Positions 1 through 64,000 of a stretch of DNA of 64,000 nucleotides are shown in pieces. The DNA is from Promicromonospora thailandica (GTDB lineage Bacteria > Actinomycetota > Actinomycetes > Actinomycetales > Cellulomonadaceae). A program made the position numbers and the translations under genes. The stretch lies in contig NZ_JAMTCS010000009.1 in the NCBI RefSeq assembly GCF_024171955.1, positions 186,001 through 250,000 of the forward strand, read 5' to 3'. The notes below the pieces were generated by a model. That model worked only from the letters and a program-made list of their open reading frames with translations. It had not been told where the DNA came from and searched no databases. The stretch's first letter is position 1; every line of letters begins with the position of its first letter.

Positions 1-1362
1 CAGCAGCGCCACCCGGAACCCGTTCTCGGTGGGCAGGGTGTGCTCCCCGACGGTGGTGCTCATCCGGGCCAGGACGACGCCGACCACCGCCGCGGACGCC
101 GAGGTGCCGATGGACCGCATGAGCGCGTTGAAGCCGTTGGCGGCGGCCTTCTCCGTGGCGGGCACCGAGCCGAGGATGATCGCGGGCATCGCGCCGTACG
201 CGAGGCCGACGCCCGCCGCGGCGACGAAGGCCGTGGTGGCGAGCCCCAGGAGCGTGCCCATCGCGAGGGTCGACAGCCCGTAGCCCAGCGCCATCACGAG
301 GCCGCCGACCACGAGCGTGGTCTTGGGGCCGCGGGCGCGTGTGATCCGTGCGCCCACGGGGGACATGAGCGTCATGGCGAGGCCGGACGGCGCCATCCAC
401 AGTCCCATCTGCAGCATCGACTGGCCCAGGCCGAACCCGGTCGCCGTCGGCGCCTGCATGAGCTGCGGCAGGATCAGGGACTGCGCGTACATGGCGAACC
501 CGACGAGGATCGACGCCAGGTTGGTCAGCAGCACGGCGGGCCGGGCGGTCGTGCGCAGGTCGACCAGCGGGTCGGCGGTGCGCAGCTCCCAGCGGCCCCA
601 TGCCAGCAGCACGACGACGGAGCCGCCGAACAGGCCAAGCACGAGCGGGCTGCCCCAGCCCCAGTCGGCGCCCTGCGAGACGGCGAGCAGCAGGGCCACC
701 AGGCCGGCGGCGAGGCCGAGCACGCCGATGTGGTCGAACCGGCTCCGTACGCGGGCCGGTGCGGCGGGTGCGGGAACGCTCCGCCAGACGGCGAGGCCGA
801 CGGCGACCGCGCACGCCGTGACGAGCCAGAAGAGGATGCGCCAGCTGGCGAGCTCGGCGACGGCGGCGGCGAACGGCAGGCCGAGCGCGCCGCCGATGCC
901 GAGCGAGGCGCTCATCAGCGCGATGGCCCCGGCGGTGCGCTCCCGGGGCAGCAGGTCGTGCAGCATGCTGATGCCGAGCGGGATGAAGCCCGTGGCCAGC
1001 CCCTGCAGCGCGCGCCCCGTGACCATGACGGGCACCGTGGTCGCCACGGCGCAGACCGCCGAGCCGAGCGCCAGCGGCGCGAGGGACACCAGGAGCATCC
1101 GCTTCTTGCCGTACAGGTCGCCCAGGCGCCCGGAGACCGGGGTGCAGACCGCCCCCACGAGCAGGGTCACGGTGATGATCCAGGAGGTCTGGGACGCGGG
1201 GGCGTCGAAGATGACCGGCAGCGACGCGATGATCGGGACCACGAGGGTCTGGGTCATGGCCACGACGATGCCGCCGACGGCGAGGATCGCGACGATGCGG
1301 TGCGGGTGGATCGCCGCGGCGGTGCTCGCGCCGTCGGCGGGTCGGGACGAGGTGGTCGTCAC
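1..1362 (-). CDS. MFS drug-efflux transporter (DHA2/EmrB-QacA type), 3' end outside window
   Basis: The 454 residues present form an integral membrane protein with many hydrophobic segments and an MFS motif A (GRLGDLYGKKR, residues 78-88), which places it among proton-driven drug exporters of the inner membrane. The predicted start is GTG at 1362, preceded by AAGGAG five bases upstream. The protein runs off the left edge of the window, so its C-terminus is unseen. It is divergent from a MarR-family gene, and the shared intergenic region holds two identical palindromes. This is the classic arrangement of a MarR repressor controlling a multidrug pump. The substrate cannot be deduced. Confidence 0.88.
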   Translation of the reverse strand, partial: MTTTSSRPADGASTAAAIHPHRIVAILAVGGIVVAMTQTLVVPIIASLPVIFDAPASQTSWIITVTLLVGAVCTPVSGRLGDLYGKKRMLLVSLAPLALGSAVCAVATTVPVMVTGRALQGLATGFIPLGISMLHDLLPRERTAGAIALMSASLGIGGALGLPFAAAVAELASWRILFWLVTACAVAVGLAVWRSVPAPAAPARVRSRFDHIGVLGLAAGLVALLLAVSQGADWGWGSPLVLGLFGGSVVVLLAWGRWELRTADPLVDLRTTARPAVLLTNLASILVGFAMYAQSLILPQLMQAPTATGFGLGQSMLQMGLWMAPSGLAMTLMSPVGARITRARGPKTTLVVGGLVMALGYGLSTLAMGTLLGLATTAFVAAAGVGLAYGAMPAIILGSVPATEKAAANGFNALMRSIGTSASAAVVGVVLARMSTTVGEHTLPTENGFRVALL

Positions 1363-1382
1363 GATGCTCCTTGAAGAGTGGG

Positions 1383-1399
1383 ATGTGCATCATGCACAT
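1383..1399. promoter_or_regulatory. MarR operator 1
   Basis: A 17-bp perfect palindrome with 8-bp arms ATGTGCAT and ATGCACAT around one central base. It lies just upstream of the ribosome-binding site of the leftward MFS gene. The same sequence recurs at 1429-1445 on the opposite strand. It is probably the binding site of the adjacent MarR protein. Confidence 0.75.
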
Positions 1400-1428
1400 G
1401 GGGTGGGACGCACCCAGCGTGCCATACG

Positions 1429-1445
1429 ATGTGCATGATGCACAT
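1429..1445. promoter_or_regulatory. MarR operator 2 overlapping a -10 box
   Basis: Second copy of the 17-bp palindrome, identical apart from the central base. Its centre is 46 bp from that of the first copy. It overlaps a -10-like TACGAT at 1425-1430 reading towards marR, so occupancy would block marR transcription (autoregulation). The downstream gene starts at 1479. Confidence 0.75.
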
Positions 1446-1478
1446 TCAATATCGTGACGGCGGGCCCGGGGGTGGACG

Positions 1479-1937
1479 ATGACGTCCTCGATCGATCGGA
1501 TCGAGTACGAAGGCATGCTGTTCGGGAGGCACCTGACGTCGCTGCCGGCCGGCCGGTCGCGCCGCCGGGGCGGCCTGCTCGACCCGAGCGCCTACGTGCT
1601 GCTGAGCCTGCTCGAGGCCGGGGGGCCGTCCACCATCGCGCAGCTCACCGCCGCCACCGGGCTGGACGCCTCGACGCTCAACCGCCAGACGGCCGCGCTG
1701 CGCACGGCGGGGCTCGCGGAGCGGTTCGAGGACCCTGACGGCGGGCCGGCGCGCAAGCTGCGGCTGTCCGAGCACGGGCGGCGGATGCTGGACGAGGAGC
1801 GGCGGGCCAGCCGGGACTCGCTCGCCGAGCTCGTGACCGACTGGTCCGAGGAGGACCGGGCGCGGTTCGCCGAGCTCCTCGCCCGGTGCAACCGTGCGGT
1901 CGAGGAGCGCTCGGGGCGGTACTGGCCACGTCCCTGA
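1479..1937 (+). CDS. MarR-family transcriptional regulator
   Basis: This 152-residue protein has the length and winged helix-turn-helix layout of MarR repressors. The DNA-binding helices lie around residues 50-75 (PSTIAQLTAATGLDASTLNR) and a charged wing around 80-100. Helical dimerisation segments lie at both ends. The ATG start follows a purine-rich GGGGGTGG. Its divergent position to the MFS exporter and the paired palindromes between them suggest it represses both itself and the pump until a ligand binds. The ligand is unknown. Confidence 0.88.
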   Translation: MTSSIDRIEYEGMLFGRHLTSLPAGRSRRRGGLLDPSAYVLLSLLEAGGPSTIAQLTAATGLDASTLNRQTAALRTAGLAERFEDPDGGPARKLRLSEHGRRMLDEERRASRDSLAELVTDWSEEDRARFAELLARCNRAVEERSGRYWPRP

Positions 1938-1948
1938 CCCCCGGGCGC

Positions 1949-1983
1949 TTGACCCGGCGCGTGATCAAGTGATTTAGTCACTT
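1949..1983 (+). promoter_or_regulatory. Promoter and operator of the GntR operon
   Basis: TTGACC (1949-1954) is followed after about 17 bp by an AT-rich -10 (ATTTAG/TTTAGT, 1972-1978). The -10 is embedded in the inverted repeat AAGTGA-5 nt-TCACTT (1967-1983). The ATG of the regulator is at 1985, about 7 nt after the -10, and no ribosome-binding site precedes it. The mRNA is therefore probably leaderless, and the repeat is a likely autoregulatory GntR site. Confidence 0.65.
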
Positions 1984-1984
1984 C

Positions 1985-2674
1985 ATGACTCAAGGTAGAG
2001 CCTCCTTCTCGGAACAGCTCGCGGACGACATCGTGCGGCTGATCCGCTCCGAGAGCCTCGGCCCCGGCGACGTGCTGGAGTCCTCCCGCGACCTGGCCAA
2101 GCGCTTCGCCGTCACCACGCCGACCGTCCGCGAGGCGCTGCGGCGGCTGGAGGCCACCGGCGTGGTCGAGCTGCGGCACGGCTCCGGCACGTACATCGGC
2201 CCGGGCATCGAGCGGTCCGTGCTGGCCAACCCGCACCGGCCCCGCATCACCCGGTCCTCGGTGATCGAGCTGGTCCAGGCCCGTCTCGTGATCGAGCCCG
2301 GCATCGCGGCGCTGGCCGCGAGCGCCCGCGACGACGCCGCGCTGCAGCGGCTGGAGGCGGCTGCGGCGACGGCGTTGCAGCCGCCGGTGCACGGCCACCG
2401 GCCGGCGCTGAACTTCCACGTGGAGCTGGCGGCGGCGTCGGGCAACGGGCTGCTGCGCGAGACGGTGGAGGCGCTGCTGCACGTGCGTGCCTCGGAGCAG
2501 ACGGAGATCCGGTTCCGGTACGACGACCGGCAGCGGGACCACGCGGAGCACGTCGAGATCCTGGCGGCGGTGCGCGACGGTGACGCGACGGCGGCGGAGC
2601 GGCTGACGCGGGAGCACCTGACGACGATCCGGACGTCGCTGGAGTCGGCCGACTTCGGGGAGGTGGCACCGTGA
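1985..2674 (+). CDS. GntR/FadR-family transcriptional regulator (FCD domain)
   Basis: 229 residues. The N-terminal winged helix occupies roughly 1-75 (SSRDLAKRFAVTTPTVREAL is the recognition region). It is followed by an all-helical FCD ligand-binding domain at about 95-220 with the usual R-x-x-I-E-P-G and H-x-x-I/V motifs. It is first in an operon with a creatininase-family enzyme (stop and start overlap as GTGA), a secreted esterase and an AbgT-type transporter. It probably senses the substrate or product of that pathway. A palindrome sits across its own promoter, which supports autorepression. Confidence 0.87.
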   Translation: MTQGRASFSEQLADDIVRLIRSESLGPGDVLESSRDLAKRFAVTTPTVREALRRLEATGVVELRHGSGTYIGPGIERSVLANPHRPRITRSSVIELVQARLVIEPGIAALAASARDDAALQRLEAAAATALQPPVHGHRPALNFHVELAAASGNGLLRETVEALLHVRASEQTEIRFRYDDRQRDHAEHVEILAAVRDGDATAAERLTREHLTTIRTSLESADFGEVAP

Positions 2675-3438
2675 CCGCTCCGGACCGCCTCGCCGAGATG
2701 ACCACGCGGGAGGCCGCCGACGCCGTGGCCCGCGGCACGGTGGTGCTGATCCCGGCGGGTGCGCTGGAGCAGCACGGCCCGGGCATGGTGCTGGGTACCG
2801 ACCTGGTGCGGGCCGAGGGCGTGGTCGCCCGGGTGGCCGCGAACCTGGCCGGGCGCGTGGTGGTCGGCCCGTCGATCCCGGTGGGGGTCTCGCCGCACCA
2901 CATGGCCTTCCCGGGCACGGTCACCCTGACCACGACGACGTTCGCCGCCGTGGTGCGCGAGTACGTGACCAGCCTGCACCGGCACGGCTGGACGCGGTTC
3001 CTCGTCGTGACGGGGCACGGCGGCAACAACGCCACCCTGACCGCGGTGGCCCAGGACCTGCTGGTGTCCCACCCGGGGATCCAGCTCGCGTGGTCGCCCC
3101 TGACGTCGCTCGCGGGCGACGCCGTCGCCGCCCTGGACCCGAGCCCCGTGCACGGGCACTCCGGGGAGGCGGAGACCGCGCAGATGCTCCACCTCGCACC
3201 GCACCTGGTGCACACCGACCGGCTCGAGCCGGGCACCACCACCCACGACGAGCTCGACGACGTCTCGCGGACGGCGCGGCACCACGCGCAGCCCACGCTG
3301 ACCCTGCCGTACGACCGGCTCAGCGCGAACGGCGTGCTCGGCGACCCCCGCCGCGCCACCGCGGAGGACGGCGCGGCGATCGTGAAGGCGATCGTCGCCC
3401 GGATCACGGCCTTCCTCGAGGAGTGGCCGGCCGCCTAG
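2671..3438 (+). CDS. Creatininase-family amidohydrolase
   Basis: 255 residues of the creatininase/MftE fold, a metal-dependent cytoplasmic amidohydrolase. The metal-binding pattern of the family is visible: Glu33, His35 (ALEQHG), Asp44, the GHGGN motif near residue 114 and the acidic GEAETA near 165. The GTG start overlaps the GntR stop, so translation is coupled. The family includes creatinine and formamide hydrolases and peptide-trimming enzymes. The neighbours (an exported esterase and an AbgT-type transporter) favour catabolism of an amide or aminoacyl compound, not mycofactocin maturation, because no mftA-D genes are present. The true substrate is unknown. Confidence 0.82.
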   Translation: MTAPDRLAEMTTREAADAVARGTVVLIPAGALEQHGPGMVLGTDLVRAEGVVARVAANLAGRVVVGPSIPVGVSPHHMAFPGTVTLTTTTFAAVVREYVTSLHRHGWTRFLVVTGHGGNNATLTAVAQDLLVSHPGIQLAWSPLTSLAGDAVAALDPSPVHGHSGEAETAQMLHLAPHLVHTDRLEPGTTTHDELDDVSRTARHHAQPTLTLPYDRLSANGVLGDPRRATAEDGAAIVKAIVARITAFLEEWPAA

Positions 3439-3545
3439 CGACCGCCACGACCCGACACCCCCACCGGCGCCCGGCCCCACCGGGTGCGGCTCCGCCCTGC
3501 CCGAGAAGCACCTGTCCAGGAACGCCCTGCCCAGAGAGGACTCGC

Positions 3546-4652
3546 ATGTCAACGACGACAGCACCGCAACCCACCCCCGCCGCGCACGGGGCCCGCCGAC
3601 GGCGGCGCCCCGCCGCCCTCGTGGCCGCCCTGGCGCTCGCGCTGTCGGGGCTGGCCGGCCTGGCCGGCCCTGTCGGCCCCGCCACCGCGGCCCCCGCACC
3701 CGTGCTGCCCGACGCTGCCACGACGCCGTCGGGCAGCACGACACAGGGCAGCCCGAGCCGTCCCGTACGTTCCGCCGGCTGCGGGACCGCGCCCGGCCAG
3801 CAGCCCGGCACGAGCGTGCTGCGCACCCTGACCAGCGGCGGGCGCGAGCGCACCGTGCAGCTCCACCTGCCCGACGGCTACCGCGCCGACCGGGCGTGGC
3901 CCGTGGTGCTCGTGTTCCACGGGCGCGGCAACACCGGCGCAGGCACTGAAGCCTTCTCCGGCCTGGACGCGCTGCCCGCCGTCGTCGCGTACGGCAACGG
4001 CGTGGTCGGCACGGGCGACGGCGACCGCCAGGCCTGGGAGGGCGCGCCCTACTCCGCCCCCGGCGTCGACGACGTCGCCTACACGAACGACCTGCTCGAC
4101 ACCCTCGAGGCCGAGCTGTGCGTCGACACCCGGCGCGTGTACGCGACCGGCAAGTCGAACGGCGCAGGGTTCACCGCGATCCTCGCGTGCGAGCTCTCGG
4201 ACCGGGTCGCCGCGATCGCGCCCGTCGCCGCCGCGCTGTACGGCACCGGCCACCCCACGTGCGCGCCCGAGCGGCCGGTACCCGTCATCGACTTCCACGG
4301 CACCGCCGACGCCACCATCCCGTACGGCGGCGACGCCGACCGCGGCCTGCCCGCGGTCCGCGACTGGGTGGGCGGCTGGGTCGACCGCGACGGCTGCCGG
4401 CCCCGGCCCCGCGTCGAGCAGACGGCGCACGACGTGACCACCACCCGCTGGACCGGGTGCCGTGCCGGCGCCGAGGTCACGCACGTGGCCGTGCTCGGCG
4501 GCGGCCACACCTGGCCCGGCGAGGACAGCTACTCCGGCGGCGGGTACGCCACGCACAGCATCGAGGCCCACGAGGTCATGTGGGAGTTCCTGCGCGACGA
4601 GCGGCTGCCGCTGCGGTTCGCGCGCACCACCGACACGGAGGCCCGGTCATGA
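3546..4652 (+). CDS. Secreted LpqC/PHB-depolymerase-type alpha/beta-hydrolase esterase
   Basis: 368 residues. A basic N-terminus and hydrophobic stretch (about 20-48) ending in Ala-rich residues form a signal peptide. The mature part has the family's FHGRGN oxyanion loop, a nucleophile motif GKSNG with Ser204, an Asp in DFHGTAD and a His in GGGHTWPG. These are typical of polyhydroxybutyrate depolymerase/feruloyl-esterase-like LpqC proteins. The ATG follows AGAGAGGA. It probably hydrolyses an ester outside the cell, feeding the adjacent transporter whose start overlaps its stop (ATGA). Polymer depolymerase activity is possible but not shown. Confidence 0.82.
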   Translation: MSTTTAPQPTPAAHGARRRRRPAALVAALALALSGLAGLAGPVGPATAAPAPVLPDAATTPSGSTTQGSPSRPVRSAGCGTAPGQQPGTSVLRTLTSGGRERTVQLHLPDGYRADRAWPVVLVFHGRGNTGAGTEAFSGLDALPAVVAYGNGVVGTGDGDRQAWEGAPYSAPGVDDVAYTNDLLDTLEAELCVDTRRVYATGKSNGAGFTAILACELSDRVAAIAPVAAALYGTGHPTCAPERPVPVIDFHGTADATIPYGGDADRGLPAVRDWVGGWVDRDGCRPRPRVEQTAHDVTTTRWTGCRAGAEVTHVAVLGGGHTWPGEDSYSGGGYATHSIEAHEVMWEFLRDERLPLRFARTTDTEARS

Positions 4653-6211
4653 GCACCACGTCCACACCGCGCACGGGCGCCGAGGCCGACCGCCTGCCCG
4701 CCGTCCTGCGGGCGCTCGCCGTCGTCGAACGCGTCGGCAACGCGCTGCCGCACCCGTTCTGGCTGTTCTGGATCCTCGCGGCGATCCTCGGTGTCACGAG
4801 CGCGGGCCTCGCGGCCGCGGGCGTGTCCGTGGTCTCCCCGGCCGACGGCGAGACCGTCGTGGTGCAGAACCTGCTCAGCGGCGCCGGGCTGGCCATGGCC
4901 GTGTCCACCGCGGTCGACAACTTCGCGACGTTCGGACCGATGGGCACCATCGTCGCCGTCATCATGGGCGTCGCGATCGCCGAGCGCACCGGCTTCCTGT
5001 CCGCGGCGATGAAGGTCTCCGTGTCCCGGGTGCCCGTCTCCTGGGTGGTGTTCGCCGTCGCGTTCGCCGGCACCGTCTCGCACGTGGCCAGCGCCGCCGC
5101 GTACATCATCCTGGTGCCGCTCGGCGGGCTCGCGTTCCGGGCCGTCGGCAAGTCGCCGATCCTCGGCGTCGTCGTCGCGTACACGTCCATCGCGTCCGGC
5201 TACGACGCGAGCCCCGTACCCACGCCCAACGACGCGATCTTCGCCGGCATCACCACGGAGGCCGCGCGCATCATCGACCCGGCCGCCTACGTGTCACCCG
5301 TGAGCAACTGGTACTTCAACATCGGGTCCTCGCTGCTGCTCGCGATCGTCATCACCCTCGTCACCAACCTGGTGCTGGCCAGGCGCCCCGACCTGGACGC
5401 GGATCCCGACACCCTGCAGGGCGAGGGGCTGGAGGACGTCGAGCGCCTCGAGCTCTCGCCGCGGGACCGCGCGGCCCTGCGTGCCGCCCTGCTGACCGGG
5501 CTCACCGCGATCGTGCTGGTCGCCGCGGTGGTGCTGCCGCCGTCGTCCCCGCTGCGCGGCGAGGGCGGGAGCCTCACCGAGTCCCCGTTCCTGGACGGCA
5601 TCGCGGCGCTCGTGGCCGTGCTGTTCGCGCTGGTCGGCATCGTGTACGGCTGGCGCTCCGGCGCCGTCACCAAGGCCGGCGACGTGCCCCGGCTCATGGC
5701 CGAGGGCGTACGTCAGATGGCGCCCGTGCTCGTGCTGTTCTTCGCCATCGCCCAGTTCCTGGCCTACTTCGACTGGACGCACATCGGCGACGTCATCGCC
5801 GTGAACTCCGCCGAGGCCCTCGAGCAGACCGGCGTGCCCATCTGGGTCGTGTTCCTCGCGATCCTCGCGCTGCTGTCCGTGGTCAACGTGCTCGTCACCA
5901 GCGGCTCGGCGATGTGGGCGCTCGCGGCGCCGATCGTGGTGCCGATGCTCATGCTGCTGGAGGTGCCCGCCGAGACCACGCAGGCGCTGTTCCGCATCGC
6001 GGACTCCGGGTCCACGGCGGTCACGCCGATGAGCCCGTACTTCATCATGGCGCTCGGGTTCCTGCAGCGGTACCGCAAGGACGCCGGCATCGGCACCCTC
6101 GCCTCGTACACGCTGCCGCTCGCGGTGTGCATGACGCTGGCCTGGACGCTGCTGTTCTTCGCCTGGTGGGGGCTCGGCATCCCGCTCGGACCGGGCGCGC
6201 CCGTGCGCTGA
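4649..6211 (+). CDS. AbgT-family transporter
   Basis: 520 residues with about a dozen membrane segments and the family's signature stretches: the N-terminal LPHPFWLFW, the IVAVIMGVAIAERTG segment, and the C-terminal GSTAVTPMSPYF loop. AbgT proteins import p-aminobenzoyl-glutamate or export sulfonamides by cation coupling. A 4-bp overlap with the esterase gene and the preceding creatininase-like enzyme suggest that here it moves an amide or dipeptide-like compound. It is the last gene of the GntR operon and ends inside a strong terminator hairpin. Confidence 0.85.
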   Translation: MSTTSTPRTGAEADRLPAVLRALAVVERVGNALPHPFWLFWILAAILGVTSAGLAAAGVSVVSPADGETVVVQNLLSGAGLAMAVSTAVDNFATFGPMGTIVAVIMGVAIAERTGFLSAAMKVSVSRVPVSWVVFAVAFAGTVSHVASAAAYIILVPLGGLAFRAVGKSPILGVVVAYTSIASGYDASPVPTPNDAIFAGITTEAARIIDPAAYVSPVSNWYFNIGSSLLLAIVITLVTNLVLARRPDLDADPDTLQGEGLEDVERLELSPRDRAALRAALLTGLTAIVLVAAVVLPPSSPLRGEGGSLTESPFLDGIAALVAVLFALVGIVYGWRSGAVTKAGDVPRLMAEGVRQMAPVLVLFFAIAQFLAYFDWTHIGDVIAVNSAEALEQTGVPIWVVFLAILALLSVVNVLVTSGSAMWALAAPIVVPMLMLLEVPAETTQALFRIADSGSTAVTPMSPYFIMALGFLQRYRKDAGIGTLASYTLPLAVCMTLAWTLLFFAWWGLGIPLGPGAPVR

Positions 6212-6259
6212 CGTACCGGGGCCCCGCCGTCGTCCACGACCGCGGGGCCCCGGTACGTC
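6210..6259. terminator. Bidirectional terminator overlapping two stop codons
   Basis: A perfect 18-bp inverted repeat (left arm 6210-6227, right arm 6242-6259, 14-nt loop) lies between the convergent AbgT and sialidase-like genes. Each arm includes part of a stop codon, TGA at 6209-6211 on the plus strand and at 6260-6258 on the minus strand. The GC-rich stem and the convergent arrangement indicate termination in both directions, without a clear U-run. Confidence 0.8.
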
Positions 6260-7493
6260 AGTCCGGCAGGTCCGCGACCGCGAAGTACGTGGTGCAGGCG
6301 CCGCCCTCGGCCTCGTAGCCCGTCGACAGCTCGAGCACCTCACCCCGCTCCGGCAGGGCCAGGAGGGTCGGGCTGTAGTTGGGGCAGTAGTCGTTCCAGG
6401 GGTCGAGGATGCCGACCGGCGCCGGCGCGGCGGCCCACGGCGACTCCGGGGCGGCGTCGTTGGCCAGGAGCGTGGCGCCGCTGCCGGGCAGCACGTTCCC
6501 GTCCGCCCCGTACAGCATCTGGCCGACGGCGAGCAGCCGCCCGTCCGGCGTGCCGTCGTCGTACCAGGAGATGTTCGGTGTGTGCCGGAAGTGGACGCCG
6601 TCCGCCGTGGTCACGGGGTGGCCGAGGACGGCGGGGTCGCCCCAGGAGGTGCCGTCGGGGGAGCGGCGGGTGTAGTGCCGGCAGTCCTCGACCGGGCCGC
6701 ACACCTCGTAGCTCATCAGGTAGGTGCCGTCCGGCAGGGTGCGCACCACCGGCATGCCGGGCCGCAGGTCCGGGTTCTGGGCGGCGACGACGTTCTCCAG
6801 CGGCCCCCACGTGCGGCCGTCGGGCGAGGTGGTCTGCACGAGCGTCTGGCTGTGCGCGGGCTGCTGGTTCTCGTCCGAGACGTACAGCGCGAGCCGGCCG
6901 TCCGGCGTGACGGCGAGCTCCGGTTCCCACAGGCCCTTGCCGCCGGGCGCCGTGGCCGCGGTGGAGACGTGCTCCCACGTGCGGCCCTGGTCGGCGCTGG
7001 CCCAGACGGGCAGCGTCATGCGGCGCGTGGACTCGTCCTCCTGCTGACCCACCGACGCCGACCACAGGAGCGTGCCCGCCGCGAGGTCGCCCACCTGGCG
7101 GGGCAGCTCGTACAGCGTCGAGCAGCACAGGCCCTTCGTCGCGCCGGGGTCGGAGACGGTGCCGGTGCGCTCGAACGTGCGGCCGTCGTCCGTGCTCGTG
7201 AAGATCGCGCCGTGGCCCACGTCGCCGTCGAACGTGACCACGCTCGCGACGATCGTGCCGTTCGCCGCACCCGAGTGCGCCAGCCGGACCGCGCGCGGGT
7301 ACAGGGCGACGCCGTCCATGAGGCGGGTGCCGTTCAGGGCGCCGCCGGGCGGTGCCTCGGCGGCCGCCGCCGGTGGGTCGGCGGTGGGCGTGGGAGCGGG
7401 CGTGGCTGCGGCGGCCCCCGGCACGGCGAGGGCCGCGAGGGCGAGGGCGGCGAGGACGGGACGGACGGCGCGACGTAGGACCACGGAGGGCAC
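6258..7493 (-). CDS. Secreted sialidase-like BNR-repeat protein
   Basis: 411 residues with a signal peptide (about 1-30, ending AAA) and a Pro/Thr-rich stretch to about residue 50. A beta-propeller-like body carries Asp-box repeats: STDDGRTF, SADQGRTW and SPDGRTW. Asp boxes mark sialidases and related exo-glycosidases or adhesins. The overall composition resembles exo-alpha-sialidase-like glycoside hydrolases of soil actinobacteria. It is a single gene convergent with the AbgT operon, with its own promoter. Catalytic residues cannot be assigned with certainty, so activity on sialic acid is not established. Confidence 0.75.
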   Translation of the reverse strand: MPSVVLRRAVRPVLAALALAALAVPGAAAATPAPTPTADPPAAAAEAPPGGALNGTRLMDGVALYPRAVRLAHSGAANGTIVASVVTFDGDVGHGAIFTSTDDGRTFERTGTVSDPGATKGLCCSTLYELPRQVGDLAAGTLLWSASVGQQEDESTRRMTLPVWASADQGRTWEHVSTAATAPGGKGLWEPELAVTPDGRLALYVSDENQQPAHSQTLVQTTSPDGRTWGPLENVVAAQNPDLRPGMPVVRTLPDGTYLMSYEVCGPVEDCRHYTRRSPDGTSWGDPAVLGHPVTTADGVHFRHTPNISWYDDGTPDGRLLAVGQMLYGADGNVLPGSGATLLANDAAPESPWAAAPAPVGILDPWNDYCPNYSPTLLALPERGEVLELSTGYEAEGGACTTYFAVADLPD

Positions 7494-7522
7494 CTCTCTG
7501 ATCGACTCTGATCTCGGCGTTC

Positions 7523-7551
7523 ACGCTAGTGACCGGGTGAATCTGAGTCAA
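7523..7551 (-). promoter_or_regulatory. Promoter of the sialidase-like gene
   Basis: Reading leftwards, TTGACT (7551-7546) and TAGCGT (7528-7523) are separated by 17 bp. The -10 is about 30 bp upstream of the ATG. The sugar ABC operon at 13 kb uses a near-identical pair (TTGACA, 17 bp, TAGCGT). Confidence 0.7.
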
Positions 7552-7589
7552 CGTTGAATCAGGCCCTGTTCGTCGGTGGCCGGCGGTGC

Positions 7590-8549
7590 TCAGGAACCGG
7601 CCCGAGCCCGGTACCGCAGCGGCGACACCCCGACCTCCCGCTTGAACGCCGTGCTGAACGCGCCCTCGGAGGCGTAGCCCAGCTCGGCGGCCAGCGCCCC
7701 GACCCGCACGTCGGTGCGGCGCAGCGCGCGCTGGGCCAGCAGCATGCGCCACCGGTTCAGGTAGGTGATGGGCGGCACGCCCGACACGGCGCGGAACCGC
7801 TCGGCGAACGACGTCCGGGACATCGCGGCAGCCCGGGACAGGTCCACGAGCCCCCAGGCCCTGGCCGGCTCGCCGTGCATGAGGCCGACGGCGGGTCGCA
7901 GGCGCTCGTCCGCGAGCAGCCGCAGCCAGCCCGGCGGCCCGGTCCGTCCGCCGGTCTGCTCCACGTAGGCGCGCAGCACCTCCAGCAGCAGGACCTGCCC
8001 GTGCTGCCGCACCGCGAAGGCCGACCCCATGCGGCGTTCCGTCACCTCCACGTACAGGCGGTGCAGGGTGGCGCGCAGGCTGGTCGCCGCCGCGCCGGTG
8101 CCCCGGACGTGCGCCAGGGCGGGGAGCGCCTGGCCCAGCAGCGACCGCCCCGCGGGGTCGAGGTCGACGTGCCCGCCGATCACGACGTCACCGTCCGCCC
8201 CGACCAGGGGGAACGAGGCGAAGTCGGCGTCCGGCTCCACCTCGCGCGGCGGGCCGTCGCCGTCGCCGCCCTCGGCGACCAGTCCGAACCGCCCGTTCAG
8301 GACGCCCACGTCGCCGGCCTCCAGGACGACCGGCCCGGCCGTGTCCACGCCGTCGAGGGTCAGGCGGGCGCTGCCGCCGACCACGGCGAGGAACTTGATG
8401 CCGTCGACCTCGGCGTGCGAGACCCAGGGGCCGCGCACGGCGAACCCGCCCGACACCAGGCCGCGCACCTCGACGAGGTCGAACACCTCGGAGAGCTGGT
8501 CCTCGATCACCTCCGTACTATCGCGGAAGAAATGCGGACCGACAACCAT
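7590..8549 (-). CDS. AraC-family regulator with cupin_6-type N-terminal domain
   Basis: 319 residues. The N-terminal half (to about 190) has the beta-rich pattern of the AraC-binding-like cupin found in regulators of aldehyde or oxidoreductase genes. The C-terminal 100 residues hold two helix-turn-helix motifs (LSRAAAMSRTSFAERFRAVSG and VGALAAELGYASEGAFSTAF) and end with the usual PLRYR. It is divergent from a short-chain dehydrogenase whose ATG is 34 bp away, a common pairing in which the regulator activates the dehydrogenase. The inducer is unknown. Confidence 0.87.
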   Translation of the reverse strand: MVVGPHFFRDSTEVIEDQLSEVFDLVEVRGLVSGGFAVRGPWVSHAEVDGIKFLAVVGGSARLTLDGVDTAGPVVLEAGDVGVLNGRFGLVAEGGDGDGPPREVEPDADFASFPLVGADGDVVIGGHVDLDPAGRSLLGQALPALAHVRGTGAAATSLRATLHRLYVEVTERRMGSAFAVRQHGQVLLLEVLRAYVEQTGGRTGPPGWLRLLADERLRPAVGLMHGEPARAWGLVDLSRAAAMSRTSFAERFRAVSGVPPITYLNRWRMLLAQRALRRTDVRVGALAAELGYASEGAFSTAFKREVGVSPLRYRARAGS

Positions 8550-8583
8550 TCATAGTCCGGTCGGGGCGGGTCAGGCTGGTGCC

Positions 8584-9636
8584 ATGACATCGAGAACCTC
8601 CCACAGCGCCCAGCACCCCCTCGGAACCGGCTTCACCCCGGCGTCCACGGCGGACGACGTGCTGCGCGGCATCGACCTGACCGGTACGAACGTGATCGTC
8701 ACCGGTGGCCACAACGGCATCGGGCACGAGACCACCCGGGCCCTGGCGGCCGCGGGCGCCACCGTCACCGTCGCCGCACGCAACCCCGACCGGGCCGCGG
8801 AGCGGCTGGCCGGCATCCCACGCGTCGAGACCAGCCGGCTGGACCTCATGGACCCGGCGTCGGTCGACGCGTTCGTGGGTCGCTACCTCGACTCCGGTCG
8901 CGCCCTGCACGTGCTGGTCAACAACGCGGGGATCATGGCGGGCCCCCTGGTGCGCGACGCGCGGGGCTACGAGTCGCAGCTCGCGACCAACCACCTGGGC
9001 CACTTCCAGCTGACCCTGGGCCTGCTGCCCGCGCTGCGGGCGGCGCACGGCGCGCGCGTGGTCAACCTGACCTCCGGGGGGCACCGTCTCTCGGACATCC
9101 GGTGGGACGACCCCCACTTCACGTCGGGCTACGACGACCTGGGCATGCTGGCCTACGGCCAGTCCAAGACCGCGAACGTGCTCTTCGCCGTTGAGCTGGA
9201 CCGGCGCTGGGCCGCCGACGGCATCCGCGGGTACGCCGTGCACCCCGGCATCGTCATGACCACCAGCCTGGGTCCGTTCCTCGCCGAGGGCGAGGAACGG
9301 ACCCCGTGGCTGGACGACGACGCGCAGCGTGCCATGGGGCTGGTCGACGAGGCGGGCGAGCTCGTCATCGACCCCTACCACGAGAAGAAGACCGTCCAGC
9401 AGGGGGCGAGCACGAGCGTGTTCGCGGCCACGAGCCCCCTGCTGGCGGACGTCGGCGGCGTCTACCTCAAGGACAACGACGTCTCCCCGCTCGACGAGTC
9501 GCCCCAGCGGCTGGACTTCACCACCGAGCAGAACCCCGCGGCCACCGTGGTGCCGCACGCGATCGACCCGGTCTCGGCCCGCCGCCTCTGGGCGCTGAGC
9601 GAGGAGCTGGTGCGGGCGGGCACGGCCGAGGCGTGA
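8584..9636 (+). CDS. Short-chain dehydrogenase/reductase (retinol dehydrogenase-like)
   Basis: 350 residues. It has a Rossmann glycine motif TGGHNGIGHE near residue 40, the NNAG motif, and the catalytic pair Tyr191 and Lys195 (YGQSK). The fold and extended C-terminus resemble WW-domain oxidoreductase/retinol-dehydrogenase-like SDRs that act on hydrophobic alcohols or carbonyls with NADP(H). The ATG at 8584 is chosen because it starts the conserved domain just after the promoter region shared with the divergent AraC gene. It is likely under that regulator's control. Confidence 0.85.
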   Translation: MTSRTSHSAQHPLGTGFTPASTADDVLRGIDLTGTNVIVTGGHNGIGHETTRALAAAGATVTVAARNPDRAAERLAGIPRVETSRLDLMDPASVDAFVGRYLDSGRALHVLVNNAGIMAGPLVRDARGYESQLATNHLGHFQLTLGLLPALRAAHGARVVNLTSGGHRLSDIRWDDPHFTSGYDDLGMLAYGQSKTANVLFAVELDRRWAADGIRGYAVHPGIVMTTSLGPFLAEGEERTPWLDDDAQRAMGLVDEAGELVIDPYHEKKTVQQGASTSVFAATSPLLADVGGVYLKDNDVSPLDESPQRLDFTTEQNPAATVVPHAIDPVSARRLWALSEELVRAGTAEA

Positions 9637-9658
9637 CCCGTCGGGCCGCGGGCTCCGG

Positions 9659-10975
9659 TCAGCCGGCCGCCTCGACGGCGGACCGGAGCTCCTCGATGAA
9701 CGCGTCGGCGGCCTGCTCCGGCGTGAGGTCGCCGAACTGCACCCGCTGGTTGTAGCGCGAGAGCATGGTGTCCACCTCGCTGGCGCCGTTCGGGGTGATG
9801 GGCGGGGCGTTCCCCGACCGGTCGGTGACCTGCTCGGTGAAGGTGAGCGCCTTGCGGCCCGCCTCGTCCAGGGTGGGCTCGAGGTCCGCCTGGAACTGCT
9901 CGTTGGCGGGGATGCCGCGCTCCGTGCCGAACGCCTGGGCGACCTCCGGGTCGTTGACGAGGAAGTCGATGAGCAGCGCGGCCTCGGCCGGGTGCTCGGA
10001 CTGGGACGACGCCGCCCAGTACATCGACGGCTTCGGGTACTGGAAGCCCGGCGGCGTGCCCGGGTCGGTGGGCCAGTCCACGATCTCGTAGTCGAAGTCC
10101 GGCGCGGCGGCGGCGATCGCGGTGAACAGGCCGCCGGGCTGGAACGACATCGCGGTCCTGCCGAGCACCGTGTCTCCCTGGTCCAGGGGCAGGCCCTGCT
10201 GCTCGCTCAGGTGCGCCGCGTCCGGCGCCGCGCCGGACTCGATCCAGTCGAGCTCCTGCTGCCAGTAGGCGGCGAGCGTGTCCGGGTCGATGGCGACGTC
10301 GCCCTCGGCGTCGAACAGCTCGTCGCCCCGCTGGCGGGCGAAGATCCCCAGGGAGAACGACTCCCAGCCGAACGGGCTGACGCCGTACGCCTCCCCGCCG
10401 GACGCCTCGCTGATCGCCTCCGCGGCGGCGTCGAAGTCGTCCCAGGTCCAGGTGTCGGTGTCCGGGACCGGCACGCCGTACTTCTCGAAGAGGCTGGTGT
10501 TGAGCACCACGCCGTTGCCGGCCACCCCGATCGGCACCGCGTACAGCCTGCCGTCGACCGTGCCGGAGGCGAGCACGTTCTCGGGCAGCGAGCTCGCGTC
10601 CAGGAACTGCGGTACCGCGTCGAGGTCGAGCAGCGCCCCCCGGCCCGCGTAGGAGGACAGGTAGAGCTGGTCGAACTGCACGACGTCGGGCATGTCCGCG
10701 GCCGCGGCAGTCGTCGCCAGCCGGTCCCAGTAGCCCGACCAGTCCGAGTAGGTGGGCTCCACCGTGATCCTGGGGTGCTCCTTCTCGAACAGCTCGATGG
10801 CGTCGAGCGTCGCCTGGTGGCGGGCGTCCGCACCCCACCAGGTGATCGAGAGGGTGACCTCGCCGTCGCTGAGCTCGGCGTCGGCCGGGTCGGGCGCGAT
10901 GCCGCACCCGGCCAGGCCGAGCACCAGGGTCAGCGCGGAGCCCACCAGCACGGTCCGGCGCGCGGGTCGTTCCAT
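9659..10975 (-). CDS. Sugar ABC transporter substrate-binding lipoprotein
   Basis: 438 residues. The signal peptide ends in the lipobox LAGC with Cys24 as the lipidation site. The mature part is a type-1 extracellular solute-binding protein (VTLSITWWGADARHQA, ...VVQFDQLYLS, and a GGLF hinge region). It captures an oligosaccharide outside the membrane for the two permeases encoded immediately upstream in the same operon. No ATPase gene is present nearby, as usual for actinobacterial CUT1 importers that share an MsiK-type ATPase. The sugar is not predictable; a LacI regulator controls the operon. Confidence 0.9.
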   Translation of the reverse strand: MERPARRTVLVGSALTLVLGLAGCGIAPDPADAELSDGEVTLSITWWGADARHQATLDAIELFEKEHPRITVEPTYSDWSGYWDRLATTAAAADMPDVVQFDQLYLSSYAGRGALLDLDAVPQFLDASSLPENVLASGTVDGRLYAVPIGVAGNGVVLNTSLFEKYGVPVPDTDTWTWDDFDAAAEAISEASGGEAYGVSPFGWESFSLGIFARQRGDELFDAEGDVAIDPDTLAAYWQQELDWIESGAAPDAAHLSEQQGLPLDQGDTVLGRTAMSFQPGGLFTAIAAAAPDFDYEIVDWPTDPGTPPGFQYPKPSMYWAASSQSEHPAEAALLIDFLVNDPEVAQAFGTERGIPANEQFQADLEPTLDEAGRKALTFTEQVTDRSGNAPPITPNGASEVDTMLSRYNQRVQFGDLTPEQAADAFIEELRSAVEAAG

Positions 10976-11013
10976 CGTCGTCCTTCTTTCGGTCGGAGGT
11001 GCCGGTCGCCGCA

Positions 11014-11925
11014 TCACTTGCCCCCGGTGGTCGCGATCCCGCGCAGCAGGAAGCGCTGCCCGAACAGGAACACCAGGAACACCGGGACCAGGGACACGAC
11101 GCTCATCGCGAACAGCGCGCCGAAGTCGGACTGCGACTGGGCGTCGATGAACTGCCGCAGCGCCACCGGGACGGTGTAGAGGTCCGGGTCGGTCACGAAG
11201 ATGAGCTGGGAGAAGAAGTCGTTCCAGGTCCAGATGAACGTGAAGATCGTGGTGGTGGCCAGGGCGGGCACCATCAGGGGCAGGATCACCTGGAGGAAGA
11301 TGCGCGCGTGGCCGGCGCCGTCGATCCGCGCCGCCTCGTCGAGCTCGCGCGGGATGCCGCGCACGAACTGCACCATGAGGAACACGAAGAACGCGTCGGT
11401 GGCGAGCAGCTTGGGCACGATGAGCGGCAGGTAGGTGTTGATCCAGCCGAGCTGGGCGAACAGCACGTACTGCGGGATGATCAGCACGTGCACGGGCAGC
11501 ATGATCGTGAGCAGCATCGCCGCGAACGCCACGGTCTTGGCCCGGAACTTCAGCCGGGCGAACGCGTAGGCGGCCATCGAGCAGGACACCAGGTTGCCGA
11601 CCACCGAGCCCAGCACCACCACCACCGAGTTCAGCAGGTAGCTGCCGAACGGCTTGCTCAGCGCGTTCCAGCCGTCGGGGTAGTGGCTGAGGTCGAACGT
11701 GTCGACGAACAGCCCGGGGTGGGTGAAGATCTGGTCGTTCGGGCGCAGCGAGCTCGTCACCATCCACAGCAGCGGGTAGAGCATCACGACCGCGACCAGG
11801 ATCAGGCCGACGTGGGCCAGGATCCGGGGGCGGCGCCGGCGCTGCGTGACGGTGAGGGGGCGGTCGCCCGGCTCCGCGGCCGGGTCGATGGTCGGGTCGG
11901 GGGTCGCGAGAGTTTCAGTCGTCAT
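11014..11925 (-). CDS. Carbohydrate ABC transporter permease (MalG-like)
   Basis: 303 residues with six predicted membrane helices and the cytoplasmic EAA loop ELDEAARIDGAGHARIF, which docks the ATPase. The C-terminal ending FLLRGIATTGGK is typical of MalG-type CUT1 permeases (RG-x-T-x-GA/GK). The start overlaps the end of the other permease gene by 11 bp, indicating translational coupling. It forms the transmembrane channel together with the MalF-like partner and receives sugar from the lipoprotein encoded downstream. Confidence 0.92.
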   Translation of the reverse strand: MTTETLATPDPTIDPAAEPGDRPLTVTQRRRRPRILAHVGLILVAVVMLYPLLWMVTSSLRPNDQIFTHPGLFVDTFDLSHYPDGWNALSKPFGSYLLNSVVVVLGSVVGNLVSCSMAAYAFARLKFRAKTVAFAAMLLTIMLPVHVLIIPQYVLFAQLGWINTYLPLIVPKLLATDAFFVFLMVQFVRGIPRELDEAARIDGAGHARIFLQVILPLMVPALATTTIFTFIWTWNDFFSQLIFVTDPDLYTVPVALRQFIDAQSQSDFGALFAMSVVSLVPVFLVFLFGQRFLLRGIATTGGK

Positions 11926-12874
11926 AGAACACCCAGTACTTCGAGGCCCAGAAGTTCAGGGCCGTGAACGCGCCGATGATGAGGAGCAGCAGCCAGGCGA
12001 GCGCCGACGCGTACCCCATGCGGAAGCCGGCGAAGCCTTCCTGGTAGAGGTACAGCGAGAAGAAGAGCGTGGAGTCGGTGGGCCCGCCGGAGCCGTTGGA
12101 GACGATGTAGGCCTGCGTGAACGACTGGAAGGTGCCGATCAGGCCGAGCACCAGGTTGAAGAAGATGATGGGGCTGAGCAGGGGCAGCGTGATGGAGCGC
12201 AGCTGCTGCCACCGGTTGGCGCCGTCCGTGGCGGCGGCGTCGTAGTACTGCCGGGGGATCTGCCGCAGGCCCGCGAGGAAGATGACCATGGGCGCGCCGA
12301 ACGTCCAGACGTGCAGCACGATCAGGGTGCCCAGGGCCGTCTCCGGTTCGGCGACCCAGGCGGGTCCGGTGATGCCGAACAGCCCGAGGAACGCGTTGAC
12401 CAGGCCCTCGCCGCCGAAGACGAGGCGCCACAGCACCGCGATGGCGACGCTCGCGCCGAGCAGCGACGGCAGGTACAGCACCGAGCGGTAGAACGCGAGC
12501 CCCCGGATGCCCCGGTCCAGCAGGTACGCCAGCGCGAGGGCGACGACGAGCTGGATGGGCACCGACACCACCACGTAGGTGAGCGTCGCGGCCAGCGACC
12601 GCCCCAGGCGCTCGTCGCCGAGCATGCGCTGGACGTTCTCCAGGCCCACGAAGTTCGGGTCCTGCAGCAGGTTGTAGTCGGTGAACGCGAGGTACAGGGA
12701 GGCCAGCACCGGGCCGACGGTGATGCCGAACAGGCCCACGAGCCACGGCGCCAGGAACACCAGCGCGGCGCGGGAGTCCCGGCGTCGCTCCTTGGCCTCG
12801 GCCTCCTTCTGCGCGGGCGAGAGGCGGCCTCGGCCGGTGCGCCGCAGGGTGCGCAGCTCGCCGATCGCGCTCAC
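11915..12874 (-). CDS. Carbohydrate ABC transporter permease (MalF-like)
   Basis: 319 residues with six membrane segments, an N-terminal charged cytosolic tail, and an EAA loop in the form QYYDAAATDGANRWQQL. This is typical of MalF-type CUT1 permeases of actinobacteria. The GTG start at 12874 has no Shine-Dalgarno of its own. It overlaps by GTGA the stop of a 14-codon reading frame that does have a strong ribosome-binding site, so initiation is probably coupled to it. It is the first structural gene of the importer operon controlled by the LacI operators upstream. Confidence 0.9.
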   Translation of the reverse strand: MSAIGELRTLRRTGRGRLSPAQKEAEAKERRRDSRAALVFLAPWLVGLFGITVGPVLASLYLAFTDYNLLQDPNFVGLENVQRMLGDERLGRSLAATLTYVVVSVPIQLVVALALAYLLDRGIRGLAFYRSVLYLPSLLGASVAIAVLWRLVFGGEGLVNAFLGLFGITGPAWVAEPETALGTLIVLHVWTFGAPMVIFLAGLRQIPRQYYDAAATDGANRWQQLRSITLPLLSPIIFFNLVLGLIGTFQSFTQAYIVSNGSGGPTDSTLFFSLYLYQEGFAGFRMGYASALAWLLLLIIGAFTALNFWASKYWVFYDD

Positions 12875-12915
12875 GGTGTGCCGCCGTGCGGGAGGGTGCG
12901 GCGGAATCGGGACAT
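12871..12915 (-). CDS. 14-codon upstream reading frame (leader peptide) of the sugar ABC operon
   Basis: An ATG at 12915 sits five bases after a consensus AAGGAG and opens a short frame encoding MSRFRRTLPHGGTP. Its TGA overlaps the GTG start of the MalF-like permease. This is the only good ribosome-binding site in the leader. The simplest reading is a leader peptide that loads ribosomes for coupled translation of the permease. It could instead be the remnant of an N-terminal extension lost by frameshift. It is not a known peptide family. Confidence 0.5.
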   Translation of the reverse strand: MSRFRRTLPHGGTP

Positions 12916-12955
12916 GGATGCTCCTTCGGATCCTGTGGCGTGCGTCGGTGCAGAT

Positions 12956-12969
12956 AGTGAACGTTCACT
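12956..12969. promoter_or_regulatory. LacI-family operator 1
   Basis: Perfect 14-bp palindrome AGTGAACGTTCACT with the central CG typical of LacI/GalR sites. It lies downstream of the leftward promoter and upstream of the rightward lacI gene. Its centre is 33 bp (about three helical turns) from that of the second operator. Confidence 0.8.
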
Positions 12970-12983
12970 TTTCGACCGCCGTC

Positions 12984-13012
12984 ACGCTAGTGAACGTTCA
13001 CTATGCTGTCAA
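12984..13012 (-). promoter_or_regulatory. Promoter of the sugar ABC operon
   Basis: Leftward TTGACA (13012-13007) and TAGCGT (12989-12984) are separated by exactly 17 bp. A LacI-type operator fills most of the spacer, so bound repressor would exclude RNA polymerase. Confidence 0.75.
12988..13003. promoter_or_regulatory. LacI-family operator 2
   Basis: Perfect 16-bp palindrome TAGTGAACGTTCACTA between the -35 and -10 of the ABC promoter, and close to a possible -10 (TATGCT) for lacI. Two repressor dimers could bind on one face of the DNA and shut off both divergent units. Confidence 0.82.
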
Positions 13013-13049
13013 CGGTCATGTCGGCCGACGGGACCGGAAGGGAACATGC

Positions 13050-14099
13050 ATGTCCGAGGACGCGGTGCGGCGACCGACGATCGTCGAGGTGGCGCGCCTG
13101 GCCCAGGTCTCCCACCAGACGGTCTCGCGGTACCTGCGGCACAACGGCGGGCTCAAGCCCGAGACCGTCCGCCGCGTGGAGGCGGCGATCGAGGAGCTCG
13201 GCTACCGACCCAACCTGGTCGCCCGGTCCATGCGCACGCGGCGCACCGGCCGGCTGGCGGTGCTGCTGCCGGCCAACGTCGCCGCCCTGCCGACCCGGCT
13301 GCTCGGCGCCGCGGCGACGGCGGCCCACGAGGCCGGGTTCCTCATGGAGATCGTCACGGTCGAGGGCGGGCCGCAGGAGCGGACGGACCGCGCGCGCGAC
13401 CTCATCACCTCCGGGCAGGTCGAGGGCGTGCTCTCGCTCAGCTCGCTGCCCGGGCTCAGCGACCGGCCCTCCACGCCGTCCAGTGCGGCGTGCGTGGTCG
13501 TGGGGGAGTACGACGAGGAGCTCCGCGGTATCGGCGAGCTGGCCGACGGCTCCATGGTGGGCGAGATCATCGAGCACCTCGCCGGGCTGGGGCACCGCGA
13601 CTTCCTGCATGTCGCGGGTCCGGAGACCTGGGCGTCCGCGCGGGCCCGGCGCGCCGTCTACCTGGAGGTGGTCGACCGGCTCGGCCTCACCTCGCACGGC
13701 GTGGTCGACGGCGACTGGTCGGCCCGCGCGGGCTACGACGCGATCCACGCGCTGCCCGCGACGAGTCCGGTCACGGCCGTGATCGCGGCGAACGACCCGA
13801 CCGCGACCGGTGTGGTGCGGGCCGCGCTCGAACGGGGCTGGGGCGTGCCGGAGCACCTGAGCGTGGTGGGCTGGGACGACGCCGAGCTGGTCCAGTACGC
13901 CACGCCGTCGCTGTCGAGCGTCGCGGTCGACCGGGAGGGCCAGGGAACCGACGCGATGCGCCGGCTGATCGCGCTCGTGCGGGGCGAGGAGCCGCCCGCA
14001 CCCGTGGCCCGGCCGCTGAACCGGCTCATGCTGCGCGAGTCGACGGGGCCGGCGCAGCCGGGCGGCGTGAAGCCGCCGGGCGCGGCCGGCGGCACCTAG
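13050..14099 (+). CDS. LacI-family transcriptional repressor of the sugar importer
   Basis: 349 residues. The N-terminal helix-turn-helix and hinge helix (TIVEVARLAQVSHQTVSRYL, about residues 10-29, then YRPNLVARSMRT) precede a periplasmic-binding-protein-like sensor domain. The sensor has the usual VVGWDD and SLSSVAVDR motifs near the C-terminus. It is divergent from the ABC importer, and twin palindromes lie between them, so it almost certainly represses that operon until its sugar binds. The ATG at 13050 follows GGAAGGGAAC. A nearby ATG at 13046 is out of frame. Confidence 0.92.
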   Translation: MSEDAVRRPTIVEVARLAQVSHQTVSRYLRHNGGLKPETVRRVEAAIEELGYRPNLVARSMRTRRTGRLAVLLPANVAALPTRLLGAAATAAHEAGFLMEIVTVEGGPQERTDRARDLITSGQVEGVLSLSSLPGLSDRPSTPSSAACVVVGEYDEELRGIGELADGSMVGEIIEHLAGLGHRDFLHVAGPETWASARARRAVYLEVVDRLGLTSHGVVDGDWSARAGYDAIHALPATSPVTAVIAANDPTATGVVRAALERGWGVPEHLSVVGWDDAELVQYATPSLSSVAVDREGQGTDAMRRLIALVRGEEPPAPVARPLNRLMLRESTGPAQPGGVKPPGAAGGT

Positions 14100-14109
14100 G
14101 ATCGTCGGC

Positions 14110-15066
14110 GTGAGCCCGACCGACCGGAGCAACCATCAGATCGCGGTGCTCGTGCTCGAGGGCGCCAAGCCGCTCGACGTCGGCATCCCCGCGCAGGTGT
14201 TCTCCAACCGGCCGAGCATGCCCTACGAGGTGCGCGTCTGCGGCGCTGCGCCCGGCCTCGTGACCGGCGGCGACGGGCTGTCCTACCACGTGGCCGAGGG
14301 GCTGGACGCGCTGGAGCGCGCCGACACCGTCTTCGTGCCCGGCTACCGGACACCGGCCGACGCCGACCCGCCGGGCGTCGTCGTCGACGCGCTCAAGGCC
14401 GCGCACGCGCGCGGGGCGCGGCTGGCCGCGATCTCGACCGGGGCGTTCGCGCTCGCGGCGACCGGCCTGCTCGACGGGCGGCGCGCGACCACCCACTGGC
14501 ACTACACCCGGGCGCTGCGCGAGCGGTACCCGCGGGTGCAGGTCGACGAGAACGTGCTGTTCGTCGACGAGGGCGCCGTGCTGACCTCGGCCGGTGCGGC
14601 CTCGGGCATCGACCTGTGCCTGCACCTGGTGCGCCGCGACCACGGCGTGGGCCTGTCCAACCACGTGGCCCGGCGGCTGGTCGCCGCGCCCTACCGCAGC
14701 GGGGGACAGGCGCAGTACGTGCCCCGCAGCGTGCCCGAACCGCTCGGCGACCTGTTCGCCGACACGCGTGCCTGGGCCCTGGAGCACCTCGCCGAGCCGC
14801 TCACGCTGGAGGCGCTCGCGCGCAACGCGCGGGTCTCGGCGCGCACCTTCTCGCGGCGGTTCGTCGAGGACACGGGCTACACGCCCATGCAGTGGGTGCT
14901 GCGCGCGCGGGTGGACCTGGCGCGCGAGCTGCTGGAGCGCAGCGACCTGGGCGTGGAGCAGATCGCGCACCGCGTGGGGCTGGGCACGGCGGCCAACCTG
15001 CGCCTGCACTTCCACCGGATCCTCGGCACGTCCCCCACGGAGTACCGGCACACGTTCTCGGCGTGA
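14110..15066 (+). CDS. GlxA-type transcriptional regulator (DJ-1/PfpI plus AraC domains)
   Basis: 318 residues. The first about 170 form a class I glutamine-amidotransferase-like (DJ-1/PfpI) domain, beginning IAVLVLEGAKPLDVGIPAQVF, which serves as a sensor and not as an enzyme in this family. The last about 100 form an AraC-type double helix-turn-helix (TLEALARNARVSARTFSRRF, then IAHRVGLGTAANLRLHF and SPTEYR). It starts with GTG 10 bp after the lacI stop and may be cotranscribed. The target genes are unknown. Confidence 0.88.
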   Translation: MSPTDRSNHQIAVLVLEGAKPLDVGIPAQVFSNRPSMPYEVRVCGAAPGLVTGGDGLSYHVAEGLDALERADTVFVPGYRTPADADPPGVVVDALKAAHARGARLAAISTGAFALAATGLLDGRRATTHWHYTRALRERYPRVQVDENVLFVDEGAVLTSAGAASGIDLCLHLVRRDHGVGLSNHVARRLVAAPYRSGGQAQYVPRSVPEPLGDLFADTRAWALEHLAEPLTLEALARNARVSARTFSRRFVEDTGYTPMQWVLRARVDLARELLERSDLGVEQIAHRVGLGTAANLRLHFHRILGTSPTEYRHTFSA

Positions 15067-15098
15067 GCTCGGTCCGTTGCACCGCCCGGCCGACTGGA

Positions 15099-15158
15099 TT
15101 CGGTCCCTTGCCTCGAGGTCGGTCCTTCGAAGGACCGACCTCGAGGCAGGCGACCGAA
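15099..15158. repeat. Dispersed palindromic element, copy A
   Basis: The core at 15109-15148 is a perfect 40-bp palindrome centred on TCGA. Flanking TTCGGTC and GACCGAA extend the symmetry to 60 bp. It shares the centre (GGTCC-n-TCGA-n-GGACC) and arm sequence with three other intergenic copies at 18073, 27654 and 48692. A further half-copy (CGGTCCGTTGCACCG) lies just upstream around 15070. It probably forms a very stable hairpin in RNA and may act as terminator. Confidence 0.85.
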
Positions 15159-15179
15159 CTCAGGGAGCGGGGCGCGCAG

Positions 15180-15275
15180 GTGACCGAGCTCAGGTGTCTC
15201 AGGTGTCTCAGGTGTGGCGCGATCCTTGCGAGGTATGGCGAAACACCTGGCGTGATCCTTGCGCCCACGGTCTTT
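15180..15275 (+). repeat. Short direct repeats upstream of gap
   Basis: Three tandem AGGTGTCTC-like units are followed by two copies of GGCGYGATCCTTGCG about 40 bp apart. The second is preceded by an AACACCTGG that mirrors the AGGTGT units. No clear promoter hexamers were identified. The block sits 65-160 bp before the GAPDH start and may be its regulatory region. Confidence 0.45.
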
Positions 15276-15338
15276 CCAGCCGCTTTCGCCGCCGACGGCC
15301 GCGCCGCAGCATGGTGGGGACGAAAGGACACGGAACCC

Positions 15339-16337
15339 ATGACCCGTATCGCCATCAACGGCTTCGGCCGCATCGGCCGCAACTCCCTGCGCGCGCTCCT
15401 GGAGCGTGACAGCACGCTCGAGGTCGTCGCGATCAACGACCTCACCGCCCCGGACGCCCTGGCGCACCTGCTCAAGTACGACAGCGCGCTCGGCCGCCTC
15501 GGCCGGCCCGTGGAGGTCGACGGCGACGAGCTCGTCGTCGACGGGCACCGCATCCGGGTGCTCGGCGAGCGCGAGCCCGCCAAGCTGCCCTGGGCCGAGC
15601 TCGACGTCGACATCGTGCTGGAGTCCACCGGACGCTTCACCTCGGCCGACGCCGCCCGCGCCCACCTCGGCGCCGGCGCCCGCCGCGTGCTGGTCAGCGC
15701 CCCCGCCGCCGGTGCCGACGTGACCCTCGCGTACGGCGTGAACACCGACGCCTACGACCCGGCCGCGCACACGATCGTGTCCAACGCGTCCTGCACCACG
15801 AACGCGCTCGCGCCGCTGGCCTCGGTGCTCGACGACCTGGCCGGCATCGAGCACGGCTTCATGACCACCGTGCACGCCTACACGCAGGAGCAGAACCTGC
15901 AGGACGGCCCTCACCGCGACTGGCGCCGGGCGCGCGCCGCGGCGGTCAACATCGCGCCGACCACGACAGGCGCCGCCAAGGCGATCGGCCTGGTGCTGCC
16001 GGGCCTGGACGGCAAGCTGTCGGGCGACTCGATCCGCGTGCCCGTGCCGGTCGGCTCCCTCGTGGAGCTGAACACCACCGTCGAGCGCGAGGTCACCCGT
16101 GACGAGGTGCTCGCCGCCTACCGCACCGCGGCCGACGGCCCCCTCAAGGGCATCCTCGACTACTCCGACGAGCCGCTGGTCTCCAGCGACATCACCGGCG
16201 AGGCGGCGTCCGCCATCTTCGACGCGGCCCTGGTCCGCGTCGAGGGCAGGCACGTCAAGGTCGTGGCCTGGTACGACAACGAGTGGGGCTTCTCCAACCG
16301 GGTCATCGACACCCTGGAGCTGCTGGCCCGCTCCTGA
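15339..16337 (+). CDS. gap: Type I glyceraldehyde-3-phosphate dehydrogenase
   Basis: 332 residues, the normal length. It converts glyceraldehyde 3-phosphate to 1,3-bisphosphoglycerate in cytosolic glycolysis. The sequence shows the NAD-binding INGFGRIGR start, Asp34 of the NAD-selective type, the active-site SNASCTTN with Cys152, and the C-terminal WYDNEWGFSNR. The ATG follows a GAAAGGA ribosome-binding site. It is monocistronic, not in the gap-pgk-tpi cluster usual for Micrococcales, so it may be a second or alternative isozyme. Its 3' end overlaps a convergent phosphatase gene by 35 bp. Confidence 0.95.
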   Translation: MTRIAINGFGRIGRNSLRALLERDSTLEVVAINDLTAPDALAHLLKYDSALGRLGRPVEVDGDELVVDGHRIRVLGEREPAKLPWAELDVDIVLESTGRFTSADAARAHLGAGARRVLVSAPAAGADVTLAYGVNTDAYDPAAHTIVSNASCTTNALAPLASVLDDLAGIEHGFMTTVHAYTQEQNLQDGPHRDWRRARAAAVNIAPTTTGAAKAIGLVLPGLDGKLSGDSIRVPVPVGSLVELNTTVEREVTRDEVLAAYRTAADGPLKGILDYSDEPLVSSDITGEAASAIFDAALVRVEGRHVKVVAWYDNEWGFSNRVIDTLELLARS

Positions 16338-16773
16338 GCGCGGCACCGGCCTCCTCGACCCAGTGCCGCTGGCGCCGGGTCTCCACCGCGCGCGGGTGGT
16401 AGTGCGCGCGCACCCAGGCCACCGCGCCGGACGGGTCGACGCCGCTCAGCACCGCCAGGAGCGCGAGCGCCGTCCCCGTCCGGCCGACGCCCCCGCCGCA
16501 CGCGATCTCGACCCGTTCGGACCCCGCCCGGGTGTGGGCCTCGCGGAGGGCGGCCAGGGCGTCGTCGGTGGAGGCGGGCAGACCGAAGTCGCGCCACCGC
16601 ACCCACCGGTACTCCCAGCCCGCCACCCGGGGGTCGCGCCCGCGCAGGTAGACCGCGAGGTCGGGCGGGGGCGCGTCCCCGCGAGGCCTGCGCAGGCCCG
16701 TGCCGCGCACGCGCCGCCCGTCGGGCAGCTCCACGACGCCGTCGGCCGGTGGCCACGTGCGGGTCTGCTCCAT
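16303..16773 (-). CDS. Small tyrosine-phosphatase-like protein
   Basis: 156 residues from the ATG at 16773. The P-loop C-G-G-G-V-G-R-T-G matches the CX5R(S/T) signature of cysteine-based protein phosphatases. An upstream Asp-rich region could supply the general acid. Small phosphatases of this kind are common, little-studied actinobacterial proteins. An in-frame start 27 bp further upstream is possible, but a -10-like TAGCGT (16787-16782) sits 8 nt before the chosen ATG, suggesting a leaderless message. The gene is convergent with gap and its last 35 bp overlap the gap coding end. The substrate is unknown. Confidence 0.72.
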   Translation of the reverse strand: MEQTRTWPPADGVVELPDGRRVRGTGLRRPRGDAPPPDLAVYLRGRDPRVAGWEYRWVRWRDFGLPASTDDALAALREAHTRAGSERVEIACGGGVGRTGTALALLAVLSGVDPSGAVAWVRAHYHPRAVETRRQRHWVEEAGAALRSGPAAPGCR

Positions 16774-16859
16774 GGCGCTCACGCTATCCGCGGCGCCCAC
16801 CGATGAGTACTGCGGTTCCCCGCAGTCGACAGGGGAGGCGAACCGGAAGGAGCACCCGG

Positions 16860-17441
16860 ATGAGTACCGTGTTCACGCACATGACCATGTCCCTGGACGG
16901 GTTCATCGCCGACCCCCAGGACGGGATCGACGACATCTTCGACTGGTACGACGCGGGCGACGTGGAGGTGCCCAGCGCCAACCAGGGCGTCTCGCTGCGG
17001 GTCGACGAGGCGAGCGCCGGCATGCTGTCCGACCTGATCGGCCGGACCGGCGCGCTCGTCTCGGGCCGGCGGCTGTTCGACATCACCGACGGGTGGGGCG
17101 ACAGCCACCCGGTGGGCGCGCCCGTCGTCGTCGTGACGCACCGGCCGCCCCCGGACGCGGACCGGTGGCCGCGCACCACCTTCGTGGGCGACGTCGCGGA
17201 CGCCGTCGCGCGGGCCCGGGAGATCGCGGGCGACAAGGACGTCACGATCGCGAGCGCGAACGTGGCCCAGCAGGCGCTCGCGCTCGGGCTGGTCGACGAG
17301 GCCTGCGTCAGCCTGGCGCCCGTGCTGCTGGGGGAGGGCATCCCGTACTTCGCGAACCTGCCCGCGCGGCTGATCCTGGGCGATCCCGAGGTGGTCCAGG
17401 GGCGCCGGGCCGTGCACCTGCGCTATCCGGTGCGGCGCTGA
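16860..17441 (+). CDS. Dihydrofolate reductase-family (RibD C-terminal-like) protein
   Basis: 193 residues. It begins with the MSLDGFIA motif typical of stand-alone RibD_C/DHFR-fold proteins and has the NADPH-binding SGRRLFD and a late VDEACVSLAPVLLGEG segment. Such proteins are probable NADPH-dependent reductases of unknown substrate and are not the essential folA product. AAGGAG lies 7 bp before the ATG. It is one of three distinct members of this family within 10 kb (others at 22636 and 26138). Confidence 0.85.
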   Translation: MSTVFTHMTMSLDGFIADPQDGIDDIFDWYDAGDVEVPSANQGVSLRVDEASAGMLSDLIGRTGALVSGRRLFDITDGWGDSHPVGAPVVVVTHRPPPDADRWPRTTFVGDVADAVARAREIAGDKDVTIASANVAQQALALGLVDEACVSLAPVLLGEGIPYFANLPARLILGDPEVVQGRRAVHLRYPVRR

Positions 17442-17457
17442 GCCACCGCGTGCCACG

Positions 17458-18030
17458 ATGGCCGGCATGGTGACGAACTCGCGGATCCCTGCCGTCGAGC
17501 GCGCGACCGGGCGCGGCTGGGAGGAGTGGCTGGCATTCTTCGGACGCATCGGCGCGGCCGACCTGAGCCATCACGAGATCGCGACGGCGGTGCTCGGGGA
17601 GCTGGACGGTACCGGCCTGGAGAACCCCGCGTGGTGGGCGCAGTCCGCCGCGGTGGCGTACGAGCAGCACATCGGCCGGCGCATCCCCGGGCAGCGGCCG
17701 GACGGCACGTTCCAGACGAGCGTCAGCAAGGCGACGTCGCTGCCGATGGCGGCTCTCATGGACGCCTGGACGGCATTCGCGGCGGCGGACGACGACGTCC
17801 GCGGGCTGGTCTCCGCCGACCCGCGGGTCAGCGGCACCGACAAGCGCATCACCTGGCGGGCGAAGGGTCACGACGGGGAGTCGGTCGTGGTGATCAGCGA
17901 GCCGAAGAAGGACGGTGCGGCGTCGCTCGTCGTGCAGCACCTGGGCGCGGCCACACCGGAGCGCAACGACGAGGCACGGGAGCTCTGGCGCGCGGTGGTG
18001 GCCCGCTTCGTGCTGGGTGTGGAGCGCTGA
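17458..18030 (+). CDS. DUF4287-like conserved protein
   Basis: 190 residues. The N-terminal part (VERATGRGWEEWLAFF, then HHEIATAVL and WWAQSAAVAYEQHIGRR, residues 12-80) matches the pattern of DUF4287 proteins. The C-terminal half (about 95-190, TSLPMAALMDAWTAF... then ITWRAKGHDGESVVVI) looks like an AHSA1/SRPBCC-type helix-grip fold. This two-part architecture is recurrent in actinobacteria, with no defined function. It lies 16 bp after the DHFR-like gene and is probably cotranscribed. An internal ATG at 17467 is an alternative start. Confidence 0.7.
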   Translation: MAGMVTNSRIPAVERATGRGWEEWLAFFGRIGAADLSHHEIATAVLGELDGTGLENPAWWAQSAAVAYEQHIGRRIPGQRPDGTFQTSVSKATSLPMAALMDAWTAFAAADDDVRGLVSADPRVSGTDKRITWRAKGHDGESVVVISEPKKDGAASLVVQHLGAATPERNDEARELWRAVVARFVLGVER

Positions 18031-18032
18031 CC

Positions 18033-18056
18033 CTGCCTCTGCCTCTGCCTCTGCCT
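18033..18056 (+). repeat. Hexanucleotide microsatellite
   Basis: Four perfect tandem CTGCCT units immediately follow the stop codon of the upstream gene and precede palindrome copy B. A slippage-prone tract in non-coding DNA; no regulatory role is evident. Confidence 0.8.
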
Positions 18057-18072
18057 CTGGCTTCGGCCCCAG

Positions 18073-18152
18073 CCCCGGTGAGGTCGGTCGGTTGCCCCGA
18101 GATCGGTCCATCGATGGACCGATCTCGGGGCAACCGACCGACCTCACCGGGG
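18073..18152. repeat. Dispersed palindromic element, copy B (80-bp perfect palindrome)
   Basis: Two 40-bp arms are exact reverse complements with no spacer (centre TCGA at 18111-18114). It shares core and arms with copies at 15099, 27654 and 48692 and extends further. It lies between two convergent genes, 42 bp after one stop and 25 bp after the other. It is probably a bidirectional terminator, and its perfection suggests recent origin or active maintenance. Confidence 0.92.
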
Positions 18153-18177
18153 CGTCAGAGGGTGTCAGAGGGGTGTG

Positions 18178-19854
18178 TCAGAAGGTCCAGCGCTGGGACT
18201 GCGCACCCGAGCAGGTACGGATCTCCAGGCGCTGGCCGTCGTGCTGCGGGGTACCGCCGACGGTCGTCAGGCACTTGCCCGACTGCGGGTTGACGAGCTC
18301 CTGGCTCGCCGACCGGTAGGTCCAGCTCTGCGCCCCCGTGCCGTTGCAGGTCCAGAGCTGCACGGCGGTGCCGTCCGTGGTGTTGCCGCCCGACACGTCG
18401 ACGCAGCGGCCGAGCGCGCTCAGCGTGGAGCCCGAGCGGGTCCACGTCTGGGCGGCGTTGCCGCTGCAGCTCACGATCTGCAGCGGGTTGCCGTCGAACG
18501 AGTCGGCCCACGGCACGTCCACGCACATGCCGTTCGCGGCGCGCACCGTGCCGGTGCCCTGCGGCAGCGCGTCACCGCCACCACCGTTGCCGCCGTCGCC
18601 GCCCCCGCCGTCGCCCACCGAGCCGGGGATCGGGGACGCCGCGCCCTGGAACGGGTCGAGCTGCATGTACGCGGCGGTCGGGTTGCCGTCGTGCACCAGG
18701 GACTCCTGCGCCAGCACGTCGTCGAACGCGAAGCCGTACGCCTTGCCGTTGGCCATCTGCTGGTGGATGAACTTCGAGTAGTGGTCGGTCACCGGCTCCT
18801 GGTAGAAGTTCGAGGTGTTCGTGCCCGGCTGCGTGGTGGTCGAGTGCAGCGTCGTGCGGTGGAACCCGGCGCACAGGGTGCGGGCGATGGCGCCGATGTC
18901 GTTGTTCGGCGCCTCCAGGTCGCGGTAGCAGCCGAACACCGAGTCGCTGGACGGCTTGCGGAACTCGGTCACGTAGGCGCCCGCGGCGTTGGTGAACCGC
19001 ATGATGCCGTTCTGCACCCGGCCGTAGAACACCTTGCCCGGCTCGTAGGAGTACGGCGCCACCGTCAGCGTCTCGTTCGTGTACTTGGACCACACCCGGT
19101 CGATGTAGGACGCCAGGGCGTTCGGGTCCATCTGGCCCGTCTCGATCGCGTGGCTCGGGGCCAGGATGCGCAGCAGCGAGCCGTCGGGCGCGAACTGCTC
19201 CAGGTTGTTCCAGCCGGGCGTCGCGTCGAGCGCGGAGCGCACGTTGGCGTACCCGTTCGGCTTGAGCATGCCGGTGCTGATCACCGTGCCGTCACTCCTG
19301 CGCAGACCCGTCTGGTACGGCGCCGACAGGAAGTCGACCTGCGTGCTGTTGATCCACAGCCCGTCGTCGTTCAGCGTGAACTCCGTCCAGCTGAACAGCT
19401 TGTTGCGGTTCGGGTCGCTGGGGTTCTGCACCGCCGGCTGCACCAGGCGGCCGTTGTTCACGATCTTGAACGACAGCTTCTGGCCGTACGAGAAGTAGAT
19501 GCGACCCGACAGCTTGGGCAGCTGGATGGTCATCGACTGGCCCCGCGCCGGGCCCGCGATCGCCGCGTCCGGCGCGTCGACCGGCGTGCCGCCGACCGTG
19601 GGCCACTGGTGGAACGTGCCCGACGCGTCCGACCAGCCCAGCCGGTCCTCACCCGGCGTGCCCAGCACGTACACCCAGACCTGGTCGTTCCGGTCCGAGC
19701 TGTTGTAGACGGTCAGCGGGATCGTCGCCGGGACCGCCTCGGCGGCCTGCGGCTGGGGGCCGACGACGAGGGCGCTCGCGGTGAGGGCGAGCACGCCGAA
19801 CGCCGCGACGGCGTTCAGCAGACTGCGGAATCTGAACCTGCGGGCTCGTGCCAT
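18178..19854 (-). CDS. Secreted GH64 endo-beta-1,3-glucanase with C-terminal ricin-type (CBM13) domain
   Basis: 558 residues. A signal peptide (about 1-40) leads into a GH64 catalytic domain to about residue 415. The motif WTEFT (Glu158) and TQVDF (Asp174) have the same 16-residue spacing as the reported catalytic Glu154/Asp170 of the Streptomyces matensis laminaripentaose-producing enzyme. A Gly/Asp linker follows, then a beta-trefoil with three repeats ending QTW, QSW and QRW, typical of CBM13. The enzyme would cleave laminarin or fungal/yeast wall glucan outside the cell. The same architecture is known from Oerskovia/Cellulosimicrobium yeast-lytic glucanases. It has its own promoter and a sugar-type operator. 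Confidence 0.93.
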   Translation of the reverse strand: MARARRFRFRSLLNAVAAFGVLALTASALVVGPQPQAAEAVPATIPLTVYNSSDRNDQVWVYVLGTPGEDRLGWSDASGTFHQWPTVGGTPVDAPDAAIAGPARGQSMTIQLPKLSGRIYFSYGQKLSFKIVNNGRLVQPAVQNPSDPNRNKLFSWTEFTLNDDGLWINSTQVDFLSAPYQTGLRRSDGTVISTGMLKPNGYANVRSALDATPGWNNLEQFAPDGSLLRILAPSHAIETGQMDPNALASYIDRVWSKYTNETLTVAPYSYEPGKVFYGRVQNGIMRFTNAAGAYVTEFRKPSSDSVFGCYRDLEAPNNDIGAIARTLCAGFHRTTLHSTTTQPGTNTSNFYQEPVTDHYSKFIHQQMANGKAYGFAFDDVLAQESLVHDGNPTAAYMQLDPFQGAASPIPGSVGDGGGGDGGNGGGGDALPQGTGTVRAANGMCVDVPWADSFDGNPLQIVSCSGNAAQTWTRSGSTLSALGRCVDVSGGNTTDGTAVQLWTCNGTGAQSWTYRSASQELVNPQSGKCLTTVGGTPQHDGQRLEIRTCSGAQSQRWTF

Positions 19855-19913
19855 GGGGGAGCTCCTTCGATCCGGCGGTACGACCTGTACTGACCGCTCT
19901 GTCAGTTACGCGG

Positions 19914-19942
19914 ATGTTAGTGAGGAGACCTGCCATTGTCAC
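19914..19942 (-). promoter_or_regulatory. Promoter of the GH64 glucanase
   Basis: Leftward GTGACA (19942-19937) and TAACAT (19919-19914) are 17 bp apart, about 60 bp upstream of the start. Downstream in the leader, ACTGAC-6 nt-GTCAGT forms an inverted repeat around 19890-19907 that could be a second regulatory site. Confidence 0.65.
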
Positions 19943-19955
19943 CAGTCGGGAGCGT

Positions 19956-19967
19956 GGAAGCGCTTCC
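19956..19967. promoter_or_regulatory. CebR/LacI-like operator upstream of the glucanase
   Basis: GGAAGCGCTTCC is a perfect 12-bp palindrome with central GCGC. It resembles LacI/CebR-type sites (consensus TGGGAGCGCTCCCA) that control glycoside hydrolases in actinobacteria. It lies 14 bp upstream of the -35. It differs from the LacI site at 13 kb, so a different regulator outside the window is likely. Confidence 0.55.
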
Positions 19968-20052
19968 GCATGTGTAGGGGAGGGGTTAAAAAAGGCTTGC
20001 TACTGCGGATTGCGGCGGGTCAGAGCCTCCGCGCGGACGAGGGTGTGCCGGG

Positions 20053-20346
20053 TCAGCGGCGGGGTGATCGCCAGCCGAACGGGATCGGGATCGGCCCGCA
20101 GCAGCAGACGCCCTGGACGTCGGCCAGGGCCAGCATCCGCGCCGCCTGGTAGCACGCGAGAAAGCGTGCGGCCATGGGCAGGGCGGTCCTGACGAGTCCG
20201 TGCCGGGCGAGCAGGGTCCGCGCGGCGGAGGAGCAGCCGTCGTCGCCGTACAGGACGCCGTGGGCGCAGTGCCAGCCCTTCCGCGGCGAGATGCGTCGCT
20301 GATAGGTGGCGATCGCGCGGTCGACTGCTCGGGCTGCCGGGCTCAT
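20053..20346 (-). CDS. YidD-like membrane-protein insertion efficiency factor
   Basis: 97 residues from the ATG at 20346. The pattern IATYQRRISPRKGWHCAHG, then GCSSAARTLLARHG, follows the YidD family (YQ-x3-SP-x-K...C...CS-x-Y/A...G). The usual central Pro-Ser is replaced and an extra CCCG motif lies near the C-terminus. YidD assists YidC-dependent insertion and is normally next to yidC/rnpA. Here it is isolated, so it is probably a divergent paralogue. Longer in-frame starts exist upstream but run into a palindromic repeat. Confidence 0.65.
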   Translation of the reverse strand: MSPAARAVDRAIATYQRRISPRKGWHCAHGVLYGDDGCSSAARTLLARHGLVRTALPMAARFLACYQAARMLALADVQGVCCCGPIPIPFGWRSPRR

Positions 20347-20408
20347 CTCGACACCGTACGGTCGCCCGGATCCACTCGCGTCCGGGCCCGGAGGCCGGCT
20401 GACCGTTC

Positions 20409-20474
20409 GAGATCTGGTGTTCGCGCCGAGATCTGGTCGCGCGCGACCAGATCTCGGCGCGAACACCAGATCTC
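20409..20474. repeat. 66-bp perfect palindrome
   Basis: Arms 20409-20440 and 20443-20474 are exact reverse complements around a central GC. Each arm itself carries two AGATCTGG/CCAGATCT-type half-sites. Its sequence is unrelated to the four-copy family. It lies between the divergent YidD-like and alpha/beta-hydrolase genes, close to the start of the former. Confidence 0.92.
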
Positions 20475-20560
20475 AGCGGGGTGCGAGCACCGCCAGATCT
20501 CGGCGAGGACCCCAGACCTTGGCGGCGGGAACACCAGATGTCGGCGGGCCGGACGCCGAA
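20475..20560. repeat. Degenerate half copies of the 66-bp palindrome
   Basis: Three decaying copies of the unit CCAGATCTCGGCG occur at about 20493, 20511 and 20533, spaced about 18-22 bp apart. The region contains no gene. These look like successive partial duplications of the adjacent palindrome arm. Confidence 0.6.
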
Positions 20561-20624
20561 CACGACGGTGGCGACACGGGAGTTCACGCCCGCCCCACGG
20601 CGTCGGTCCGGCTAACCTCGAGAG

Positions 20625-21557
20625 ATGGGTGTCCACAAGCCGCGTCACCTCAGCGTCGAGGTGGACGGCGTCGAGATCTTCTACCGGGAGGCGGGGGCCG
20701 CCGACGTGCCCGGTACGGCGAGCCGCCCCGGAATCCTGCTGCTGCACGGCTACCCGAGCTCGTCCCACATGTTCCGGGACGTGCTCGCCCCGCTGGCCGA
20801 GGTGGGCCGGGTGGTCGCACCGGACCTGCCGGGCTTCGGGTTCTCGGCAGCGCCTTCGGTCGACGAGTACGAGTACACGTTCTCGCACCTGGCCGACACG
20901 GTCGAGGCGTTCCTCGAGCGGATCGGGCTCGACAGGTTCTTCGTCTACCTGCACGACTTCGGCGCGCCCGTCGGGTACCACCTCGCCACCCGCCACCCCG
21001 AGCGCATCCTCGGGCTCGTCGTGCAGAACGGCAACGCGCACGACGCCGGCCTGGGCAGCCAGTGGGACAGTGCCCGAGCGTTCTGGGCCGACCCGTCGGA
21101 CGCCAACCGCGCCCGGCTGCCGGAGTGGCTCACCTTCGAGGGCACCCGCGACGAGTACGTGAGCGGGCTGCCCGACCGGGTGCGAGTGCTGCACCCGCCC
21201 GAGTCGTGGCACCTCGACTGGGAGCGGATGTCGCGCCCGGGCAACCTGGACGCACAGTTCGAGCTGTTCCGCGACTACGCGAACCACGTGGCTCGCTTCG
21301 CGGAGCTGGCCGAGTACCACCGGGTCCACCAGCCGCCGTGCCTGGTGCTGTGGGGCCGGCACGACGCCTACTTCGACCTGGCCGAGATCATGGCCTACGC
21401 GGGTGTGCTCGACCGGCTGGAGATGCACGTGTACGACGCCGGTCACATGGTGCTGGAGACGCACTCCCGGGAGTGCGGGGCGGCCATGCGCGATTTCGTC
21501 CGGGACGTCGCCGCGGGCGCCTGGGATCGGCCCGCTTCGCTCGCCCGGCCGCTGTGA
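20625..21557 (+). CDS. Alpha/beta-hydrolase (haloalkane dehalogenase/epoxide hydrolase-like)
   Basis: 310 residues. The oxyanion motif LLLHGYP is near residue 45. The nucleophile elbow YLHDFGAPVG has Asp111 in place of Ser, characteristic of dehalogenases and epoxide hydrolases. There is an acid in LWGRHD and a catalytic His274 in AGHM. An Asp nucleophile excludes ordinary esterase chemistry. The usual cap region (about 140-215) is Trp-rich. It is monocistronic and ends 13 bp before a terminator. Whether it acts on epoxides or haloalkanes cannot be decided from sequence alone. Confidence 0.83.
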   Translation: MGVHKPRHLSVEVDGVEIFYREAGAADVPGTASRPGILLLHGYPSSSHMFRDVLAPLAEVGRVVAPDLPGFGFSAAPSVDEYEYTFSHLADTVEAFLERIGLDRFFVYLHDFGAPVGYHLATRHPERILGLVVQNGNAHDAGLGSQWDSARAFWADPSDANRARLPEWLTFEGTRDEYVSGLPDRVRVLHPPESWHLDWERMSRPGNLDAQFELFRDYANHVARFAELAEYHRVHQPPCLVLWGRHDAYFDLAEIMAYAGVLDRLEMHVYDAGHMVLETHSRECGAAMRDFVRDVAAGAWDRPASLARPL

Positions 21558-21570
21558 CCAGGCAACGCGA

Positions 21571-21611
21571 AAGGCCCTCCCGCTCAGCGTTTCCGCTGGC
21601 CGGAGGGCCTT
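21571..21611. terminator. Hairpin terminator after the alpha/beta-hydrolase gene
   Basis: AAGGCCCTCC (21571-21580) pairs with GGAGGGCCTT (21602-21611) around a 21-nt loop. It separates the hydrolase gene from a tRNA gene on the opposite strand and could serve both. Confidence 0.75.
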
Positions 21612-21619
21612 CGACACGG

Positions 21620-21691
21620 TGGGCGATACTGGGTTCGAACCAGTGACCTCTTCGGTGTGAACGAAGCGCGCTACCACTGCGCCAATCGCCC
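21620..21691 (-). tRNA. tRNA-Val (anticodon CAC)
   Basis: On the minus strand a 72-nt cloverleaf has acceptor stem GGGCGAT/ATCGCCC, the anticodon stem CTTCG/CGAAG enclosing TTCACAC (anticodon CAC) and a GGTTCGAACC T-arm. The 3' CCA is not encoded. It decodes GTG. Confidence 0.95.
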
Positions 21692-21773
21692 GTGTCGCTC
21701 GCCCGGTGGGGCGTGCGTGGACGATATTAGCCTGCTTCGCGCGCGGATGTGAAATCCAAACCGGCAGGTCGCG

Positions 21774-22622
21774 TCAGGGGTCGATCCGCTCCCGCATGTT
21801 CCGCTCGAACAGGTCGCGCGCGGCGGCCGACAGCTCGCCGATCTCCAGGTCCGCACCGTCCAGCCAGACGGTGGGCTGCACGTTGCGCACCGAGCCGGTC
21901 AGCAGCATGCGGGCCTCGCCCGCGGCCACGCGGTCGAGCACGGAGAACGGCAGCTCGCCGTCCTTCGCCTCGCGCACCGGCAGGCCCGCCTCCGCACCCC
22001 ACTCCAGCAGCAGCTCGCGCGTGATGCCGGCGAGGCAGCCCACCGACAGCGGGGGAGTGACCAGCTCGCCGTCGATCTCGAGGAACACGTTGGAACCCGT
22101 GCCCTCGCACAGGTCGCCGCGGGTGTTGGCGAACACCGACTCGTCGGCGCCCTTGGTGATCGCGTCGTTGAGCGCCACGACGTTCTCGGCGTACGACGTC
22201 GTCTTCAGGCCCGCGACCGCGCTGTTCTCGTTGCGCGTCCAGGGGGAGCGGGCGGCGCGGCCCGTCGGCAGGACGACGGCGGGCGTCGCCGCCACCACCA
22301 CCGTCTGCGGGCCCTCGGACCGTCCGGAGCCCAGCGGGCCGATGCCGTCCGTCACCGTGATGCGCAGGCGGCCGGCGTCGGGCGCCCCGACCAGCACGGC
22401 GTCGACGCCGTCGCGCACCGTGCGCAGGTCGAGGGGCGCCATACCCATGCCCGCCGCGGACCGCTCCAGGCGTGCCAGGTGCCTGGTCAGGGCGAACGCC
22501 TGTCCGTCGAGCACCGCGCAGGTCTCGAAGACGCCGTCGCCGACAGTGATGCCGTGGTCCACCGCGCTCAGCGCGGGGTCGCCGGGCGCGACCATGCGCC
22601 CCTCTGCCCAGATGACCGTCAT
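21774..22622 (-). CDS. pabC: Aminodeoxychorismate lyase (class IV aminotransferase fold)
   Basis: 282 residues, normal length. It is a PLP enzyme that splits aminodeoxychorismate into p-aminobenzoate and pyruvate for folate synthesis. The N-terminal AVDHGITVGDGVFETC, the PLP lysine in GLKTTSYAENV (about residue 140) and the phosphate-binding EGTGSNVFLE and TGSVRNVQP segments are class IV signatures. A branched-chain aminotransferase is an alternative. The pabB-like gene in the same operon makes the lyase assignment more likely. It is the last of five leftward genes, 13 bp after the DHFR-like gene. Confidence 0.83.
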   Translation of the reverse strand: MTVIWAEGRMVAPGDPALSAVDHGITVGDGVFETCAVLDGQAFALTRHLARLERSAAGMGMAPLDLRTVRDGVDAVLVGAPDAGRLRITVTDGIGPLGSGRSEGPQTVVVAATPAVVLPTGRAARSPWTRNENSAVAGLKTTSYAENVVALNDAITKGADESVFANTRGDLCEGTGSNVFLEIDGELVTPPLSVGCLAGITRELLLEWGAEAGLPVREAKDGELPFSVLDRVAAGEARMLLTGSVRNVQPTVWLDGADLEIGELSAAARDLFERNMRERIDP

Positions 22623-22635
22623 GCGACCCAGTGTG

Positions 22636-23238
22636 TCACCGGCGCAGGGTGACGTGCGTGACCTCCGGTGTGTGCCGCACGGAGGTCGTGCGGAACTCCT
22701 GCGGCGGCACGCCGTCGAACACCCGTGTGCCCTGGCCGAGCGTGAACGGCCCGACGTGCAGTCGCAGCTCGTCCACGAGGCCCGCGGCGAGGTACTCGTT
22801 GAGGGTGGTCGCGCCGCCCGCGATCGAGATGTCCCGGTCGCCCGCGGCGGCCCGTGCCTGCTCGAGCGCGCTCTCGATCCCGTCGGTGACGAAGTGGAAC
22901 GTGGTGCCGCCCTCCATCGGGACGGCCTCGCGCGGGTGGTGGGTCAGCACGAAGACGGGTCCGTGGTACGGCGGGTTCTCGCCCCACCAGCCCGTCCAGC
23001 CCGGGTCCCACTCGCCGCGGCCGGGCGTGAACATGTTGCGGCCCATGATGTAGGCGCCCGCACCGATGACGGCGTCCACCTCGGCCCGGTGGTCGTCGCC
23101 GTGCTCGAACATCCACCCGGCCATCCACCCGTCCAGGCGTTCGCCCGTGCCGCTGCCGAACGGGTGCTCGCGGCTCTGGTCGTGCCCGGCGGAGTAGCCG
23201 TCGAGCGATACGGAAAGGTCTGCTCTGAGGATTCCCAT
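22636..23238 (-). CDS. Dihydrofolate reductase-family protein
   Basis: 200 residues from the ATG at 23238. The SVSLDGYSAG start, the IMGRNMF motif, a central GIESALEQARAAAGDRDISIAGGATTLNEYLAAG nucleotide-binding region (about 125-160) and the late LHVGPFTLGQGTRVF all match the RibD_C/DHFR-like fold of stand-alone actinobacterial reductases. It sits between a VOC protein and pabC. A role near folate or pteridine metabolism is tempting but unproven. A longer in-frame start exists at 23271. Confidence 0.84.
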   Translation of the reverse strand: MGILRADLSVSLDGYSAGHDQSREHPFGSGTGERLDGWMAGWMFEHGDDHRAEVDAVIGAGAYIMGRNMFTPGRGEWDPGWTGWWGENPPYHGPVFVLTHHPREAVPMEGGTTFHFVTDGIESALEQARAAAGDRDISIAGGATTLNEYLAAGLVDELRLHVGPFTLGQGTRVFDGVPPQEFRTTSVRHTPEVTHVTLRR

Positions 23239-23280
23239 GCCTGTCCGACGACGGCCCCCGCCGGAACTCATCGGTGCCCG

Positions 23281-23679
23281 TCAGCCCTCGCCGCGGTAGC
23301 TGCCGAAGCTCCACAGGTTGCCCTCCGGGTCGCGCACCACGCACGAGCGCCCGCTGTAGTCCTGGTCGGCGGGCTCGCGCACGCTCGTCCCGCCGGCGGC
23401 GAGCGCCGCGGCGTAGGTGCCGTCGACGTCGTCCGTCACGGCGTAGGCCGAACCCGTGCCCACCTGGTCGGGCCAGGCGGGTCGCGGCCGGTGGGAGCCG
23501 AGCATGACGCCACCGCCCTGCGGCCAGTCCAGCTCGGCGTGGTGCACGACGGCGGGGTCGGCGTCGTCCCGGAAGACGGCGCGCTCGGTGAAGCCGACCG
23601 CCGTGAGCCAGGCCATGCCCGCGTCGGCGTCACGGTAGCTCAGGGTCACCCACAGTCCGGTGCTCGTGCCGGTGGTCAT
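23281..23679 (-). CDS. VOC-family (glyoxalase/bleomycin-resistance-like) protein
   Basis: 132 residues of the glyoxalase-like beta-alpha-beta-beta-beta fold. It has the characteristic C-terminal DPEGNLWSFGSY and an internal HHAELDW. Members bind metals and act as dioxygenases, isomerases or drug-binding proteins, and this single-domain type is not assignable further. Its ATG overlaps the stop of the upstream AraC-type regulator (shared TCAT on the plus strand), so the two are translationally coupled and the regulator may control it. Confidence 0.82.
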   Translation of the reverse strand: MTTGTSTGLWVTLSYRDADAGMAWLTAVGFTERAVFRDDADPAVVHHAELDWPQGGGVMLGSHRPRPAWPDQVGTGSAYAVTDDVDGTYAAALAAGGTSVREPADQDYSGRSCVVRDPEGNLWSFGSYRGEG

Positions 23680-24536
23680 CGTGGTCCTCCTCGCTCGGGT
23701 GCGTGCTCAGGTGTCTCCCACGATGGCCGCGCCGGGTCGGCGACGTCTTGAACGTACGGGAGCTCCTCGCGCAGCCAGGTCGACGGTGTGCACCCGGCCA
23801 GGGCCACCCATTCCCGGGTCATGTGGGCGTGGTCGGCGTACCCGGCGCTCGCGGCGACGTCGGCCAGGGTGACCCGGCCGGAGCGTGCGGCCACGACGAG
23901 CGCACCGCGCGAGCGGGCCAGGCGCGCCACGCGGCGCAGGTCACGGGGCGTGAGCCCGCACTCGGCGCGCACCAGGTCCTGCAGGTGGCGGCGGCTCCAG
24001 CCCTGCTCGGCGGCGGCGTCACGCACCTGGCCGCCGCGTGCGATCACGGCGAGGGCGCGCCCGACGTCGGCCCGCGGGCCCGGCTCCTCGGCCCTGGCGA
24101 GGTGCTCGGCGAGCACCCGCGCGACGGTCGCCGGCGTGGGGGAGTCTGCGAGCAGCTCCGGCAGGTGGGCGAGGTGGGGTGCGACCTCGGCCAGGCTGGT
24201 GAGCTCCCCGGCGAGCTCGCCCGCCGGCATGCCGAGCAGCGCCCGCGCGCCGCGCAGGGTGAGGGACACGCTGATGCCGTGCTGGTGCCCGCGGTGATGG
24301 ATCGCGGCGGGGCGGGTGTGCAGGCCGGACACGCACGACCAGACCTGCCGCCGGCTTCCGTCCTGCCCTGCCCACGCGACGTCGAGGGGTTCGTCGAGGG
24401 GCAGCTCGAACGTCAGGCCGGGTCCGGGCATGCCCCGGTGCACGCCCGGGGGACCCATGTCGAGGTCGTACGGGACGACGGCCGTGACATAGGGGGCAAG
24501 GGCCGCCGGGAGGTCCGGCGCTGTGCCGTGGGTCAC
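23676..24536 (-). CDS. AraC-family transcriptional regulator
   Basis: 286 residues. A divergent N-terminal sensor of about 165 residues precedes a C-terminal double helix-turn-helix: RDAAAEQGWSRRHLQDLVRA, then VTLADVAASAGYADHAHMTREW, ending CTPSTWLRE. The GTG start overlaps the pabB-like stop as GTGA, and the VOC gene overlaps its end. It is embedded mid-operon, which is unusual for a regulator of that operon. It may mainly serve the coupled VOC gene. Confidence 0.83.
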   Translation of the reverse strand: MTHGTAPDLPAALAPYVTAVVPYDLDMGPPGVHRGMPGPGLTFELPLDEPLDVAWAGQDGSRRQVWSCVSGLHTRPAAIHHRGHQHGISVSLTLRGARALLGMPAGELAGELTSLAEVAPHLAHLPELLADSPTPATVARVLAEHLARAEEPGPRADVGRALAVIARGGQVRDAAAEQGWSRRHLQDLVRAECGLTPRDLRRVARLARSRGALVVAARSGRVTLADVAASAGYADHAHMTREWVALAGCTPSTWLREELPYVQDVADPARPSWETPEHAPERGGPR

Positions 24537-25648
24537 ACCTCCACGGTAGCCGGGGGGTCTGACACCGGCCCCGACGCGAGCCCCACCAGACGCTCCGCCT
24601 TGAGCTCGGTCTCGTGCCACTCGGCGGTCGGGTCCGACCCCCAGGTGATGCCCGCGCCGGTGCCGAAGCGGAGCACGCCGTCGGCCCACCAGAACGTGCG
24701 GATGCCGACCGCGAGGGACGCGACGCCGTCGTCCACCCAGCCCACGGCCCCGCAGTAGGGGCCGCGCGGGACGGGCTCCAGCTCGCCGATGATCCGCAGC
24801 GCGCTCGTCTTGGGGGCGCCCGAGACCGAGCCGGGCGGGAACGTGCCGGCCAGCAGCAGGCACCACAGCTCCTCGGAGCCGGCGACGTCGTCGCGCAGCA
24901 CGCCGCGCACGCGGGAGACCAGGTGCACCAGGCCGGGGTGCTCCTCGACGGCGAGCAGCGAGCTGACCGCCACGGTGCCGGGCCGGCAGACGGTCTGCAG
25001 GTCGTTGCGCACCAGGTCGGTGATCATGACGTTCTCGGCGCGGTCCTTCTCGGTGAGGCCGTCCGGGGTGCGGGCCGTGCCCTTGATGGGGCCGGACTCC
25101 ACGACCGTGCCGTCCGGTCCGCTGCGCACCGAGAGGTACAGCTCGGGGGAGGCGCTGACCACCCACACGGGGTCGAGCCCGCTCGCGGCGGGCACGTGGA
25201 CGGCGGCCGCGTGGGGGGCCGGGTTCCCGGCCGCCAGCCGTGCGGCGAGCGCCCGGGCGTCGGGCTCGGCGGGCAGCGGCGCCGACAGCACCCGGCAGAT
25301 GTTGGCCTGGTAGACGTCGCCGTCGCGCACGTGCGCGCGCACCCGGCGGACGGCGGCCTCGTAGGTGGCCTGGTCCATGGACGTCGTCCAGGCCTCCGGG
25401 GCGGGCCCCTGCCAGTCGCCGGACGGCGGTGCGGTGGCCCCGGCGTCCGACACCCGGGCGAACCGCCACGCCCGCGCCCTGCCCTCGAAGTCGGCGACCA
25501 CGAACCAGGTGCCGGTCGCGAGCCTGCCCGGCTCTGCGCGGACGTCGACGCACTCGACCGCCTCCGTGGCGACGCGGCCGGCGAAGCTCGCCCAGCCCGT
25601 GGCCCCGGTCACGTCCTCGGGGACCTGCGCGCCGCCGGGTCGCGCCAT
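24533..25648 (-). CDS. pabB: Aminodeoxychorismate/anthranilate synthase component I (PabB-like)
   Basis: 371 residues from the ATG at 25648. The chorismate-binding domain shows GDVYQANICR, the PIKGTARTP motif, EKDRAENVMITDLVRNDL and GAPKTSALRIIGELEP. These define the enzyme that aminates chorismate to aminodeoxychorismate. It lacks the long N-terminal TrpE domain, consistent with a short PabB. The pabC in the same operon supports a folate role; the glutaminase subunit is not in the window. A GTG at 25699 is a possible longer start, but it lies 1 bp from a TTGACC box, so the internal ATG is preferred. Confidence 0.83.
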   Translation of the reverse strand: MARPGGAQVPEDVTGATGWASFAGRVATEAVECVDVRAEPGRLATGTWFVVADFEGRARAWRFARVSDAGATAPPSGDWQGPAPEAWTTSMDQATYEAAVRRVRAHVRDGDVYQANICRVLSAPLPAEPDARALAARLAAGNPAPHAAAVHVPAASGLDPVWVVSASPELYLSVRSGPDGTVVESGPIKGTARTPDGLTEKDRAENVMITDLVRNDLQTVCRPGTVAVSSLLAVEEHPGLVHLVSRVRGVLRDDVAGSEELWCLLLAGTFPPGSVSGAPKTSALRIIGELEPVPRGPYCGAVGWVDDGVASLAVGIRTFWWADGVLRFGTGAGITWGSDPTAEWHETELKAERLVGLASGPVSDPPATVEV

Positions 25649-25803
25649 GACCGCTGGAATCGCGCGGTTTGCTGGTGGATGGGTCGAACGTGGGGCCACG
25701 GGTCAACCGTACGGGCGGCGCGCGCGATTGGACGGGTCGCCCTCCGGTCGATTAATGTTCATCACGCCGGAACACCGGGGGAAACCCCAGGATGCCCGGC
25801 TTC

Positions 25804-25875
25804 GCGGATGTAGCTCAGTGGTAGAGCATCACCTTGCCAAGGTGAGGGTCGCGGGTTCAAGTCCCGTCATCCGCT
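25804..25875 (+). tRNA. tRNA-Gly (anticodon GCC), copy 1
   Basis: A 72-nt cloverleaf with acceptor GCGGATG/CATCCGC, anticodon loop TTGCCAA (GCC) and T-arm GGGTTCAAGTCCC. First gene of a Gly-Cys-Val trio that is repeated at 27311. Confidence 0.96.
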
Positions 25876-25920
25876 CGGAACACCGCTCTCTCGGGCTCTC
25901 GGCCCAGAGAACCCGAGCAC

Positions 25921-25991
25921 GGTGGGTTGGCCGAGAGGCGAGGCAGCGGCCTGCAAAGCCGTACACACGGGTTCGAATCCCGTACCCACCT
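25921..25991 (+). tRNA. tRNA-Cys (anticodon GCA), copy 1
   Basis: A 71-nt cloverleaf with acceptor GGTGGGT/ACCCACC and anticodon loop CTGCAAA (GCA). The sequence is identical to the copy at 27409. Confidence 0.96.
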
Positions 25992-26003
25992 CGCAGGCGC
26001 GAC

Positions 26004-26075
26004 GGGCGATTGGCGCAGCGGTAGCGCGCTTCCCTGACACGGAAGAGGTCACTGGTTCGATCCCAGTATCGCCCA
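26004..26075 (+). tRNA. tRNA-Val (anticodon GAC), copy 1
   Basis: A 72-nt cloverleaf with acceptor GGGCGAT/ATCGCCC and anticodon stem-loop CTTCC-CTGACAC-GGAAG (GAC). It closely resembles the CAC isoacceptor at 21620. Identical copy at 27481. Confidence 0.96.
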
Positions 26076-26080
26076 CAGAC

Positions 26081-26107
26081 AGGCCCCGGACCCACGGTCC
26101 GGGGCCT
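26081..26107 (+). terminator. Terminator of tRNA cluster 1
   Basis: 12-bp perfect stem AGGCCCCGGACC/GGTCCGGGGCCT with a 3-nt loop followed by TTTGT. An almost identical hairpin ends the second cluster. Confidence 0.88.
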
Positions 26108-26137
26108 TTGTGCTGCGCCGGTTCCGGCGCGACGCCG

Positions 26138-26704
26138 TCAGCCCTCGGCTCCCGGCGGCGCGTCCAGCACCGTCGGCACGTACTCCAGCAGCTGCAGGTT
26201 GCCGTCGAAGATGCGGTGCGACACCAGGTCGAGCGAGACGTCCGGGTAGCCGTCGAAGATGCGTTCCTTCCCGGAGGCGCCCGTGATGACCGGGAACAGG
26301 ACCACGCGGAACGTGTCGACCAGGCCCGCCCGGAGCAGCGACCGGGACAGGCTCAGGCTGCCGAGCGTGCGCAGCGGCCGTTCGGAGGTGCGCTTGAGCT
26401 CCCGTACGGCCGCCACGGCGTCGCCGCTCACCAGCTCGGTGTTCGCCCAGTCCAGGGGCGCCTTGAGGGTCGTGGAGAACACGATCTTGGGCAGGGGCGC
26501 CATCGGGTCGTCGGGGGAGCCGGCGTGCATCCCCGACATCACGCGGTACGTCGTGGCGCCCATGAGCGTGGTGTGCCGGGTCTCGGCGTCCTCACCGAGG
26601 AAGGCCAGGTACTCCGGACCACCCTTGCCCCAGAGCCCCGGCCAGCCCTCGGCGGCCGCGTAGCCGTCGAGCGAGATGATGAGGTCCACCATGAGGTCGG
26701 GCAC
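26138..26704 (-). CDS. Dihydrofolate reductase-family protein
   Basis: 188 residues. MVDLIISLDGYAA at the start, the MGATTYRVM NADPH-site motif and a C-terminal VLFPVITGASGKERIFDGYPDVSLDL block place it in the RibD_C-like reductases. This is the third family member in the window, and it lies between the two tRNA clusters beside a PPOX-family gene. AGGAGAGA precedes the ATG. The substrate is unknown. It is sequence-divergent from the other two, so a recent tandem duplication is not evident. Confidence 0.85.
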   Translation of the reverse strand: MPDLMVDLIISLDGYAAAEGWPGLWGKGGPEYLAFLGEDAETRHTTLMGATTYRVMSGMHAGSPDDPMAPLPKIVFSTTLKAPLDWANTELVSGDAVAAVRELKRTSERPLRTLGSLSLSRSLLRAGLVDTFRVVLFPVITGASGKERIFDGYPDVSLDLVSHRIFDGNLQLLEYVPTVLDAPPGAEG

Positions 26705-26769
26705 GGTTCTCTCCTTCGTCGCGGATGCGTTCAGAGGGGTGACCGGCCTCGTGGCGGGAACTCATCGGC

Positions 26770-27168
26770 TCACTGCGTCGTGTAGCTCTCGATGCTCATC
26801 ACGAGGATCACGCGGTCCGCGCTGTCGGCCGGCGGCTTCTGGTCCGGGTTGCCGTAGCGCTTGCCCAGGTAGACGTAGAACTCCCCGGTCGGGTCGGGCA
26901 CCACCTCGACCAGCCTGCCGCGCACCTCCAGGTAGTTGAACGGGTTCTCGGGGTTGCCGATCGCGAGGCTCATCGACGGGTTGTGCTGCAGGTTGCGGTA
27001 CTTGGCGCGGTACGTCGTGTGCGTGAAGCGCAGGGTCTCGCCGTCGTAGTCGAACCACATGGGGTTGACCTGGACGGTGTCGTCCGGGCGGATCGTGCCG
27101 AGGAAGGCGTAGTTCGGGTTCTCCAGCAGGTGGATCAGGTGGGCGGGGATGATGTCCGTGGCGCTCAT
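26770..27168 (-). CDS. PPOX-class F420-dependent oxidoreductase-like protein
   Basis: 132 residues from the ATG at 27168. The split-barrel pattern NPNYAFLGTIRPDDTVQVNPMWF, then FTHTTYRAKYRNLQHNPSMSLAI and a mid-protein RGRLVEVV, matches pyridoxamine-phosphate-oxidase-like proteins that use F420 or FMN in actinobacteria. The short length and the TRPDG-like N-terminal motif favour the F420-dependent class. A -10 box ends 7 nt before the ATG, implying a leaderless mRNA. It is divergent from the second tRNA cluster and 65 bp upstream of the DHFR-like gene. Confidence 0.83.
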   Translation of the reverse strand: MSATDIIPAHLIHLLENPNYAFLGTIRPDDTVQVNPMWFDYDGETLRFTHTTYRAKYRNLQHNPSMSLAIGNPENPFNYLEVRGRLVEVVPDPTGEFYVYLGKRYGNPDQKPPADSADRVILVMSIESYTTQ

Positions 27169-27175
27169 ACGGCTG

Positions 27176-27181
27176 AACATA
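27176..27181 (-). promoter_or_regulatory. -10 box for a leaderless PPOX transcript
   Basis: Leftward TATGTT lies exactly 7 nt before the chosen ATG and no Shine-Dalgarno is present. This fits a transcript starting at the initiation codon. The -35 is weak. Confidence 0.5.
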
Positions 27182-27310
27182 ACCCTCTGCAGCCCTCGGG
27201 GACTCGCCGCAGGTGGCGCGCCCCTTTTCGATTGGACCGGCGCACCGTTTGTGAACTACTCTTCCGGAGCGTCACCACGCCGGGCCCGCAGGGTTCGACG
27301 TCGGTACTTC

Positions 27311-27382
27311 GCGGATGTAGCTCAGTGGTAGAGCATCACCTTGCCAAGGTGAGGGTCGCGGGTTCAAGTCCCGTCATCCGCT
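27311..27382 (+). tRNA. tRNA-Gly (anticodon GCC), copy 2
   Basis: Sequence identical to 25804-25875, including the TTCGCGG context at its 5' end. Confidence 0.96.
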
Positions 27383-27408
27383 CGACACCCGCTTTGGTGG
27401 GGGAGCAC

Positions 27409-27479
27409 GGTGGGTTGGCCGAGAGGCGAGGCAGCGGCCTGCAAAGCCGTACACACGGGTTCGAATCCCGTACCCACCT
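27409..27479 (+). tRNA. tRNA-Cys (anticodon GCA), copy 2
   Basis: Identical to 25921-25991. The spacer from tRNA-Gly is 26 bp here against 45 bp in the first cluster, so the spacers have diverged while the genes have not. Confidence 0.96.
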
Positions 27480-27480
27480 C

Positions 27481-27552
27481 GGGCGATTGGCGCAGCGGTA
27501 GCGCGCTTCCCTGACACGGAAGAGGTCACTGGTTCGATCCCAGTATCGCCCA
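27481..27552 (+). tRNA. tRNA-Val (anticodon GAC), copy 2
   Basis: Identical to 26004-26075. It follows tRNA-Cys after one base, whereas in cluster 1 the gap is 12 bp. Confidence 0.96.
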
Positions 27553-27558
27553 CAGCAG

Positions 27559-27586
27559 AGGCCCCGGACCCACAGGTCCGGGGCCT
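27559..27586 (+). terminator. Terminator of tRNA cluster 2
   Basis: The same 12-bp stem as at 26081 with a 4-nt loop, followed by TCGT. The match shows that the duplication included the terminator. Confidence 0.85.
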
Positions 27587-27653
27587 TCGTCGTTGCCGGC
27601 GCCCGACGGCGCTGCCCGGGATCGGTCCCTCGCACAGCGCGACCTGCCGAGCT

Positions 27654-27709
27654 CGGTCGGTTGCACCGAGATCGGTCAGTTGAAGGACCGATCTCAGTGC
27701 AACGGACCG
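27654..27709. repeat. Dispersed palindromic element, copy C
   Basis: Arms of 24 nt (27654-27677 and 27686-27709) pair with two mismatches around an 8-nt loop. The core GAGATCGGTC...GACCGATCTC is shared with copies B and D. A half copy (GGGATCGGTCCCTCG) lies 30 bp upstream. It lies between the tRNA cluster and a convergent phosphatase gene. Confidence 0.82.
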
Positions 27710-27757
27710 AATCCGCCGCGCCGGAGGCCGCAACAGACCGATGTGGGTCGTCAGCCC

Positions 27758-28444
27758 TCAGGCCACCAGGCGGGCGCGGAGGGTGCGGACGTGGCCCGGG
27801 GTCAGGCCCGCGCCCACCAGGTAGTCCTCCACCGAACCGTGCCGTGCCCGCACGTGCTCCAGCGCCCCGAGGATGACCTGCCGCGTGGGCGGGATCTCGC
27901 GGCCGGTCGGGATCGCGCGGTCCGGGTCCAGCGCCGCGTACCGCGGTTCGAGCCGGGCGTTGGTGGCCTCGTAGTCGGCGCCCACGGCCGTGAGGTCCGC
28001 GCCCACGAGGCTCAGCGTGAGCGCCACCACGAGGCCCGTACGGTCCTTGCCCGCGGCGCAGTGCACCAGCACGGGCCCCTCCGGGGCGTCGGCGACGGCG
28101 GCCACGGCCCGTGCGAACAGCTCCGGCCTCCGGTCCAGCAGCCCGGTGTAGAGGTGCACCCAGGGGCCCTCCTCCGGGTCCCCCGGACCCTGCACGGGCA
28201 GGTGCAGGTGGGCCAGCGGGTTCGGGTAGAGCGCGGTCTCGTCGGGCCGGCGCAGGTCGATGACCCGCGCCAGCCCGTACGCGGTGGCGGCCGCGACGCC
28301 GTCGTCGGTCAGGAAGCTGGGGCTGTCGGAGCGCACGAGGGCGCGCGGGCGGACGGTGCCGCCGCCCGTCAGCGGCAGCCCGCCCAGGTCACGCGTGTTG
28401 AGACAGCCCGGCCAGTCGAGGTGGAGCGGTGTGTAGTCCGTCAC
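27758..28444 (-). CDS. Tyrosine/serine protein phosphatase (PtpB-like)
   Basis: 228 residues with NTRDLGGLPLTGGG at the N-terminus (about 13-26) and the P-loop VHCAAGKDRTG (Cys about residue 122). This is the signature of the Y_phosphatase3 family to which mycobacterial PtpB belongs. Catalysis would proceed through the cysteine thiolate. Its ATG lies 10 bp after the end of the antiporter gene on the same strand, so they may be cotranscribed. A role in phosphate or signal turnover is unknown. Confidence 0.87.
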   Translation of the reverse strand: MTDYTPLHLDWPGCLNTRDLGGLPLTGGGTVRPRALVRSDSPSFLTDDGVAAATAYGLARVIDLRRPDETALYPNPLAHLHLPVQGPGDPEEGPWVHLYTGLLDRRPELFARAVAAVADAPEGPVLVHCAAGKDRTGLVVALTLSLVGADLTAVGADYEATNARLEPRYAALDPDRAIPTGREIPPTRQVILGALEHVRARHGSVEDYLVGAGLTPGHVRTLRARLVA

Positions 28445-28454
28445 GCCCGGGAGG

Positions 28455-30239
28455 CTAGCGCTCCGTGTCCTGTGCGCGAAGGGGAGCCCTGCCCTTGCGC
28501 ATCTCGACGGCGATCTGCTCGGCGTCCAGCAGGTCCAGCACGTTCCCGAGCTGCGCCGAGTCGTACGTCCCGGCCGAGCGCGCGGCGAGCAGCTCCTCGC
28601 GCTGCGCGGCGATCGTGGCCAGGCGCAGCTGGCGGTACTGGGCGAACCGCTCCTTGGTCAGCACCACGTCCTGGTCCTGCGACTCGTGCTCTCGCACCAT
28701 GTCGTTGCGCACGCGGGCGACGACGCTCTCGTCGTACGGCGTGCCGTCCGGCCGGCGCGGGTCCTCCAGGAACGCCCGGGCCGCGTCCTCCGTCTCGCGG
28801 CGCAGGGCGGGCAGGTCGCTGGCCGTGTCCTGCCCCACGAGGCCGAGGCGGCGGGTCACCCAGGGCAGCGTGCTGCCCTGGACCAGCAGCGTGCCGAGCG
28901 CGACGCCGAACGCGACCAGGATGAGGAAGGACCGGTTCGGGGTGTCGTGCGGCAGGGTCTGCGCGGCGGCGAGCGTGACCACGCCTCGCATGCCCGCCCA
29001 CACCAGGAGCGTGCCCTCGCGCCAGCCGAGCGGCCGGGACAGGTCGTAGTCGATGTCGGCCCGGCGGCGCCGCAGCGCGTCCTGCACGCGCTCCAGCCGC
29101 TCCGCCGCGGAGCGCCGGCCCTTGGGCCGCTTGCCGCGGCCCGGGCCGGCGGACGGTGGGGCGGTGGGTGCCGCCGCCGCCCGCTGGTCGAGCCGGTCCT
29201 GGAACGCAGTGAGCGTCTCGCGCACGGCCTCGCCCCGCCGCGCGCGGCGCGCCTGGATGCCGATGAGCGGCGTCACGAACGCCGTCCGCACCACCAGGAT
29301 GGCCACGCTCGCCATGCCCGCGACGACGGCGGCGCGCCAGAGCGAGCCGTCCCCGGCCTGCACGTCCTCGACGAGGGCGAACAGCTCGATGCCCATGATG
29401 AGGAAGACAGCGCCCTCCAGCAGCAGCTCGACCGTGTGCCAGTTGGACCGTTCGGCGATGCGGTCCTGCGGCCGCAGGTGCCGGGCCGCGCCGTTGCCGG
29501 TGACCAGGCCCGCCGCGACCACGGCGACCAGGCCGGACGCGTGCAGCTCCTCGGCCGGCAGGTACGCGGCGAAGGGCACGACGAACGACACGGCGGTGCT
29601 CAGGGCGGCGTCGCGGAACCGCTTGCGCACGCGCAGGCCGATCCAGCCCACGGGCACGCCGATCGCGACGGCCACGCCGGCCGCGTAGGCGAAGTCGCCC
29701 ACGACCTCCCACAGGCTGACCGACGCCGCCGTGGCCGCGATCGCCGACCGGAGCAGCACCAGCGCGGACGCGTCGTTGAGCAGGGACTCCCCCTCGAGCA
29801 TGGTGACGCTGCGCGGTGAGGCCCCGAGCCGCTTGACGATGGACGTCGCCACCGCGTCGGTGGGGCTGACGATCGCCCCCAGGGCGATGGCGGTGGCCAG
29901 GTCGATCCCGGGGATCAGCCAGCGGAACAGCAGGCCGAGCAGCACCGAGCTGAGCACCACGAGCATCACCGACAACCCGCCGATGGCGGTGAAGTCGCGC
30001 CGGAAGTCCATCGACGGCAGGCCCACCGCCGCCGAGTACAGCAGGGGCGGGAGCACGCCGCCCAGGATCAGCTCGGGCGGCACCTCGACGGCCGGCACCC
30101 ACGGCAGCAGGCTCACGCCCGCGCCCAGCACCACCAGCACCAGCGGGGAGGCTACGCCGGCCCGTGGGGCGAGCGCCGTCACCGCGATGACGAGGGTGGC
30201 GGCGAGGACGGCGATGGTCAGGTACTCCACGTTCTCCAC
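28455..30239 (-). CDS. Na+/H+ antiporter (CPA1 family)
   Basis: 594 residues from GTG 30239. It has about 12 membrane helices with the hallmark GAIVSPTDAVATS and GESLLNDASALVL (the ND ion-binding pair). A hydrophilic insert of about 60 residues (Ala/Pro/Arg-rich, about 345-410) precedes WAGMRGVVTLAAAQTLP, and a C-terminal cytosolic tail of about 120 residues follows. It exchanges Na+ for H+ at the inner membrane. The start is chosen at GTG 30239, which begins the first helix six bases after a TACCGT box. An in-frame GTG at 30284 would add 15 residues. Confidence 0.9.
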   Translation of the reverse strand: MENVEYLTIAVLAATLVIAVTALAPRAGVASPLVLVVLGAGVSLLPWVPAVEVPPELILGGVLPPLLYSAAVGLPSMDFRRDFTAIGGLSVMLVVLSSVLLGLLFRWLIPGIDLATAIALGAIVSPTDAVATSIVKRLGASPRSVTMLEGESLLNDASALVLLRSAIAATAASVSLWEVVGDFAYAAGVAVAIGVPVGWIGLRVRKRFRDAALSTAVSFVVPFAAYLPAEELHASGLVAVVAAGLVTGNGAARHLRPQDRIAERSNWHTVELLLEGAVFLIMGIELFALVEDVQAGDGSLWRAAVVAGMASVAILVVRTAFVTPLIGIQARRARRGEAVRETLTAFQDRLDQRAAAAPTAPPSAGPGRGKRPKGRRSAAERLERVQDALRRRRADIDYDLSRPLGWREGTLLVWAGMRGVVTLAAAQTLPHDTPNRSFLILVAFGVALGTLLVQGSTLPWVTRRLGLVGQDTASDLPALRRETEDAARAFLEDPRRPDGTPYDESVVARVRNDMVREHESQDQDVVLTKERFAQYRQLRLATIAAQREELLAARSAGTYDSAQLGNVLDLLDAEQIAVEMRKGRAPLRAQDTER

Positions 30240-30446
30240 GGGCTGACGGTACGAGACCGGTGCCGCCGACGCCGAGCGTGCCACTCCGGTTCGCGGTGTA
30301 CGCGACGTGTATCACGTTTCGCGCTCGTGCCCGGGGGCCCCTGCCGTGCGGTCCCCGGTGCTCGCGCGTAGGTTCGAACCGACGGCGGGACCCCGTCGTC
30401 GCCGCAGGGGGCGCACCGTGGTGTGCCTGACGAGAGGAGTCGGACC

Positions 30447-30731
30447 ATGGGGCTTTTCGACAAGGCCAAGGAGTTCGTGACGGACAAGGACAACGTCGAG
30501 AAGGCGCGCGAGCAGCTCACTGACGAGCGGGTCGACGCGGCCACCGACAGGCTCAAGGGCGTCGCGCCCGACCAGGCCGACGGCGTCATCGACCAGCTCG
30601 GCGACCGCGCCAAGGACTGGGGCGGCAACGAGCAGGAGGAGGGCCGGCAGACCGAGCGCCGCGCCGCCGAGCAGGGTGGCGGGCAGGGCGGCGGGCAGGC
30701 CGGCGAGCAGCGCGGCCACGAGGGCCGCTGA
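30447..30731 (+). CDS. MT0933-like (PF14013-type) small antitoxin-family protein
   Basis: 94 residues. The N-terminal MGLFDKAKEFVTDKDNVEKA and the amphipathic K/D-rich helices resemble the mycobacterial MT0933/Rv0909 antitoxin family. The Gln/Gly/Glu-rich tail (about 60-94) is low complexity. No toxin gene partner is adjacent, so the antitoxin label reflects family resemblance only. In many actinobacteria these proteins stand alone and may be stress proteins. GAGAGGAGT precedes the ATG. Confidence 0.68.
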   Translation: MGLFDKAKEFVTDKDNVEKAREQLTDERVDAATDRLKGVAPDQADGVIDQLGDRAKDWGGNEQEEGRQTERRAAEQGGGQGGGQAGEQRGHEGR

Positions 30732-30798
30732 GCAGCCGTCCGCGGCACACGCCGCCGTCGCGCCCGCGCTTGCGGCGCCCGCGACGCGCGGTCGGTAC

Positions 30799-30838
30799 GA
30801 TCGAGGGGCACCGTCGGCGACGACGGCGCCCCTCGATC
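30799..30838. terminator. Long hairpin in front of thrS
   Basis: GATCGAGGGGC (30799-30809) pairs with GCCCCTCGATC (30828-30838). An inner CCGTCG/CGACGG stem continues it after one mismatch, and CGTTTCT follows. It may terminate the upstream small gene or act as an attenuator. A -10-like TACGAT at 30796-30801 overlaps the left arm, so a thrS transcript from there would not contain the full hairpin. Confidence 0.65.
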
Positions 30839-30871
30839 CGTTTCTCGTGACCTTTCCCTAGGAGCACAGTC

Positions 30872-32887
30872 GTGTCCGACGTCGTATCGCCGCCCAGCAC
30901 CACCGATCTCACCCCGGCTGAGAACCCCACGGAGGCGACGACGACCACGGCGACGACCACCGGCGCCGAGCTCTACGGCGAGCGCCGCGATGTCGTCGTC
31001 GTCCGGGTGGACGGCGAGCTGTGGGACCTGGACCGGGAGATCCCGGCCGGGCACAAGGTGGAGCCGGTCACCCTGTCCGAGCCGGACGGGCTCGCGGTGC
31101 TGCGGCACAGCGCCGCCCACGTGCTGGCCCAGGCCGTCCAGCAGGTCAACCCCGACGCCAAGCTCGGCATCGGCCCGCCGGTGACGGACGGCTTCTACTA
31201 CGACTTCGACGTCGAGAAGCCGTTCACGCCCGAGGACCTCAAGGCCCTCGACAAGGCGATGAGCCGCATCATCCGGGAGGGGCAGACCTTCCGCCGCCGC
31301 GTCGTCACCGAGGACGAGGCGCGGGCCGAGCTCGCGGACGAGCCGTACAAGCTGGAGCTGATCGGCCTCAAGGGCGGCTCGGACGACGAGAACGGTGAGG
31401 CCGTCGAGGTCGGCGGCGCCGAGCTCACGATCTACGACAACGTGCGTGGCGCCGGCCGGGAGAGCGAGACCGTGGTCTGGAAGGACCTGTGCCGCGGGCC
31501 GCACCTGCCGAGCACCCGCCTGATCGGCAACGGCGTGCAGCTCATGCGCTCGGCCGCGGCCTACTGGCGGGGCAGCGAGAAGAACCCGATGCTGCAGCGC
31601 GTCTACGGCACGGCGTGGCCGTCCAAGGACGAGCTCAAGGCGTACCTGGAGCGGCTGGCGGAGGCCGAGCGGCGCGACCACCGGCGCATCGGCACCGAGA
31701 TGGACCTGTTCAGCTTCTCCGACGAGGTGGGTTCCGGCCTGCCGCTGTTCCACCCCCGCGGCGGTGTGATCAAGCGGGTCATGGAGGACTACGTGCGGCA
31801 GCGGCACATCGAGGAGGGCTTCTCGTACGTCGGCACGCCGCACATCACCAAGGACGGGCTGTTCCACACGTCCGGGCACCTGCCGTACTACGCGGACACG
31901 ATGTTCCCGGAGATGGACCTCGAGGGGTCGAAGTACCGCCTCAAGGCGATGAACTGCCCCATGCACAACCTGATCTTCGCCTCGCGCGGGCGCTCCTACC
32001 GGGAGCTGCCGCTGCGCCTGTTCGAGTTCGGGTCGGTGTACCGGTACGAGAAGTCGGGCGTGGTGCAGGGCCTGACCCGCGTGCGCGGGCTGACGCAGGA
32101 CGACTCGCACTCGTACGTGACCCCGGAGCAGGCGCCCGCCGAGGTCAAGCACCTGCTGGACTTCATGCTCAGCGTGCTGCGCGACTTCGGCCTGGACGAC
32201 TTCTACCTGGAGCTGTCCACGCGGGACGACTCCAAGCCGGACAAGTTCGTCGGCTCGGACGAGGACTGGGCCGCCGCGACGGCGATCCTGGAGCAGGTGG
32301 GCCGGGAGACCGGCCTGGAGCTCGTGGCCGACCCGGGCGGCGCCGCGTTCTACGGTCCCAAGATCTCGGTGCAGGCCAAGGACGCCATCGGCCGCACGTG
32401 GCAGATGGGCACCGTGCAGTACGACTTCAACCAGCCCAAGGGCTTCGGGCTGGAGTACACCGCGGCGGACGGCACCCGGCAGCAGCCGGTCATGATCCAC
32501 TCGGCGAAGTTCGGCTCGATCGAGCGGTTCATGGGCGTGCTCATCGAGCACTACGCCGGCGCGTTCCCGGCGTGGCTGGCACCCGTGCAGGTCAAGATGG
32601 TGCCGGTCGCCGAGGCGTTCGACGACTACGTCAAGGACGTCGCGGCGCAGCTGACCGCGCGCGGCATCCGCGTCGAGGTGGACCTGTCCGACGACCGGTT
32701 CGCCAAGAAGATCCGCAACGCCTCCAAGGAGAAGGTGCCGTTCACGCTCATCGCGGGCGGTGAGGACGCCGAGGCGGGCGCGGTGTCGTTCCGGTTCCGC
32801 GACGGCACGCAGGAGAACGGTGTGCCGGTGGCGGACGCCGTCGAGCGCATCGTGGCCGCCGTGGCCGAGCGCGCGCAGCAGGCCTGA
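30872..32887 (+). CDS. thrS: Threonine-tRNA ligase
   Basis: 671 residues. It charges tRNA-Thr in the cytosol. The order is an N-terminal TGS-like segment, the editing domain ([12 protein letters not shown] with the zinc-hydrolase-like His pair, about 75-90), the class II core with MNCPMHN and [17 protein letters not shown], motif 3 FGSIERF, and a C-terminal anticodon-binding domain. A variable Thr-rich leader of about 30 residues precedes the TGS. The GTG start follows TAGGAG. Its stop overlaps the HIT gene (TGATG), the first of a chain of coupled phospholipid genes. Confidence 0.97.
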
Positions 32888-33453
32888 TGGAGCCGGTCTC
32901 CCAGGACCGGGCGGACTTCGGGCCGCCGGACGACGGGTACCAGCGGCTGTGGACGCCGCACCGCATGGTCTACATCGGCGGGCAGGACAAGCCCGCCGAC
33001 TCCAGCGCGGGGCAGTGCCCGTTCTGCCGGATCCCGCAGGGCGACGACGAGCAGGGGCTCGTCGTCGCCCGCGGTGAGCGGTGCTACGCGGTGCTCAACC
33101 TGTACCCGTACAACTCCGGGCACCTCATGGTGCTCCCGTACCGCCACGTCTCGGACTACACGGACCTCGACGAGGCCGAGACGGCCGAGCTCGCGCACCT
33201 GACTCAGCAGGCCATGCGCGTGTCGCGCGCCGTCTACGCGCCCGCAGGCTTCAACCTTGGTATCAACCAGGGTGAGGTGGCAGGCGCGGGCATCGCGGCG
33301 CACCTGCACCAGCACGTGGTGCCGCGGTGGCTGGGTGACGCGAACTTCCTGCCCGTCGTGGCACAGACCAAGGCGTTGCCGGAGCTGCTGGCGGACACGC
33401 GTCGCCGGCTCGCCGAGGCGTGGGGGACCGCGGGGGGCGGAGAGGAGAACTGA
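32887..33453 (+). CDS. HIT-domain nucleotide hydrolase/transferase
   Basis: 188 residues. A CPFCR zinc-type motif (about 43-47) and the histidine triad HLHQHVVPRW (about 139-148) mark a HIT protein of the type that in mycobacteria lies between thrS and pgsA (AP4A phosphorylase-like). It probably cleaves or phosphorolyses dinucleoside polyphosphates. Its start overlaps the thrS stop and its stop overlaps pgsA, so all three are translationally linked. Confidence 0.92.
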   Translation: MEPVSQDRADFGPPDDGYQRLWTPHRMVYIGGQDKPADSSAGQCPFCRIPQGDDEQGLVVARGERCYAVLNLYPYNSGHLMVLPYRHVSDYTDLDEAETAELAHLTQQAMRVSRAVYAPAGFNLGINQGEVAGAGIAAHLHQHVVPRWLGDANFLPVVAQTKALPELLADTRRRLAEAWGTAGGGEEN

Positions 33454-34112
33454 TGCTGCGGGGCCTGCGCTCCTTCATGACCACGCTGTTCACGCCCTTG
33501 GCCCGGCTCCTGCTCGCGCTGCACGTCTCGCCCGACGCCGTCACGATCGCCGGCACGGTGATCGTCTCCGCGACCGCGCTGGCGCTGTTCCCCACGGGGC
33601 ACACCCTCGTGGGCGGGCTCCTGGTCGGGTTCTTCGTGCTGTTCGACTCGCTCGACGGCGTCATGGCCCGCCAGGCGGGTCGGAGCGGCCCGTGGGGCGC
33701 GTTCCTCGACTCGACGCTCGACCGTCTGTCCGACGGCGCGGTGTTCGCCGGGATCACCCTGTGGTTCGTGCTGCACCCCGACGAGCACCACGGCCTGTGG
33801 GGCCTGGTCGCCGCCCTGGCCTGCCTCGTGCTCGGCAGCGTCGTCCCCTACGCCCGGGCGCGCGCCGAGGGCGTGGGTGCCACGGCCCAGGTCGGCATCG
33901 CCGAACGCGCGGACCGGCTCCTGCTGGCCCTCGTGCCGTTCACGTTCCTCCAGGCCGGGCTGCCCGTCGTGGTGCTCGAGGTGGTGCTGACGCTGCTGGC
34001 GCTGGCCAGCCTCGTGACCGTGTTCCAGCGCATCGCGACGGTGCGTGCCCAGCTCGCGCCGTCCGGCGTCGAACCCCACGACGGCCCGCTGGCCGGTCAG
34101 GACGCCTCATGA
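33453..34112 (+). CDS. pgsA: Phosphatidylinositol-phosphate synthase (CDP-alcohol phosphatidyltransferase)
   Basis: 219 residues with six membrane segments. The catalytic motif DSLDGVMARQ...GAFLDSTLDRLSD has the D-G-x2-A-R-x8-G-x3-D-x3-D pattern of CDP-alcohol phosphotransferases. The following acyltransferase and PimA-like genes identify it as the enzyme that joins CDP-diacylglycerol and inositol phosphate for PIM lipids. The ATG overlaps the HIT stop and its stop overlaps the next start (ATGA). Confidence 0.92.
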   Translation: MLRGLRSFMTTLFTPLARLLLALHVSPDAVTIAGTVIVSATALALFPTGHTLVGGLLVGFFVLFDSLDGVMARQAGRSGPWGAFLDSTLDRLSDGAVFAGITLWFVLHPDEHHGLWGLVAALACLVLGSVVPYARARAEGVGATAQVGIAERADRLLLALVPFTFLQAGLPVVVLEVVLTLLALASLVTVFQRIATVRAQLAPSGVEPHDGPLAGQDAS

Positions 34113-35062
34113 ACGTCGCCTCCGCCTACACGTTCGCGTGGCGCAACGCCACCAGGATCCCCGAGCCGGTGCTCCGCGCGCTGTTCACCGTGGTCGCCGA
34201 CGTCACCTGGCTGCGGCACGGCAAGGCCGTGCGGCGCATGGAGGCCAACTACGCCCGCGTGCGGCCCGACCTCGACGCGGCCGCCGTCCGCCGCCTGTCG
34301 CGTGCGGGCATGCGCAGCTACATGCGCTACTTCCGGGAGGCGTTCACGCTGCAGGGCGTCAGCACCGAGCGGCTGCGCGCCCGCGTGCGGCTCGAGGGCT
34401 ACGACGAGCACGTGCGGCCCGTGATCGCCGACGGCGGCGCCGTCTCCCTGGCCCTGGGCCACCTCGGCAACTGGGACCTGGCGGGAGCCTACGGCTCCCA
34501 GAACCTCGCCGGGGTGCTCACCGTCACCGAGCGGCTCAAGCCCGCCGAGCTGTTCGACGAGTTCGTGCGCTTCCGCGGCTCCCTCGGCATCGAGGTGCTG
34601 CCGCTGGGCGGCGGGGACGTGCTGGGTGCGCTGGTCCGTGGCGCCAAGGAGGGCGGTCGGCTCATCCCGCTGCTCAGCGACCGTGACCTCACCTCGACGG
34701 GCATCGAGGTGGACCTCGCCGGGCACCGCGCCCGCGTGGCCGCGGGGCCCGCCCTGGTGGGCCTGGAGGCGGGCGTGCCCGTGCACGCCGTCGGCATCAC
34801 CTACGAGCGGCTGCACGGCGCCCGCCGCCGCGCCGCCGGCACGCCCTGGGGCATCGTCATCCGGTTCTACCCGCCCCTGCCCGTGCCGGACGCCGCCCTC
34901 CCGCGCGACGAGCGCGCCCGGCTGCTCACGCAGGGCTGGGTGGACCAGCTCGCCGGCACGATCGTGGAGCACACCCAGGACTGGCACATGCTGCAGCGGG
35001 TCTTCGTCGCCGACCTCGGGCCGGCCCGGCAGCGCGCCTCCGGCGGGCAGGCCACGGGGTGA
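34109..35062 (+). CDS. Phosphatidylinositol mannoside acyltransferase (PatA-like)
   Basis: 317 residues of the LpxL/HtrB lysophospholipid-acyltransferase superfamily. The catalytic HX4D is HLGNWD (about residues 117-122), with a downstream LLSDRDLTSTGIEVDLAG segment that binds the acceptor. In mycobacteria this gene (PatA) acylates mannose of PIM1/PIM2 on the cytoplasmic membrane face. The conserved order pgsA-acyltransferase-pimA is retained here. The start and stop both overlap neighbours, as expected of one operon. Confidence 0.92.
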   Translation: MNVASAYTFAWRNATRIPEPVLRALFTVVADVTWLRHGKAVRRMEANYARVRPDLDAAAVRRLSRAGMRSYMRYFREAFTLQGVSTERLRARVRLEGYDEHVRPVIADGGAVSLALGHLGNWDLAGAYGSQNLAGVLTVTERLKPAELFDEFVRFRGSLGIEVLPLGGGDVLGALVRGAKEGGRLIPLLSDRDLTSTGIEVDLAGHRARVAAGPALVGLEAGVPVHAVGITYERLHGARRRAAGTPWGIVIRFYPPLPVPDAALPRDERARLLTQGWVDQLAGTIVEHTQDWHMLQRVFVADLGPARQRASGGQATG

Positions 35063-36282
35063 GAGCCACGCGGCGCCGGGGCCACCTGCGGGTGGGCATC
35101 GTCTGCCCGTACTCCTTCGACGCCCCCGGGGGCGTCCAGTTCCACGTGCGCGACCTCGCCGAGGCGCTCCAGGCCGCCGGGCACGAGGTCTCCGTGCTCG
35201 CCCCGTCCAGCGACGACACGGACCTGCCCGACGTCGTCACCGCCGCCGGGCGCGCCGTCCCCGTCCCGTACAACGGCTCCGTCGCCCGCCTCACGTTCGG
35301 CCCGGTCACCGCCACGCGGGTGCGCCGCTGGCTGGAGGCCGGCATCGGGGGGCGGCCCTTCGACATCGTCCACCTGCACGAGCCGATGGTGCCCTCGCTC
35401 TCCATGCTCGCCCTCTGGCAGGCCGCCGAACCCGTCGTCGCCACCTTCCACACCTCCCAGACCCGCTCGCGCGCGCTGCAGGTCGCCTACCCGCTCGTCC
35501 GGCAGTCCCTGGAGAAGATCGCCGCGCGCATCGCCGTCTCCGAGGACGCCCGCCGCACCCTGGTCGACCACCTCGGCGGCGACGCCGTCGTCATCCCCAA
35601 CGGCGTCTACACCGACGTGTTCGCGAGCAGCCCCCGCCGCCCGGAGTGGACGGGCACGCCCCAGGCGCCCACCGTCGCGTTCCTCGGCCGGCTCGACGAG
35701 CCGCGCAAGGGCCTGGACGTCCTCGTCCGCGCGATCCCCGGCATCCTCGCCCAGGCGCCCGGCACGCGGTTCCTGGTCGCCGGACGCGGCAACGGGGCCG
35801 TCGGCGAGACCCGGGAGGCGCTCGGCGACCTCGCCGCCTCCGTCGAGTTCCTCGGCGGCGTGTCCGACGCCGACAAGGCCGCCCTGCTCGCGTCGGCCGA
35901 CCTGTACGTCGCGCCGCAGACCGGCGGCGAGAGCTTCGGCATCGTGCTCGTCGAGGCCATGGCCGCCGGGTCCGTCGTCGTCGCCAGCGACCTGGGCGCC
36001 TTCCAGCGCGTGCTCGACGCCGGCGCCGCCGGCGCCCTGTTCCGCACCGGCGACCCCGACGACCTCGCCGCGACCGTGCTCGCCCTGCTGGCCGACCCCG
36101 CGCGCCGCGACGCCTACCGCGCCCACGCCGAGCACTGGGTCCAGCGGTTCGACTGGTCCGGCGTCACCGAGCAGGTGCTCGCCGTGTACGACATGACCCT
36201 GGCGGCCGACCACGCCATCGGCGGCGACGTCGTCGGCCGCGTCATGGGGCTGTTCCCGCGCCGCGTCGGAGGTGACGCATGA
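35059..36282 (+). CDS. pimA: Phosphatidylinositol alpha-mannosyltransferase (GT4)
   Basis: 407 residues with two Rossmann-like domains. CPYSFDAPGGVQFHVRDLAEAL (about 15-36) is the acceptor-binding N-terminal loop, FLGRLDEPRKGLDVL (about 215) starts the sugar-nucleotide domain, and GESFGIVLVEAMAAG contains the EX7E-type donor-binding acids. It transfers mannose from GDP-mannose to phosphatidylinositol, the first step in PIM synthesis. GTG overlaps the acyltransferase stop. Confidence 0.94.
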   Translation: MRATRRRGHLRVGIVCPYSFDAPGGVQFHVRDLAEALQAAGHEVSVLAPSSDDTDLPDVVTAAGRAVPVPYNGSVARLTFGPVTATRVRRWLEAGIGGRPFDIVHLHEPMVPSLSMLALWQAAEPVVATFHTSQTRSRALQVAYPLVRQSLEKIAARIAVSEDARRTLVDHLGGDAVVIPNGVYTDVFASSPRRPEWTGTPQAPTVAFLGRLDEPRKGLDVLVRAIPGILAQAPGTRFLVAGRGNGAVGETREALGDLAASVEFLGGVSDADKAALLASADLYVAPQTGGESFGIVLVEAMAAGSVVVASDLGAFQRVLDAGAAGALFRTGDPDDLAATVLALLADPARRDAYRAHAEHWVQRFDWSGVTEQVLAVYDMTLAADHAIGGDVVGRVMGLFPRRVGGDA

Positions 36283-36866
36283 GCTGGTCCGAGACGGCGC
36301 TCGCCGCCCTCGCCGTGCTCGCGGTGGCCCTCCTGCTCGCCTGGCGCGGCGCCTCCCGGGTCGACCGGCTGCACCGCAAGGTCGCCGCGTCCCGGATCGC
36401 GCTCGACGCGCAGCTCGTGCGGCGCGCGTCCGCCGCGGTGGAGCTGGCGGCGTCCGGCGCGCTGGACCCGGCGAGCTCGGTGCTGGTGGCCGACGCCGCG
36501 TACGCGGCGTCCGACGCGGGGCCGGTCACCGAACCCGCCGCCGCCCTCAAGATGGACGGGCTGGGACCGGCGCGCGAGCGCGCCGAGTCCGGGCTGACGG
36601 CGACCCTGCGCGAGGCGCTGGAAGCGCCGGAGGCCGCGCAGGAGCTGCTCGCGGGGCCGTCGGGCGAGGTGGTCGCGGCCCTGGGCGCTGCCTGGTACCG
36701 GGCGACGCTGGCCCGGCGCTTCCACAACGAGGCCGTCGCGCAGACCCGGCGCGTGCGCCGCCTCTGGTACGTGCGGCTGTTCCACCTGGCCGGCCGGGCG
36801 CCGATGCCGCGCACCGTCGAGCTGGACGACGTGCTGCCGCACAGCCTCGAGCCGCACGGCGGGTGA
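36279..36866 (+). CDS. Conserved membrane-anchored LemA-like protein
   Basis: 195 residues. An N-terminal membrane helix (about 5-25) precedes a helical domain with RVDRLHRKVAASRIALDAQLVRRA and a C-terminal ARRFHNEAVAQTRRVRRLWYVRLFHLAG. This resembles the LemA fold (N-x-A-V-x2-Y-N). Genes of this type follow pimA in many actinobacteria, but their role is unknown. ATG overlaps the pimA stop, so it belongs to the operon. Confidence 0.8.
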   Translation: MSWSETALAALAVLAVALLLAWRGASRVDRLHRKVAASRIALDAQLVRRASAAVELAASGALDPASSVLVADAAYAASDAGPVTEPAAALKMDGLGPARERAESGLTATLREALEAPEAAQELLAGPSGEVVAALGAAWYRATLARRFHNEAVAQTRRVRRLWYVRLFHLAGRAPMPRTVELDDVLPHSLEPHGG

Positions 36867-36914
36867 GCGGTGACCGGTGGCTGAACGCACACCGGGGGCC
36901 GCCGGTCCGGACGA

Positions 36915-36920
36915 TAAGAT
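36915..36920 (+). promoter_or_regulatory. Putative pdxS -10 box
   Basis: TAAGAT lies 81 bp before the pdxS start in a 135-bp intergenic gap. No convincing -35 accompanies it. Confidence 0.45.
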
Positions 36921-37001
36921 CGGGACAGGGTGCAGACAGCGCCCGCGACGACCGGCGTCGACAGCGCCCGGAACGACCGGCGAGAACTATGCGAGGTAAC
37001 C

Positions 37002-37916
37002 GTGACTGAATCCGTGACCGGCGAGAACACCGTGGGCACGGTCGGCACCGCGCGCGTCAAGCGCGGTATGGCCGAGATGCTCAAGGGCGGCGTCATCATG
37101 GACGTCGTCACGCCCGACCAGGCGAAGATCGCCGAGGACGCGGGCGCGGTCGCCGTCATGGCGCTGGAGCGGGTGCCCGCCGACATCCGTGCCCAGGGCG
37201 GCGTGTCGCGTATGAGCGACCCCGACATGATCGACGGCATCATCGAGGCCGTCTCCATCCCCGTCATGGCGAAGGCCCGCATCGGCCACTTCGTCGAGGC
37301 GCAGGTGCTGCAGTCGCTCGGCGTCGACTACATCGACGAGTCCGAGGTGCTGACCCCCGCGGACTACACCAACCACATCGACAAGTGGAACTTCACCGTT
37401 CCTTTCGTGTGCGGTGCGACCAACCTGGGCGAGGCGCTGCGCCGCATCACCGAGGGCGCCGCGATGATCCGCTCGAAGGGCGAGGCCGGCACCGGCGACG
37501 TCTCGAACGCGACCACGCACATGCGCAAGATCCGCCAGGAGATCCGCCGCCTCACGGCGCTGCCGGAGGACGAGCTGTTCGTCGCCGCCAAGGAGCTTCA
37601 GGCGCCGTACGAGCTGGTCAAGGAGATCGCGACCACGGGCAAGCTCCCCGTCGTGCTGTTCACCGCGGGCGGCATCGCCACCCCGGCCGACGCCGCGATG
37701 ATGATGCAGCTCGGCGCCGAGGGCGTGTTCGTGGGCTCCGGCATCTTCAAGTCGGGCAACCCCGAGCAGCGCGCCAAGGCGATCGTCCAGGCCACGACGT
37801 TCTTCGACGACGCCGACGTGATCGCCAAGGTCTCGCGCGGCCTCGGCGAGGCCATGGTGGGCATCAACGTCGAGGAGGAGCCGGCGCCGGTGCGGCTCGC
37901 GGAGCGGGGTTGGTGA
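37002..37916 (+). CDS. pdxS: Pyridoxal 5'-phosphate synthase, synthase subunit
   Basis: 304 residues, the usual length. It condenses ribose 5-phosphate, glyceraldehyde 3-phosphate and ammonia from PdxT into PLP, in a dodecamer in the cytosol. [49 protein letters not shown] (lysine pair), GEAGTGDV and VGSGIFKS are all present. The GTG at 37002 follows GCGAGGT. Its partner pdxT is 16.4 kb downstream, not adjacent. An 18-codon diverged copy of its 3' end occurs at 39810. Confidence 0.96.
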
Positions 37917-37958
37917 CGCTCTGTTCCCAGGGCGTTGATCTGCCCTGAGGCGGTTGAC

Positions 37959-37991
37959 GAGGCCCTGCAGACTTCACCTCTGCAGGGCCTC
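37959..37991 (+). terminator. Terminator after pdxS
   Basis: 13-bp stem GAGGCCCTGCAGA/TCTGCAGGGCCTC with a 7-nt loop, 42 bp after the pdxS stop, followed by GCTGTCTCC with no U-run. It marks pdxS as a transcription end here. Confidence 0.78.
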
Positions 37992-38449
37992 GCTGTCTCC
38001 TCCAAGGAGGCTCGGCGCAGTCTGCGGTCAAGACGCTAAGGTCGTTCGTTCGCTGGTTCCTCACGGGTCAGGCTGTGCGTAAGTCGATCAGTGCGGATGG
38101 TTCCCGCGAACCTGGGTCGGGCTGGTCCTGCGAGCGCCGGGTCACGTGCTCACGGCGCTCGGTGTCCTTTCGGGGCGCTCACGTGGCTGGACAGCCGTGC
38201 GGCCAACCGCGAGCAGATCGAGCCGGCGACCGAGGCCAACGAGCGAGAGCGGGCCGACTGGCAGCGTGAGGCAGCTCAGCAGGCGGCGGAGTCGACGGCC
38301 GTAGCCGAGGCGCCCGTTCGCCTGTCCGCCGAGTACTCATTCTGGATGGGGCCGAAGGGCTACGCCTTTTCCGACGCGCTGTTGGATCTCGGCGGGATGC
38401 CGTGGGACTCGACTGCGACCCCCAGCGTGCGGATCAGCGGATTTCTCAC
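37992..38449 (+). pseudogene. Gene-poor stretch with a possible coding remnant
   Basis: No complete gene is visible between the pdxS terminator and the repeat array. An open frame from about 38172 (ALTWLDSRAANREQIEPATE... through WMGPKGYAFSDALLDLGGMPWDS) has coding-like composition, but no start with a ribosome-binding site and no recognisable family. It reads straight into the repeats. An inverted repeat GAGCGCCG/CGGCGCTC (38132-38139/38153-38160) lies upstream. It is best treated as a decayed fragment. Confidence 0.35.
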
Positions 38450-38515
38450 TGCAGAACAGCGACTTGGGTTCTGCAGAACAGCGGGTTTGTGCTTGCAGAA
38501 CAGCGACTTACAGGG
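38450..38515 (+). repeat. 22-bp tandem repeat array 1 (three units)
   Basis: Three units start at 38450, 38472 and 38494, exactly 22 bp apart. Each begins TGCAGAACAGCG and two continue ACTT. The spacing equals two helical turns, so bound proteins would line up on one face. The array ends 12 bp before the GTG of the ATPase gene. The same unit recurs twice at 41714. There are no unique spacers, so this is not a CRISPR. Confidence 0.88.
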
Positions 38516-38527
38516 TGTCATGGTGCT

Positions 38528-39790
38528 GTGACCTCGAACGACATTCTCTCCCGCCATGCCCTCTCGTGGGCGAAGGAACTCGTCGGCTCCTTCCCCGCCG
38601 TCGTCATCGAGGGTGCGCGACAGGTGGGCAAGAGCACGCTCGCCACGATGCTCGTCGAGGGCTCGGAACGGCCGGCGCGCTACCTCACCCTGGATGACGA
38701 CGTGCAGCGGGCTGCCGCGCAGAACGACCCGCAGGCTTTCGTGAATCAGCTCCCCGACGGGATGCTCGTCATCGACGAGATCCAGCGTGCCCCCGAACTG
38801 CTGCTGCCGATCAAGGCGTCCATCGATCGACATCGCACCCCGGGCCGGTTCCTCCTCACCGGGTCGGCCGATCTGCTACGGCTCGAACGAACGCCCGACT
38901 CCCTCGCGGGCCGAGCCGTCACGCTGCCGCTGCGGACCTTGAGCCAGGGGGAGATCAACGGCCGCCTCGACGACTTCGTAACCCGTTTCGTGGCGGGGGT
39001 AGATCCCTTCGACGTCCGCTCGACGGTCTCGCGTGAGGACTACGCGAATCTTCTGGCAGCGGGCGGGTATCCGGAGGTCTTCCGACGCTCGCCGAGACTG
39101 CGAGCGGCCTGGTTCGATGGGTATGTAGACCGCATCGTCCAGCGCGACGCCCGCGATGTTCGGCGTCTGGTTGACGGCAACCGCTTGGCGACGGTCCTGC
39201 GCCTGGTCGCAGCGAACCAAGCCGGTGAGATGGTCCGCGCCCGCCTCTCGCGAGACGCCGATGTCCCTGAGACGACCATGACTGCATACCTCGATCTTGT
39301 CGAGACGCTGTATCTCGTCGAGAGGATTCGGCCGTGGACAGGGAACCTCACGACCCGCCAGACCGGCAAGGCCAAAGGCCTCATCACCGACTCCGCGCTC
39401 GCGATGCATCTCTCGGGTGTCACGGCTGCCCGTGCCTCCGCACTCGTCGGCGGTGGTGAGCTGCTGGGTCCTCTGCTGGAAGGTCTCGTGGTGTCCGAGC
39501 TGCGCAAGCAGCAGACCTGGAGTGACACGCGGTTCTCCGTCTTCCACTACCGCGAGACATCGGGTGTCGAGGTGGACGTTCTCCTTGAGCTCGACGACGG
39601 CCGTGTGCTCGGCCTCGAGGTGAAAGCGAAGCAGACCTACAAGCCCGAGCACTTCCGTGGTCTGCAGCGGCTTGCTGAGCGCCTGGGCGACAGGTTTCTT
39701 GGTGGAGTCGTGCTCGGTACAGCGGACCAGGGTGTGCGATTCGGCCAGAACCTCGTCGGGTTGCCCATCGCCTCCTTGTGGGAGCTCTGA
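38528..39790 (+). CDS. DUF4143-family AAA ATPase
   Basis: 420 residues. Walker A GARQVGKS (29-36), Walker B MLVIDEIQRAPE (about 80-90) and sensor LLTGSADLL form the N-terminal AAA_14-type domain. The C-terminal DUF4143 region contains a PD-(D/E)XK-like core, ETSGVEVDVLLELDDG followed by LGLEVKAKQT (about 342-370). Such solitary ATPases are widespread and mobile, and their function is unknown. The GTG start lies just after three 22-bp repeats that may be its own binding sites. Codon use is somewhat more AT-tolerant than in the flanking operons, consistent with acquisition. Confidence 0.86.
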   Translation: MTSNDILSRHALSWAKELVGSFPAVVIEGARQVGKSTLATMLVEGSERPARYLTLDDDVQRAAAQNDPQAFVNQLPDGMLVIDEIQRAPELLLPIKASIDRHRTPGRFLLTGSADLLRLERTPDSLAGRAVTLPLRTLSQGEINGRLDDFVTRFVAGVDPFDVRSTVSREDYANLLAAGGYPEVFRRSPRLRAAWFDGYVDRIVQRDARDVRRLVDGNRLATVLRLVAANQAGEMVRARLSRDADVPETTMTAYLDLVETLYLVERIRPWTGNLTTRQTGKAKGLITDSALAMHLSGVTAARASALVGGGELLGPLLEGLVVSELRKQQTWSDTRFSVFHYRETSGVEVDVLLELDDGRVLGLEVKAKQTYKPEHFRGLQRLAERLGDRFLGGVVLGTADQGVRFGQNLVGLPIASLWEL

Positions 39791-39809
39791 CACGACAATC
39801 CTGGACCAC

Positions 39810-39863
39810 GGCATCAACGTCGACGAGATCCCGGAGCCGCACCGGCTGGCCGAGCGCGGCTGG
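39810..39863 (+). pseudogene. Diverged 18-codon copy of the pdxS 3' end
   Basis: These 54 bp encode GINVDEIPEPHRLAERGW and match the last 18 sense codons of pdxS (37860-37913) at 42 of 54 bases and 14 of 18 residues. Similarity begins abruptly at GGCATCAACG and ends at the terminal TGG; no stop codon follows. It is either the original pdxS end displaced by an insertion, or the end of a foreign pdxS brought in with the ATPase segment. Confidence 0.8.
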
Positions 39864-39904
39864 AAATGGCCGGCCCTGTCGGGCGCGCCGCTACTCTGGC
39901 ATGC

Positions 39905-40840
39905 ATGTCCGACGACCACGCGCTCGATGCGCAGGTGCTGAACGGTCTGGTGCGCTCGGCGTCGGTCATCCGCGTGTACGACCGCGGTGCGTCGGGGAGC
40001 CCACCGCGCGACGTCGAGCCTGTGCTGACGATCAGCGATCGTGCTGAGCTCGACGAACTGGCCCGGTTGCTGGAGATCTCCCGATTCACGGGCATGTCCT
40101 GCATGTGCCTCGGCGACTCCGCGTTCGAGCTGCTGGACCACGAGGGCACCGGAATCGATGTCCTCGGCTGGCATCACGGCTCGACGCTCCGTTGGCAGGG
40201 CTCGCCTGAAGGCGATGTCGAGCTTGCGCACGGTCCGGAGCTCATCGCCTGGATGGCTGATCACGGCTATACGCACGCTGCTGGACGGGCCGACCGGCGC
40301 GAACAACAACGACGAGACCAGGCGCAGGCCCTCAAGTCCTGGACGACGGCCGCACCCGAGGCCGTTCGTGCAGAGGTTCCCCGCATACTCGCGGAGGCCG
40401 CTTCTGGGCTTTCCGAGCGACTGGTCGACGACCTCGCCGGGAGCCTTGCTGAGGCGCACCCGGGAGCACCCGACCAAGCGCTGGCGCTCCTGCGCTGGCG
40501 GTCAGGCGGCACCGGCCGCTACTCCGGTTACCCGGTGCACGAGGGGGTGGCGACGATCCTGCTCGAGCGGTTACCCCTGCAGGCAGTTTTCACAGCCTTG
40601 GCCGGTGTACCCGCTACCGACCCTGCATGGTCCGGCGCCGTCCGATACCTGCTGGCCTGGCGTCCCAAGGACATTGTCCTGTTGCGCCGCATTCAGGAGA
40701 GTGTCTGGAGCGTGCTTGCCCAGGTGGTGCACGACGAGGACGACAGCACGTGGGCCGACCGCTACGAGAGCTGCTACCGCCAGGTCCAGCACGCCCGCGC
40801 CCAGAGGGAGCGGGCCCGCCGACGCCTTCGTGACGGCTGA
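39905..40840 (+). CDS. Uncharacterised protein
   Basis: 311 residues, not assigned to a known family. The N-terminal about 130 residues have the pattern FTGMSCMCLGDSAFELLD...VLGWHHGSTLRW...ELIAWMADHG, which I recall from uncharacterised actinobacterial proteins. The C-terminal half is helical and Arg/Ala-rich, ending in a basic coil QVQHARAQRERARRRLR. No signal peptide or membrane segment is present. The ATG at 39905 has no strong ribosome-binding site. The gene lies among repeats and pseudogenes, so it may be accessory. Confidence 0.6.
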   Translation: MSDDHALDAQVLNGLVRSASVIRVYDRGASGSPPRDVEPVLTISDRAELDELARLLEISRFTGMSCMCLGDSAFELLDHEGTGIDVLGWHHGSTLRWQGSPEGDVELAHGPELIAWMADHGYTHAAGRADRREQQRRDQAQALKSWTTAAPEAVRAEVPRILAEAASGLSERLVDDLAGSLAEAHPGAPDQALALLRWRSGGTGRYSGYPVHEGVATILLERLPLQAVFTALAGVPATDPAWSGAVRYLLAWRPKDIVLLRRIQESVWSVLAQVVHDEDDSTWADRYESCYRQVQHARAQRERARRRLRDG

Positions 40841-40876
40841 GACTTCGCTTGTAGCACTGGCTCGCGGACCGTGAGG

Positions 40877-41450
40877 TCAGCTGCGCCAGAGGGCGAGCGA
40901 CTCCCAGCCCTGCGGAGCTCCCACCGATGCGACCGTCAGCGCATGCGAGATGGAAACTCCCGCAGCAGCGCTGCCAGCTGCTTCGCCCACTCCGCCGCGG
41001 TAGAGGACGGAGAGATGGCCCAGCTCAAGGATCTCGGTGAGCGCCCAGACCGGCATGCGGTCGTCGTACTTCTCCCGGAAATGCTCGACGAACTGCTCGT
41101 CGGAACCGGCTTTTCTGTCGTTGACGCGCTGGAGCCACTGCACCTGCCTGCTCGGTTCGGTGCTCCGGGCGGCGGTGCTCTCGGCGGTGAAGGCCTCGGT
41201 GAAGCAGTTCGGGTCCTCGTAGGAGAAGGGGGACCTCCTGCCGAGCACGTAGCCGATCCGCATGCGGACGGCGACCTCGATGCGTTCGACGCCGTCCATG
41301 ACCGGCATCCGCAGCCGCCGGTCGAAGTCGATGATGTCCTCGGCGTGCCGCAGTGTCGTGCCCGACCGTGCCCCGCCAGCCGGTCGATCTGCTCGTCGAC
41401 GGACAGCCACGGCTTCGCGTACTCCGCCGTCGCGCTCCCTGAAAAAGAAA
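40877..41450 (-). pseudogene. Abi_2-family abortive-infection gene, truncated and frameshifted
   Basis: On the minus strand YAKPWLSVDEQIDRLAGHG (ending about 41370) is the conserved N-terminus of Abi_2 (AbiD/AbiF-like) proteins. It is joined, in a different frame, to GTTLRHAEDIIDFDRRLR, the VERIEVAVRMRIGYVLG helix and WALTEILELGHLSVLYRG. About 45 residues expected between the two blocks are missing. No start codon precedes the first block, and the C-terminus after LYRG is also scrambled. Intact members abort phage infection or form toxin-like systems. This copy should be inactive. Confidence 0.72.
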
Positions 41451-41480
41451 TCAGCCCGCGCCTTGCGGCAACGGGCTGAT
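41442..41480 (-). terminator. Rho-independent terminator upstream of the Abi remnant
   Basis: Leftward ATCAGCCCG (41480-41472) pairs with CGGGCTGAT (41458-41450) and is followed by TTTCTTTTT. This is a complete intrinsic terminator whose own gene has disappeared, directly abutting the truncated Abi 5' end. Confidence 0.82.
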
Positions 41481-41713
41481 CGTGATGGATCCAGGCTAAC
41501 GCGGGGAGCCTTGCTCGGCTCGAGAGGTGTCCGGCGTAGAACGCGGGGCGCGGGTGGCCGCGTGCGGAAAAGAGGGCGTGGTTCGTGAACACGAGCCGCT
41601 GACCGGGGTCGGTGGCGACCTGCACCTGCGCGTGACGGGGAGCCTCCGCCGACATTGTGCCTGCGGAGGCTCCACGCGCTCCGGAGATTCGCGGAATCAC
41701 CGGGTTTCACCGT
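41481..41713. other. Non-coding stretch with one hairpin
   Basis: No gene is recognised here. GGAGCCTCCGC (41639-41649) and GCGGAGGCTCC (41663-41673) form an 11-bp stem with a 13-nt loop. It may be a second orphan terminator. The rest shows no motif I can name. Confidence 0.5.
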
Positions 41714-41757
41714 TGCAGAACAGCGACTTGCTTGGTGCAGAACGGCGACCTTCTGTC
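41714..41757 (+). repeat. 22-bp tandem repeat array 2 (two units)
   Basis: TGCAGAACAGCGACTTG at 41714 and a variant TGCAGAACGGCGACC at 41736 are again 22 bp apart and in the same orientation as array 1. No ATPase gene follows; truncated genes do. The two arrays bracket 3.2 kb containing the ATPase, the pdxS remnant and the Abi pseudogene. Confidence 0.85.
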
Positions 41758-41812
41758 CCAACCTCGACGGGCCGGTGCCAACTTCGGTCAGCGTGGCGGT
41801 CCTTGCGAACCG

Positions 41813-41965
41813 CTACCGCAGCTCGATCCGGCTCACGCGCAGAAGACCGAGAACGAACGGCACCACGACCCACAGTCCGGTCGAGGCAAGGAGCGGCCCC
41901 ACGGCCTCGGCGCTCATCTCGCCGTCGGCCAGCGGGACGGTCGTGCCGTTCAGGTCGAACCAGCT
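41813..41965 (-). pseudogene. C-terminal fragment of a membrane protein (ABC-2 permease-like)
   Basis: The leftward frame ends NGTTVPLADGEMSAEAV, then a membrane helix LLASTGLWVVVPFVLGLLRV and SRIELR before TAG at 41813. This is the kind of last helix and tail seen in ABC-2-type permeases. Everything upstream is missing: at about 41965 the coding signal switches to a rightward regulator fragment. The family call is tentative. Confidence 0.5.
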
Positions 41966-42152
41966 GGCGACGCCGCGGGAGCTCGACGTCGCCCTGGAGA
42001 TCTCCCGCGGCGCCAGCAACGCGGAGATCGCCGCGCGGCTGTTCATCAGCGTCGCCACCGTCAAGGCGACGGTGACCCGCCTCTTCCTCAAGCTCGAGAC
42101 CGACAACCGCGTGACCATCGCACTGCGGGTCCGCGACGCCGGGCTGCTCTGA
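41964..42152 (+). pseudogene. C-terminal fragment of a LuxR/NarL-family response regulator
   Basis: The last about 60 residues of a LuxR-type DNA-binding domain are present: TPRELDVALEISRGASNAEIAARLFISVATVKATVTRLFLKL, then NRVTIALRVRDAGLL and stop. The receiver domain and start are absent. With the oppositely oriented permease fragment, this looks like the two ends of divergent genes fused by one deletion. Such regulators normally sit beside ABC-2 exporters, which supports a common origin. Confidence 0.75.
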
Positions 42153-42162
42153 CGGCCCGGCC

Positions 42163-43662
42163 CTACCAGGGCGACGGCTCGTAGTCCTTGAGGAAGCAGC
42201 CGTACAGGTCGGTCCCGGCCTCGCCCCGCACGATCGGGTCGTAGACGCGCGCGGCGCCGTCGACCAGGTCGAGGGGCGCGTGCCAGCCCTCGGCGGCGAG
42301 CCGCAGCTTCTCCTCGTGCGGGCGCTCGTCCGTGATCCAGCCGGTGTCCACCGCGGTCATCAGCACCCGGTCCTTCTCGAACATCTCCCCGGCGGAGGTC
42401 CGGGTCAGCATGTTGAGGGCGGCCTTGGCCATGTTGGTGTGCGGGTGCCCGGCGCCCTTGTAGCGGCGGGAAAACTGGCCCTCCATCGCCGAGACGTTGA
42501 CGACGTAGCCGCGCCGCGCCTTCGACGTCGCGGCCCGCATCGCGGGCCGCAGCCGGGAGATGAGCAGGAACGGTGCGATCGCGTTGCAGAGCTGGACCTC
42601 CAGGAGCTCCAGCGGGTCCACCTCGTCCACGACCTGGGTCCACGAGTTGTTCGTCTGCACGTCGGGCAGCAGCCCGCCGGCGTCGACGGCCGTGCCCGCC
42701 AGGTGCGCGTCCAGGGAGGCCGAGCCCGCCCGGAGCGCCAGCGCGGTGAGGGACGCCGCGGTGTGGGTCGCCACGGCGTCGTCCTGCGACTCGCCCTCGT
42801 GGTGCGCCACCGACAGGGCGGCCAGCGCCCCCGCGATGGCGGCGGGGTGCGCCGCCGAGACGTGGTCGAACGTGACCATCTCCGGGGCCTGGAGCCCGTG
42901 GGGGAGCGGGGGCACCGGGACCGACTCGCCCGCGACGAGCTGCGAGTAGGCGCCCGGCGAGCGGCGGACCGTCTGGCAGGCGTTGTTGATCAGGATGTCG
43001 AGCGGGCCGGCGGCGGCGACGTCGTCGGCCAGTGCGATGACCTGGGTGGGGTCGCGCAGGTCGATGCCGACGATCTTGAGCCGGTGCAGCCAGTCGGCGG
43101 CGTCGGGCATCGCCGAGAAGCGGCGCACCGCGTCCTTCGGGAACCGGGTGGTGATGGTCAGGTGGGCGCCGTCGCGCAGCAGGCGCAGCGCGATGTACAT
43201 GCCGATCTTCGCCCGGCCGCCGGTGAGCAGCGCGCGCCGGCCGGTCAGGTCGGTGCGCTGCTCGCGCCGCACGTGGCTCGCCGCGGCGCAGTCCGGGCAC
43301 AGCCAGTGGTAGAACGAGTCGACCAGCGTGTAGTCCGTCTTGCAGATGTAGCAGCCGCGGGCGGTGCGCAGCTCCCCGGCGAACGCACCCGGCGCCGTCG
43401 AGACCAGCGGGATGCCGGCGGTCTCGTCGTCGATCCGCGCCGCCGAGCCGGTCGCGGTCCGCTCGATGACGCTCCGGTCGTGGGCCTGCCGCTCCTCGCG
43501 GATCGCCGCCTTGCGCGACTTCTTGAGCAGCTTCCACATGTAGCCGGTCGCCTGCTTGACCGTCTGGACGTCGGGATGGGTGGGTTCCAGCTCATGGAGC
43601 CGGCCCAGCACCCGGAGGGTGGTGGCGAGCTCGTCCGGGTCGATCCCCGCTGTCGTTGGCAC
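42163..43662 (-). CDS. Long SDR oxidoreductase with an N-terminal Cys4 motif
   Basis: 499 residues, about twice a normal SDR. The first about 100 residues are helical and basic. Then CYICKTDYTLVDSFYHWLCPDC (about 103-124) forms a CX2C-16-CX2C zinc-ribbon-like motif. The SDR domain follows: LLTGGRAKIGMY (about 144-155), NNACQ, and an active site with Tyr and Lys in RYKGAGHPHTNMAKAALNM. A segment of about 100 residues is inserted between the NNA motif and the catalytic part. NAD(P)-dependent redox activity is likely; substrate and role of the Cys4 motif are unknown. Confidence 0.82.
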   Translation of the reverse strand: MPTTAGIDPDELATTLRVLGRLHELEPTHPDVQTVKQATGYMWKLLKKSRKAAIREERQAHDRSVIERTATGSAARIDDETAGIPLVSTAPGAFAGELRTARGCYICKTDYTLVDSFYHWLCPDCAAASHVRREQRTDLTGRRALLTGGRAKIGMYIALRLLRDGAHLTITTRFPKDAVRRFSAMPDAADWLHRLKIVGIDLRDPTQVIALADDVAAAGPLDILINNACQTVRRSPGAYSQLVAGESVPVPPLPHGLQAPEMVTFDHVSAAHPAAIAGALAALSVAHHEGESQDDAVATHTAASLTALALRAGSASLDAHLAGTAVDAGGLLPDVQTNNSWTQVVDEVDPLELLEVQLCNAIAPFLLISRLRPAMRAATSKARRGYVVNVSAMEGQFSRRYKGAGHPHTNMAKAALNMLTRTSAGEMFEKDRVLMTAVDTGWITDERPHEEKLRLAAEGWHAPLDLVDGAARVYDPIVRGEAGTDLYGCFLKDYEPSPW

Positions 43663-43696
43663 GCCGTAGGGTAACCGGCGCCCAGGGCGGCGTGCT

Positions 43697-43723
43697 GGGA
43701 GCCCGTGTGCGGAGCGGGCTCCC
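43697..43723. promoter_or_regulatory. Inverted repeat between divergent oxidoreductase genes
   Basis: GGGAGCCCG (43697-43705) and CGGGCTCCC (43715-43723) form 9-bp arms with a 9-bp spacer. It lies between two divergent starts, so it is more likely an operator or leader hairpin than a terminator. Confidence 0.4.
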
Positions 43724-43832
43724 GTTGCTAGGGTGCACTGGACATCTGGGACAAATAGGCGTCCCGATGTGACGAAGACCTACGAGCCGACACCTGCCGT
43801 GATCCTGCGCTGCTCTTCGAGAGGAACTCCCC

Positions 43833-45233
43833 ATGAACCTGAGCCGCAAAGAGATGCTGAGACTGATCGGGGCGGGAGCCGGCGCCGTGGCGCTCGGGTC
43901 TGCCGCGAGCCCTGCCGCCGGGTCGGAAACGGGCGGCCGGGGCGACATCGTGCGCGACGTCGCGGTGATCGGTGGCGGCGCGGCCGGGACGTACGCGGCG
44001 ATCCGCCTCCGGGAGCTGGGGCAGAGCGTCGTCGTGGTCGAGCGCAACGGGCGGCTCGGCGGGCACACGCAGACGTACACCGACCCCGCCACGGGTGGCA
44101 CCGTCGACATCGGCGTCGTCGTCTGGCACGACCAGCCCCTGGTGCGGCAGTGGTTCGAGCGCTTCGACATCCCGCTGCGCAAGGCGTCGTTCGGTGGCGA
44201 GACCCTCTACGTCGACCACCGCACGGGCCGTGCGGTACCGGACTACACGCCGCCGAACCCCGCCGCGGCGCTGGCCCTGTACGGCGAGCACCTCGCCAGG
44301 TTCCCGTACCTGGAGTACGGCTTCGAGCTGCCCGACCCGGTGCCGACGGACCTGCTGCTGCCGTTCGGCGAGTTCGTGCGCAGGTACGACCTCGACGCGG
44401 TGGTGCCGACCGTCTTCCAGTTCGGCCAGGGCCTGGGCGACCTGCTGCGTCAGCCGACCCTGTACGTGATGAAGAACTTCGGGTCGGACATCCTGCGCAA
44501 CCTCCAGATCGGCTTCGTCAGCACCTCCCGCCGGGACAACAGCGAGCTGTACCGGAAGGCGCGCACCGAGCTGGGCGACGACGTGCTGCTGAACAGCCGG
44601 GTCGTGTCCACCGACCGGGACGGCGCGCGGCACGCCACCGTCCGCGTCGACACGCCCGCCGGCCGGCGCACGATCCGCGCGCGGAAGGTCCTGGTGACGA
44701 TCCCGCCCCTGCTCGGCAACCTCGACGGGTTCGACCTCGACGGCCTCGAACGCCACCTCTTCGGCCAGTTCCGCAACAGCGCCTACTACACCGGCGTGCT
44801 GCGCGACTCCGGCATCCCCGACAGCCTGCAGGTGCGGTACATCGGCCTGGACACCCCGCACCACCTGCCCGAGCTCCCGGGCGTCTACAACATCGCCCCG
44901 ACCGGCATCCCCGGCCTGCACAACGTCAAGTTCGGCAGCCCCGTCGCGCTGTCGGAGCGGGCGGTGCAGGCCGAGATCCGGGCGAGCGTGCGCCGCCTGG
45001 GCGAGGCCGGCACCCTGCCCGCCACACCCCCCGAGCTCGCCACCTTCGCCAGCCACACGCCGTTCGAGCTGACGGTGTCGGCCGAGGCCGTCCGTGCGGG
45101 CTTCTACCGCCGGCTGGGCTCGCTCCAGGGCCGCAACCGCACCTTCTACTCGGGGGCGGCGTTCCACACGCACGACTCGTCGTTGATCTGGCAGTTCACC
45201 GAGACGCTCCTGCCGCGCATCGCCACCGCCTGA
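43833..45233 (+). CDS. FAD-dependent amine oxidase/phytoene-desaturase-like oxidoreductase, probably exported
   Basis: 466 residues. The N-terminus has SRKEMLRLIGAGAGAVALGSAASPAAG, a signal-peptide-like stretch resembling a degenerate Tat signal (SRK in place of SRR). The FAD-binding Rossmann motif AVIGGGAAGTYAAIRL (about 44-59), ERNGRLGGHTQTY and a C-terminal YSGAAFHTHDSS site belong to the NAD(P)-binding_8/amino-oxidase family. GAGAGGAACT precedes the ATG. It is divergent from the Cys4-SDR and is followed by a convergent CrtA-like monooxygenase gene. The substrate is unknown. Confidence 0.82.
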   Translation: MNLSRKEMLRLIGAGAGAVALGSAASPAAGSETGGRGDIVRDVAVIGGGAAGTYAAIRLRELGQSVVVVERNGRLGGHTQTYTDPATGGTVDIGVVVWHDQPLVRQWFERFDIPLRKASFGGETLYVDHRTGRAVPDYTPPNPAAALALYGEHLARFPYLEYGFELPDPVPTDLLLPFGEFVRRYDLDAVVPTVFQFGQGLGDLLRQPTLYVMKNFGSDILRNLQIGFVSTSRRDNSELYRKARTELGDDVLLNSRVVSTDRDGARHATVRVDTPAGRRTIRARKVLVTIPPLLGNLDGFDLDGLERHLFGQFRNSAYYTGVLRDSGIPDSLQVRYIGLDTPHHLPELPGVYNIAPTGIPGLHNVKFGSPVALSERAVQAEIRASVRRLGEAGTLPATPPELATFASHTPFELTVSAEAVRAGFYRRLGSLQGRNRTFYSGAAFHTHDSSLIWQFTETLLPRIATA

Positions 45234-45246
45234 CCGGACGCCGGGA

Positions 45247-45951
45247 TCAGCCCACCGGGACGATCCCGGCGCGTCCTTCCCAGGCCCCGTGCTCGGCCAG
45301 CGGCCGGAACCGGAACGTCGCGAACTCGTGGTGGAAGTCGCGGCGCCTGCGTTCGGCCATGGCGTCGGCGTGCCGCCGGTCCGGGGACACCGGACCGGCG
45401 GCACGACCGTGCACCACGGACTCCATCTCGCGCACCGTGCGCCACACGGAGAACGTCGCGATCGTGTGCGGCGGCCGGAAGGCGGCCAGGGCGAGCGTGG
45501 TTCCGGGGTGGTCGCGCACCTGGCGCTCGACCGGCTTGCCCCACCGCAGGAACCGGGGCACCTCGGGCAGCCGCATCCGCGCGACGGTCACCGCGACCAC
45601 CGGTTCGTCCTGGTCCCAGGAGCCGGTCCGGGCCGGCAGCCCGGGCAGGGCCGCCAGCCTCGACCAGCGGCGCAGGTACTCCAGCCGCACGTGCCAGCCC
45701 GTCGCCAGGTGGCGCCCGAGCGTGTCGTCGGACAGGAAGCGGTCCACGGCGTCCTCATGGTGCCACTGGGCGAACACGGCGATCCGGCGCAGCTGCAGCC
45801 GGTCCAGGGAGACGGTGGGCGCGCCCAGGCGCATGAGAGCCAGACACTCCGCATGGTCCAGCCCGGGCACGGTGGTGGCGGACGGCGGCCGCACCAGCGC
45901 GCGGGCCGTCACACCGGCGGGCAGCTCGGCCAGGTGGAAGGTGTGGATCAT
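45247..45951 (-). CDS. Spheroidene-monooxygenase (CrtA)-like protein
   Basis: 234 residues from the ATG at 45951. It shows WHHEDAVDRFLSDDTLGRHLATGWHVRLEYLRRW, a repeated dimeric alpha-beta pattern with FSVWRTVREMESVVHG, and the C-terminal FATFRFRPLAEHGAWEGR typical of CrtA-like monooxygenases. Known members oxygenate carotenoids, but most actinobacterial homologues are uncharacterised and heme binding is suggested for the family. No carotenoid genes lie nearby except possibly the convergent FAD oxidoreductase, which ends 13 bp away. Confidence 0.7.
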   Translation of the reverse strand: MIHTFHLAELPAGVTARALVRPPSATTVPGLDHAECLALMRLGAPTVSLDRLQLRRIAVFAQWHHEDAVDRFLSDDTLGRHLATGWHVRLEYLRRWSRLAALPGLPARTGSWDQDEPVVAVTVARMRLPEVPRFLRWGKPVERQVRDHPGTTLALAAFRPPHTIATFSVWRTVREMESVVHGRAAGPVSPDRRHADAMAERRRRDFHHEFATFRFRPLAEHGAWEGRAGIVPVG

Positions 45952-46170
45952 CGGGCGCGCTCCATCCCGTGGTACGGGTCCGGCAGATGGTTCACGAGGA
46001 CGGATTCTCGCAGGCTGTCCACGAATGACGTTGACGCGGCGCGGCCGGTCCCCTTGACTTCCGCATGCTGAGACTCCCCGCATGCTGAGCCCCGCGGAGC
46101 AGGCGCTCGAGGTCGCTCACACGCTCTGAGGCCGCGGCGGGCGCACCCTGCGGTCGGTTACGGTCGGGGC
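45952..46170 (+). other. Intergenic region before hrpB
   Basis: No gene is evident apart from a possible 15-codon frame at 46082-46129 (MLSPAEQALEVAHTL) without a ribosome-binding site. CGCATGCTGAG occurs twice (about 46063 and 46080). A -10-like TACGGT at 46159-46164 lies 6 nt before the GTG of hrpB, suggesting leaderless transcription. Confidence 0.45.
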
Positions 46171-48687
46171 GTGCTGCTTCCTGACGTGTCGGTGCCCGGG
46201 GCCGACCTGCCCGTCCGGGAGGTCCTGCCCGCCACCGTCGACGCGGTGCGGTCGCACGGCACCGCCGTGCTCGTCGCACCGCCCGGCTCCGGCAAGACCT
46301 CGCTGCTGCCGCTCGCCCTGGCCGACGCGCTCGGCGGCACGGTCGTCGTCGCCGAACCGCGCCGCGTGGCGACCCGCGCGGCCGCCGCCCGCCTCGCCAC
46401 CCTGATCGGTGAACCGCTCGGGCAGCGCGTCGGCCACGCCATGCGCGGCGAGCGCAGCGGCGGCACGGACCTCCGTGTCGAGGTGGTCACCACCGGCCTG
46501 CTCGTGCGGCGCCTGCAGCAGGACCCGGAGCTGCCGGGCGTCTCCGCGATCGTCATCGACGAGTGCCACGAACGGCACCTCGACGCGGACCTGCTGCTCG
46601 CCCTCTGCGTCGACGTGCGGACCAACCTCCGCGACGACCTGGCGCTCGTCGCGACCTCGGCCACCGCGGACACGGCGCGCCTGGGGAGCGCCCTCGGCTC
46701 CGCCGCACCCGCACCCGTGATCACCGCGTCGGCCGTGCGGTACGACGTGGCCGTCGAGTGGGCACCGCCGCCGGTCGCGACACCCCTGCTGCCCGGCGGG
46801 CGGGTCGACCCACGGCTGCTCGACCACGTCGCCGCCGTCGTGCGGCGGGCGCTCGCGGAGAACGAGGGCGACGTCCTCGTGTTCGTGCCGGGAGAGGCCG
46901 AGATCGACGGTGTGACCCGGCGGTTGGCCGGCGAGAACGTGCTGCCGCTGTTCGGCCGCCAGTCCCGGGCCGAGCAGGACCGTGCGCTGACGCCGTCCGG
47001 CACGCGCCGGACCGTGGTCACGACGTCGGTCGCGGAGAGCTCGCTGACCGTGCCGGGCGTGCGCGTGGTGGTGGACTCGGGGCTGGCCCGCGAGCCGCGC
47101 ACCGACCAGTCCCGTGGCCTCGGTGCGCTGGTCACCCGGCGGGTGTCGCGGTCGTCGGCCGACCAGCGGGCGGGCCGCGCCGGACGCGAGGCTCCCGGCC
47201 GGGTCTACCGGTGCTGGTCCGCGACCGACCATGCCCGTCTCGACGACCACGCGGCGCCCGAGATCGCGACCGCCGACCTGGCGTCCTTCGCCCTCGACCT
47301 CGCGGCGTGGGGCGCGCCCGGCGGGGCGGGTCTGGCCCTGCTCGACGCGCCGCCGGAGGCGGCGATGACGGCGGCCACCGAGCTGCTGCGCCGGATCGAG
47401 GCCGTGGACGAGGACGGCCGGATCACGCGGCGCGGCCGGCGGATCGCGGCGGTAGGCGCGCACCCGCGCCTCGCACGAGCGCTGCTCGACGGCGCACCGC
47501 TGGTCGGCGCCGACCGGGCCCGCGAGGTCGTGGCGCTGCTGTCCGACGACGCGGGCCGCGGCTCGGGCGACGACCTCCCGGCCCGGTGGCGGGCCCTGCG
47601 CCGGGGCGAGGACCGCGGGGCCACCGCCCGCTGGCGCGAGGAGGTCAAGCGCCTCGGCCGCGGCGCGCCCGCCGGACGCGAGGCGCCGGGGGAGCCCGCA
47701 CGGCGCGTGCCGGACGACCTCGCGGCGGGGATCGTGGTGGGCCTGGCGTACCCGGACCGGATCGCCAGGGTCCGGTCGACCGGTTCGGCCACCTATCAGA
47801 TGTCCGGGGGTACCGGCGCCGCGCTGGACCCGCGGTCGCCGCTGCGGGGTACCGACTGGCTGGCCGTCGCGGTCGCGGACCGGGCGCCCGGCCGCGCCGA
47901 CGCCCGGATCCGCTCGGCGGCGCCGATCGACGAGGCCACGGCGCGCGACGTCGCGGGCGACCTCGTCGCGACCACCGACCAGATCCGCTGGGACGACGAC
48001 CGGGTGGTGACCCGTCGGGTCGAGACGCTCGGCGCGATCGTGCTGAACGACGCCCCGCTGACCCGGCCCGACCCGCTGCTCGTGCAGGCGGCGGTCCGCG
48101 ACGGTCTGCGCCGCAGCGGGCTGTCCGTGCTGCACTGGTCGGAGGCGGCGCTCGCCCTGCGGGAGCGGCTCGCGTTCTGTCAAGCGCACCTCGGGGTGCC
48201 GTGGCCCGCTGTCGACGACGAGGCGCTGCTGGCCGGGCTGGACGACTGGCTCGGCACCGAGCTGGCCGCGGTCCGCGGCGCGCGTGACCTCGCCCGCATC
48301 GACGTGGCGGCCGGTCTTCGGCGGCTCCTGCCCTGGCCCGACGCGGCCCGGTTCGACGAGCTCGCGCCGGAGCGGATCATGGTGCCGTCGGGCTCCGCGG
48401 TGCGCCTCGCCTACGACGGCGCCGCGCCGCCGGTCCTCGCGGTGAAGCTGCAGGAGGTGTTCGGCTGGACCGCCACCCCGACCGTCGCGGACGGCCGCGT
48501 GCCGGTCGTGCTGCACCTGCTGTCTCCCGCCCGGCGCCCGGCCGCGATCACGAGCGACCTGGCGTCGTTCTGGCAGCAGGGCTACCCGCAGGTCCGGGCC
48601 GACCTGCGGGCGCGCTACCCCCGCCACCCGTGGCCGGAGGACCCGCTGTCAGCCGTGGCGACGGGGCGCGCGAAGCCCCGGCGGTGA
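46171..48687 (+). CDS. hrpB: ATP-dependent RNA helicase HrpB
   Basis: 838 residues, the full family length. Walker A APPGSGKTS (about 33-41), the DEAH-type box DECHER (about 130), motif III SATAD, motif V TSVAESSLTVPGVRVVVDSG and motif VI QRAGRAGR are in order. They are followed by HA2 and HrpB-specific C-terminal domains. It is a DExH helicase of bacterial RNA metabolism and is non-essential where tested. It starts with GTG about 6 nt after a -10-like box. It is monocistronic and ends 4 bp before palindrome copy D. Confidence 0.94.
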   Translation: MLLPDVSVPGADLPVREVLPATVDAVRSHGTAVLVAPPGSGKTSLLPLALADALGGTVVVAEPRRVATRAAAARLATLIGEPLGQRVGHAMRGERSGGTDLRVEVVTTGLLVRRLQQDPELPGVSAIVIDECHERHLDADLLLALCVDVRTNLRDDLALVATSATADTARLGSALGSAAPAPVITASAVRYDVAVEWAPPPVATPLLPGGRVDPRLLDHVAAVVRRALAENEGDVLVFVPGEAEIDGVTRRLAGENVLPLFGRQSRAEQDRALTPSGTRRTVVTTSVAESSLTVPGVRVVVDSGLAREPRTDQSRGLGALVTRRVSRSSADQRAGRAGREAPGRVYRCWSATDHARLDDHAAPEIATADLASFALDLAAWGAPGGAGLALLDAPPEAAMTAATELLRRIEAVDEDGRITRRGRRIAAVGAHPRLARALLDGAPLVGADRAREVVALLSDDAGRGSGDDLPARWRALRRGEDRGATARWREEVKRLGRGAPAGREAPGEPARRVPDDLAAGIVVGLAYPDRIARVRSTGSATYQMSGGTGAALDPRSPLRGTDWLAVAVADRAPGRADARIRSAAPIDEATARDVAGDLVATTDQIRWDDDRVVTRRVETLGAIVLNDAPLTRPDPLLVQAAVRDGLRRSGLSVLHWSEAALALRERLAFCQAHLGVPWPAVDDEALLAGLDDWLGTELAAVRGARDLARIDVAAGLRRLLPWPDAARFDELAPERIMVPSGSAVRLAYDGAAPPVLAVKLQEVFGWTATPTVADGRVPVVLHLLSPARRPAAITSDLASFWQQGYPQVRADLRARYPRHPWPEDPLSAVATGRAKPRR

Positions 48688-48691
48688 GCGT

Positions 48692-48759
48692 CGAGGTCGG
48701 TCGCTTGTCACGAGATCGGTCCCTCGAAGGACCGATCTCGAGGCAACCGACCGACCTCG
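48692..48759. repeat. Dispersed palindromic element, copy D
   Basis: 68 bp with 31-nt arms (three mismatches) around CTCGAA, centred on TCGA at 48724-48727. The outer arms CGAGGTCGGTCG/CGACCGACCTCG match copy B and the core matches copies B and C. It lies between the convergent hrpB and quinone-oxidoreductase genes, in position to terminate both. Confidence 0.88.
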
Positions 48760-48772
48760 CCGCGCTCGGTGG

Positions 48773-49699
48773 TCACCCCTCCTGGGGTGTGACCCTGATG
48801 ATCGTCTTGCCCGCGACGCGGCCGGTCGGGTTGAAGGCCTCGACCGCCTCGGTGAGCGGGTGCACGGCCGCGACGCGGGTCCGCAGCCGCCCCTCCCGCA
48901 CGCGACGGGCCAGCTCGGTCAGCTGGGGGCGGCTCACCTCGACCACGAAGAACACCGCGCGTCCGCGCTCCGGCTGCCGCGCCGGCGGCTCGGCGACCGT
49001 GACGAAGGTGCCGCCCGGCCGGACCAGGTCGATCGAGCGGTCGCCGATCTCCCCGCCGATGACGTCGAGCACCAGGTCCACCGGCCCCACGGCACCGAGC
49101 TCGTCGGCGCCGAGGTCGACGAACTCGTGCGCGCCGAGGTCGAGCGCGGCGGCGCGGTCCGCGGTCCGGCCGGTACCGACGACGTGCGCCCCCGCCTCCC
49201 GGGCGAGCTGCGTCACGACGGAGCCGACGCCGCCCGCGGCGCCGTGCACCAGGACGCTCTGGCCGGCCTCGAGCCGCCCGTGCTCGAACAGGCCCTGCCA
49301 CGCGGTCAGGCCCGAGATGGGCAGGCTCGCGGCCGTGACGACGTCGATGTCGGCCGGCAGCGGCGCGAGGTTGCGGGCCTCGACCGCCACGTACTCGGCG
49401 AGGGTGCCGTCTCGGGTCCAGTCCGCGAGCCCGAACACCCGCTGCCCGACGCCGAGCCCCGTCGTGCCGTACCCCAGCTCGGTGACGACACCGGCGAGCT
49501 CGTGCCCGGGAATGCTCGGCGTGCGGTCGCGGCCTGCCCGGTCCGTCCAGGTGGCGGGCCAGGTCAGCTCGCCGGGCGTGAAGCCGGAGGCGTGCACGCG
49601 CACGACGACGTCGTTCTCCGCCGGGGTCGGTTCCGGGCGGTCGGTCAGCCGCATGCCCGCGGTCCCGGCGTCGGGGTCGGTGACGGTGATGGCCTTCAT
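48773..49699 (-). CDS. Zinc-type/quinone oxidoreductase (MDR superfamily)
   Basis: 308 residues. GroES-like N-terminal domain with GHELAGVV and VFGLAD, then the NADPH-binding motif VHGAAGGVGSVVTQLA (about 148-163). It lacks the catalytic-zinc cysteines, so it belongs to the zinc-free quinone-oxidoreductase/enoyl-reductase-like branch of MDR proteins, active on quinones or alkenals. AGGAGGACC precedes the ATG. A SigJ-like gene lies upstream on the same strand, 75 bp away; the two may share regulation, but that is not shown. Confidence 0.86.
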   Translation of the reverse strand: MKAITVTDPDAGTAGMRLTDRPEPTPAENDVVVRVHASGFTPGELTWPATWTDRAGRDRTPSIPGHELAGVVTELGYGTTGLGVGQRVFGLADWTRDGTLAEYVAVEARNLAPLPADIDVVTAASLPISGLTAWQGLFEHGRLEAGQSVLVHGAAGGVGSVVTQLAREAGAHVVGTGRTADRAAALDLGAHEFVDLGADELGAVGPVDLVLDVIGGEIGDRSIDLVRPGGTFVTVAEPPARQPERGRAVFFVVEVSRPQLTELARRVREGRLRTRVAAVHPLTEAVEAFNPTGRVAGKTIIRVTPQEG

Positions 49700-49774
49700 C
49701 GGGGTCCTCCTGGTGCTGTGGTCTCGCCGCGCGTACGAGCTGTCACCACATGGACGAGGCAGGGGAGCCCGCTG

Positions 49775-50665
49775 TCAGGTCCGGCCGCCGGGCCACTGCG
49801 CGAGCTTGTGCGGGTTCCACTGGACCAGCACGTCGACGACGACGCCGTCGCGCACCACGAGCTCGAGCACGCCGGTCACCGCGCCGTCGTGCTCGAACGT
49901 CAGCACCCTGCCGTTGCCGGGGCCCGCCAGCACGACCGGGCTCTGCCGCGCGAGCACGCCGACCAGGAACCGTGCCACCTTGTCCGCCCCGCGCACGGGG
50001 TTGAGGGCGGCGCGGACGATACCGCCGCCGTCCGACCGGAGCGTCACCTCCGGGTGAAGGAGCCGCACGAGCGCGGTGACGTCGCCCGTGTTCGCCGCCT
50101 GCCGGAAGGTCGCGGTGAGGCGGGCGCTCGCGCCGCCGTCTGCCGCGGGTCCCGCTGCGGCGACGCGCGCGCGGGCCGACGACGCGAGCTGCCGCACCGC
50201 GCCCGGCGACCGGCCGAGGACCTCTGCGATCTCGGCGACGGGGTAGCCGAACACGTCACGCAGCACGAAAGCCACCCGCTCGGCCGGGGTCATGGACTCC
50301 ATGACGGTCAGCAGCGCGAGGCTCACCGACTCCGCCCGTACGGCCCGGAGCTCGGGGTCGTCGTCGCGCGGTGCCGGCACGCCGTAGCGGCCGTCGGGGA
50401 CGGGTTCGGGCAGCCACGGTCCCACGTAGCGTTCGCGCCGCCGGGGCGCGCTCTTGAGCACGTCCAGGCAGATCCGGCTGGTGGTCCGCACGAACCACCC
50501 CACCGGGTTGCCCACTGCCGCCCGCGCGGTGCCGTCGAGCCGGTACCAGCGCACGAACGCCTCCTGCACGGCGTCCTCGGCGTCGGCGACCGTCCCGAGC
50601 ATGCGGTACGCGACGCCCACCAGCCGGTCGCGGTCGAGGTCCGGGACGGGCCAGCCCTGGGTCAT
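49775..50665 (-). CDS. ECF sigma factor of the SigJ type (SnoaL-like C-terminal domain)
   Basis: 296 residues. Region 2 (RDRLVGVAYRMLGTVADAEDAVQEAFVRW, about 10-38) and region 4 (MTPAERVAFVLRDVFGYPVAEIAEVLGRSPGAVRQLASSARARV, about 125-168) define an ECF sigma factor. The remaining about 120 residues form a SnoaL-like domain that in this group replaces a separate anti-sigma factor. It probably directs a stress regulon. The ATG at 50665 follows no strong ribosome-binding site. It is divergent from a NUDIX gene 54 bp away. Confidence 0.9.
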   Translation of the reverse strand: MTQGWPVPDLDRDRLVGVAYRMLGTVADAEDAVQEAFVRWYRLDGTARAAVGNPVGWFVRTTSRICLDVLKSAPRRRERYVGPWLPEPVPDGRYGVPAPRDDDPELRAVRAESVSLALLTVMESMTPAERVAFVLRDVFGYPVAEIAEVLGRSPGAVRQLASSARARVAAAGPAADGGASARLTATFRQAANTGDVTALVRLLHPEVTLRSDGGGIVRAALNPVRGADKVARFLVGVLARQSPVVLAGPGNGRVLTFEHDGAVTGVLELVVRDGVVVDVLVQWNPHKLAQWPGGRT

Positions 50666-50706
50666 GCGCCCATCATGCCCCCGACCGGAGCCGGGTCGTC
50701 GCCGGT

Positions 50707-50712
50707 TATCCT
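50707..50712 (+). promoter_or_regulatory. -10 box for a leaderless NUDIX transcript
   Basis: TATCCT lies exactly 7 nt before the NUDIX ATG and no Shine-Dalgarno is present between them. The transcript should begin at or next to the start codon. Confidence 0.55.
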
Positions 50713-50719
50713 GGCTCGC

Positions 50720-51262
50720 ATGTCCGTCACGACCTCCCTCGGGGACGACTGGGTCCCGGCGCCGGACGGCGTCCGCGAGCGCCACGCGGCCCGCGTCATC
50801 CTGGTGGACGACGCCGGCCGGGTGCTGGTGGTGCGCGGGCACGACGCGGACCAGCCGGAGCGCTCCTGGTGGTTCACCGTGGGCGGCGGCATCGACGCGG
50901 GGGAGACGCCGGTCGACGCCGCGCTGCGTGAGACGCGCGAGGAGGCCGGGCTGACGCTGGCCGCCGGTGACCTGGTGGGTCCGGTGCTGACCCGGACGGG
51001 CGTGTTCGAGTTCTTCGCGGAGACGTGCCGCCAGCACGAGGTGTTCTACCTGGCCCGGGTGGCGGACGCCGTCGAGGTGTCCGCGGCGGGGTGGACCGAG
51101 GCCGAGCGGGAGCTGCTGGACGAGATGGCCTGGCTGACGCCGGCGCAGCTGCGCGACCAGCCGCTGGAGGTGTTCCCGCCGGAGCTGCCCGACGTCGTCG
51201 ACCACCTGGTGTCGGGGTGGGACGGCGAGGTGCGCCACCTGGGTGTCCAGCTGGACGACTGA
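50720..51262 (+). CDS. NUDIX hydrolase
   Basis: 180 residues with a complete Nudix box, GGIDAGETPVDAALRETREEAGL (about 55-77; GX5EX7REUXEEXGU). The preceding RHAARVILVDDAGRVLVVRG strand is typical of MutT-like enzymes that cleave a nucleoside diphosphate linked to another moiety. The exact substrate is not predictable. It has its own apparent leaderless promoter. Confidence 0.92.
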   Translation: MSVTTSLGDDWVPAPDGVRERHAARVILVDDAGRVLVVRGHDADQPERSWWFTVGGGIDAGETPVDAALRETREEAGLTLAAGDLVGPVLTRTGVFEFFAETCRQHEVFYLARVADAVEVSAAGWTEAERELLDEMAWLTPAQLRDQPLEVFPPELPDVVDHLVSGWDGEVRHLGVQLDD

Positions 51263-51482
51263 GTGGTTTTGTACCGTCCGTAAGAACTGACATTCTCAGA
51301 ATGCACCGCGACGGTCAGCAGATGTCGTCTCGGCACCGTTGAATCGACCTAACGGGTTGTTCCCGGTGCATTTCCGGCGCCATTCTTCAAGGATTTCGGG
51401 TGACGCCCGTTCTGCCCGTGCAACGTAGAGCAACCGTGCTTAGCGTGAAACGCGCAGGGGACTCCTACGGAAGGCGCACGTC
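51263..51482 (+). promoter_or_regulatory. Leader region of the surface-protein cassette
   Basis: No gene is visible in these 220 bp. TAGCGT (51441-51446), the -10 form used by two other promoters in the window, lies about 37 bp before the first cassette gene, but no good -35 was found 17 bp upstream. AT content is higher here than in most intergenic DNA of the window. Confidence 0.4.
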
Positions 51483-52034
51483 ATGGAACGACTTACCAAG
51501 GCCGCGCTCGCGACGGGCGGTGCTGCCGTGCTGCTGCTCGGCGGTGCGGGGACGATCGCGTACTGGACGGCCGAGGGAACGGCGGACGGCCCCGACATCG
51601 TCTCCGGCAGCTTTACGGTGGCCGCGACGGCGTGTGACGACACGTGGACCCTTGATGACGACACCCCGCTGCCCGCTGACGGCGCGATCGTGCCAGGAGA
51701 GACGGTCAGCCTGGAATGCGTCTATACGATGGAAGCCGAAGGCGAGCACCTGGCGTTGGGCGGCGTGGAGGTGAGCGCGCCGGAATGGGTGGAGGAGAAC
51801 GCCTTCACGGCAGAGCTGACCCTTGCCGAACCGGTGGTCACGGTGAACGGTGGCGAGGCGACCTTGCCGGCGCCGATCGTCACGGGCGACACGGTGGGAG
51901 TCCTTCTTGGCGTGACGTTCGACGGTGAGACCGCCACCAACGACTCCCAGTCGCCGACGGGGGCGGAGCTGACGGCCGCTCTGGCCGAGGTCACCGTGAC
52001 CATGACACAGGCGCACGCGGAGGCGGCCGGCTGA
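51483..52034 (+). CDS. Exported protein with alternate (SipW-type) signal peptide
   Basis: 183 residues. The N-terminus LTKAALATGGAAVLLLGGAG followed by TIAYWTAEGTADGPDIVSG is the pattern of alternate signal-mediated exported proteins (RER_14450-like/TasA-CalY-like). There, the AYWT...SG region carries the SipW-type cleavage site. The mature part is acidic, lysine-free in long stretches and beta-strand-rich, as expected for a fibre or surface-layer subunit. GGAAGGC precedes the ATG. One base separates it from the signal peptidase gene that would process it. The fibre role is inferred from family resemblance. Confidence 0.83.
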   Translation: MERLTKAALATGGAAVLLLGGAGTIAYWTAEGTADGPDIVSGSFTVAATACDDTWTLDDDTPLPADGAIVPGETVSLECVYTMEAEGEHLALGGVEVSAPEWVEENAFTAELTLAEPVVTVNGGEATLPAPIVTGDTVGVLLGVTFDGETATNDSQSPTGAELTAALAEVTVTMTQAHAEAAG

Positions 52035-52035
52035 C

Positions 52036-53244
52036 ATGCGAACCGTGCTCCTCTTCCTGGGGCGCGTCGCCGCAGTGGTCGTGATCGTGCTCGGTGGGGC
52101 GGCCCTGGCCGCCGGCGTGCTGGTGCCCCGACTCACCGGGGCGACCCCGTACGTGGTGCTCAGTGGATCGATGGCGCCGACTCTGCCTGCGGGGGCGCTG
52201 GTCGTCGTACGCCCGGTGGATCCTGCGGGTATCCGGACCGGCGATGTCATCACCTATCAGGTCCGCTCGGGCGAGCCCGTCGTGGCGACGCACCGCGTGG
52301 TCGGGATCGGTTCCACCGCTGCGGGCGAGCGCACCTTTCGAACGCGGGGCGATGCGAACGGTGCCGATGACGTACATCCGGTCCGGGCGGTCCAGGTGCA
52401 GGGGCGCCTCTGGTACTTCGTGCCCTACCTCGGCCGGGCCGGCACGTTGCTGACGGGTGAGCAGCGCGAGACGCTGACCGCCGTGCTCGCGGTCGGGCTG
52501 ATCGGATACGCGGGCTGGCAGGTCCGTGCCGCGGTCCAGGAGCGTCGGGCCGTGACGCAGACCGCGGGGACCGGACCGACCGCGAGGCGGTCGAGCTCTG
52601 CACGGGGGTCGTCCGGCGGGTCCCGGGCCACGGGACTGGTCCTTGCCGTCGTGTTGTCCGGATCGGTATGGACACCAGGGGCGCCGGCGCGAGCGGAGGC
52701 GGGTGCGCCGGACCGACCACCATCGGTGGGGCTCAGCCTGGACGGCCGGACGTGGAACCAGGACAGTGTCTCGCCGCTGTTCGACAGGGGGATGCGGTGG
52801 GTCCCGGGCGATGTGGCGAGTGCGACCTTCTACGTGCGCAACGACTCGCGGGCTCCCGTTGCAGGGCAGGCAGAGGTGCTGATGGGGCCCGGATCCGAGG
52901 TGCTGACACGCGAGCTGTCCTTCCGCACCCGGCTCGCCGGTGCGGCGTGGCGTCACGGCGTGCGGTCGGCTCCGGTAGTGCTCGCGCCGGGTGACGTGGT
53001 CCCGGTGGACGTCGAGGTGGCGTTCGCGTCAGGAGCCATGAACGAGACTCAGAGGTCGCGCGTGGCGCTCGAGATCCGCGTCGCGCTGACGGACGTCGCG
53101 GTGCCGCCAGGGCAGGAGCCAGGTGCGCCGGTGGCCCCGGAGCAAGAACCGCTGGCCCCGACGGGAGCGAACCCGCTCGTTCTGCTGCTCCTGGCCGTGG
53201 CCGCGGTGCTTGCCGGGACGGCCCTGTGGAGGCGGCATGGCTGA
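52036..53244 (+). CDS. SipW-like signal peptidase I fused to a putative LAxTG-anchored surface domain
   Basis: 402 residues. Residues 1-30 are a membrane anchor. SGSMAPTLPAG carries catalytic Ser45, and THRVVGI supplies His86 where ordinary bacterial enzymes have Lys, so the peptidase is of the SipW/ER type. A second helix follows at about 160-178. After a Ser/Gly linker, a hydrophobic stretch (about 198-220) ends in PARAEA, like a second signal peptide. An extracellular-type domain (about 225-350) follows, then LAPTG (373-377), a membrane helix and RRHG, the layout of a sortase substrate. It overlaps the next gene by 8 bp. Confidence 0.83.
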   Translation: MRTVLLFLGRVAAVVVIVLGGAALAAGVLVPRLTGATPYVVLSGSMAPTLPAGALVVVRPVDPAGIRTGDVITYQVRSGEPVVATHRVVGIGSTAAGERTFRTRGDANGADDVHPVRAVQVQGRLWYFVPYLGRAGTLLTGEQRETLTAVLAVGLIGYAGWQVRAAVQERRAVTQTAGTGPTARRSSSARGSSGGSRATGLVLAVVLSGSVWTPGAPARAEAGAPDRPPSVGLSLDGRTWNQDSVSPLFDRGMRWVPGDVASATFYVRNDSRAPVAGQAEVLMGPGSEVLTRELSFRTRLAGAAWRHGVRSAPVVLAPGDVVPVDVEVAFASGAMNETQRSRVALEIRVALTDVAVPPGQEPGAPVAPEQEPLAPTGANPLVLLLLAVAAVLAGTALWRRHG

Positions 53245-53839
53245 GAGAAGGTACCGGGCAGGCGTCGTGGCGCTGCTCGTCCTGGCGCTCTGCGCGAGCG
53301 GTGGTGTCGCATGGGCGTGGTGGTCGGTCGCAGGGACGGCCCAGGCGCCGCCCGTGGCATCGGGCCGGCTGGACCTGACAGGTGGACCGGCGACCGGTCA
53401 GGAGTTCCTTGTGGGTCCGGGCGGCACTTGGTCCTACCCGGTGCTCACCCTGCCTGCGGCGCTCCCCGGGGAGAGCGTCGCGCGGGCGATGGTGCTGCGC
53501 GCCGGCGGGACCACCGACCTGACGGTCTCGGGCACGGTGTCGGCGGAGTCCGACGTGCTGGGGCCGGACCTCCTGGTCACCGTGACCCGGGACGGTGCGC
53601 CCAGCAACACGACGGTGGACGGGTTGCGAACCGGGACCTGCTCCGGAACCACCCTCGTCACCAGGCAGCCGGTCGGTACGACGCCGTCGACGTTCCTGCC
53701 TGGCACCTTCGCCGCGGCGGAGACCGTGATCACCCTGTGCGTGGTGCTCGGGCTCGACAGCGATGCGCCGAGCAGCGTGCAGAACCAGACCACCACGGTC
53801 GCGTTCGCGGTCTCCGCACGGCAGGCGGCGGCGCCATGA
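53237..53839 (+). CDS. Exported protein with SipW-like N-terminus
   Basis: 200 residues. A hydrophobic helix (about 8-26) ends GGVAWAWWSVAGTAQA, closely resembling the AYWT...GT motif of the first cassette gene. The body is Thr/Ser/Gly-rich, with two cysteines (about residues 134 and 168) and predicted beta strands. No known domain was recognised. It is probably a minor surface subunit processed by the peptidase encoded just upstream, whose gene it overlaps. Confidence 0.72.
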   Translation: MAERRYRAGVVALLVLALCASGGVAWAWWSVAGTAQAPPVASGRLDLTGGPATGQEFLVGPGGTWSYPVLTLPAALPGESVARAMVLRAGGTTDLTVSGTVSAESDVLGPDLLVTVTRDGAPSNTTVDGLRTGTCSGTTLVTRQPVGTTPSTFLPGTFAAAETVITLCVVLGLDSDAPSSVQNQTTTVAFAVSARQAAAP

Positions 53840-54243
53840 GACGTGCACGGTTGCGGCTGGTGATGGTGGCGCTGGCGCTGCTGCTGCTCGCGGGCGGTAC
53901 GGTTTCGGCGTGGGCCTGGTGGACCGACCAGGGGACAGTGCGGTCCGGAGCCGTGGCGACGGCGGTCTTGCCCGCGCCGACCGCACGGTGCGGTGCGGTC
54001 GGCGTCGCATCGGTGAGGTTCGACTGGACCTCTGTGACCGGCGCGACGAGGTACGTGGTGCACTACGGGGCGAACGGCGCGCGTACGCAGGTGACCACGG
54101 GGACGAGCTTCCTCGCCCTGGACCTGATCGGGCAGGGCACGTTCTGGGTCACCGCACAGCGGCAGTTCACGGGCACCACGTGGACGTCGGTCCCGTCGAA
54201 CCGGCTCACCTACACCGTGGCGGCGGTCTCGCTGTGCGGCTGA
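53836..54243 (+). CDS. Exported fibronectin-III-like protein with SipW-like N-terminus
   Basis: 135 residues. MRRARLRLVMVALALLLLAG followed by GTVSAWAWWTDQGTV repeats the cassette's signal pattern. The mature about 100 residues (VRFDWTSVTGATRYVVHYGANG...TYTV) have the W/Y spacing of a single fibronectin type III domain, with a cysteine at each end. It could be a tip or adapter subunit. Its ATG overlaps the previous stop (ATGA), so the four cassette genes form one translation-coupled unit ending 42 bp before pdxT. Confidence 0.72.
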   Translation: MRRARLRLVMVALALLLLAGGTVSAWAWWTDQGTVRSGAVATAVLPAPTARCGAVGVASVRFDWTSVTGATRYVVHYGANGARTQVTTGTSFLALDLIGQGTFWVTAQRQFTGTTWTSVPSNRLTYTVAAVSLCG

Positions 54244-54271
54244 GGCCCCCGTCGGGCTCTGGCGCGCGCCG

Positions 54272-54277
54272 TAGAAT
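54272..54277 (+). promoter_or_regulatory. -10 box of pdxT
   Basis: TAGAAT lies 8 nt before the GTG of pdxT, so pdxT probably has its own near-leaderless promoter now that it is separated from pdxS. The -35 is not recognisable. Confidence 0.6.
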
Positions 54278-54285
54278 GGTGGGTT

Positions 54286-54921
54286 GTGATCACCCCGACC
54301 ATCGGCGTCCTCGCCCTGCAGGGCGACGTCCGCGAGCACCTGGTAGCCCTCGAGTCCGTGGGGGCGCGCGCCGTGACGGTGCGACGTCCCGCCGAGCTGA
54401 CCGCCGTGGACGGCCTCGTCCTGCCCGGCGGCGAGTCCACGACGATCGACAAGCTGCTGCGCATCTTCGACCTGCGCGACCTGCTGCAGGCGCGCATCAA
54501 GGAGGGCCTGCCGGTCTACGGCTCGTGCGCGGGGATGATCCTTCTCGCCGACCGGATCCTGGACGGCACGGCCGACCAGCAGACGGTGGGCGGCATGGAC
54601 GTCGTGGTGCGGCGCAACGCGTTCGGCCGCCAGGTCGACTCGTTCGAGACGGACCTCGAGCTCACGGGAATCTCCGACGTCGGTGACGGCGGCCCGGTGC
54701 GCACCGCGTTCATCCGCGCGCCCTGGATCGAGGAGGCCGGCCGGGACGTCGAGGTGCTGGCGCGCATCCCGGCTGTGGATACGCAAGGCCGTCCGGTGGC
54801 GGCCGCCGGTAGAATTGTCGCAGCACGGCAGGGGCCGCTGCTCGCCACCGCGTTCCACCCCGAGATCACGGGGGACACGCGTGTGCACGGGCTGTTCGCC
54901 GGCATGGTTGCGGGCGGCTGA
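54286..54921 (+). CDS. pdxT: Pyridoxal 5'-phosphate synthase, glutaminase subunit
   Basis: 211 residues. It hydrolyses glutamine and channels ammonia to Pdx[15 protein letters not shown] (about 5-18), LPGGESTT and the nucleophile motif VYGSCAGMI (Cys about 81) are intact. The C-terminal FHPEI supplies the His-Glu of the triad. GTG start. In most actinobacteria it directly follows pdxS; here it is preceded by the surface-protein cassette. Confidence 0.96.
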
Positions 54922-55003
54922 GCGGTCGTCCCGGTACCGTTCGACGCCACTGCACCAGTCACCGCACACGAGTCACCGTAAACGCAAGGAGTCAGGTAAA
55001 GGC

Positions 55004-55765
55004 ATGTCAGGTCACTCCAAGTGGGCCACGACCAAGCACAAGAAGGCCGCGATCGACGCCAAGCGCGGCAAGCTCTTCGCGAAGCTGATCAAGAACATCG
55101 AGGTCGCGGCGCGGACGGGCGGGGGCGACCTCGCCGGTAACCCGACGCTGTTCGACGCGGTCCAGAAGGCGAAGAAGTCGTCGGTCCCCAACGACAACAT
55201 CGATCGTGCGGTCAAGCGCGGCTCCGGCGAGGGCGCCGACGCCGTCGACTACCAGACGATCATGTACGAGGGCTACGGCACGAACGGCATCGCCGTCCTG
55301 GTGGAGTGCCTCACCGACAACAAGAACCGCGCCGCCTCCGAGGTGCGCCTGGCGTTCTCCCGCAACGGCGGCAACCTCGCCGACCCGGGATCGGTGTCGT
55401 ACCTGTTCTCCCGCAAGGGCCTGATCGTGGTGCCGAAGGCCGACGGGGTGGGCGAGGACGAGGTCATGCTCGCCGCGCTCGACGCCGGCGCCGAGGACGT
55501 CACCGACCAGGGCGAGGTCATCGAGGTCCTCACCGAGGCCACCGACCTGGTGTCCGTGCGCACGGCCATCCAGGAGGCCGGCATCGAGTACGACTCGGCC
55601 GACGTGATCTTCCACCCCTCCATGCAGGTCGAGGTGGACGTCGAGGGCGCCCGCAAGATCATGCGCCTCATCGACGCGCTCGAGGACAGCGACGACGTGC
55701 AGAACGTCTACGCCAACTTCGACGCGAGCGACGAGGTCATGGCGGCACTCGACGACGAGGAGTGA
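55004..55765 (+). CDS. yebC: YebC/PmpR-family protein
   Basis: 253 residues, full length. [37 protein letters not shown] at the N-terminus, [16 protein letters not shown] in the middle and an acidic C-terminal tail are diagnostic. The family has been described as DNA-binding regulators, and some members act as translation factors that relieve ribosome stalling at proline stretches. It lies between pdxT and ruvC, its standard actinobacterial position. GCAAGGAGT is about 10 nt upstream of the ATG. Confidence 0.95.
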
Positions 55766-55816
55766 CGCAGGCGAGTCGTCGCAGCACCGCGGAACGCGCA
55801 TGAGAGGGTTTCCTCC

Positions 55817-56383
55817 GTGCGCGTTCTCGGTGTTGACCCCGGTCTGACCAGGTGCGGCGTCGGAGTCGTCGACTCCCTGCCGGGACGCCGCGCCCGGATG
55901 GTGGCCGTCGGCGTGATCCGGTCGGACGCCGACCTCTCGACCGACCTGCGCCTGCTCCGGATCGCCGAGGGCCTGGACCGGTGGCTCGACGAGCACGTGC
56001 CCGACGTGGTCGCGGTCGAGCGGGTCTTCGCGCAGCACAACGTCGGCACGGTGATGGGCACCGCCCAGGCGGCGGGCCTGGCCATGGTGGCGGCCGCCCG
56101 GCGGAACGTGCCCGTCGCGCTGCACACCCCGTCCGAGGTGAAGGCCGCGGTGACCGGTTCCGGCCGCGCCGACAAGGCCCAGGTGACGACCATGATCACC
56201 CGCATCCTCGACCTCGAGGAGGCGCCCCGGCCGGCCGACGCCGCCGACGCCCTCGCGCTCGCCGTCTGCCACCTGTGGCGTCCCGCCGGGGCCCTGCAGG
56301 GCGGCGACCGGCACGAGCTCACGCCCGCCCAGCGGGCCTGGGCCGCCGCAGAACAGGCCGCCAAGCAGCGCCCCCGACGCTGA
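55817..56383 (+). CDS. ruvC: Holliday junction endonuclease RuvC
   Basis: 188 residues. It cleaves four-way junctions made by RuvAB-driven branch migration. [17 protein letters not shown] contains the first catalytic Asp, [20 protein letters not shown] the catalytic Glu, and [13 protein letters not shown] the C-terminal Asp pair of the RNase H-like fold. GTG start. It is separated from ruvA by 251 bp that hold a large inverted repeat, unusual for this normally compact operon. Confidence 0.96.
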
Positions 56384-56407
56384 CGGCCTGCCTCGCCCCG
56401 CCGCATG

Positions 56408-56497
56408 CCGACTGCAGACTTCCTCGCCCGGGAGCTGTCGACTGCAGAGTTCCTGACGCCCTCGGGGGCGCCAGGCGTCATCAACTCTGCAGTCGAC
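56408..56497. repeat. Large inverted repeat between ruvC and ruvA
   Basis: Perfect 15-bp arms GTCGACTGCAGAGTT (56437-56451) and AACTCTGCAGTCGAC (56483-56497) enclose a 31-nt loop with its own TGACGCC/GGCGTCA stem. A third, direct copy CGACTGCAGACTT lies at about 56409. Followed by GC-rich DNA without a U-run, it may be a terminator or a mobile palindrome. The rest of 56384-56634 contains nothing recognisable. Confidence 0.75.
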
Positions 56498-56634
56498 GGG
56501 CGGCGCCGCCGCGGGCGGGAGACACCCGGCGTGGGGGGCCGGCGCCGGCGTGCCGGGTTGTTAGGGTTCTCGCACGGGCGTTCGACCCGTGAACGGCACG
56601 CACAGCCGGAGAGCACGCTGAGGAGGGGGAGCCC

Positions 56635-57261
56635 GTGATCGCCTCGCTGACCGGGACGGTGGCCCACGTGGGCCTGGACCGCGCGGTGGTGGACGTCGGC
56701 GGCGTCGGCTACCTCGTGCACGCCACGCCCACGACGCTCGCCACGCTACGCCACGGCGAGACGGCCACCGTCGCCACCAGCATGGTCGTCCGCGAGGACT
56801 CGATGACCCTGTACGGGTTCGGCGACGCCGACGAGCGGGACGTGTTCGAGGTGGTGCAGACGGTCTCCGGCGTCGGCCCGCGCCTCGCGCTCGCGATGCT
56901 CGCGGTGCACACCCCCGACGCCCTGCGCCGCGCGGTCGCGGGGGAGGACCTCGCCGCCCTCACCCGCGTGCCCGGCATCGGCAAGAAGGGCGCCCAGCGG
57001 ATCGTCCTGGAGCTGGGCGACCGGCTCGGGCCCGCGACCGGCACCGGGACCGCGGGGCCCACGCCCGACGCCGCGCCGGTCGTCGGCGACCACACCGAGC
57101 GGGTCGTGGAGGCCCTGACCGGCCTCGGCTGGCCTGCCAAGCAGGCCGACGAGGCCGTCGCGAAGGTGCTGGCCGAGACCGGCGCCGAGACGGTCGCCGC
57201 CGACGAGGTGGCGTCCACGCTGCGCGCCGCGCTGCGCCTGCTGGGAGGCCACCGTGGCTGA
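56635..57261 (+). CDS. ruvA: Holliday junction branch-migration protein RuvA
   Basis: 208 residues. An N-terminal OB-fold ([29 protein letters not shown]), two helix-hairpin-helix motifs ([13 protein letters not shown] and [16 protein letters not shown]) and a C-terminal RuvB-contacting domain (VEALTGLGW...) are present. A tetramer binds the junction and loads RuvB. GTG follows GAGGAGGGGG. It overlaps ruvB by 8 bp. Confidence 0.96.
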
Positions 57262-58312
57262 GGTCTCGACCGAGGCGGACGGTACGGGGCGCATCGTCGC
57301 CCCCAGCGCCGACGAGGTCGAGCGTGCCGCCGAGGCCGCGCTGCGCCCCAAGCGGCTCGACGACTTCGTGGGCCAGCAGGTCGTGCGCGACCAGCTCTCC
57401 CTCGTGCTCCAGGCCGCCCTCGCCCGCGGCAACCCGCCCGACCACGTGCTCCTGTCCGGCCCGCCCGGCCTGGGCAAGACCACCCTGGCCATGATCATCG
57501 CGGGCGAGCTCGAGTCCCACCTGCGGCTCACCAGCGGCCCGGCCATCCAGCACGCCGGCGACCTCGCCGCCGTCCTGTCCTCCCTGGAGGAGGGCGACGT
57601 GCTGTTCATCGACGAGATCCACCGGCTCGCCCGGCCCGCCGAGGAGCTCCTGTACGTCGCCATGGAGGACTTCCGGGTCGACGTCGTGGTCGGCAAGGGC
57701 GCCGGCGCCTCCGCGATCCCGCTCGCCCTGCCCCGGTTCACCGTGGTCGGCGCCACCACCCGCTCCGGCCTGCTGCCCGCCCCGCTGCGCGACCGCTTCG
57801 GGTTCACCGGCCACATGGACTACTACTCGGCCGCGGAGCTGGAACGCGTGATCCTGCGCTCCTCCGGGCTGCTCGGAGTCCACCTCGAGCACGCGGCCGC
57901 CCACGAGATCGCCGGCCGCTCCCGCGGCACCCCCCGCATCGCCAACCGGCTGCTGCGCCGTGTGCGCGACTGGGCACAGGTGCGCGGCGACGGCCGGCTC
58001 GACCTGCACGCCGCCCGGTCGGCCCTGGAGGTCTACGAGGTGGACCCCATCGGCCTGGACCGCCTCGACCGCGCCGTCCTCACCGCGCTGTGCACCCGGT
58101 TCGGTGGCGGCCCCGTGGGCCTGTCCACCCTCGCCATGACCGTGGGGGAGGAGGCCGAGACCGTCGAGACCGTCGCGGAGCCCTACCTCGTGCGCGAGGG
58201 GCTGATCGGCCGCACCCCGCGCGGCCGCGTGGCCACGCTCGCCGCCTGGGAGCACCTGGGCCTCACGCCGCCCCCGCAGCAGGGAACGCAGGGAACTTTG
58301 CCCGAGCTCTGA
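57254..58312 (+). CDS. ruvB: Holliday junction ATP-dependent helicase RuvB
   Basis: 352 residues. Walker [11 protein letters not shown] (about 73-82), Walker [12 protein letters not shown], the sensor [18 protein letters not shown] with the arginine finger, and a C-terminal winged helix ending EHLGL. It is a hexameric AAA+ motor for branch migration. GTG start inside the end of ruvA, so the two are coupled. Confidence 0.97.
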
Positions 58313-58363
58313 CGTTGTCCCAGTGGCGCCGTCCGCCGCGATCCGAGGATTCGCCCCGAGCAC

Positions 58364-58369
58364 TACACT
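58364..58369 (+). promoter_or_regulatory. Putative -10 box for yajC-secDF
   Basis: TACACT lies 79 bp before yajC in the 135-bp gap after ruvB. The leader contains no obvious structure. Confidence 0.45.
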
Positions 58370-58447
58370 GGTGGGGTCCTCGTCGTACCTGTGCGTGACG
58401 TGCGTGCGTGGCACACCCGACCCAGCAATCGAACAGGACCATCCACT

Positions 58448-58879
58448 GTGGACCCCACATTCCTCATCCTCATCGCGATCCTCCTCGTGGTGATGTTCTT
58501 CATGTCCTCCCGCACCCGCAAGCAGCAGCGCGAGGCGGCCGAGTTCCGGAACAACCTCACGATCGGGACCAAGGTCATGACCGCCTCCGGCATGATCGGC
58601 ACCGTCGTCGACGTCGACGAGTCCACGGACCAGGTGACCATCGAGTCCTTCCCGGGCAGCCCCACGACCTGGCTCCGCGCCGCCATCGCGAAGAAGATCG
58701 ACGAGCCCGTCGCCGACGACGACGCGGCCGATGAGGCCGACGTCACATCGAACAGCGAAACGGCAAGTACCATCACCCCGGACGCGAACGACGTTCCCGA
58801 CGATCTCTCCGGCCTGGACACCGCCCAGCGCGAGTACCGGGAGCAGCAGCGACGGGACGCCGACGCGGACGGCAAGTGA
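58448..58879 (+). CDS. yajC: Preprotein translocase accessory subunit YajC
   Basis: 143 residues. One membrane helix (FLILIAILLVVMFFM, about 5-19) is followed by the conserved KQQREAAEFRNNLTIGTKVMTASGMIGTVVDV. The remaining C-terminal tail from about 85 is acidic and low in complexity. YajC associates with SecDF in the inner membrane. GTG start. secD follows after about 80 bp. Confidence 0.92.
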   Translation: MDPTFLILIAILLVVMFFMSSRTRKQQREAAEFRNNLTIGTKVMTASGMIGTVVDVDESTDQVTIESFPGSPTTWLRAAIAKKIDEPVADDDAADEADVTSNSETASTITPDANDVPDDLSGLDTAQREYREQQRRDADADGK

Positions 58880-58960
58880 CGGCCGCGCCGTCCGGTGACC
58901 CCGGACGGCGCCGAACCCGCGTCGGACGTACCCCGGCGCGCACACGAGAAGAGACAGACG

Positions 58961-60877
58961 TTGGCGACTGACACCCGGCGCTCGCGGCCGGTTCGCACGA
59001 TCGTGCTCCTCACGATCCTGACGATCCTGCTGCCCTTCGGCGCCCTCTTGGCAGGTTGGCAGCTCGACGGTAAGTCGAGCGACAATCCGGACGGCGCGAG
59101 CCTGGCCCCCGGTCTGGCCCTCGATCTTCAGGGCGGCACCCAGGTCATCCTGAGGGCCGTCACCTCTGACGGATCCGAGGTCACCCCGGAGGCGATGGAG
59201 GAGGCCATCGGGGTCATCCGGCAGCGTGTCGACGCCAACGGCGTCACCGAGGCCGAGATCTCCAGCCAGGGCGCACGGCAGATCGTGGTCGAGATCCCGG
59301 GCGAGGTCGACGACGAGACCGTCGCGCTGATCTCCAAGGCCGCGCAGATGAAGTTCCGCCCGGTCCTGACGATCGGCAACCCGACCCCCACGGTGCAGCC
59401 CTCGGCCAGCCCGTCCGCGTCCGGCGACGCCGCCGACGACGCGGGCGCGGAGGGCGAGGGTGCCGAGGGTGAGGGCACCGAGGGCGACGCCGCGGAGGGC
59501 GAGGAGGCCCCCGGCGGGTTCACCCCGGACGAGATCGCCGAGCAGGAGGCGGCCGTCGAGGCCGCCACCGACGCCTCCGACCTGGCCCAGATCACGCCGT
59601 CGGTGCAGGCCGCCTTCGACGAGCTCGACTGCACCAACCCGGAGAACCTGCAGGGCGGTGGCGGCGACCGGCCCGACCTCCCGCTGGTCACCTGCGACCA
59701 GACGGGCGTCGCGAAGTACGTGCTCGGTCCGGTCGAGGTGGACGGCACCGACCTCAGCTCGGCGACGTCCGGCCTCATCCCGAACGCGAACGGCACCGTC
59801 TCGAACGTCTGGGGCGTCAGCCTCGACCTCAACTCCGAGGGTGCCCGGAACTTCCGGGAGAGCACGGAGCGGCTCTTCACGCTCGAGCAGCCCCGCAACC
59901 AGTTCGCGATCGTGCTCGACAGCCTGGTGGTCTCCGCCCCGAGCATCAACGAGCCGATCACCAACGGCCAGGCGAGCATCTCCGGCTCGTTCACGCAGAG
60001 CACGGCCGCGACGCTGGCCAACCAGCTCAGCTTCGGTTCGCTGCCGCTGACCTTCGAGGTCGAGGGGCAGAACCAGATCTCGGCCACCCTGGGTTCGGAG
60101 CAGCTGCAGCGCGGCCTGTTCGCCGGCCTCATCGGCCTCGCGCTGGTCGTCGTGTACTCGCTCTTCCAGTACCGCACGCTCGGCATGCTGACCGTGGCCT
60201 CGCTGGTCGTGGCCGCCGCCATGACCTACGTGGTGATCGCGCTCCTGAGCTGGGGCATCGGCTACCGCCTGTCCCTGCCGGGTGTCGCCGGTCTGATCGT
60301 GGCCATCGGCTTCACCGCGGACTCGTTCATCGTGTACTTCGAACGTATCCGTGACGAGCTGCGGGACGGCCGCTCGCTGCGGCTGGCCGTCCAGCGCGGC
60401 TGGACCCGCGCCCGGCGCACGATCTACGCCGCGAAGGCCGTGAACCTGCTCTCCGCGGTCATCCTGTACTTCATGACGGTCGGCGGTGTGCGCGGCTTCG
60501 CGTTCACGCTGGGTCTGACGACGATCATCGACGTCATGGTGGTCATCTGGTTCACCCACCCGGTCATGGAGCTGCTCGCCAAGGTGCCGTTCTTCCGCGA
60601 CGGGCACAAGGCGTCCGGCCTGTCGGCCGACCGTATCGAGTCGCCACCGCGGTACCGCGGTGCGGGCCGCTTCTCCGGCCCGGCCACGGCCGACGCCCCC
60701 GTCGACGCACCGCAGGACGAGCGCGAGCTCGTCACGGCGCAGTCCGTGGCCCCGGCGCCCCGGGTGACGGAGGACGGCCGCAGGATGACGATCGCGGAGC
60801 GGCGTGCCGCCGAGCGCAAGGCTGCCGCGGGGTCCGCAGAGACGACCCAGCCGGCTCAGAACGAGGAGAAGCGCTGA
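58961..60877 (+). CDS. secD: Protein translocase subunit SecD
   Basis: 638 residues from TTG 58961, which is preceded by GAGAAGAGA and gives the usual MATDTRRSRPV start. A GTG 66 bp upstream is possible. It has one N-terminal helix, the LDLQGGTQVILRA motif and a large periplasmic domain with an acidic low-complexity insert (about 152-190, rich in Ala/Glu/Gly/Asp). Five more helices follow, with GFTADSFIVYFERIRDE. With SecF it uses the proton gradient to complete export. ATG of secF overlaps its stop. Confidence 0.93.
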   Translation: MATDTRRSRPVRTIVLLTILTILLPFGALLAGWQLDGKSSDNPDGASLAPGLALDLQGGTQVILRAVTSDGSEVTPEAMEEAIGVIRQRVDANGVTEAEISSQGARQIVVEIPGEVDDETVALISKAAQMKFRPVLTIGNPTPTVQPSASPSASGDAADDAGAEGEGAEGEGTEGDAAEGEEAPGGFTPDEIAEQEAAVEAATDASDLAQITPSVQAAFDELDCTNPENLQGGGGDRPDLPLVTCDQTGVAKYVLGPVEVDGTDLSSATSGLIPNANGTVSNVWGVSLDLNSEGARNFRESTERLFTLEQPRNQFAIVLDSLVVSAPSINEPITNGQASISGSFTQSTAATLANQLSFGSLPLTFEVEGQNQISATLGSEQLQRGLFAGLIGLALVVVYSLFQYRTLGMLTVASLVVAAAMTYVVIALLSWGIGYRLSLPGVAGLIVAIGFTADSFIVYFERIRDELRDGRSLRLAVQRGWTRARRTIYAAKAVNLLSAVILYFMTVGGVRGFAFTLGLTTIIDVMVVIWFTHPVMELLAKVPFFRDGHKASGLSADRIESPPRYRGAGRFSGPATADAPVDAPQDERELVTAQSVAPAPRVTEDGRRMTIAERRAAERKAAAGSAETTQPAQNEEKR

Positions 60878-61968
60878 TGGCTGCACGCGGCTTTGCCCAG
60901 TGGGGCAACGACCTCTACACCGGACGCCGGTCGTACCCGATCATCCAGAAGCGCGGCATCTGGTTCTCGATCGTGGCGCTGTTCTCCGCCGCCTCGATCC
61001 TGGTGCTGGTCTTCCAGGGCCTGAACCTCGGTATCGACTTCCGCGGCGGGTCCGAGTTCACCGTCTCGGGGGCATCCAGCACCGACGAGGACCTGGCGAT
61101 CGATGCGGTGGCCACCGTGGCACCCGGCGAGGAGCCGCACATCACCCAGGTCGGCGCGAACGCCGTCCGCGTGCAGGTCTCCGAGCTCGACGACCAGCAG
61201 ACCGACCAGGTCGCAGAGGCGCTGGCCGACGCGTACGGCGTGGACGTCAACGAGGTCACGTCGAACTTCATCGGCCCCACCTGGGGCCAGTCGGTGAGCC
61301 TGCGCGCGCTGTGGGGCACCGTGGCGTTCGTCGCGGCCGCCGCGATCTTCATGGCGATCTACTTCCGGGCCTGGCGCATGTCCGTGGCCGCGATCGTCGC
61401 GATGCTCGCGGACGTGCTCATCTCGGCCGGCGTCTACGCGGTGATCGGCTGGGAGGTCACGCCGTCGACCATCATCGGCTTCCTGACGATCCTCGGCTTC
61501 TCGCTGTACGACAAGATGGTCGTCTTCGACAAGGTCCGTGAGAACACGGACACGGTGCTCGAGCAGACCCGCAGCACGTACGCCGAGCGGGCCAACCTCG
61601 CGGTGAACCAGACCCTGGTCCGGTCCATCAACACCTCGGTGGTCGCGCTGCTCCCGGTGGCGGGCATCCTCTTCGTCGGCGGCTTCCTGCTGGGGGCCGG
61701 CACGCTGAAGGACATCTCCCTGTCGCTGTTTGTCGGCATCGCCGCGGGCGCCCTGTCGTCGCTGTTCCTGGCCACGCCGCTGGACGTGGCGCTGCGGGAG
61801 CGCGAGCCCAAGATCGCCGCGCACACGAAGAAGGTCATGGACCTGCGGGCCGGCCTCGTGGCCGACGGCGCGGACGAGTCCGTCCTGGCCGCCGCCGCGT
61901 CCGGTTCGGCCCAGCTCGTCCCGGGGCATCACCAGGGTCAGTCCGCCCAGCCCAGGCGGCGCCGGTAG
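60877..61968 (+). CDS. secF: Protein translocase subunit SecF
   Basis: 363 residues with six membrane helices and a short periplasmic domain. NLGIDFRGGSEF (about 50-61) and the conserved FSLYDKMVVFDKVREN (about 208-223) are SecF signatures. A C-terminal basic tail (about 310-363, ending RRRR) is longer than in enterobacteria, as usual in actinobacteria. Its stop codon TAG is part of the -10 of the apt gene. Confidence 0.95.
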   Translation: MAARGFAQWGNDLYTGRRSYPIIQKRGIWFSIVALFSAASILVLVFQGLNLGIDFRGGSEFTVSGASSTDEDLAIDAVATVAPGEEPHITQVGANAVRVQVSELDDQQTDQVAEALADAYGVDVNEVTSNFIGPTWGQSVSLRALWGTVAFVAAAAIFMAIYFRAWRMSVAAIVAMLADVLISAGVYAVIGWEVTPSTIIGFLTILGFSLYDKMVVFDKVRENTDTVLEQTRSTYAERANLAVNQTLVRSINTSVVALLPVAGILFVGGFLLGAGTLKDISLSLFVGIAAGALSSLFLATPLDVALREREPKIAAHTKKVMDLRAGLVADGADESVLAAAASGSAQLVPGHHQGQSAQPRRRR

Positions 61969-61971
61969 GCT
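61966..61971 (+). promoter_or_regulatory. -10 box of apt overlapping the secF stop codon
   Basis: TAGGCT begins with the secF stop TAG and ends exactly 7 nt before the GTG of apt, with no ribosome-binding site between. This indicates a leaderless apt transcript starting at the end of secF. Confidence 0.55.
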
Positions 61972-61978
61972 CCGCCTC

Positions 61979-62563
61979 GTGGCAGACGACATGACCGACG
62001 TCGCCCTCTCCGGCCTGCTGCCGGAGAGGGCGACGCGCGTTCGCGAGCTGATCGCGGACGTCCCTGACTTCCCGTCCCCCGGCATCCTGTTCAAGGACAT
62101 CACGCCGCTCCTGGCCGACGCCGAGGGCCTGGCCGACGTCGTGGAGGCGTTCACCCGCCTGGCGCTGGCCGACGGCGTCGACGTGGTGGCCGGCATGGAG
62201 GCCCGGGGCTTCCTGTTCGGCGCCCCCGTGGCGCACGCGCTCGGCCTGGGGTTCCTGCCCCTGCGCAAGGCGGGCAAGCTGCCGCCGCCCACCGAGAGCG
62301 TGTCCTACGACCTGGAGTACGGGTCGGCGGCCATCGAGCTGCGCTCGGGAACACTGACCCCGGGTGCGCGCGTTCTCATCATCGACGACGTCCTGGCCAC
62401 CGGCGGCACCGCCGCGGCGGCGGCACAGCTGGTGGAGCAGTGCGGAGGAGTGGTCGCCGGGCTCGCATTCCTGCTCGAGCTGGACGCACTCCACGGCCGG
62501 GAGAGGCTGACCGGCCGCAACGTCGATACTCTCCTGCGGGTGAGCACACCGTCCGGTGGATGA
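61979..62563 (+). CDS. apt: Adenine phosphoribosyltransferase
   Basis: 194 residues. It converts adenine and PRPP to AMP in purine salvage. [19 protein letters not shown] (about 25-43), [12 protein letters not shown] and the PRPP loop [17 protein letters not shown] (about 138-154) are intact. GTG at 61979 sits 7 nt after a -10 box; an in-frame ATG at 61991 is the alternative. It lies between secF and relA, its typical actinobacterial location. Confidence 0.94.
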
Positions 62564-62595
62564 CCCGGCCGGGTCGGGGAATAGAGGTCCAGGGC

Positions 62596-62601
62596 TAGAC
62601 T
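62596..62601 (+). promoter_or_regulatory. -10 box of relA
   Basis: TAGACT lies 38 bp before the relA ATG, in a 76-bp gap after apt. The -35 region is GC-rich and unclear. Confidence 0.45.
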
Positions 62602-62639
62602 GGCGACTCCGGGTTCGACCCGGGGAAGGAGGCGCGTAC

Positions 62640-64000
62640 ATGGCTGAGAACACGGTGTCACGCGCTCCGGTGCCCGAGAAGAACGCGCCGACGCCTCCGG
62701 GCGGCAACCGGATGCGGAACCGGCTCGCGCGGCTCGGCGTCCGCAACGTGGGCGGCGGGACACCGGCGGCCATCGAGCCGCTGCTCCAGGCGATCCGCAG
62801 CAACCACCCCAAGGCTGACGTGGCGCTCATCGAGCGCGCCTACGTGGTCGCGGAGAAGGCGCACCGCGGGCAGATGCGCAAGAGCGGCGACCCGTACATC
62901 ACGCACCCCGTCGCGGTCTCGACGATCCTCGCGGAGCTCGGCTTCGAGGGGACGACGATCGCGGCCGCGCTGCTGCACGACACGGTGGAGGACACCGACT
63001 ACGCGCTGGACACCCTGCGCGCCGACTTCGGGGACGACGTCGCGCTGCTGGTGGACGGCGTCACGAAGCTCGACAAGGTGAAGTACGGCGACGCGGCCCA
63101 GGCCGAGACCGTGCGCAAGATGGTCGTGGCCATGGCCAAGGACATCCGCGTGCTGGTCATCAAGCTCGCCGACCGCCTGCACAACGCCCGCACGTGGAAG
63201 TACGTGCCGTCGAAGTCGGCGGAGCGCAAGGCGCGCGAGACCGTCGAGATCTACGCGCCGCTGGCCCACCGGCTGGGCATGAACACCATCAAGTGGGAGC
63301 TGGAGGACCTGTCCTTCCAGACCCTGTACCCCAAGGTGTACGACGAGATCGTGCACCTGGTGGCCGAGCGTGCGCCCGCCCGCGAGGAGTACCTCGGCGT
63401 GGTGCGCGGGCAGATCGAGTCCGACCTGCGCAGCGCCAAGATCAAGGCCACGGTGACGGGCCGGCCGAAGCACTACTACTCGATCTACCAGAAGATGATC
63501 GTGCGCGGGCACGACTTCGCGGAGATCTACGACCTCGTCGGCACCCGCGTCCTGGTGGACACGGTGCGCGACTGCTACGCGGCGCTCGGCGCCATGCACG
63601 CGCGGTGGAACCCGGTCCCCGGCCGGTTCAAGGACTACATCGCGATGCCGAAGTTCAACATGTACCAGTCGCTGCACACGACGGTGATCGGCCCGGGCGG
63701 GAAGCCCGTGGAGATCCAGATCCGCACGCACGACATGCACCGCCGCGCCGAGTACGGCGTGGCCGCGCACTGGAAGTACAAGGAGAAGACGCCGCCGGGT
63801 GGGGGCGCCGACCCGAAGAACCAGGACATGGCCTGGCTGCGCCAGCTCGTGGACTGGCAGCGCGAGACCGCCGACCCCGCGGAGTTCCTCGACTCGCTGC
63901 GGTTCGAGATCGGCGGCGACGAGGTCTACGTGTTCACGCCGAAGGGCCAGGCGATGGCCCTGCCGGGCGGCGCGACACCGGTCGACTTCGCCTACGCCGT
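62640..64000 (+). CDS. relA: Bifunctional (p)ppGpp synthetase/hydrolase (RSH), 3' end outside window
   Basis: 453 residues are present. An HD hydrolase domain with [25 protein letters not shown] and the late [11 protein letters not shown] is intact, so (p)ppGpp hydrolysis is retained. The synthetase domain ([20 protein letters not shown], then [20 protein letters not shown] and [24 protein letters not shown]) is complete. The TGS domain begins at [24 protein letters not shown] at the edge. It controls the stringent response. AAGGAGG lies 8 bases before the ATG. Confidence 0.96.

Follow-up and report, generated by a model that had tools for sequence, protein, structure and literature searches.

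A SipW-type signal peptidase fused to a putative pilin-like sortase substrate in a four-gene surface cassette of Promicromonospora thailandica

Positions 51483 to 54243 of the window, the whole 64,000-bp stretch of DNA analyzed from the soil actinobacterium P. thailandica, contain a cassette of four tightly packed genes on the forward strand, g1 to g4. The gap between g1 and g2 is 1 bp, g2 and g3 overlap by 8 bp, and g3 and g4 overlap by 4 bp, so that the coordinates bear out the preliminary description of four genes overlapping or 1 bp apart. The first gene, g1 (51483..52034), encodes a SipW-dependent secreted protein of 183 aa and candidate main fiber subunit, as judged from matches to TIGR04089 and TIGR04088, the alignment, and the AF2 model. 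The second, g2 (52036..53244), is a continuous open reading frame for 402 aa, in which a SipW-type signal peptidase is joined to an extracellular domain with a LAPTG tail, and has full-length fused homologues in the genomes G048 and G054, two species besides P. thailandica. It is followed by g3 (53237..53839), encoding a small exported protein of 200 aa and candidate SipW substrate according to its AWAWW..GT N-terminus and the family matches of its aligned rows, and by g4 (53836..54243), encoding a small exported protein of 135 aa with the N-terminus AWAWWTDQGT and homologues in 8 loci. Two downstream genes, PdxT-like and YebC-like by eye, adjoin the cassette in 5 of the 8 loci queried, these five being the fused locus of Promicromonospora citrea (L050) and the loci L016, L051, L052, and L053. 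Since 6 of the 13 genomes of the genus are without any match to the system, it is dispensable.

The three exported proteins had been described as sharing a rare N-terminal pattern, and the motifs GTIAYWTAEGT, AWAWWSVAGT, and AWAWWTDQGT confirm this. The g1 product reached 104.7 bits against TIGR04089 (alternate-type signal peptide proteins), above the curated cut-off of 60, and 24 bits against TIGR04088, being the sole match to the latter across the P. thailandica genome at an E of ≤0.001. Neither model was matched by g3 or g4 of P. thailandica; among the 11 aligned rows of g3, this species included, 5 matched TIGR04089 and 4 matched TIGR04088 at an E of ≤0.1, and A-W-A-x-W is invariant in this alignment. 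The g1 alignment contained 22 rows. The AF2 model of g1 is beta-rich, and its best Foldseek row was the TasA fiber 8aur, a weak match with an E of 0.054; the two alignments behind the AF2 models contained 9 and 6 sequences. The TasA/camelysin family was absent from the Pfam rows of g1 at an E of ≤1, and searching the PDB sequences with the profile of g1 returned nothing at an E of ≤10. The g4 product had no family match in the profile scans. By eye, it has an FnIII-like appearance.

The N-terminal half of g2 (residues 1 to 166, 52036..52533) is a two-transmembrane signal peptidase with Ser45, His86, and Asp106, identified by TIGR02228, conservation, and Foldseek. Members of the SipW/endoplasmic reticulum-type signal peptidase I family use a Ser-His catalytic pair, not Ser-Lys. 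Such a pair is present here: in 73 aligned rows, P. thailandica included, Ser45 was found in 72 (with a gap in the remaining one) and His86 and Asp106 in all 73. The score against TIGR02228, which represents this family, was 82.9 bits over residues 14 to 158, exceeding the curated cut-off of 51.85, and that against the Bacillus SipW equivalog NF046067 was 73.2 bits, far below its cut-off of 190. The earlier assignment as a SipW-like peptidase with Ser45 and His86 is thus upheld by the family match and the conservation. The top Foldseek row of the g2 model was the human signal peptidase complex 7p2p (E of 1e-4). A gene for a housekeeping signal peptidase I is also present in the genome (136.7 bits).

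At its other end, g2 carries a sorting signal (residues 373 to 402, 53152..53241), recognized from the sequence and the homologue alignment, that consists of LAPTG, a hydrophobic stretch at residues 381 to 397, and WRRHG, as in the tail of a class E sortase substrate. The continuous 402-aa frame agrees with the preliminary description of a peptidase gene running through a signal-like helix to a LAPTG-helix-RR end. The generic LPXTG anchor model TIGR01167 did not list g2 at an E of ≤1, either in its own genome or on the protein, so the call of the sorting motif rests on the homologue alignment. An L[AP]xTG motif 18 to 60 residues from the C-terminus occurred in 44 of the 46 better homologues of the C-terminal half (shuffle mean 0.5, maximum 5), LAPTG itself is kept in the three close fusions, and 28 of the 29 aligned rows show LxxTG followed by a hydrophobic helix, mostly with a basic tail by eye. 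The P. thailandica genome encodes exactly one sortase (Pfam), which is of class E according to NF033747 (264.6 bits), and seven other proteins with LAxTG tails of the form LA[AST]TG or LAQTG. Three observations that would speak against the fusion as a sortase substrate had been named beforehand, namely, a genome lacking a sortase gene, an unconserved LAPTG, and homologues of the C-terminal half lacking the helix-RR tail; with these data, none of them was made.

The ectodomain in front of the sorting signal (residues ~231 to 358, 52726..53109) looks like an Ig-like, pilin-like beta-sandwich related to g1 according to the AF2 model, VIA, and the profile match to g1, with middling fold scores. 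The pLDDT was 75 to 90 over residues 261 to 330 and 55 to 68 over residues 231 to 260. Pilin folds were frequent among the structural neighbours, with the PapG pilin domain at Z 8.3 and a Pyrobaculum bundling pilin at Z 7.4 in VIA. The best VIA row was the PorA N-domain (Z 9.4). The comparison with 7ueg reached Z 7.4, and MSP/VAP domains reached about Z 7 to 7.8, so that unrelated Ig-like domains score alike. Foldseek matched the whole g2 model to 8aur with an E of 2e-3, a value to be read with the similar VIA scores of unrelated Ig-like domains. With the PorA N-domain as the best row and the MSP/VAP domains at these values, a common Ig-like arrangement could explain the fold matches. TasA was absent among the best 50 rows listed by VIA for g2, which is not counted against the fold. 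The profile of the C-terminal half matched that of g1 with a probability of 93.9 and an E of 1.5e-7 in a single comparison, and 1 of 29 rows matched the BsaA fiber model TIGR04090 (0.0058). None of the 29 aligned rows matched TIGR04088 (SipW-type signal peptide) at an E of ≤0.1, one of them (L086) being without the signal region. The Pfam rows contained no TasA/camelysin family, and Pfam and NCBIfam together gave no named family beyond the anchor motifs and scattered single-row matches. A PDB search with the C-half profile produced 9 rows, the best being scIg12 at 5e-4, and was read as chance-like.

These matches need to be considered with the question of whether the cassette forms fibers at all. 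The SipW peptidase may instead serve single wall-bound or secreted surface proteins that do not polymerize; no proven fiber family was matched by the P. thailandica proteins, whose fold matches, of middling score, extend to unrelated Ig-like domains. However, the profile similarity of g1 to the C-terminal half, the pilin-rich structural neighbours, and the SipW operons that make fibers according to the accessible text of PMC9674648 and PMC7395162 argue against such a display function, which is possible but less favored.

Evaluation of the fusion needs to consider how the two halves occur in relatives. The survey comprised 71 loci from 70 genomes, each locus with a SipW-like half, and a C-terminal half was counted at ≥25 bits. 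The counts are without duplicate loci of one genome (L049 to L052 and L055) and the fragment L054. Of the 160 family genomes with a match, the loci of 70 were read, mainly those with the highest scores, so that weaker fusions may be missed. A homologue of the C-terminal half was located within the stretch in 51 of the 71 loci, and since the length of the flanks varied, absence of this half can mean that it was out of reach. It was a separate gene in 47 of these 51 loci and fused in 4; 6 of the 51 matches were below 55 bits and doubtful. An LxxTG motif was present near the end in 47 of the 51 (32 LAxTG, 14 LPxTG, and 1 LGxTG). A scan of named genomes gave 6 loci. The three close fusions are continuous open reading frames in three species of two genera, the relatives being 58 to 64% identical to g2 of P. 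thailandica, and the same fusion, which had been proposed for a search in relatives, is thus present in two further species. In trees of both halves, these three form one clade (96/80 and 100/98) nested among split forms; beyond the exclusions given above, the N-half tree was calculated without L012 and the C-half tree without L013, L016, L080, L125, L126, and the rows below 55 bits (L109 and L123).

Because the fused clade is nested among split forms, the fusion is derived. The separate state of the halves in most loci would also be expected if a stop codon had been lost through an error of sequencing or assembly, but the fused frame is common to three species from two genera, occurs in different assemblies, and forms one clade in both trees, which leads to rejection of this explanation as exceedingly improbable. 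The fusion is real and, judged from the sequences, probably recurrent: two distant fusions occur in other genera and suggest further independent origins. G162, the genome with the most distant fusion, yielded no sortase. The prevalence of separate genes and the derived state of the fusion go beyond the preliminary description, as does the pilin-like, g1-related appearance of the C-terminal half. The domains, motifs, fusion, gene order, sortase gene, synteny, and further fusions elsewhere are features of the sequences themselves.

The junction of g2 (residues 167 to 220, 52534..52695) contains a basic linker, a signal-peptide-like helix at about residues 198 to 214, and an APARA/EAG site, as indicated by hydropathy and a small-x-Ala motif. 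This helix is internal in the fusion and N-terminal in the split homologues. In all five fused proteins, the third hydrophobic segment is preceded by basic residues and followed by small-x-Ala; in these proteins, 4 of 10 other segments also have the motif, which is common in Ala-rich proteins and thus a weak hint of cleavage. The fused chain would probably be released at an internal site resembling that of a signal peptidase. Alternatively, g2 may stay whole as a four-transmembrane protein, with the C-terminal half linked by sortase to the wall and the peptidase tethered at the wall-membrane interface where the subunits emerge. The continuous, 58 to 64% identical frame in three species and a hydropathy compatible with four membrane passes agree with this arrangement, whereas the weakly hydrophobic third segment of P. 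thailandica (KD 1.5), the small-x-Ala motif with the weight given above, and the existence of the C-terminal half as a separate protein in split relatives do not, so that an uncut chain is possible but not favored. The C-terminal half could also be made alone from an internal GTG at residue 173, giving two overlapping genes. An AGGAG lies nine bases ahead of this GTG in P. thailandica, and in the locus L004 an ATG precedes the corresponding place by a few codons, but in L003 no start codon occurs from residue 163 up to the hydrophobic segment. This non-conservation rules out internal re-start as a general mechanism and leaves it very unlikely here.

The preferred reading, release of the fused chain within a fiber cassette, is held with moderate confidence as a whole: a TasA-like SipW fiber cassette whose wall-anchored base subunit is co-made with its dedicated peptidase and then released. 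The combined interpretation of the preliminary description is supported in this form. The g1 product, as the probable main subunit, and those of g3 and g4 would be exported via SipW-type signal peptides, with the N-terminal half of g2 as their dedicated signal peptidase, as judged from adjacency in the cassette. The C-terminal half, as a minor subunit of pilin-like type, would use an ordinary signal helix to enter the membrane, be linked via its LAPTG to the cell wall by the one sortase of the genome, which is of class E, and form, when wall-bound, the base of the fiber. Two adjacent genes would have fused in the P. thailandica lineage, which would yield enzyme and base in a 1:1 ratio and place them next to each other in the membrane as one four-transmembrane chain. 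The housekeeping signal peptidase would most likely cut after ...APARA and thereby separate a peptidase in the membrane from a base anchored in the wall. Cleavage, anchoring, fiber formation, and base function are inferences from the sequences. That relatives often keep the halves as neighbouring genes suggests that trimming and attaching of the surface fiber are coupled in P. thailandica. A wider proposal is more tentative: that actinobacterial TasA-like fibers stand on a sortase-anchored base, which was fused independently to the signal peptidase of the fiber in several lineages, uniting processing, nucleation, and anchoring in one wall-docked polypeptide.

To our knowledge, TapA of Bacillus subtilis has no sorting signal, and SipA of Streptococcus pyogenes is not fused to a pilus protein. 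According to the cited papers, tapA and sipW overlap in the tapA-sipW-tasA operon (PMC10151520), SipW also cuts TapA, TasA polymerizes by donor-strand exchange, and TapA is only "thought to be involved in anchoring" TasA (PMC9674648). The cassette resembles this operon in its dedicated SipW peptidase, main secreted subunit, and minor accessory protein (PMC10151520); it differs in the sorting signal, ordinary signal helix, and SipW fusion of the accessory protein, and no sequence-family match connects its proteins to TasA. The sipW-bsaABCRSD operon of Clostridium perfringens is likewise SipW-dependent, forms filaments, and has an adjacent sortase gene, srtB, without which BsaA, a protein with no LPXTG-like motif, polymerizes; unlike for P. 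thailandica, the accessible text describes no fusion (PMC7395162). Nor is one described in that on TasA/CalY/CapP of Bacillus cereus, with SipW-processed subunits and a wall-located assembly factor, which is called sortase-independent, unlike the system proposed for P. thailandica (PMC13082335). In these accounts, how SipW-dependent fibers stay on the cell is unsettled for the TapA, BsaA, and B. cereus systems (PMC9674648, PMC7395162, PMC13082335). A fusion of SipW to a sortase substrate was not found in the titles and abstract openings of the papers listed by full-text searches of the open PMC literature, the subscription literature being outside these searches. A sortase-tagged subunit beside SipW, together with repeated fusion, would connect two routes of export that are commonly considered separately and would provide, in soil bacteria including P. 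citrea, an anchor open to direct testing. Streptomyces chaplins also combine a LAXTG signal with a class E sortase (accessible text of PMC5148588); the putative P. thailandica substrate differs by its junction to a signal peptidase and its pilin-like appearance. SipA of S. pyogenes, by the title of its record 4n31, is a homologue of signal peptidases that pilus polymerization requires.

The cassette (51483-54243) contains four genes on the plus strand, which overlap or are 1 bp apart as claimed in the preliminary description. The gene g1 for a SipW-dependent secreted protein (51483-52034, 183 aa) is separated by 1 bp from g2 (52036-53244, 402 aa), g2 overlaps g3 (53237-53839, 200 aa) by 8 bp, and g3 overlaps g4 (53836-54243, 135 aa) by 4 bp. 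In profile searches, g1 matched the SipW-type signal peptide models TIGR04089 (104.7 bits) and TIGR04088. The small exported proteins g3 and g4, searched singly, matched no family, and 5 of 11 aligned g3 rows matched TIGR04089 at an E value of 0.1 or lower. TIGR02228, the SipW/ER-type signal peptidase model, covered g2 residues 14-158 with 82.9 bits, while the match to the Bacillus SipW model was below the cutoff of that model. Ser45 was kept in 72 of 73 aligned rows (one gap), and His86 and Asp106 in all 73, in line with the proposed SipW-like peptidase. The tail was also as described, LAPTG followed by a hydrophobic stretch and WRRHG. Judged by the features tested, g2 is a TIGR02228 peptidase whose sorting signal is of the class E type, and by the same features it is no demonstrated member of the TasA family.

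The g2 fusion is real, conserved, and beyond ordinary annotation. Searches of family genomes used the 402-aa protein (matches in 134 of 200) and an alignment of the three close fusions (matches in 160 of 221). Full-length single-frame matches were those of the window, Promicromonospora citrea ATCC 15908 (G048), and G054, plus a more distant one in G015. In 71 loci from 70 genomes, counted without the window, the SipW-like half was always present, and a homologue of the C-terminal half (the extracellular domain with sorting signal, at least 25 bits) occurred within the stretch in 51, as a separate gene in 47 and fused in 4. The fourth fused locus is a second, distant peptidase of G162, joined in one frame to a LATTG protein (L126:1939-3315, minus strand). 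An LxxTG end was present in 47 of the 51 homologues (32 LAxTG, 14 LPxTG, 1 LGxTG) and in none of the other 4. The expected conservation of the LAPTG-type motif was borne out by L[AP]xTG near the C terminus of 44 of the 46 rows that scored 55 bits or more (shuffle mean, 0.5). A strong g1 match (>170 bits) preceded sipW and the C-terminal half in 17 of the 71 loci, and in 16 of these a g3 match (>60 bits) followed, giving a window-like order. In the remaining loci, g1- and g3-like matches were weaker or absent and, when present, often upstream of sipW. The distribution in the genus is patchy, with any match in 7 of 13 Promicromonospora genomes and a fusion in 2. In four loci (L006, L007, L009, and L015), g3- and g4-like stretches share one reading frame, so another neighboring pair may be fused there.

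Trees were calculated for the peptidase half (residues 1-166; 73 rows) and the C-terminal half (46 rows, without G162). The window, G048, and G054 formed one clade among split forms, with support of 96/80 and 100/98, respectively. A split Antribacter locus joined this clade in the peptidase tree (99/96), and the two trees disagreed on the branching order inside it. The state "fused" required at least three changes on the peptidase tree and two on the other, with G162 left out. Since G015 and G162 are on long branches, separate fusion origins are likely, although the placement of these two is unsure. The fusion is thus derived and probably recurrent.

The search for a sortase gave a single Pfam match in the 5.38-Mb draft genome, of class E (264.6 bits). 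A PabA-like gene, named by eye, is located beside it. LAXTG is the signal used by class E sortases, according to PMC5148588. The LPXTG-anchor model had 14 matches at an E value of 1 or lower in this genome, g2 not among them; 7 had LASTG, LAATG, or LAQTG tails with a helix and a basic end, 2 had LPVTG or LALTG, and the remainder had no such tail. A class E sortase above the cutoff was present in 19 of 20 genomes tested. The exception was G162, a draft assembly of 99% completeness, in which no Pfam sortase was found either; this is the main contrary result and bears only on the most distant fusion.

In a hydropathy scan (17-residue span, threshold 1.5), all five fusions examined showed both peptidase helices, a junction segment as the third, and a C-terminal segment. 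Additionally flagged were residues 314-330 inside the g2 ectodomain, at threshold, and an overlapping stretch at the first helix of L126. The third segment, with 1 to 5 basic residues in the preceding 12, ended around a small-x-Ala site in all five fusions. This is a hint that it resembles a signal peptide retained within the chain, and a hint only, because 4 of 10 control first and second segments have such a triplet. None of 29 C-terminal-half rows matched the SipW-type signal model, so that the housekeeping signal peptidase I of the genome (136.7 bits) would be the likelier enzyme to cut g2 at the junction, rather than the SipW-type peptidase. At residue 173 of g2 there is a GTG preceded by AGGAG; L003 has no counterpart, and in L004 an ATG stands a few codons before the matching place.

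The AF2 model of g2 (9 sequences) had a mean pLDDT of 66, with blocks of 75-90 over residues 261-330 and 55-68 over 231-260. For the whole model, Foldseek ranked the human signal peptidase complex first, followed by Pyrobaculum bundling pili (1.6e-4), Pyrodictium cannulae (2.2e-4), and, lower, the TasA fiber (2.0e-3) and the PapG and FimG pilin domains; an AvmM enzyme and MSP/VAP domains also appeared. In the VIA structure comparison, the PorA N-domain ranked best at Z 9.4 (rmsd 3.3, 112 aligned), with PapG at Z 8.3 (rmsd 3.4, 111 aligned) and 7ueg on residues 226-354 at Z 7.4 (rmsd 3.8, 119 aligned). These model-based matches support an Ig-like sandwich and suggest a pilin role. The g1 model gave weaker results: Foldseek placed TasA first, with an E value of 0.054, and the highest VIA score was Z 5.7, for a Thermus protein. 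The profiles of g1 and the C-terminal half aligned with a probability of 93.9, and blastp of this half against Antribacter g1 gave 31% identity (E 2.8e-4), so both may be kin.

In published descriptions, Bacillus subtilis TapA initiates TasA filaments through strand donation and tapA overlaps sipW (PMC10151520), TasA polymerizes by donor-strand exchange (PMC9674648), Clostridium perfringens BsaA requires SipW and not the adjacent sortase (PMC7395162), and the Bacillus cereus system is described as sortase independent (PMC13082335). The cassette may work alike; what is additional here, compared with these systems as portrayed there, is a subunit bearing a sortase tag, together with the fusion of this subunit to SipW. 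The fusion would link signal peptide removal with wall anchoring, and the mechanism beyond this is inferred.

A different fusion is found in Nocardioides sp. J54 (L053:4988-5989), where a second SipW-like peptidase is followed in the same chain by a signal helix of the SipW type (AAYWTD) and then by another domain, so that the enzyme is linked to a protein of the kind that serves as its substrate. At 54286-55765, the cassette adjoins a PdxT-like and a YebC-like gene, both identified by eye. Such genes are directly downstream in five of the eight loci queried, L050 (fused, P. citrea), L016, L051, L052, and L053 (Nocardioides); none turned up in L049 (fused, Myceligenerans) or in the short stretches L014 and L017. 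In Promicromonospora G087 (L016:1767-2354), all that is left of the C-terminal half is a weak match of 31 bits, located between sipW and the PdxT-like gene, and the cassette looks as though it were decaying.
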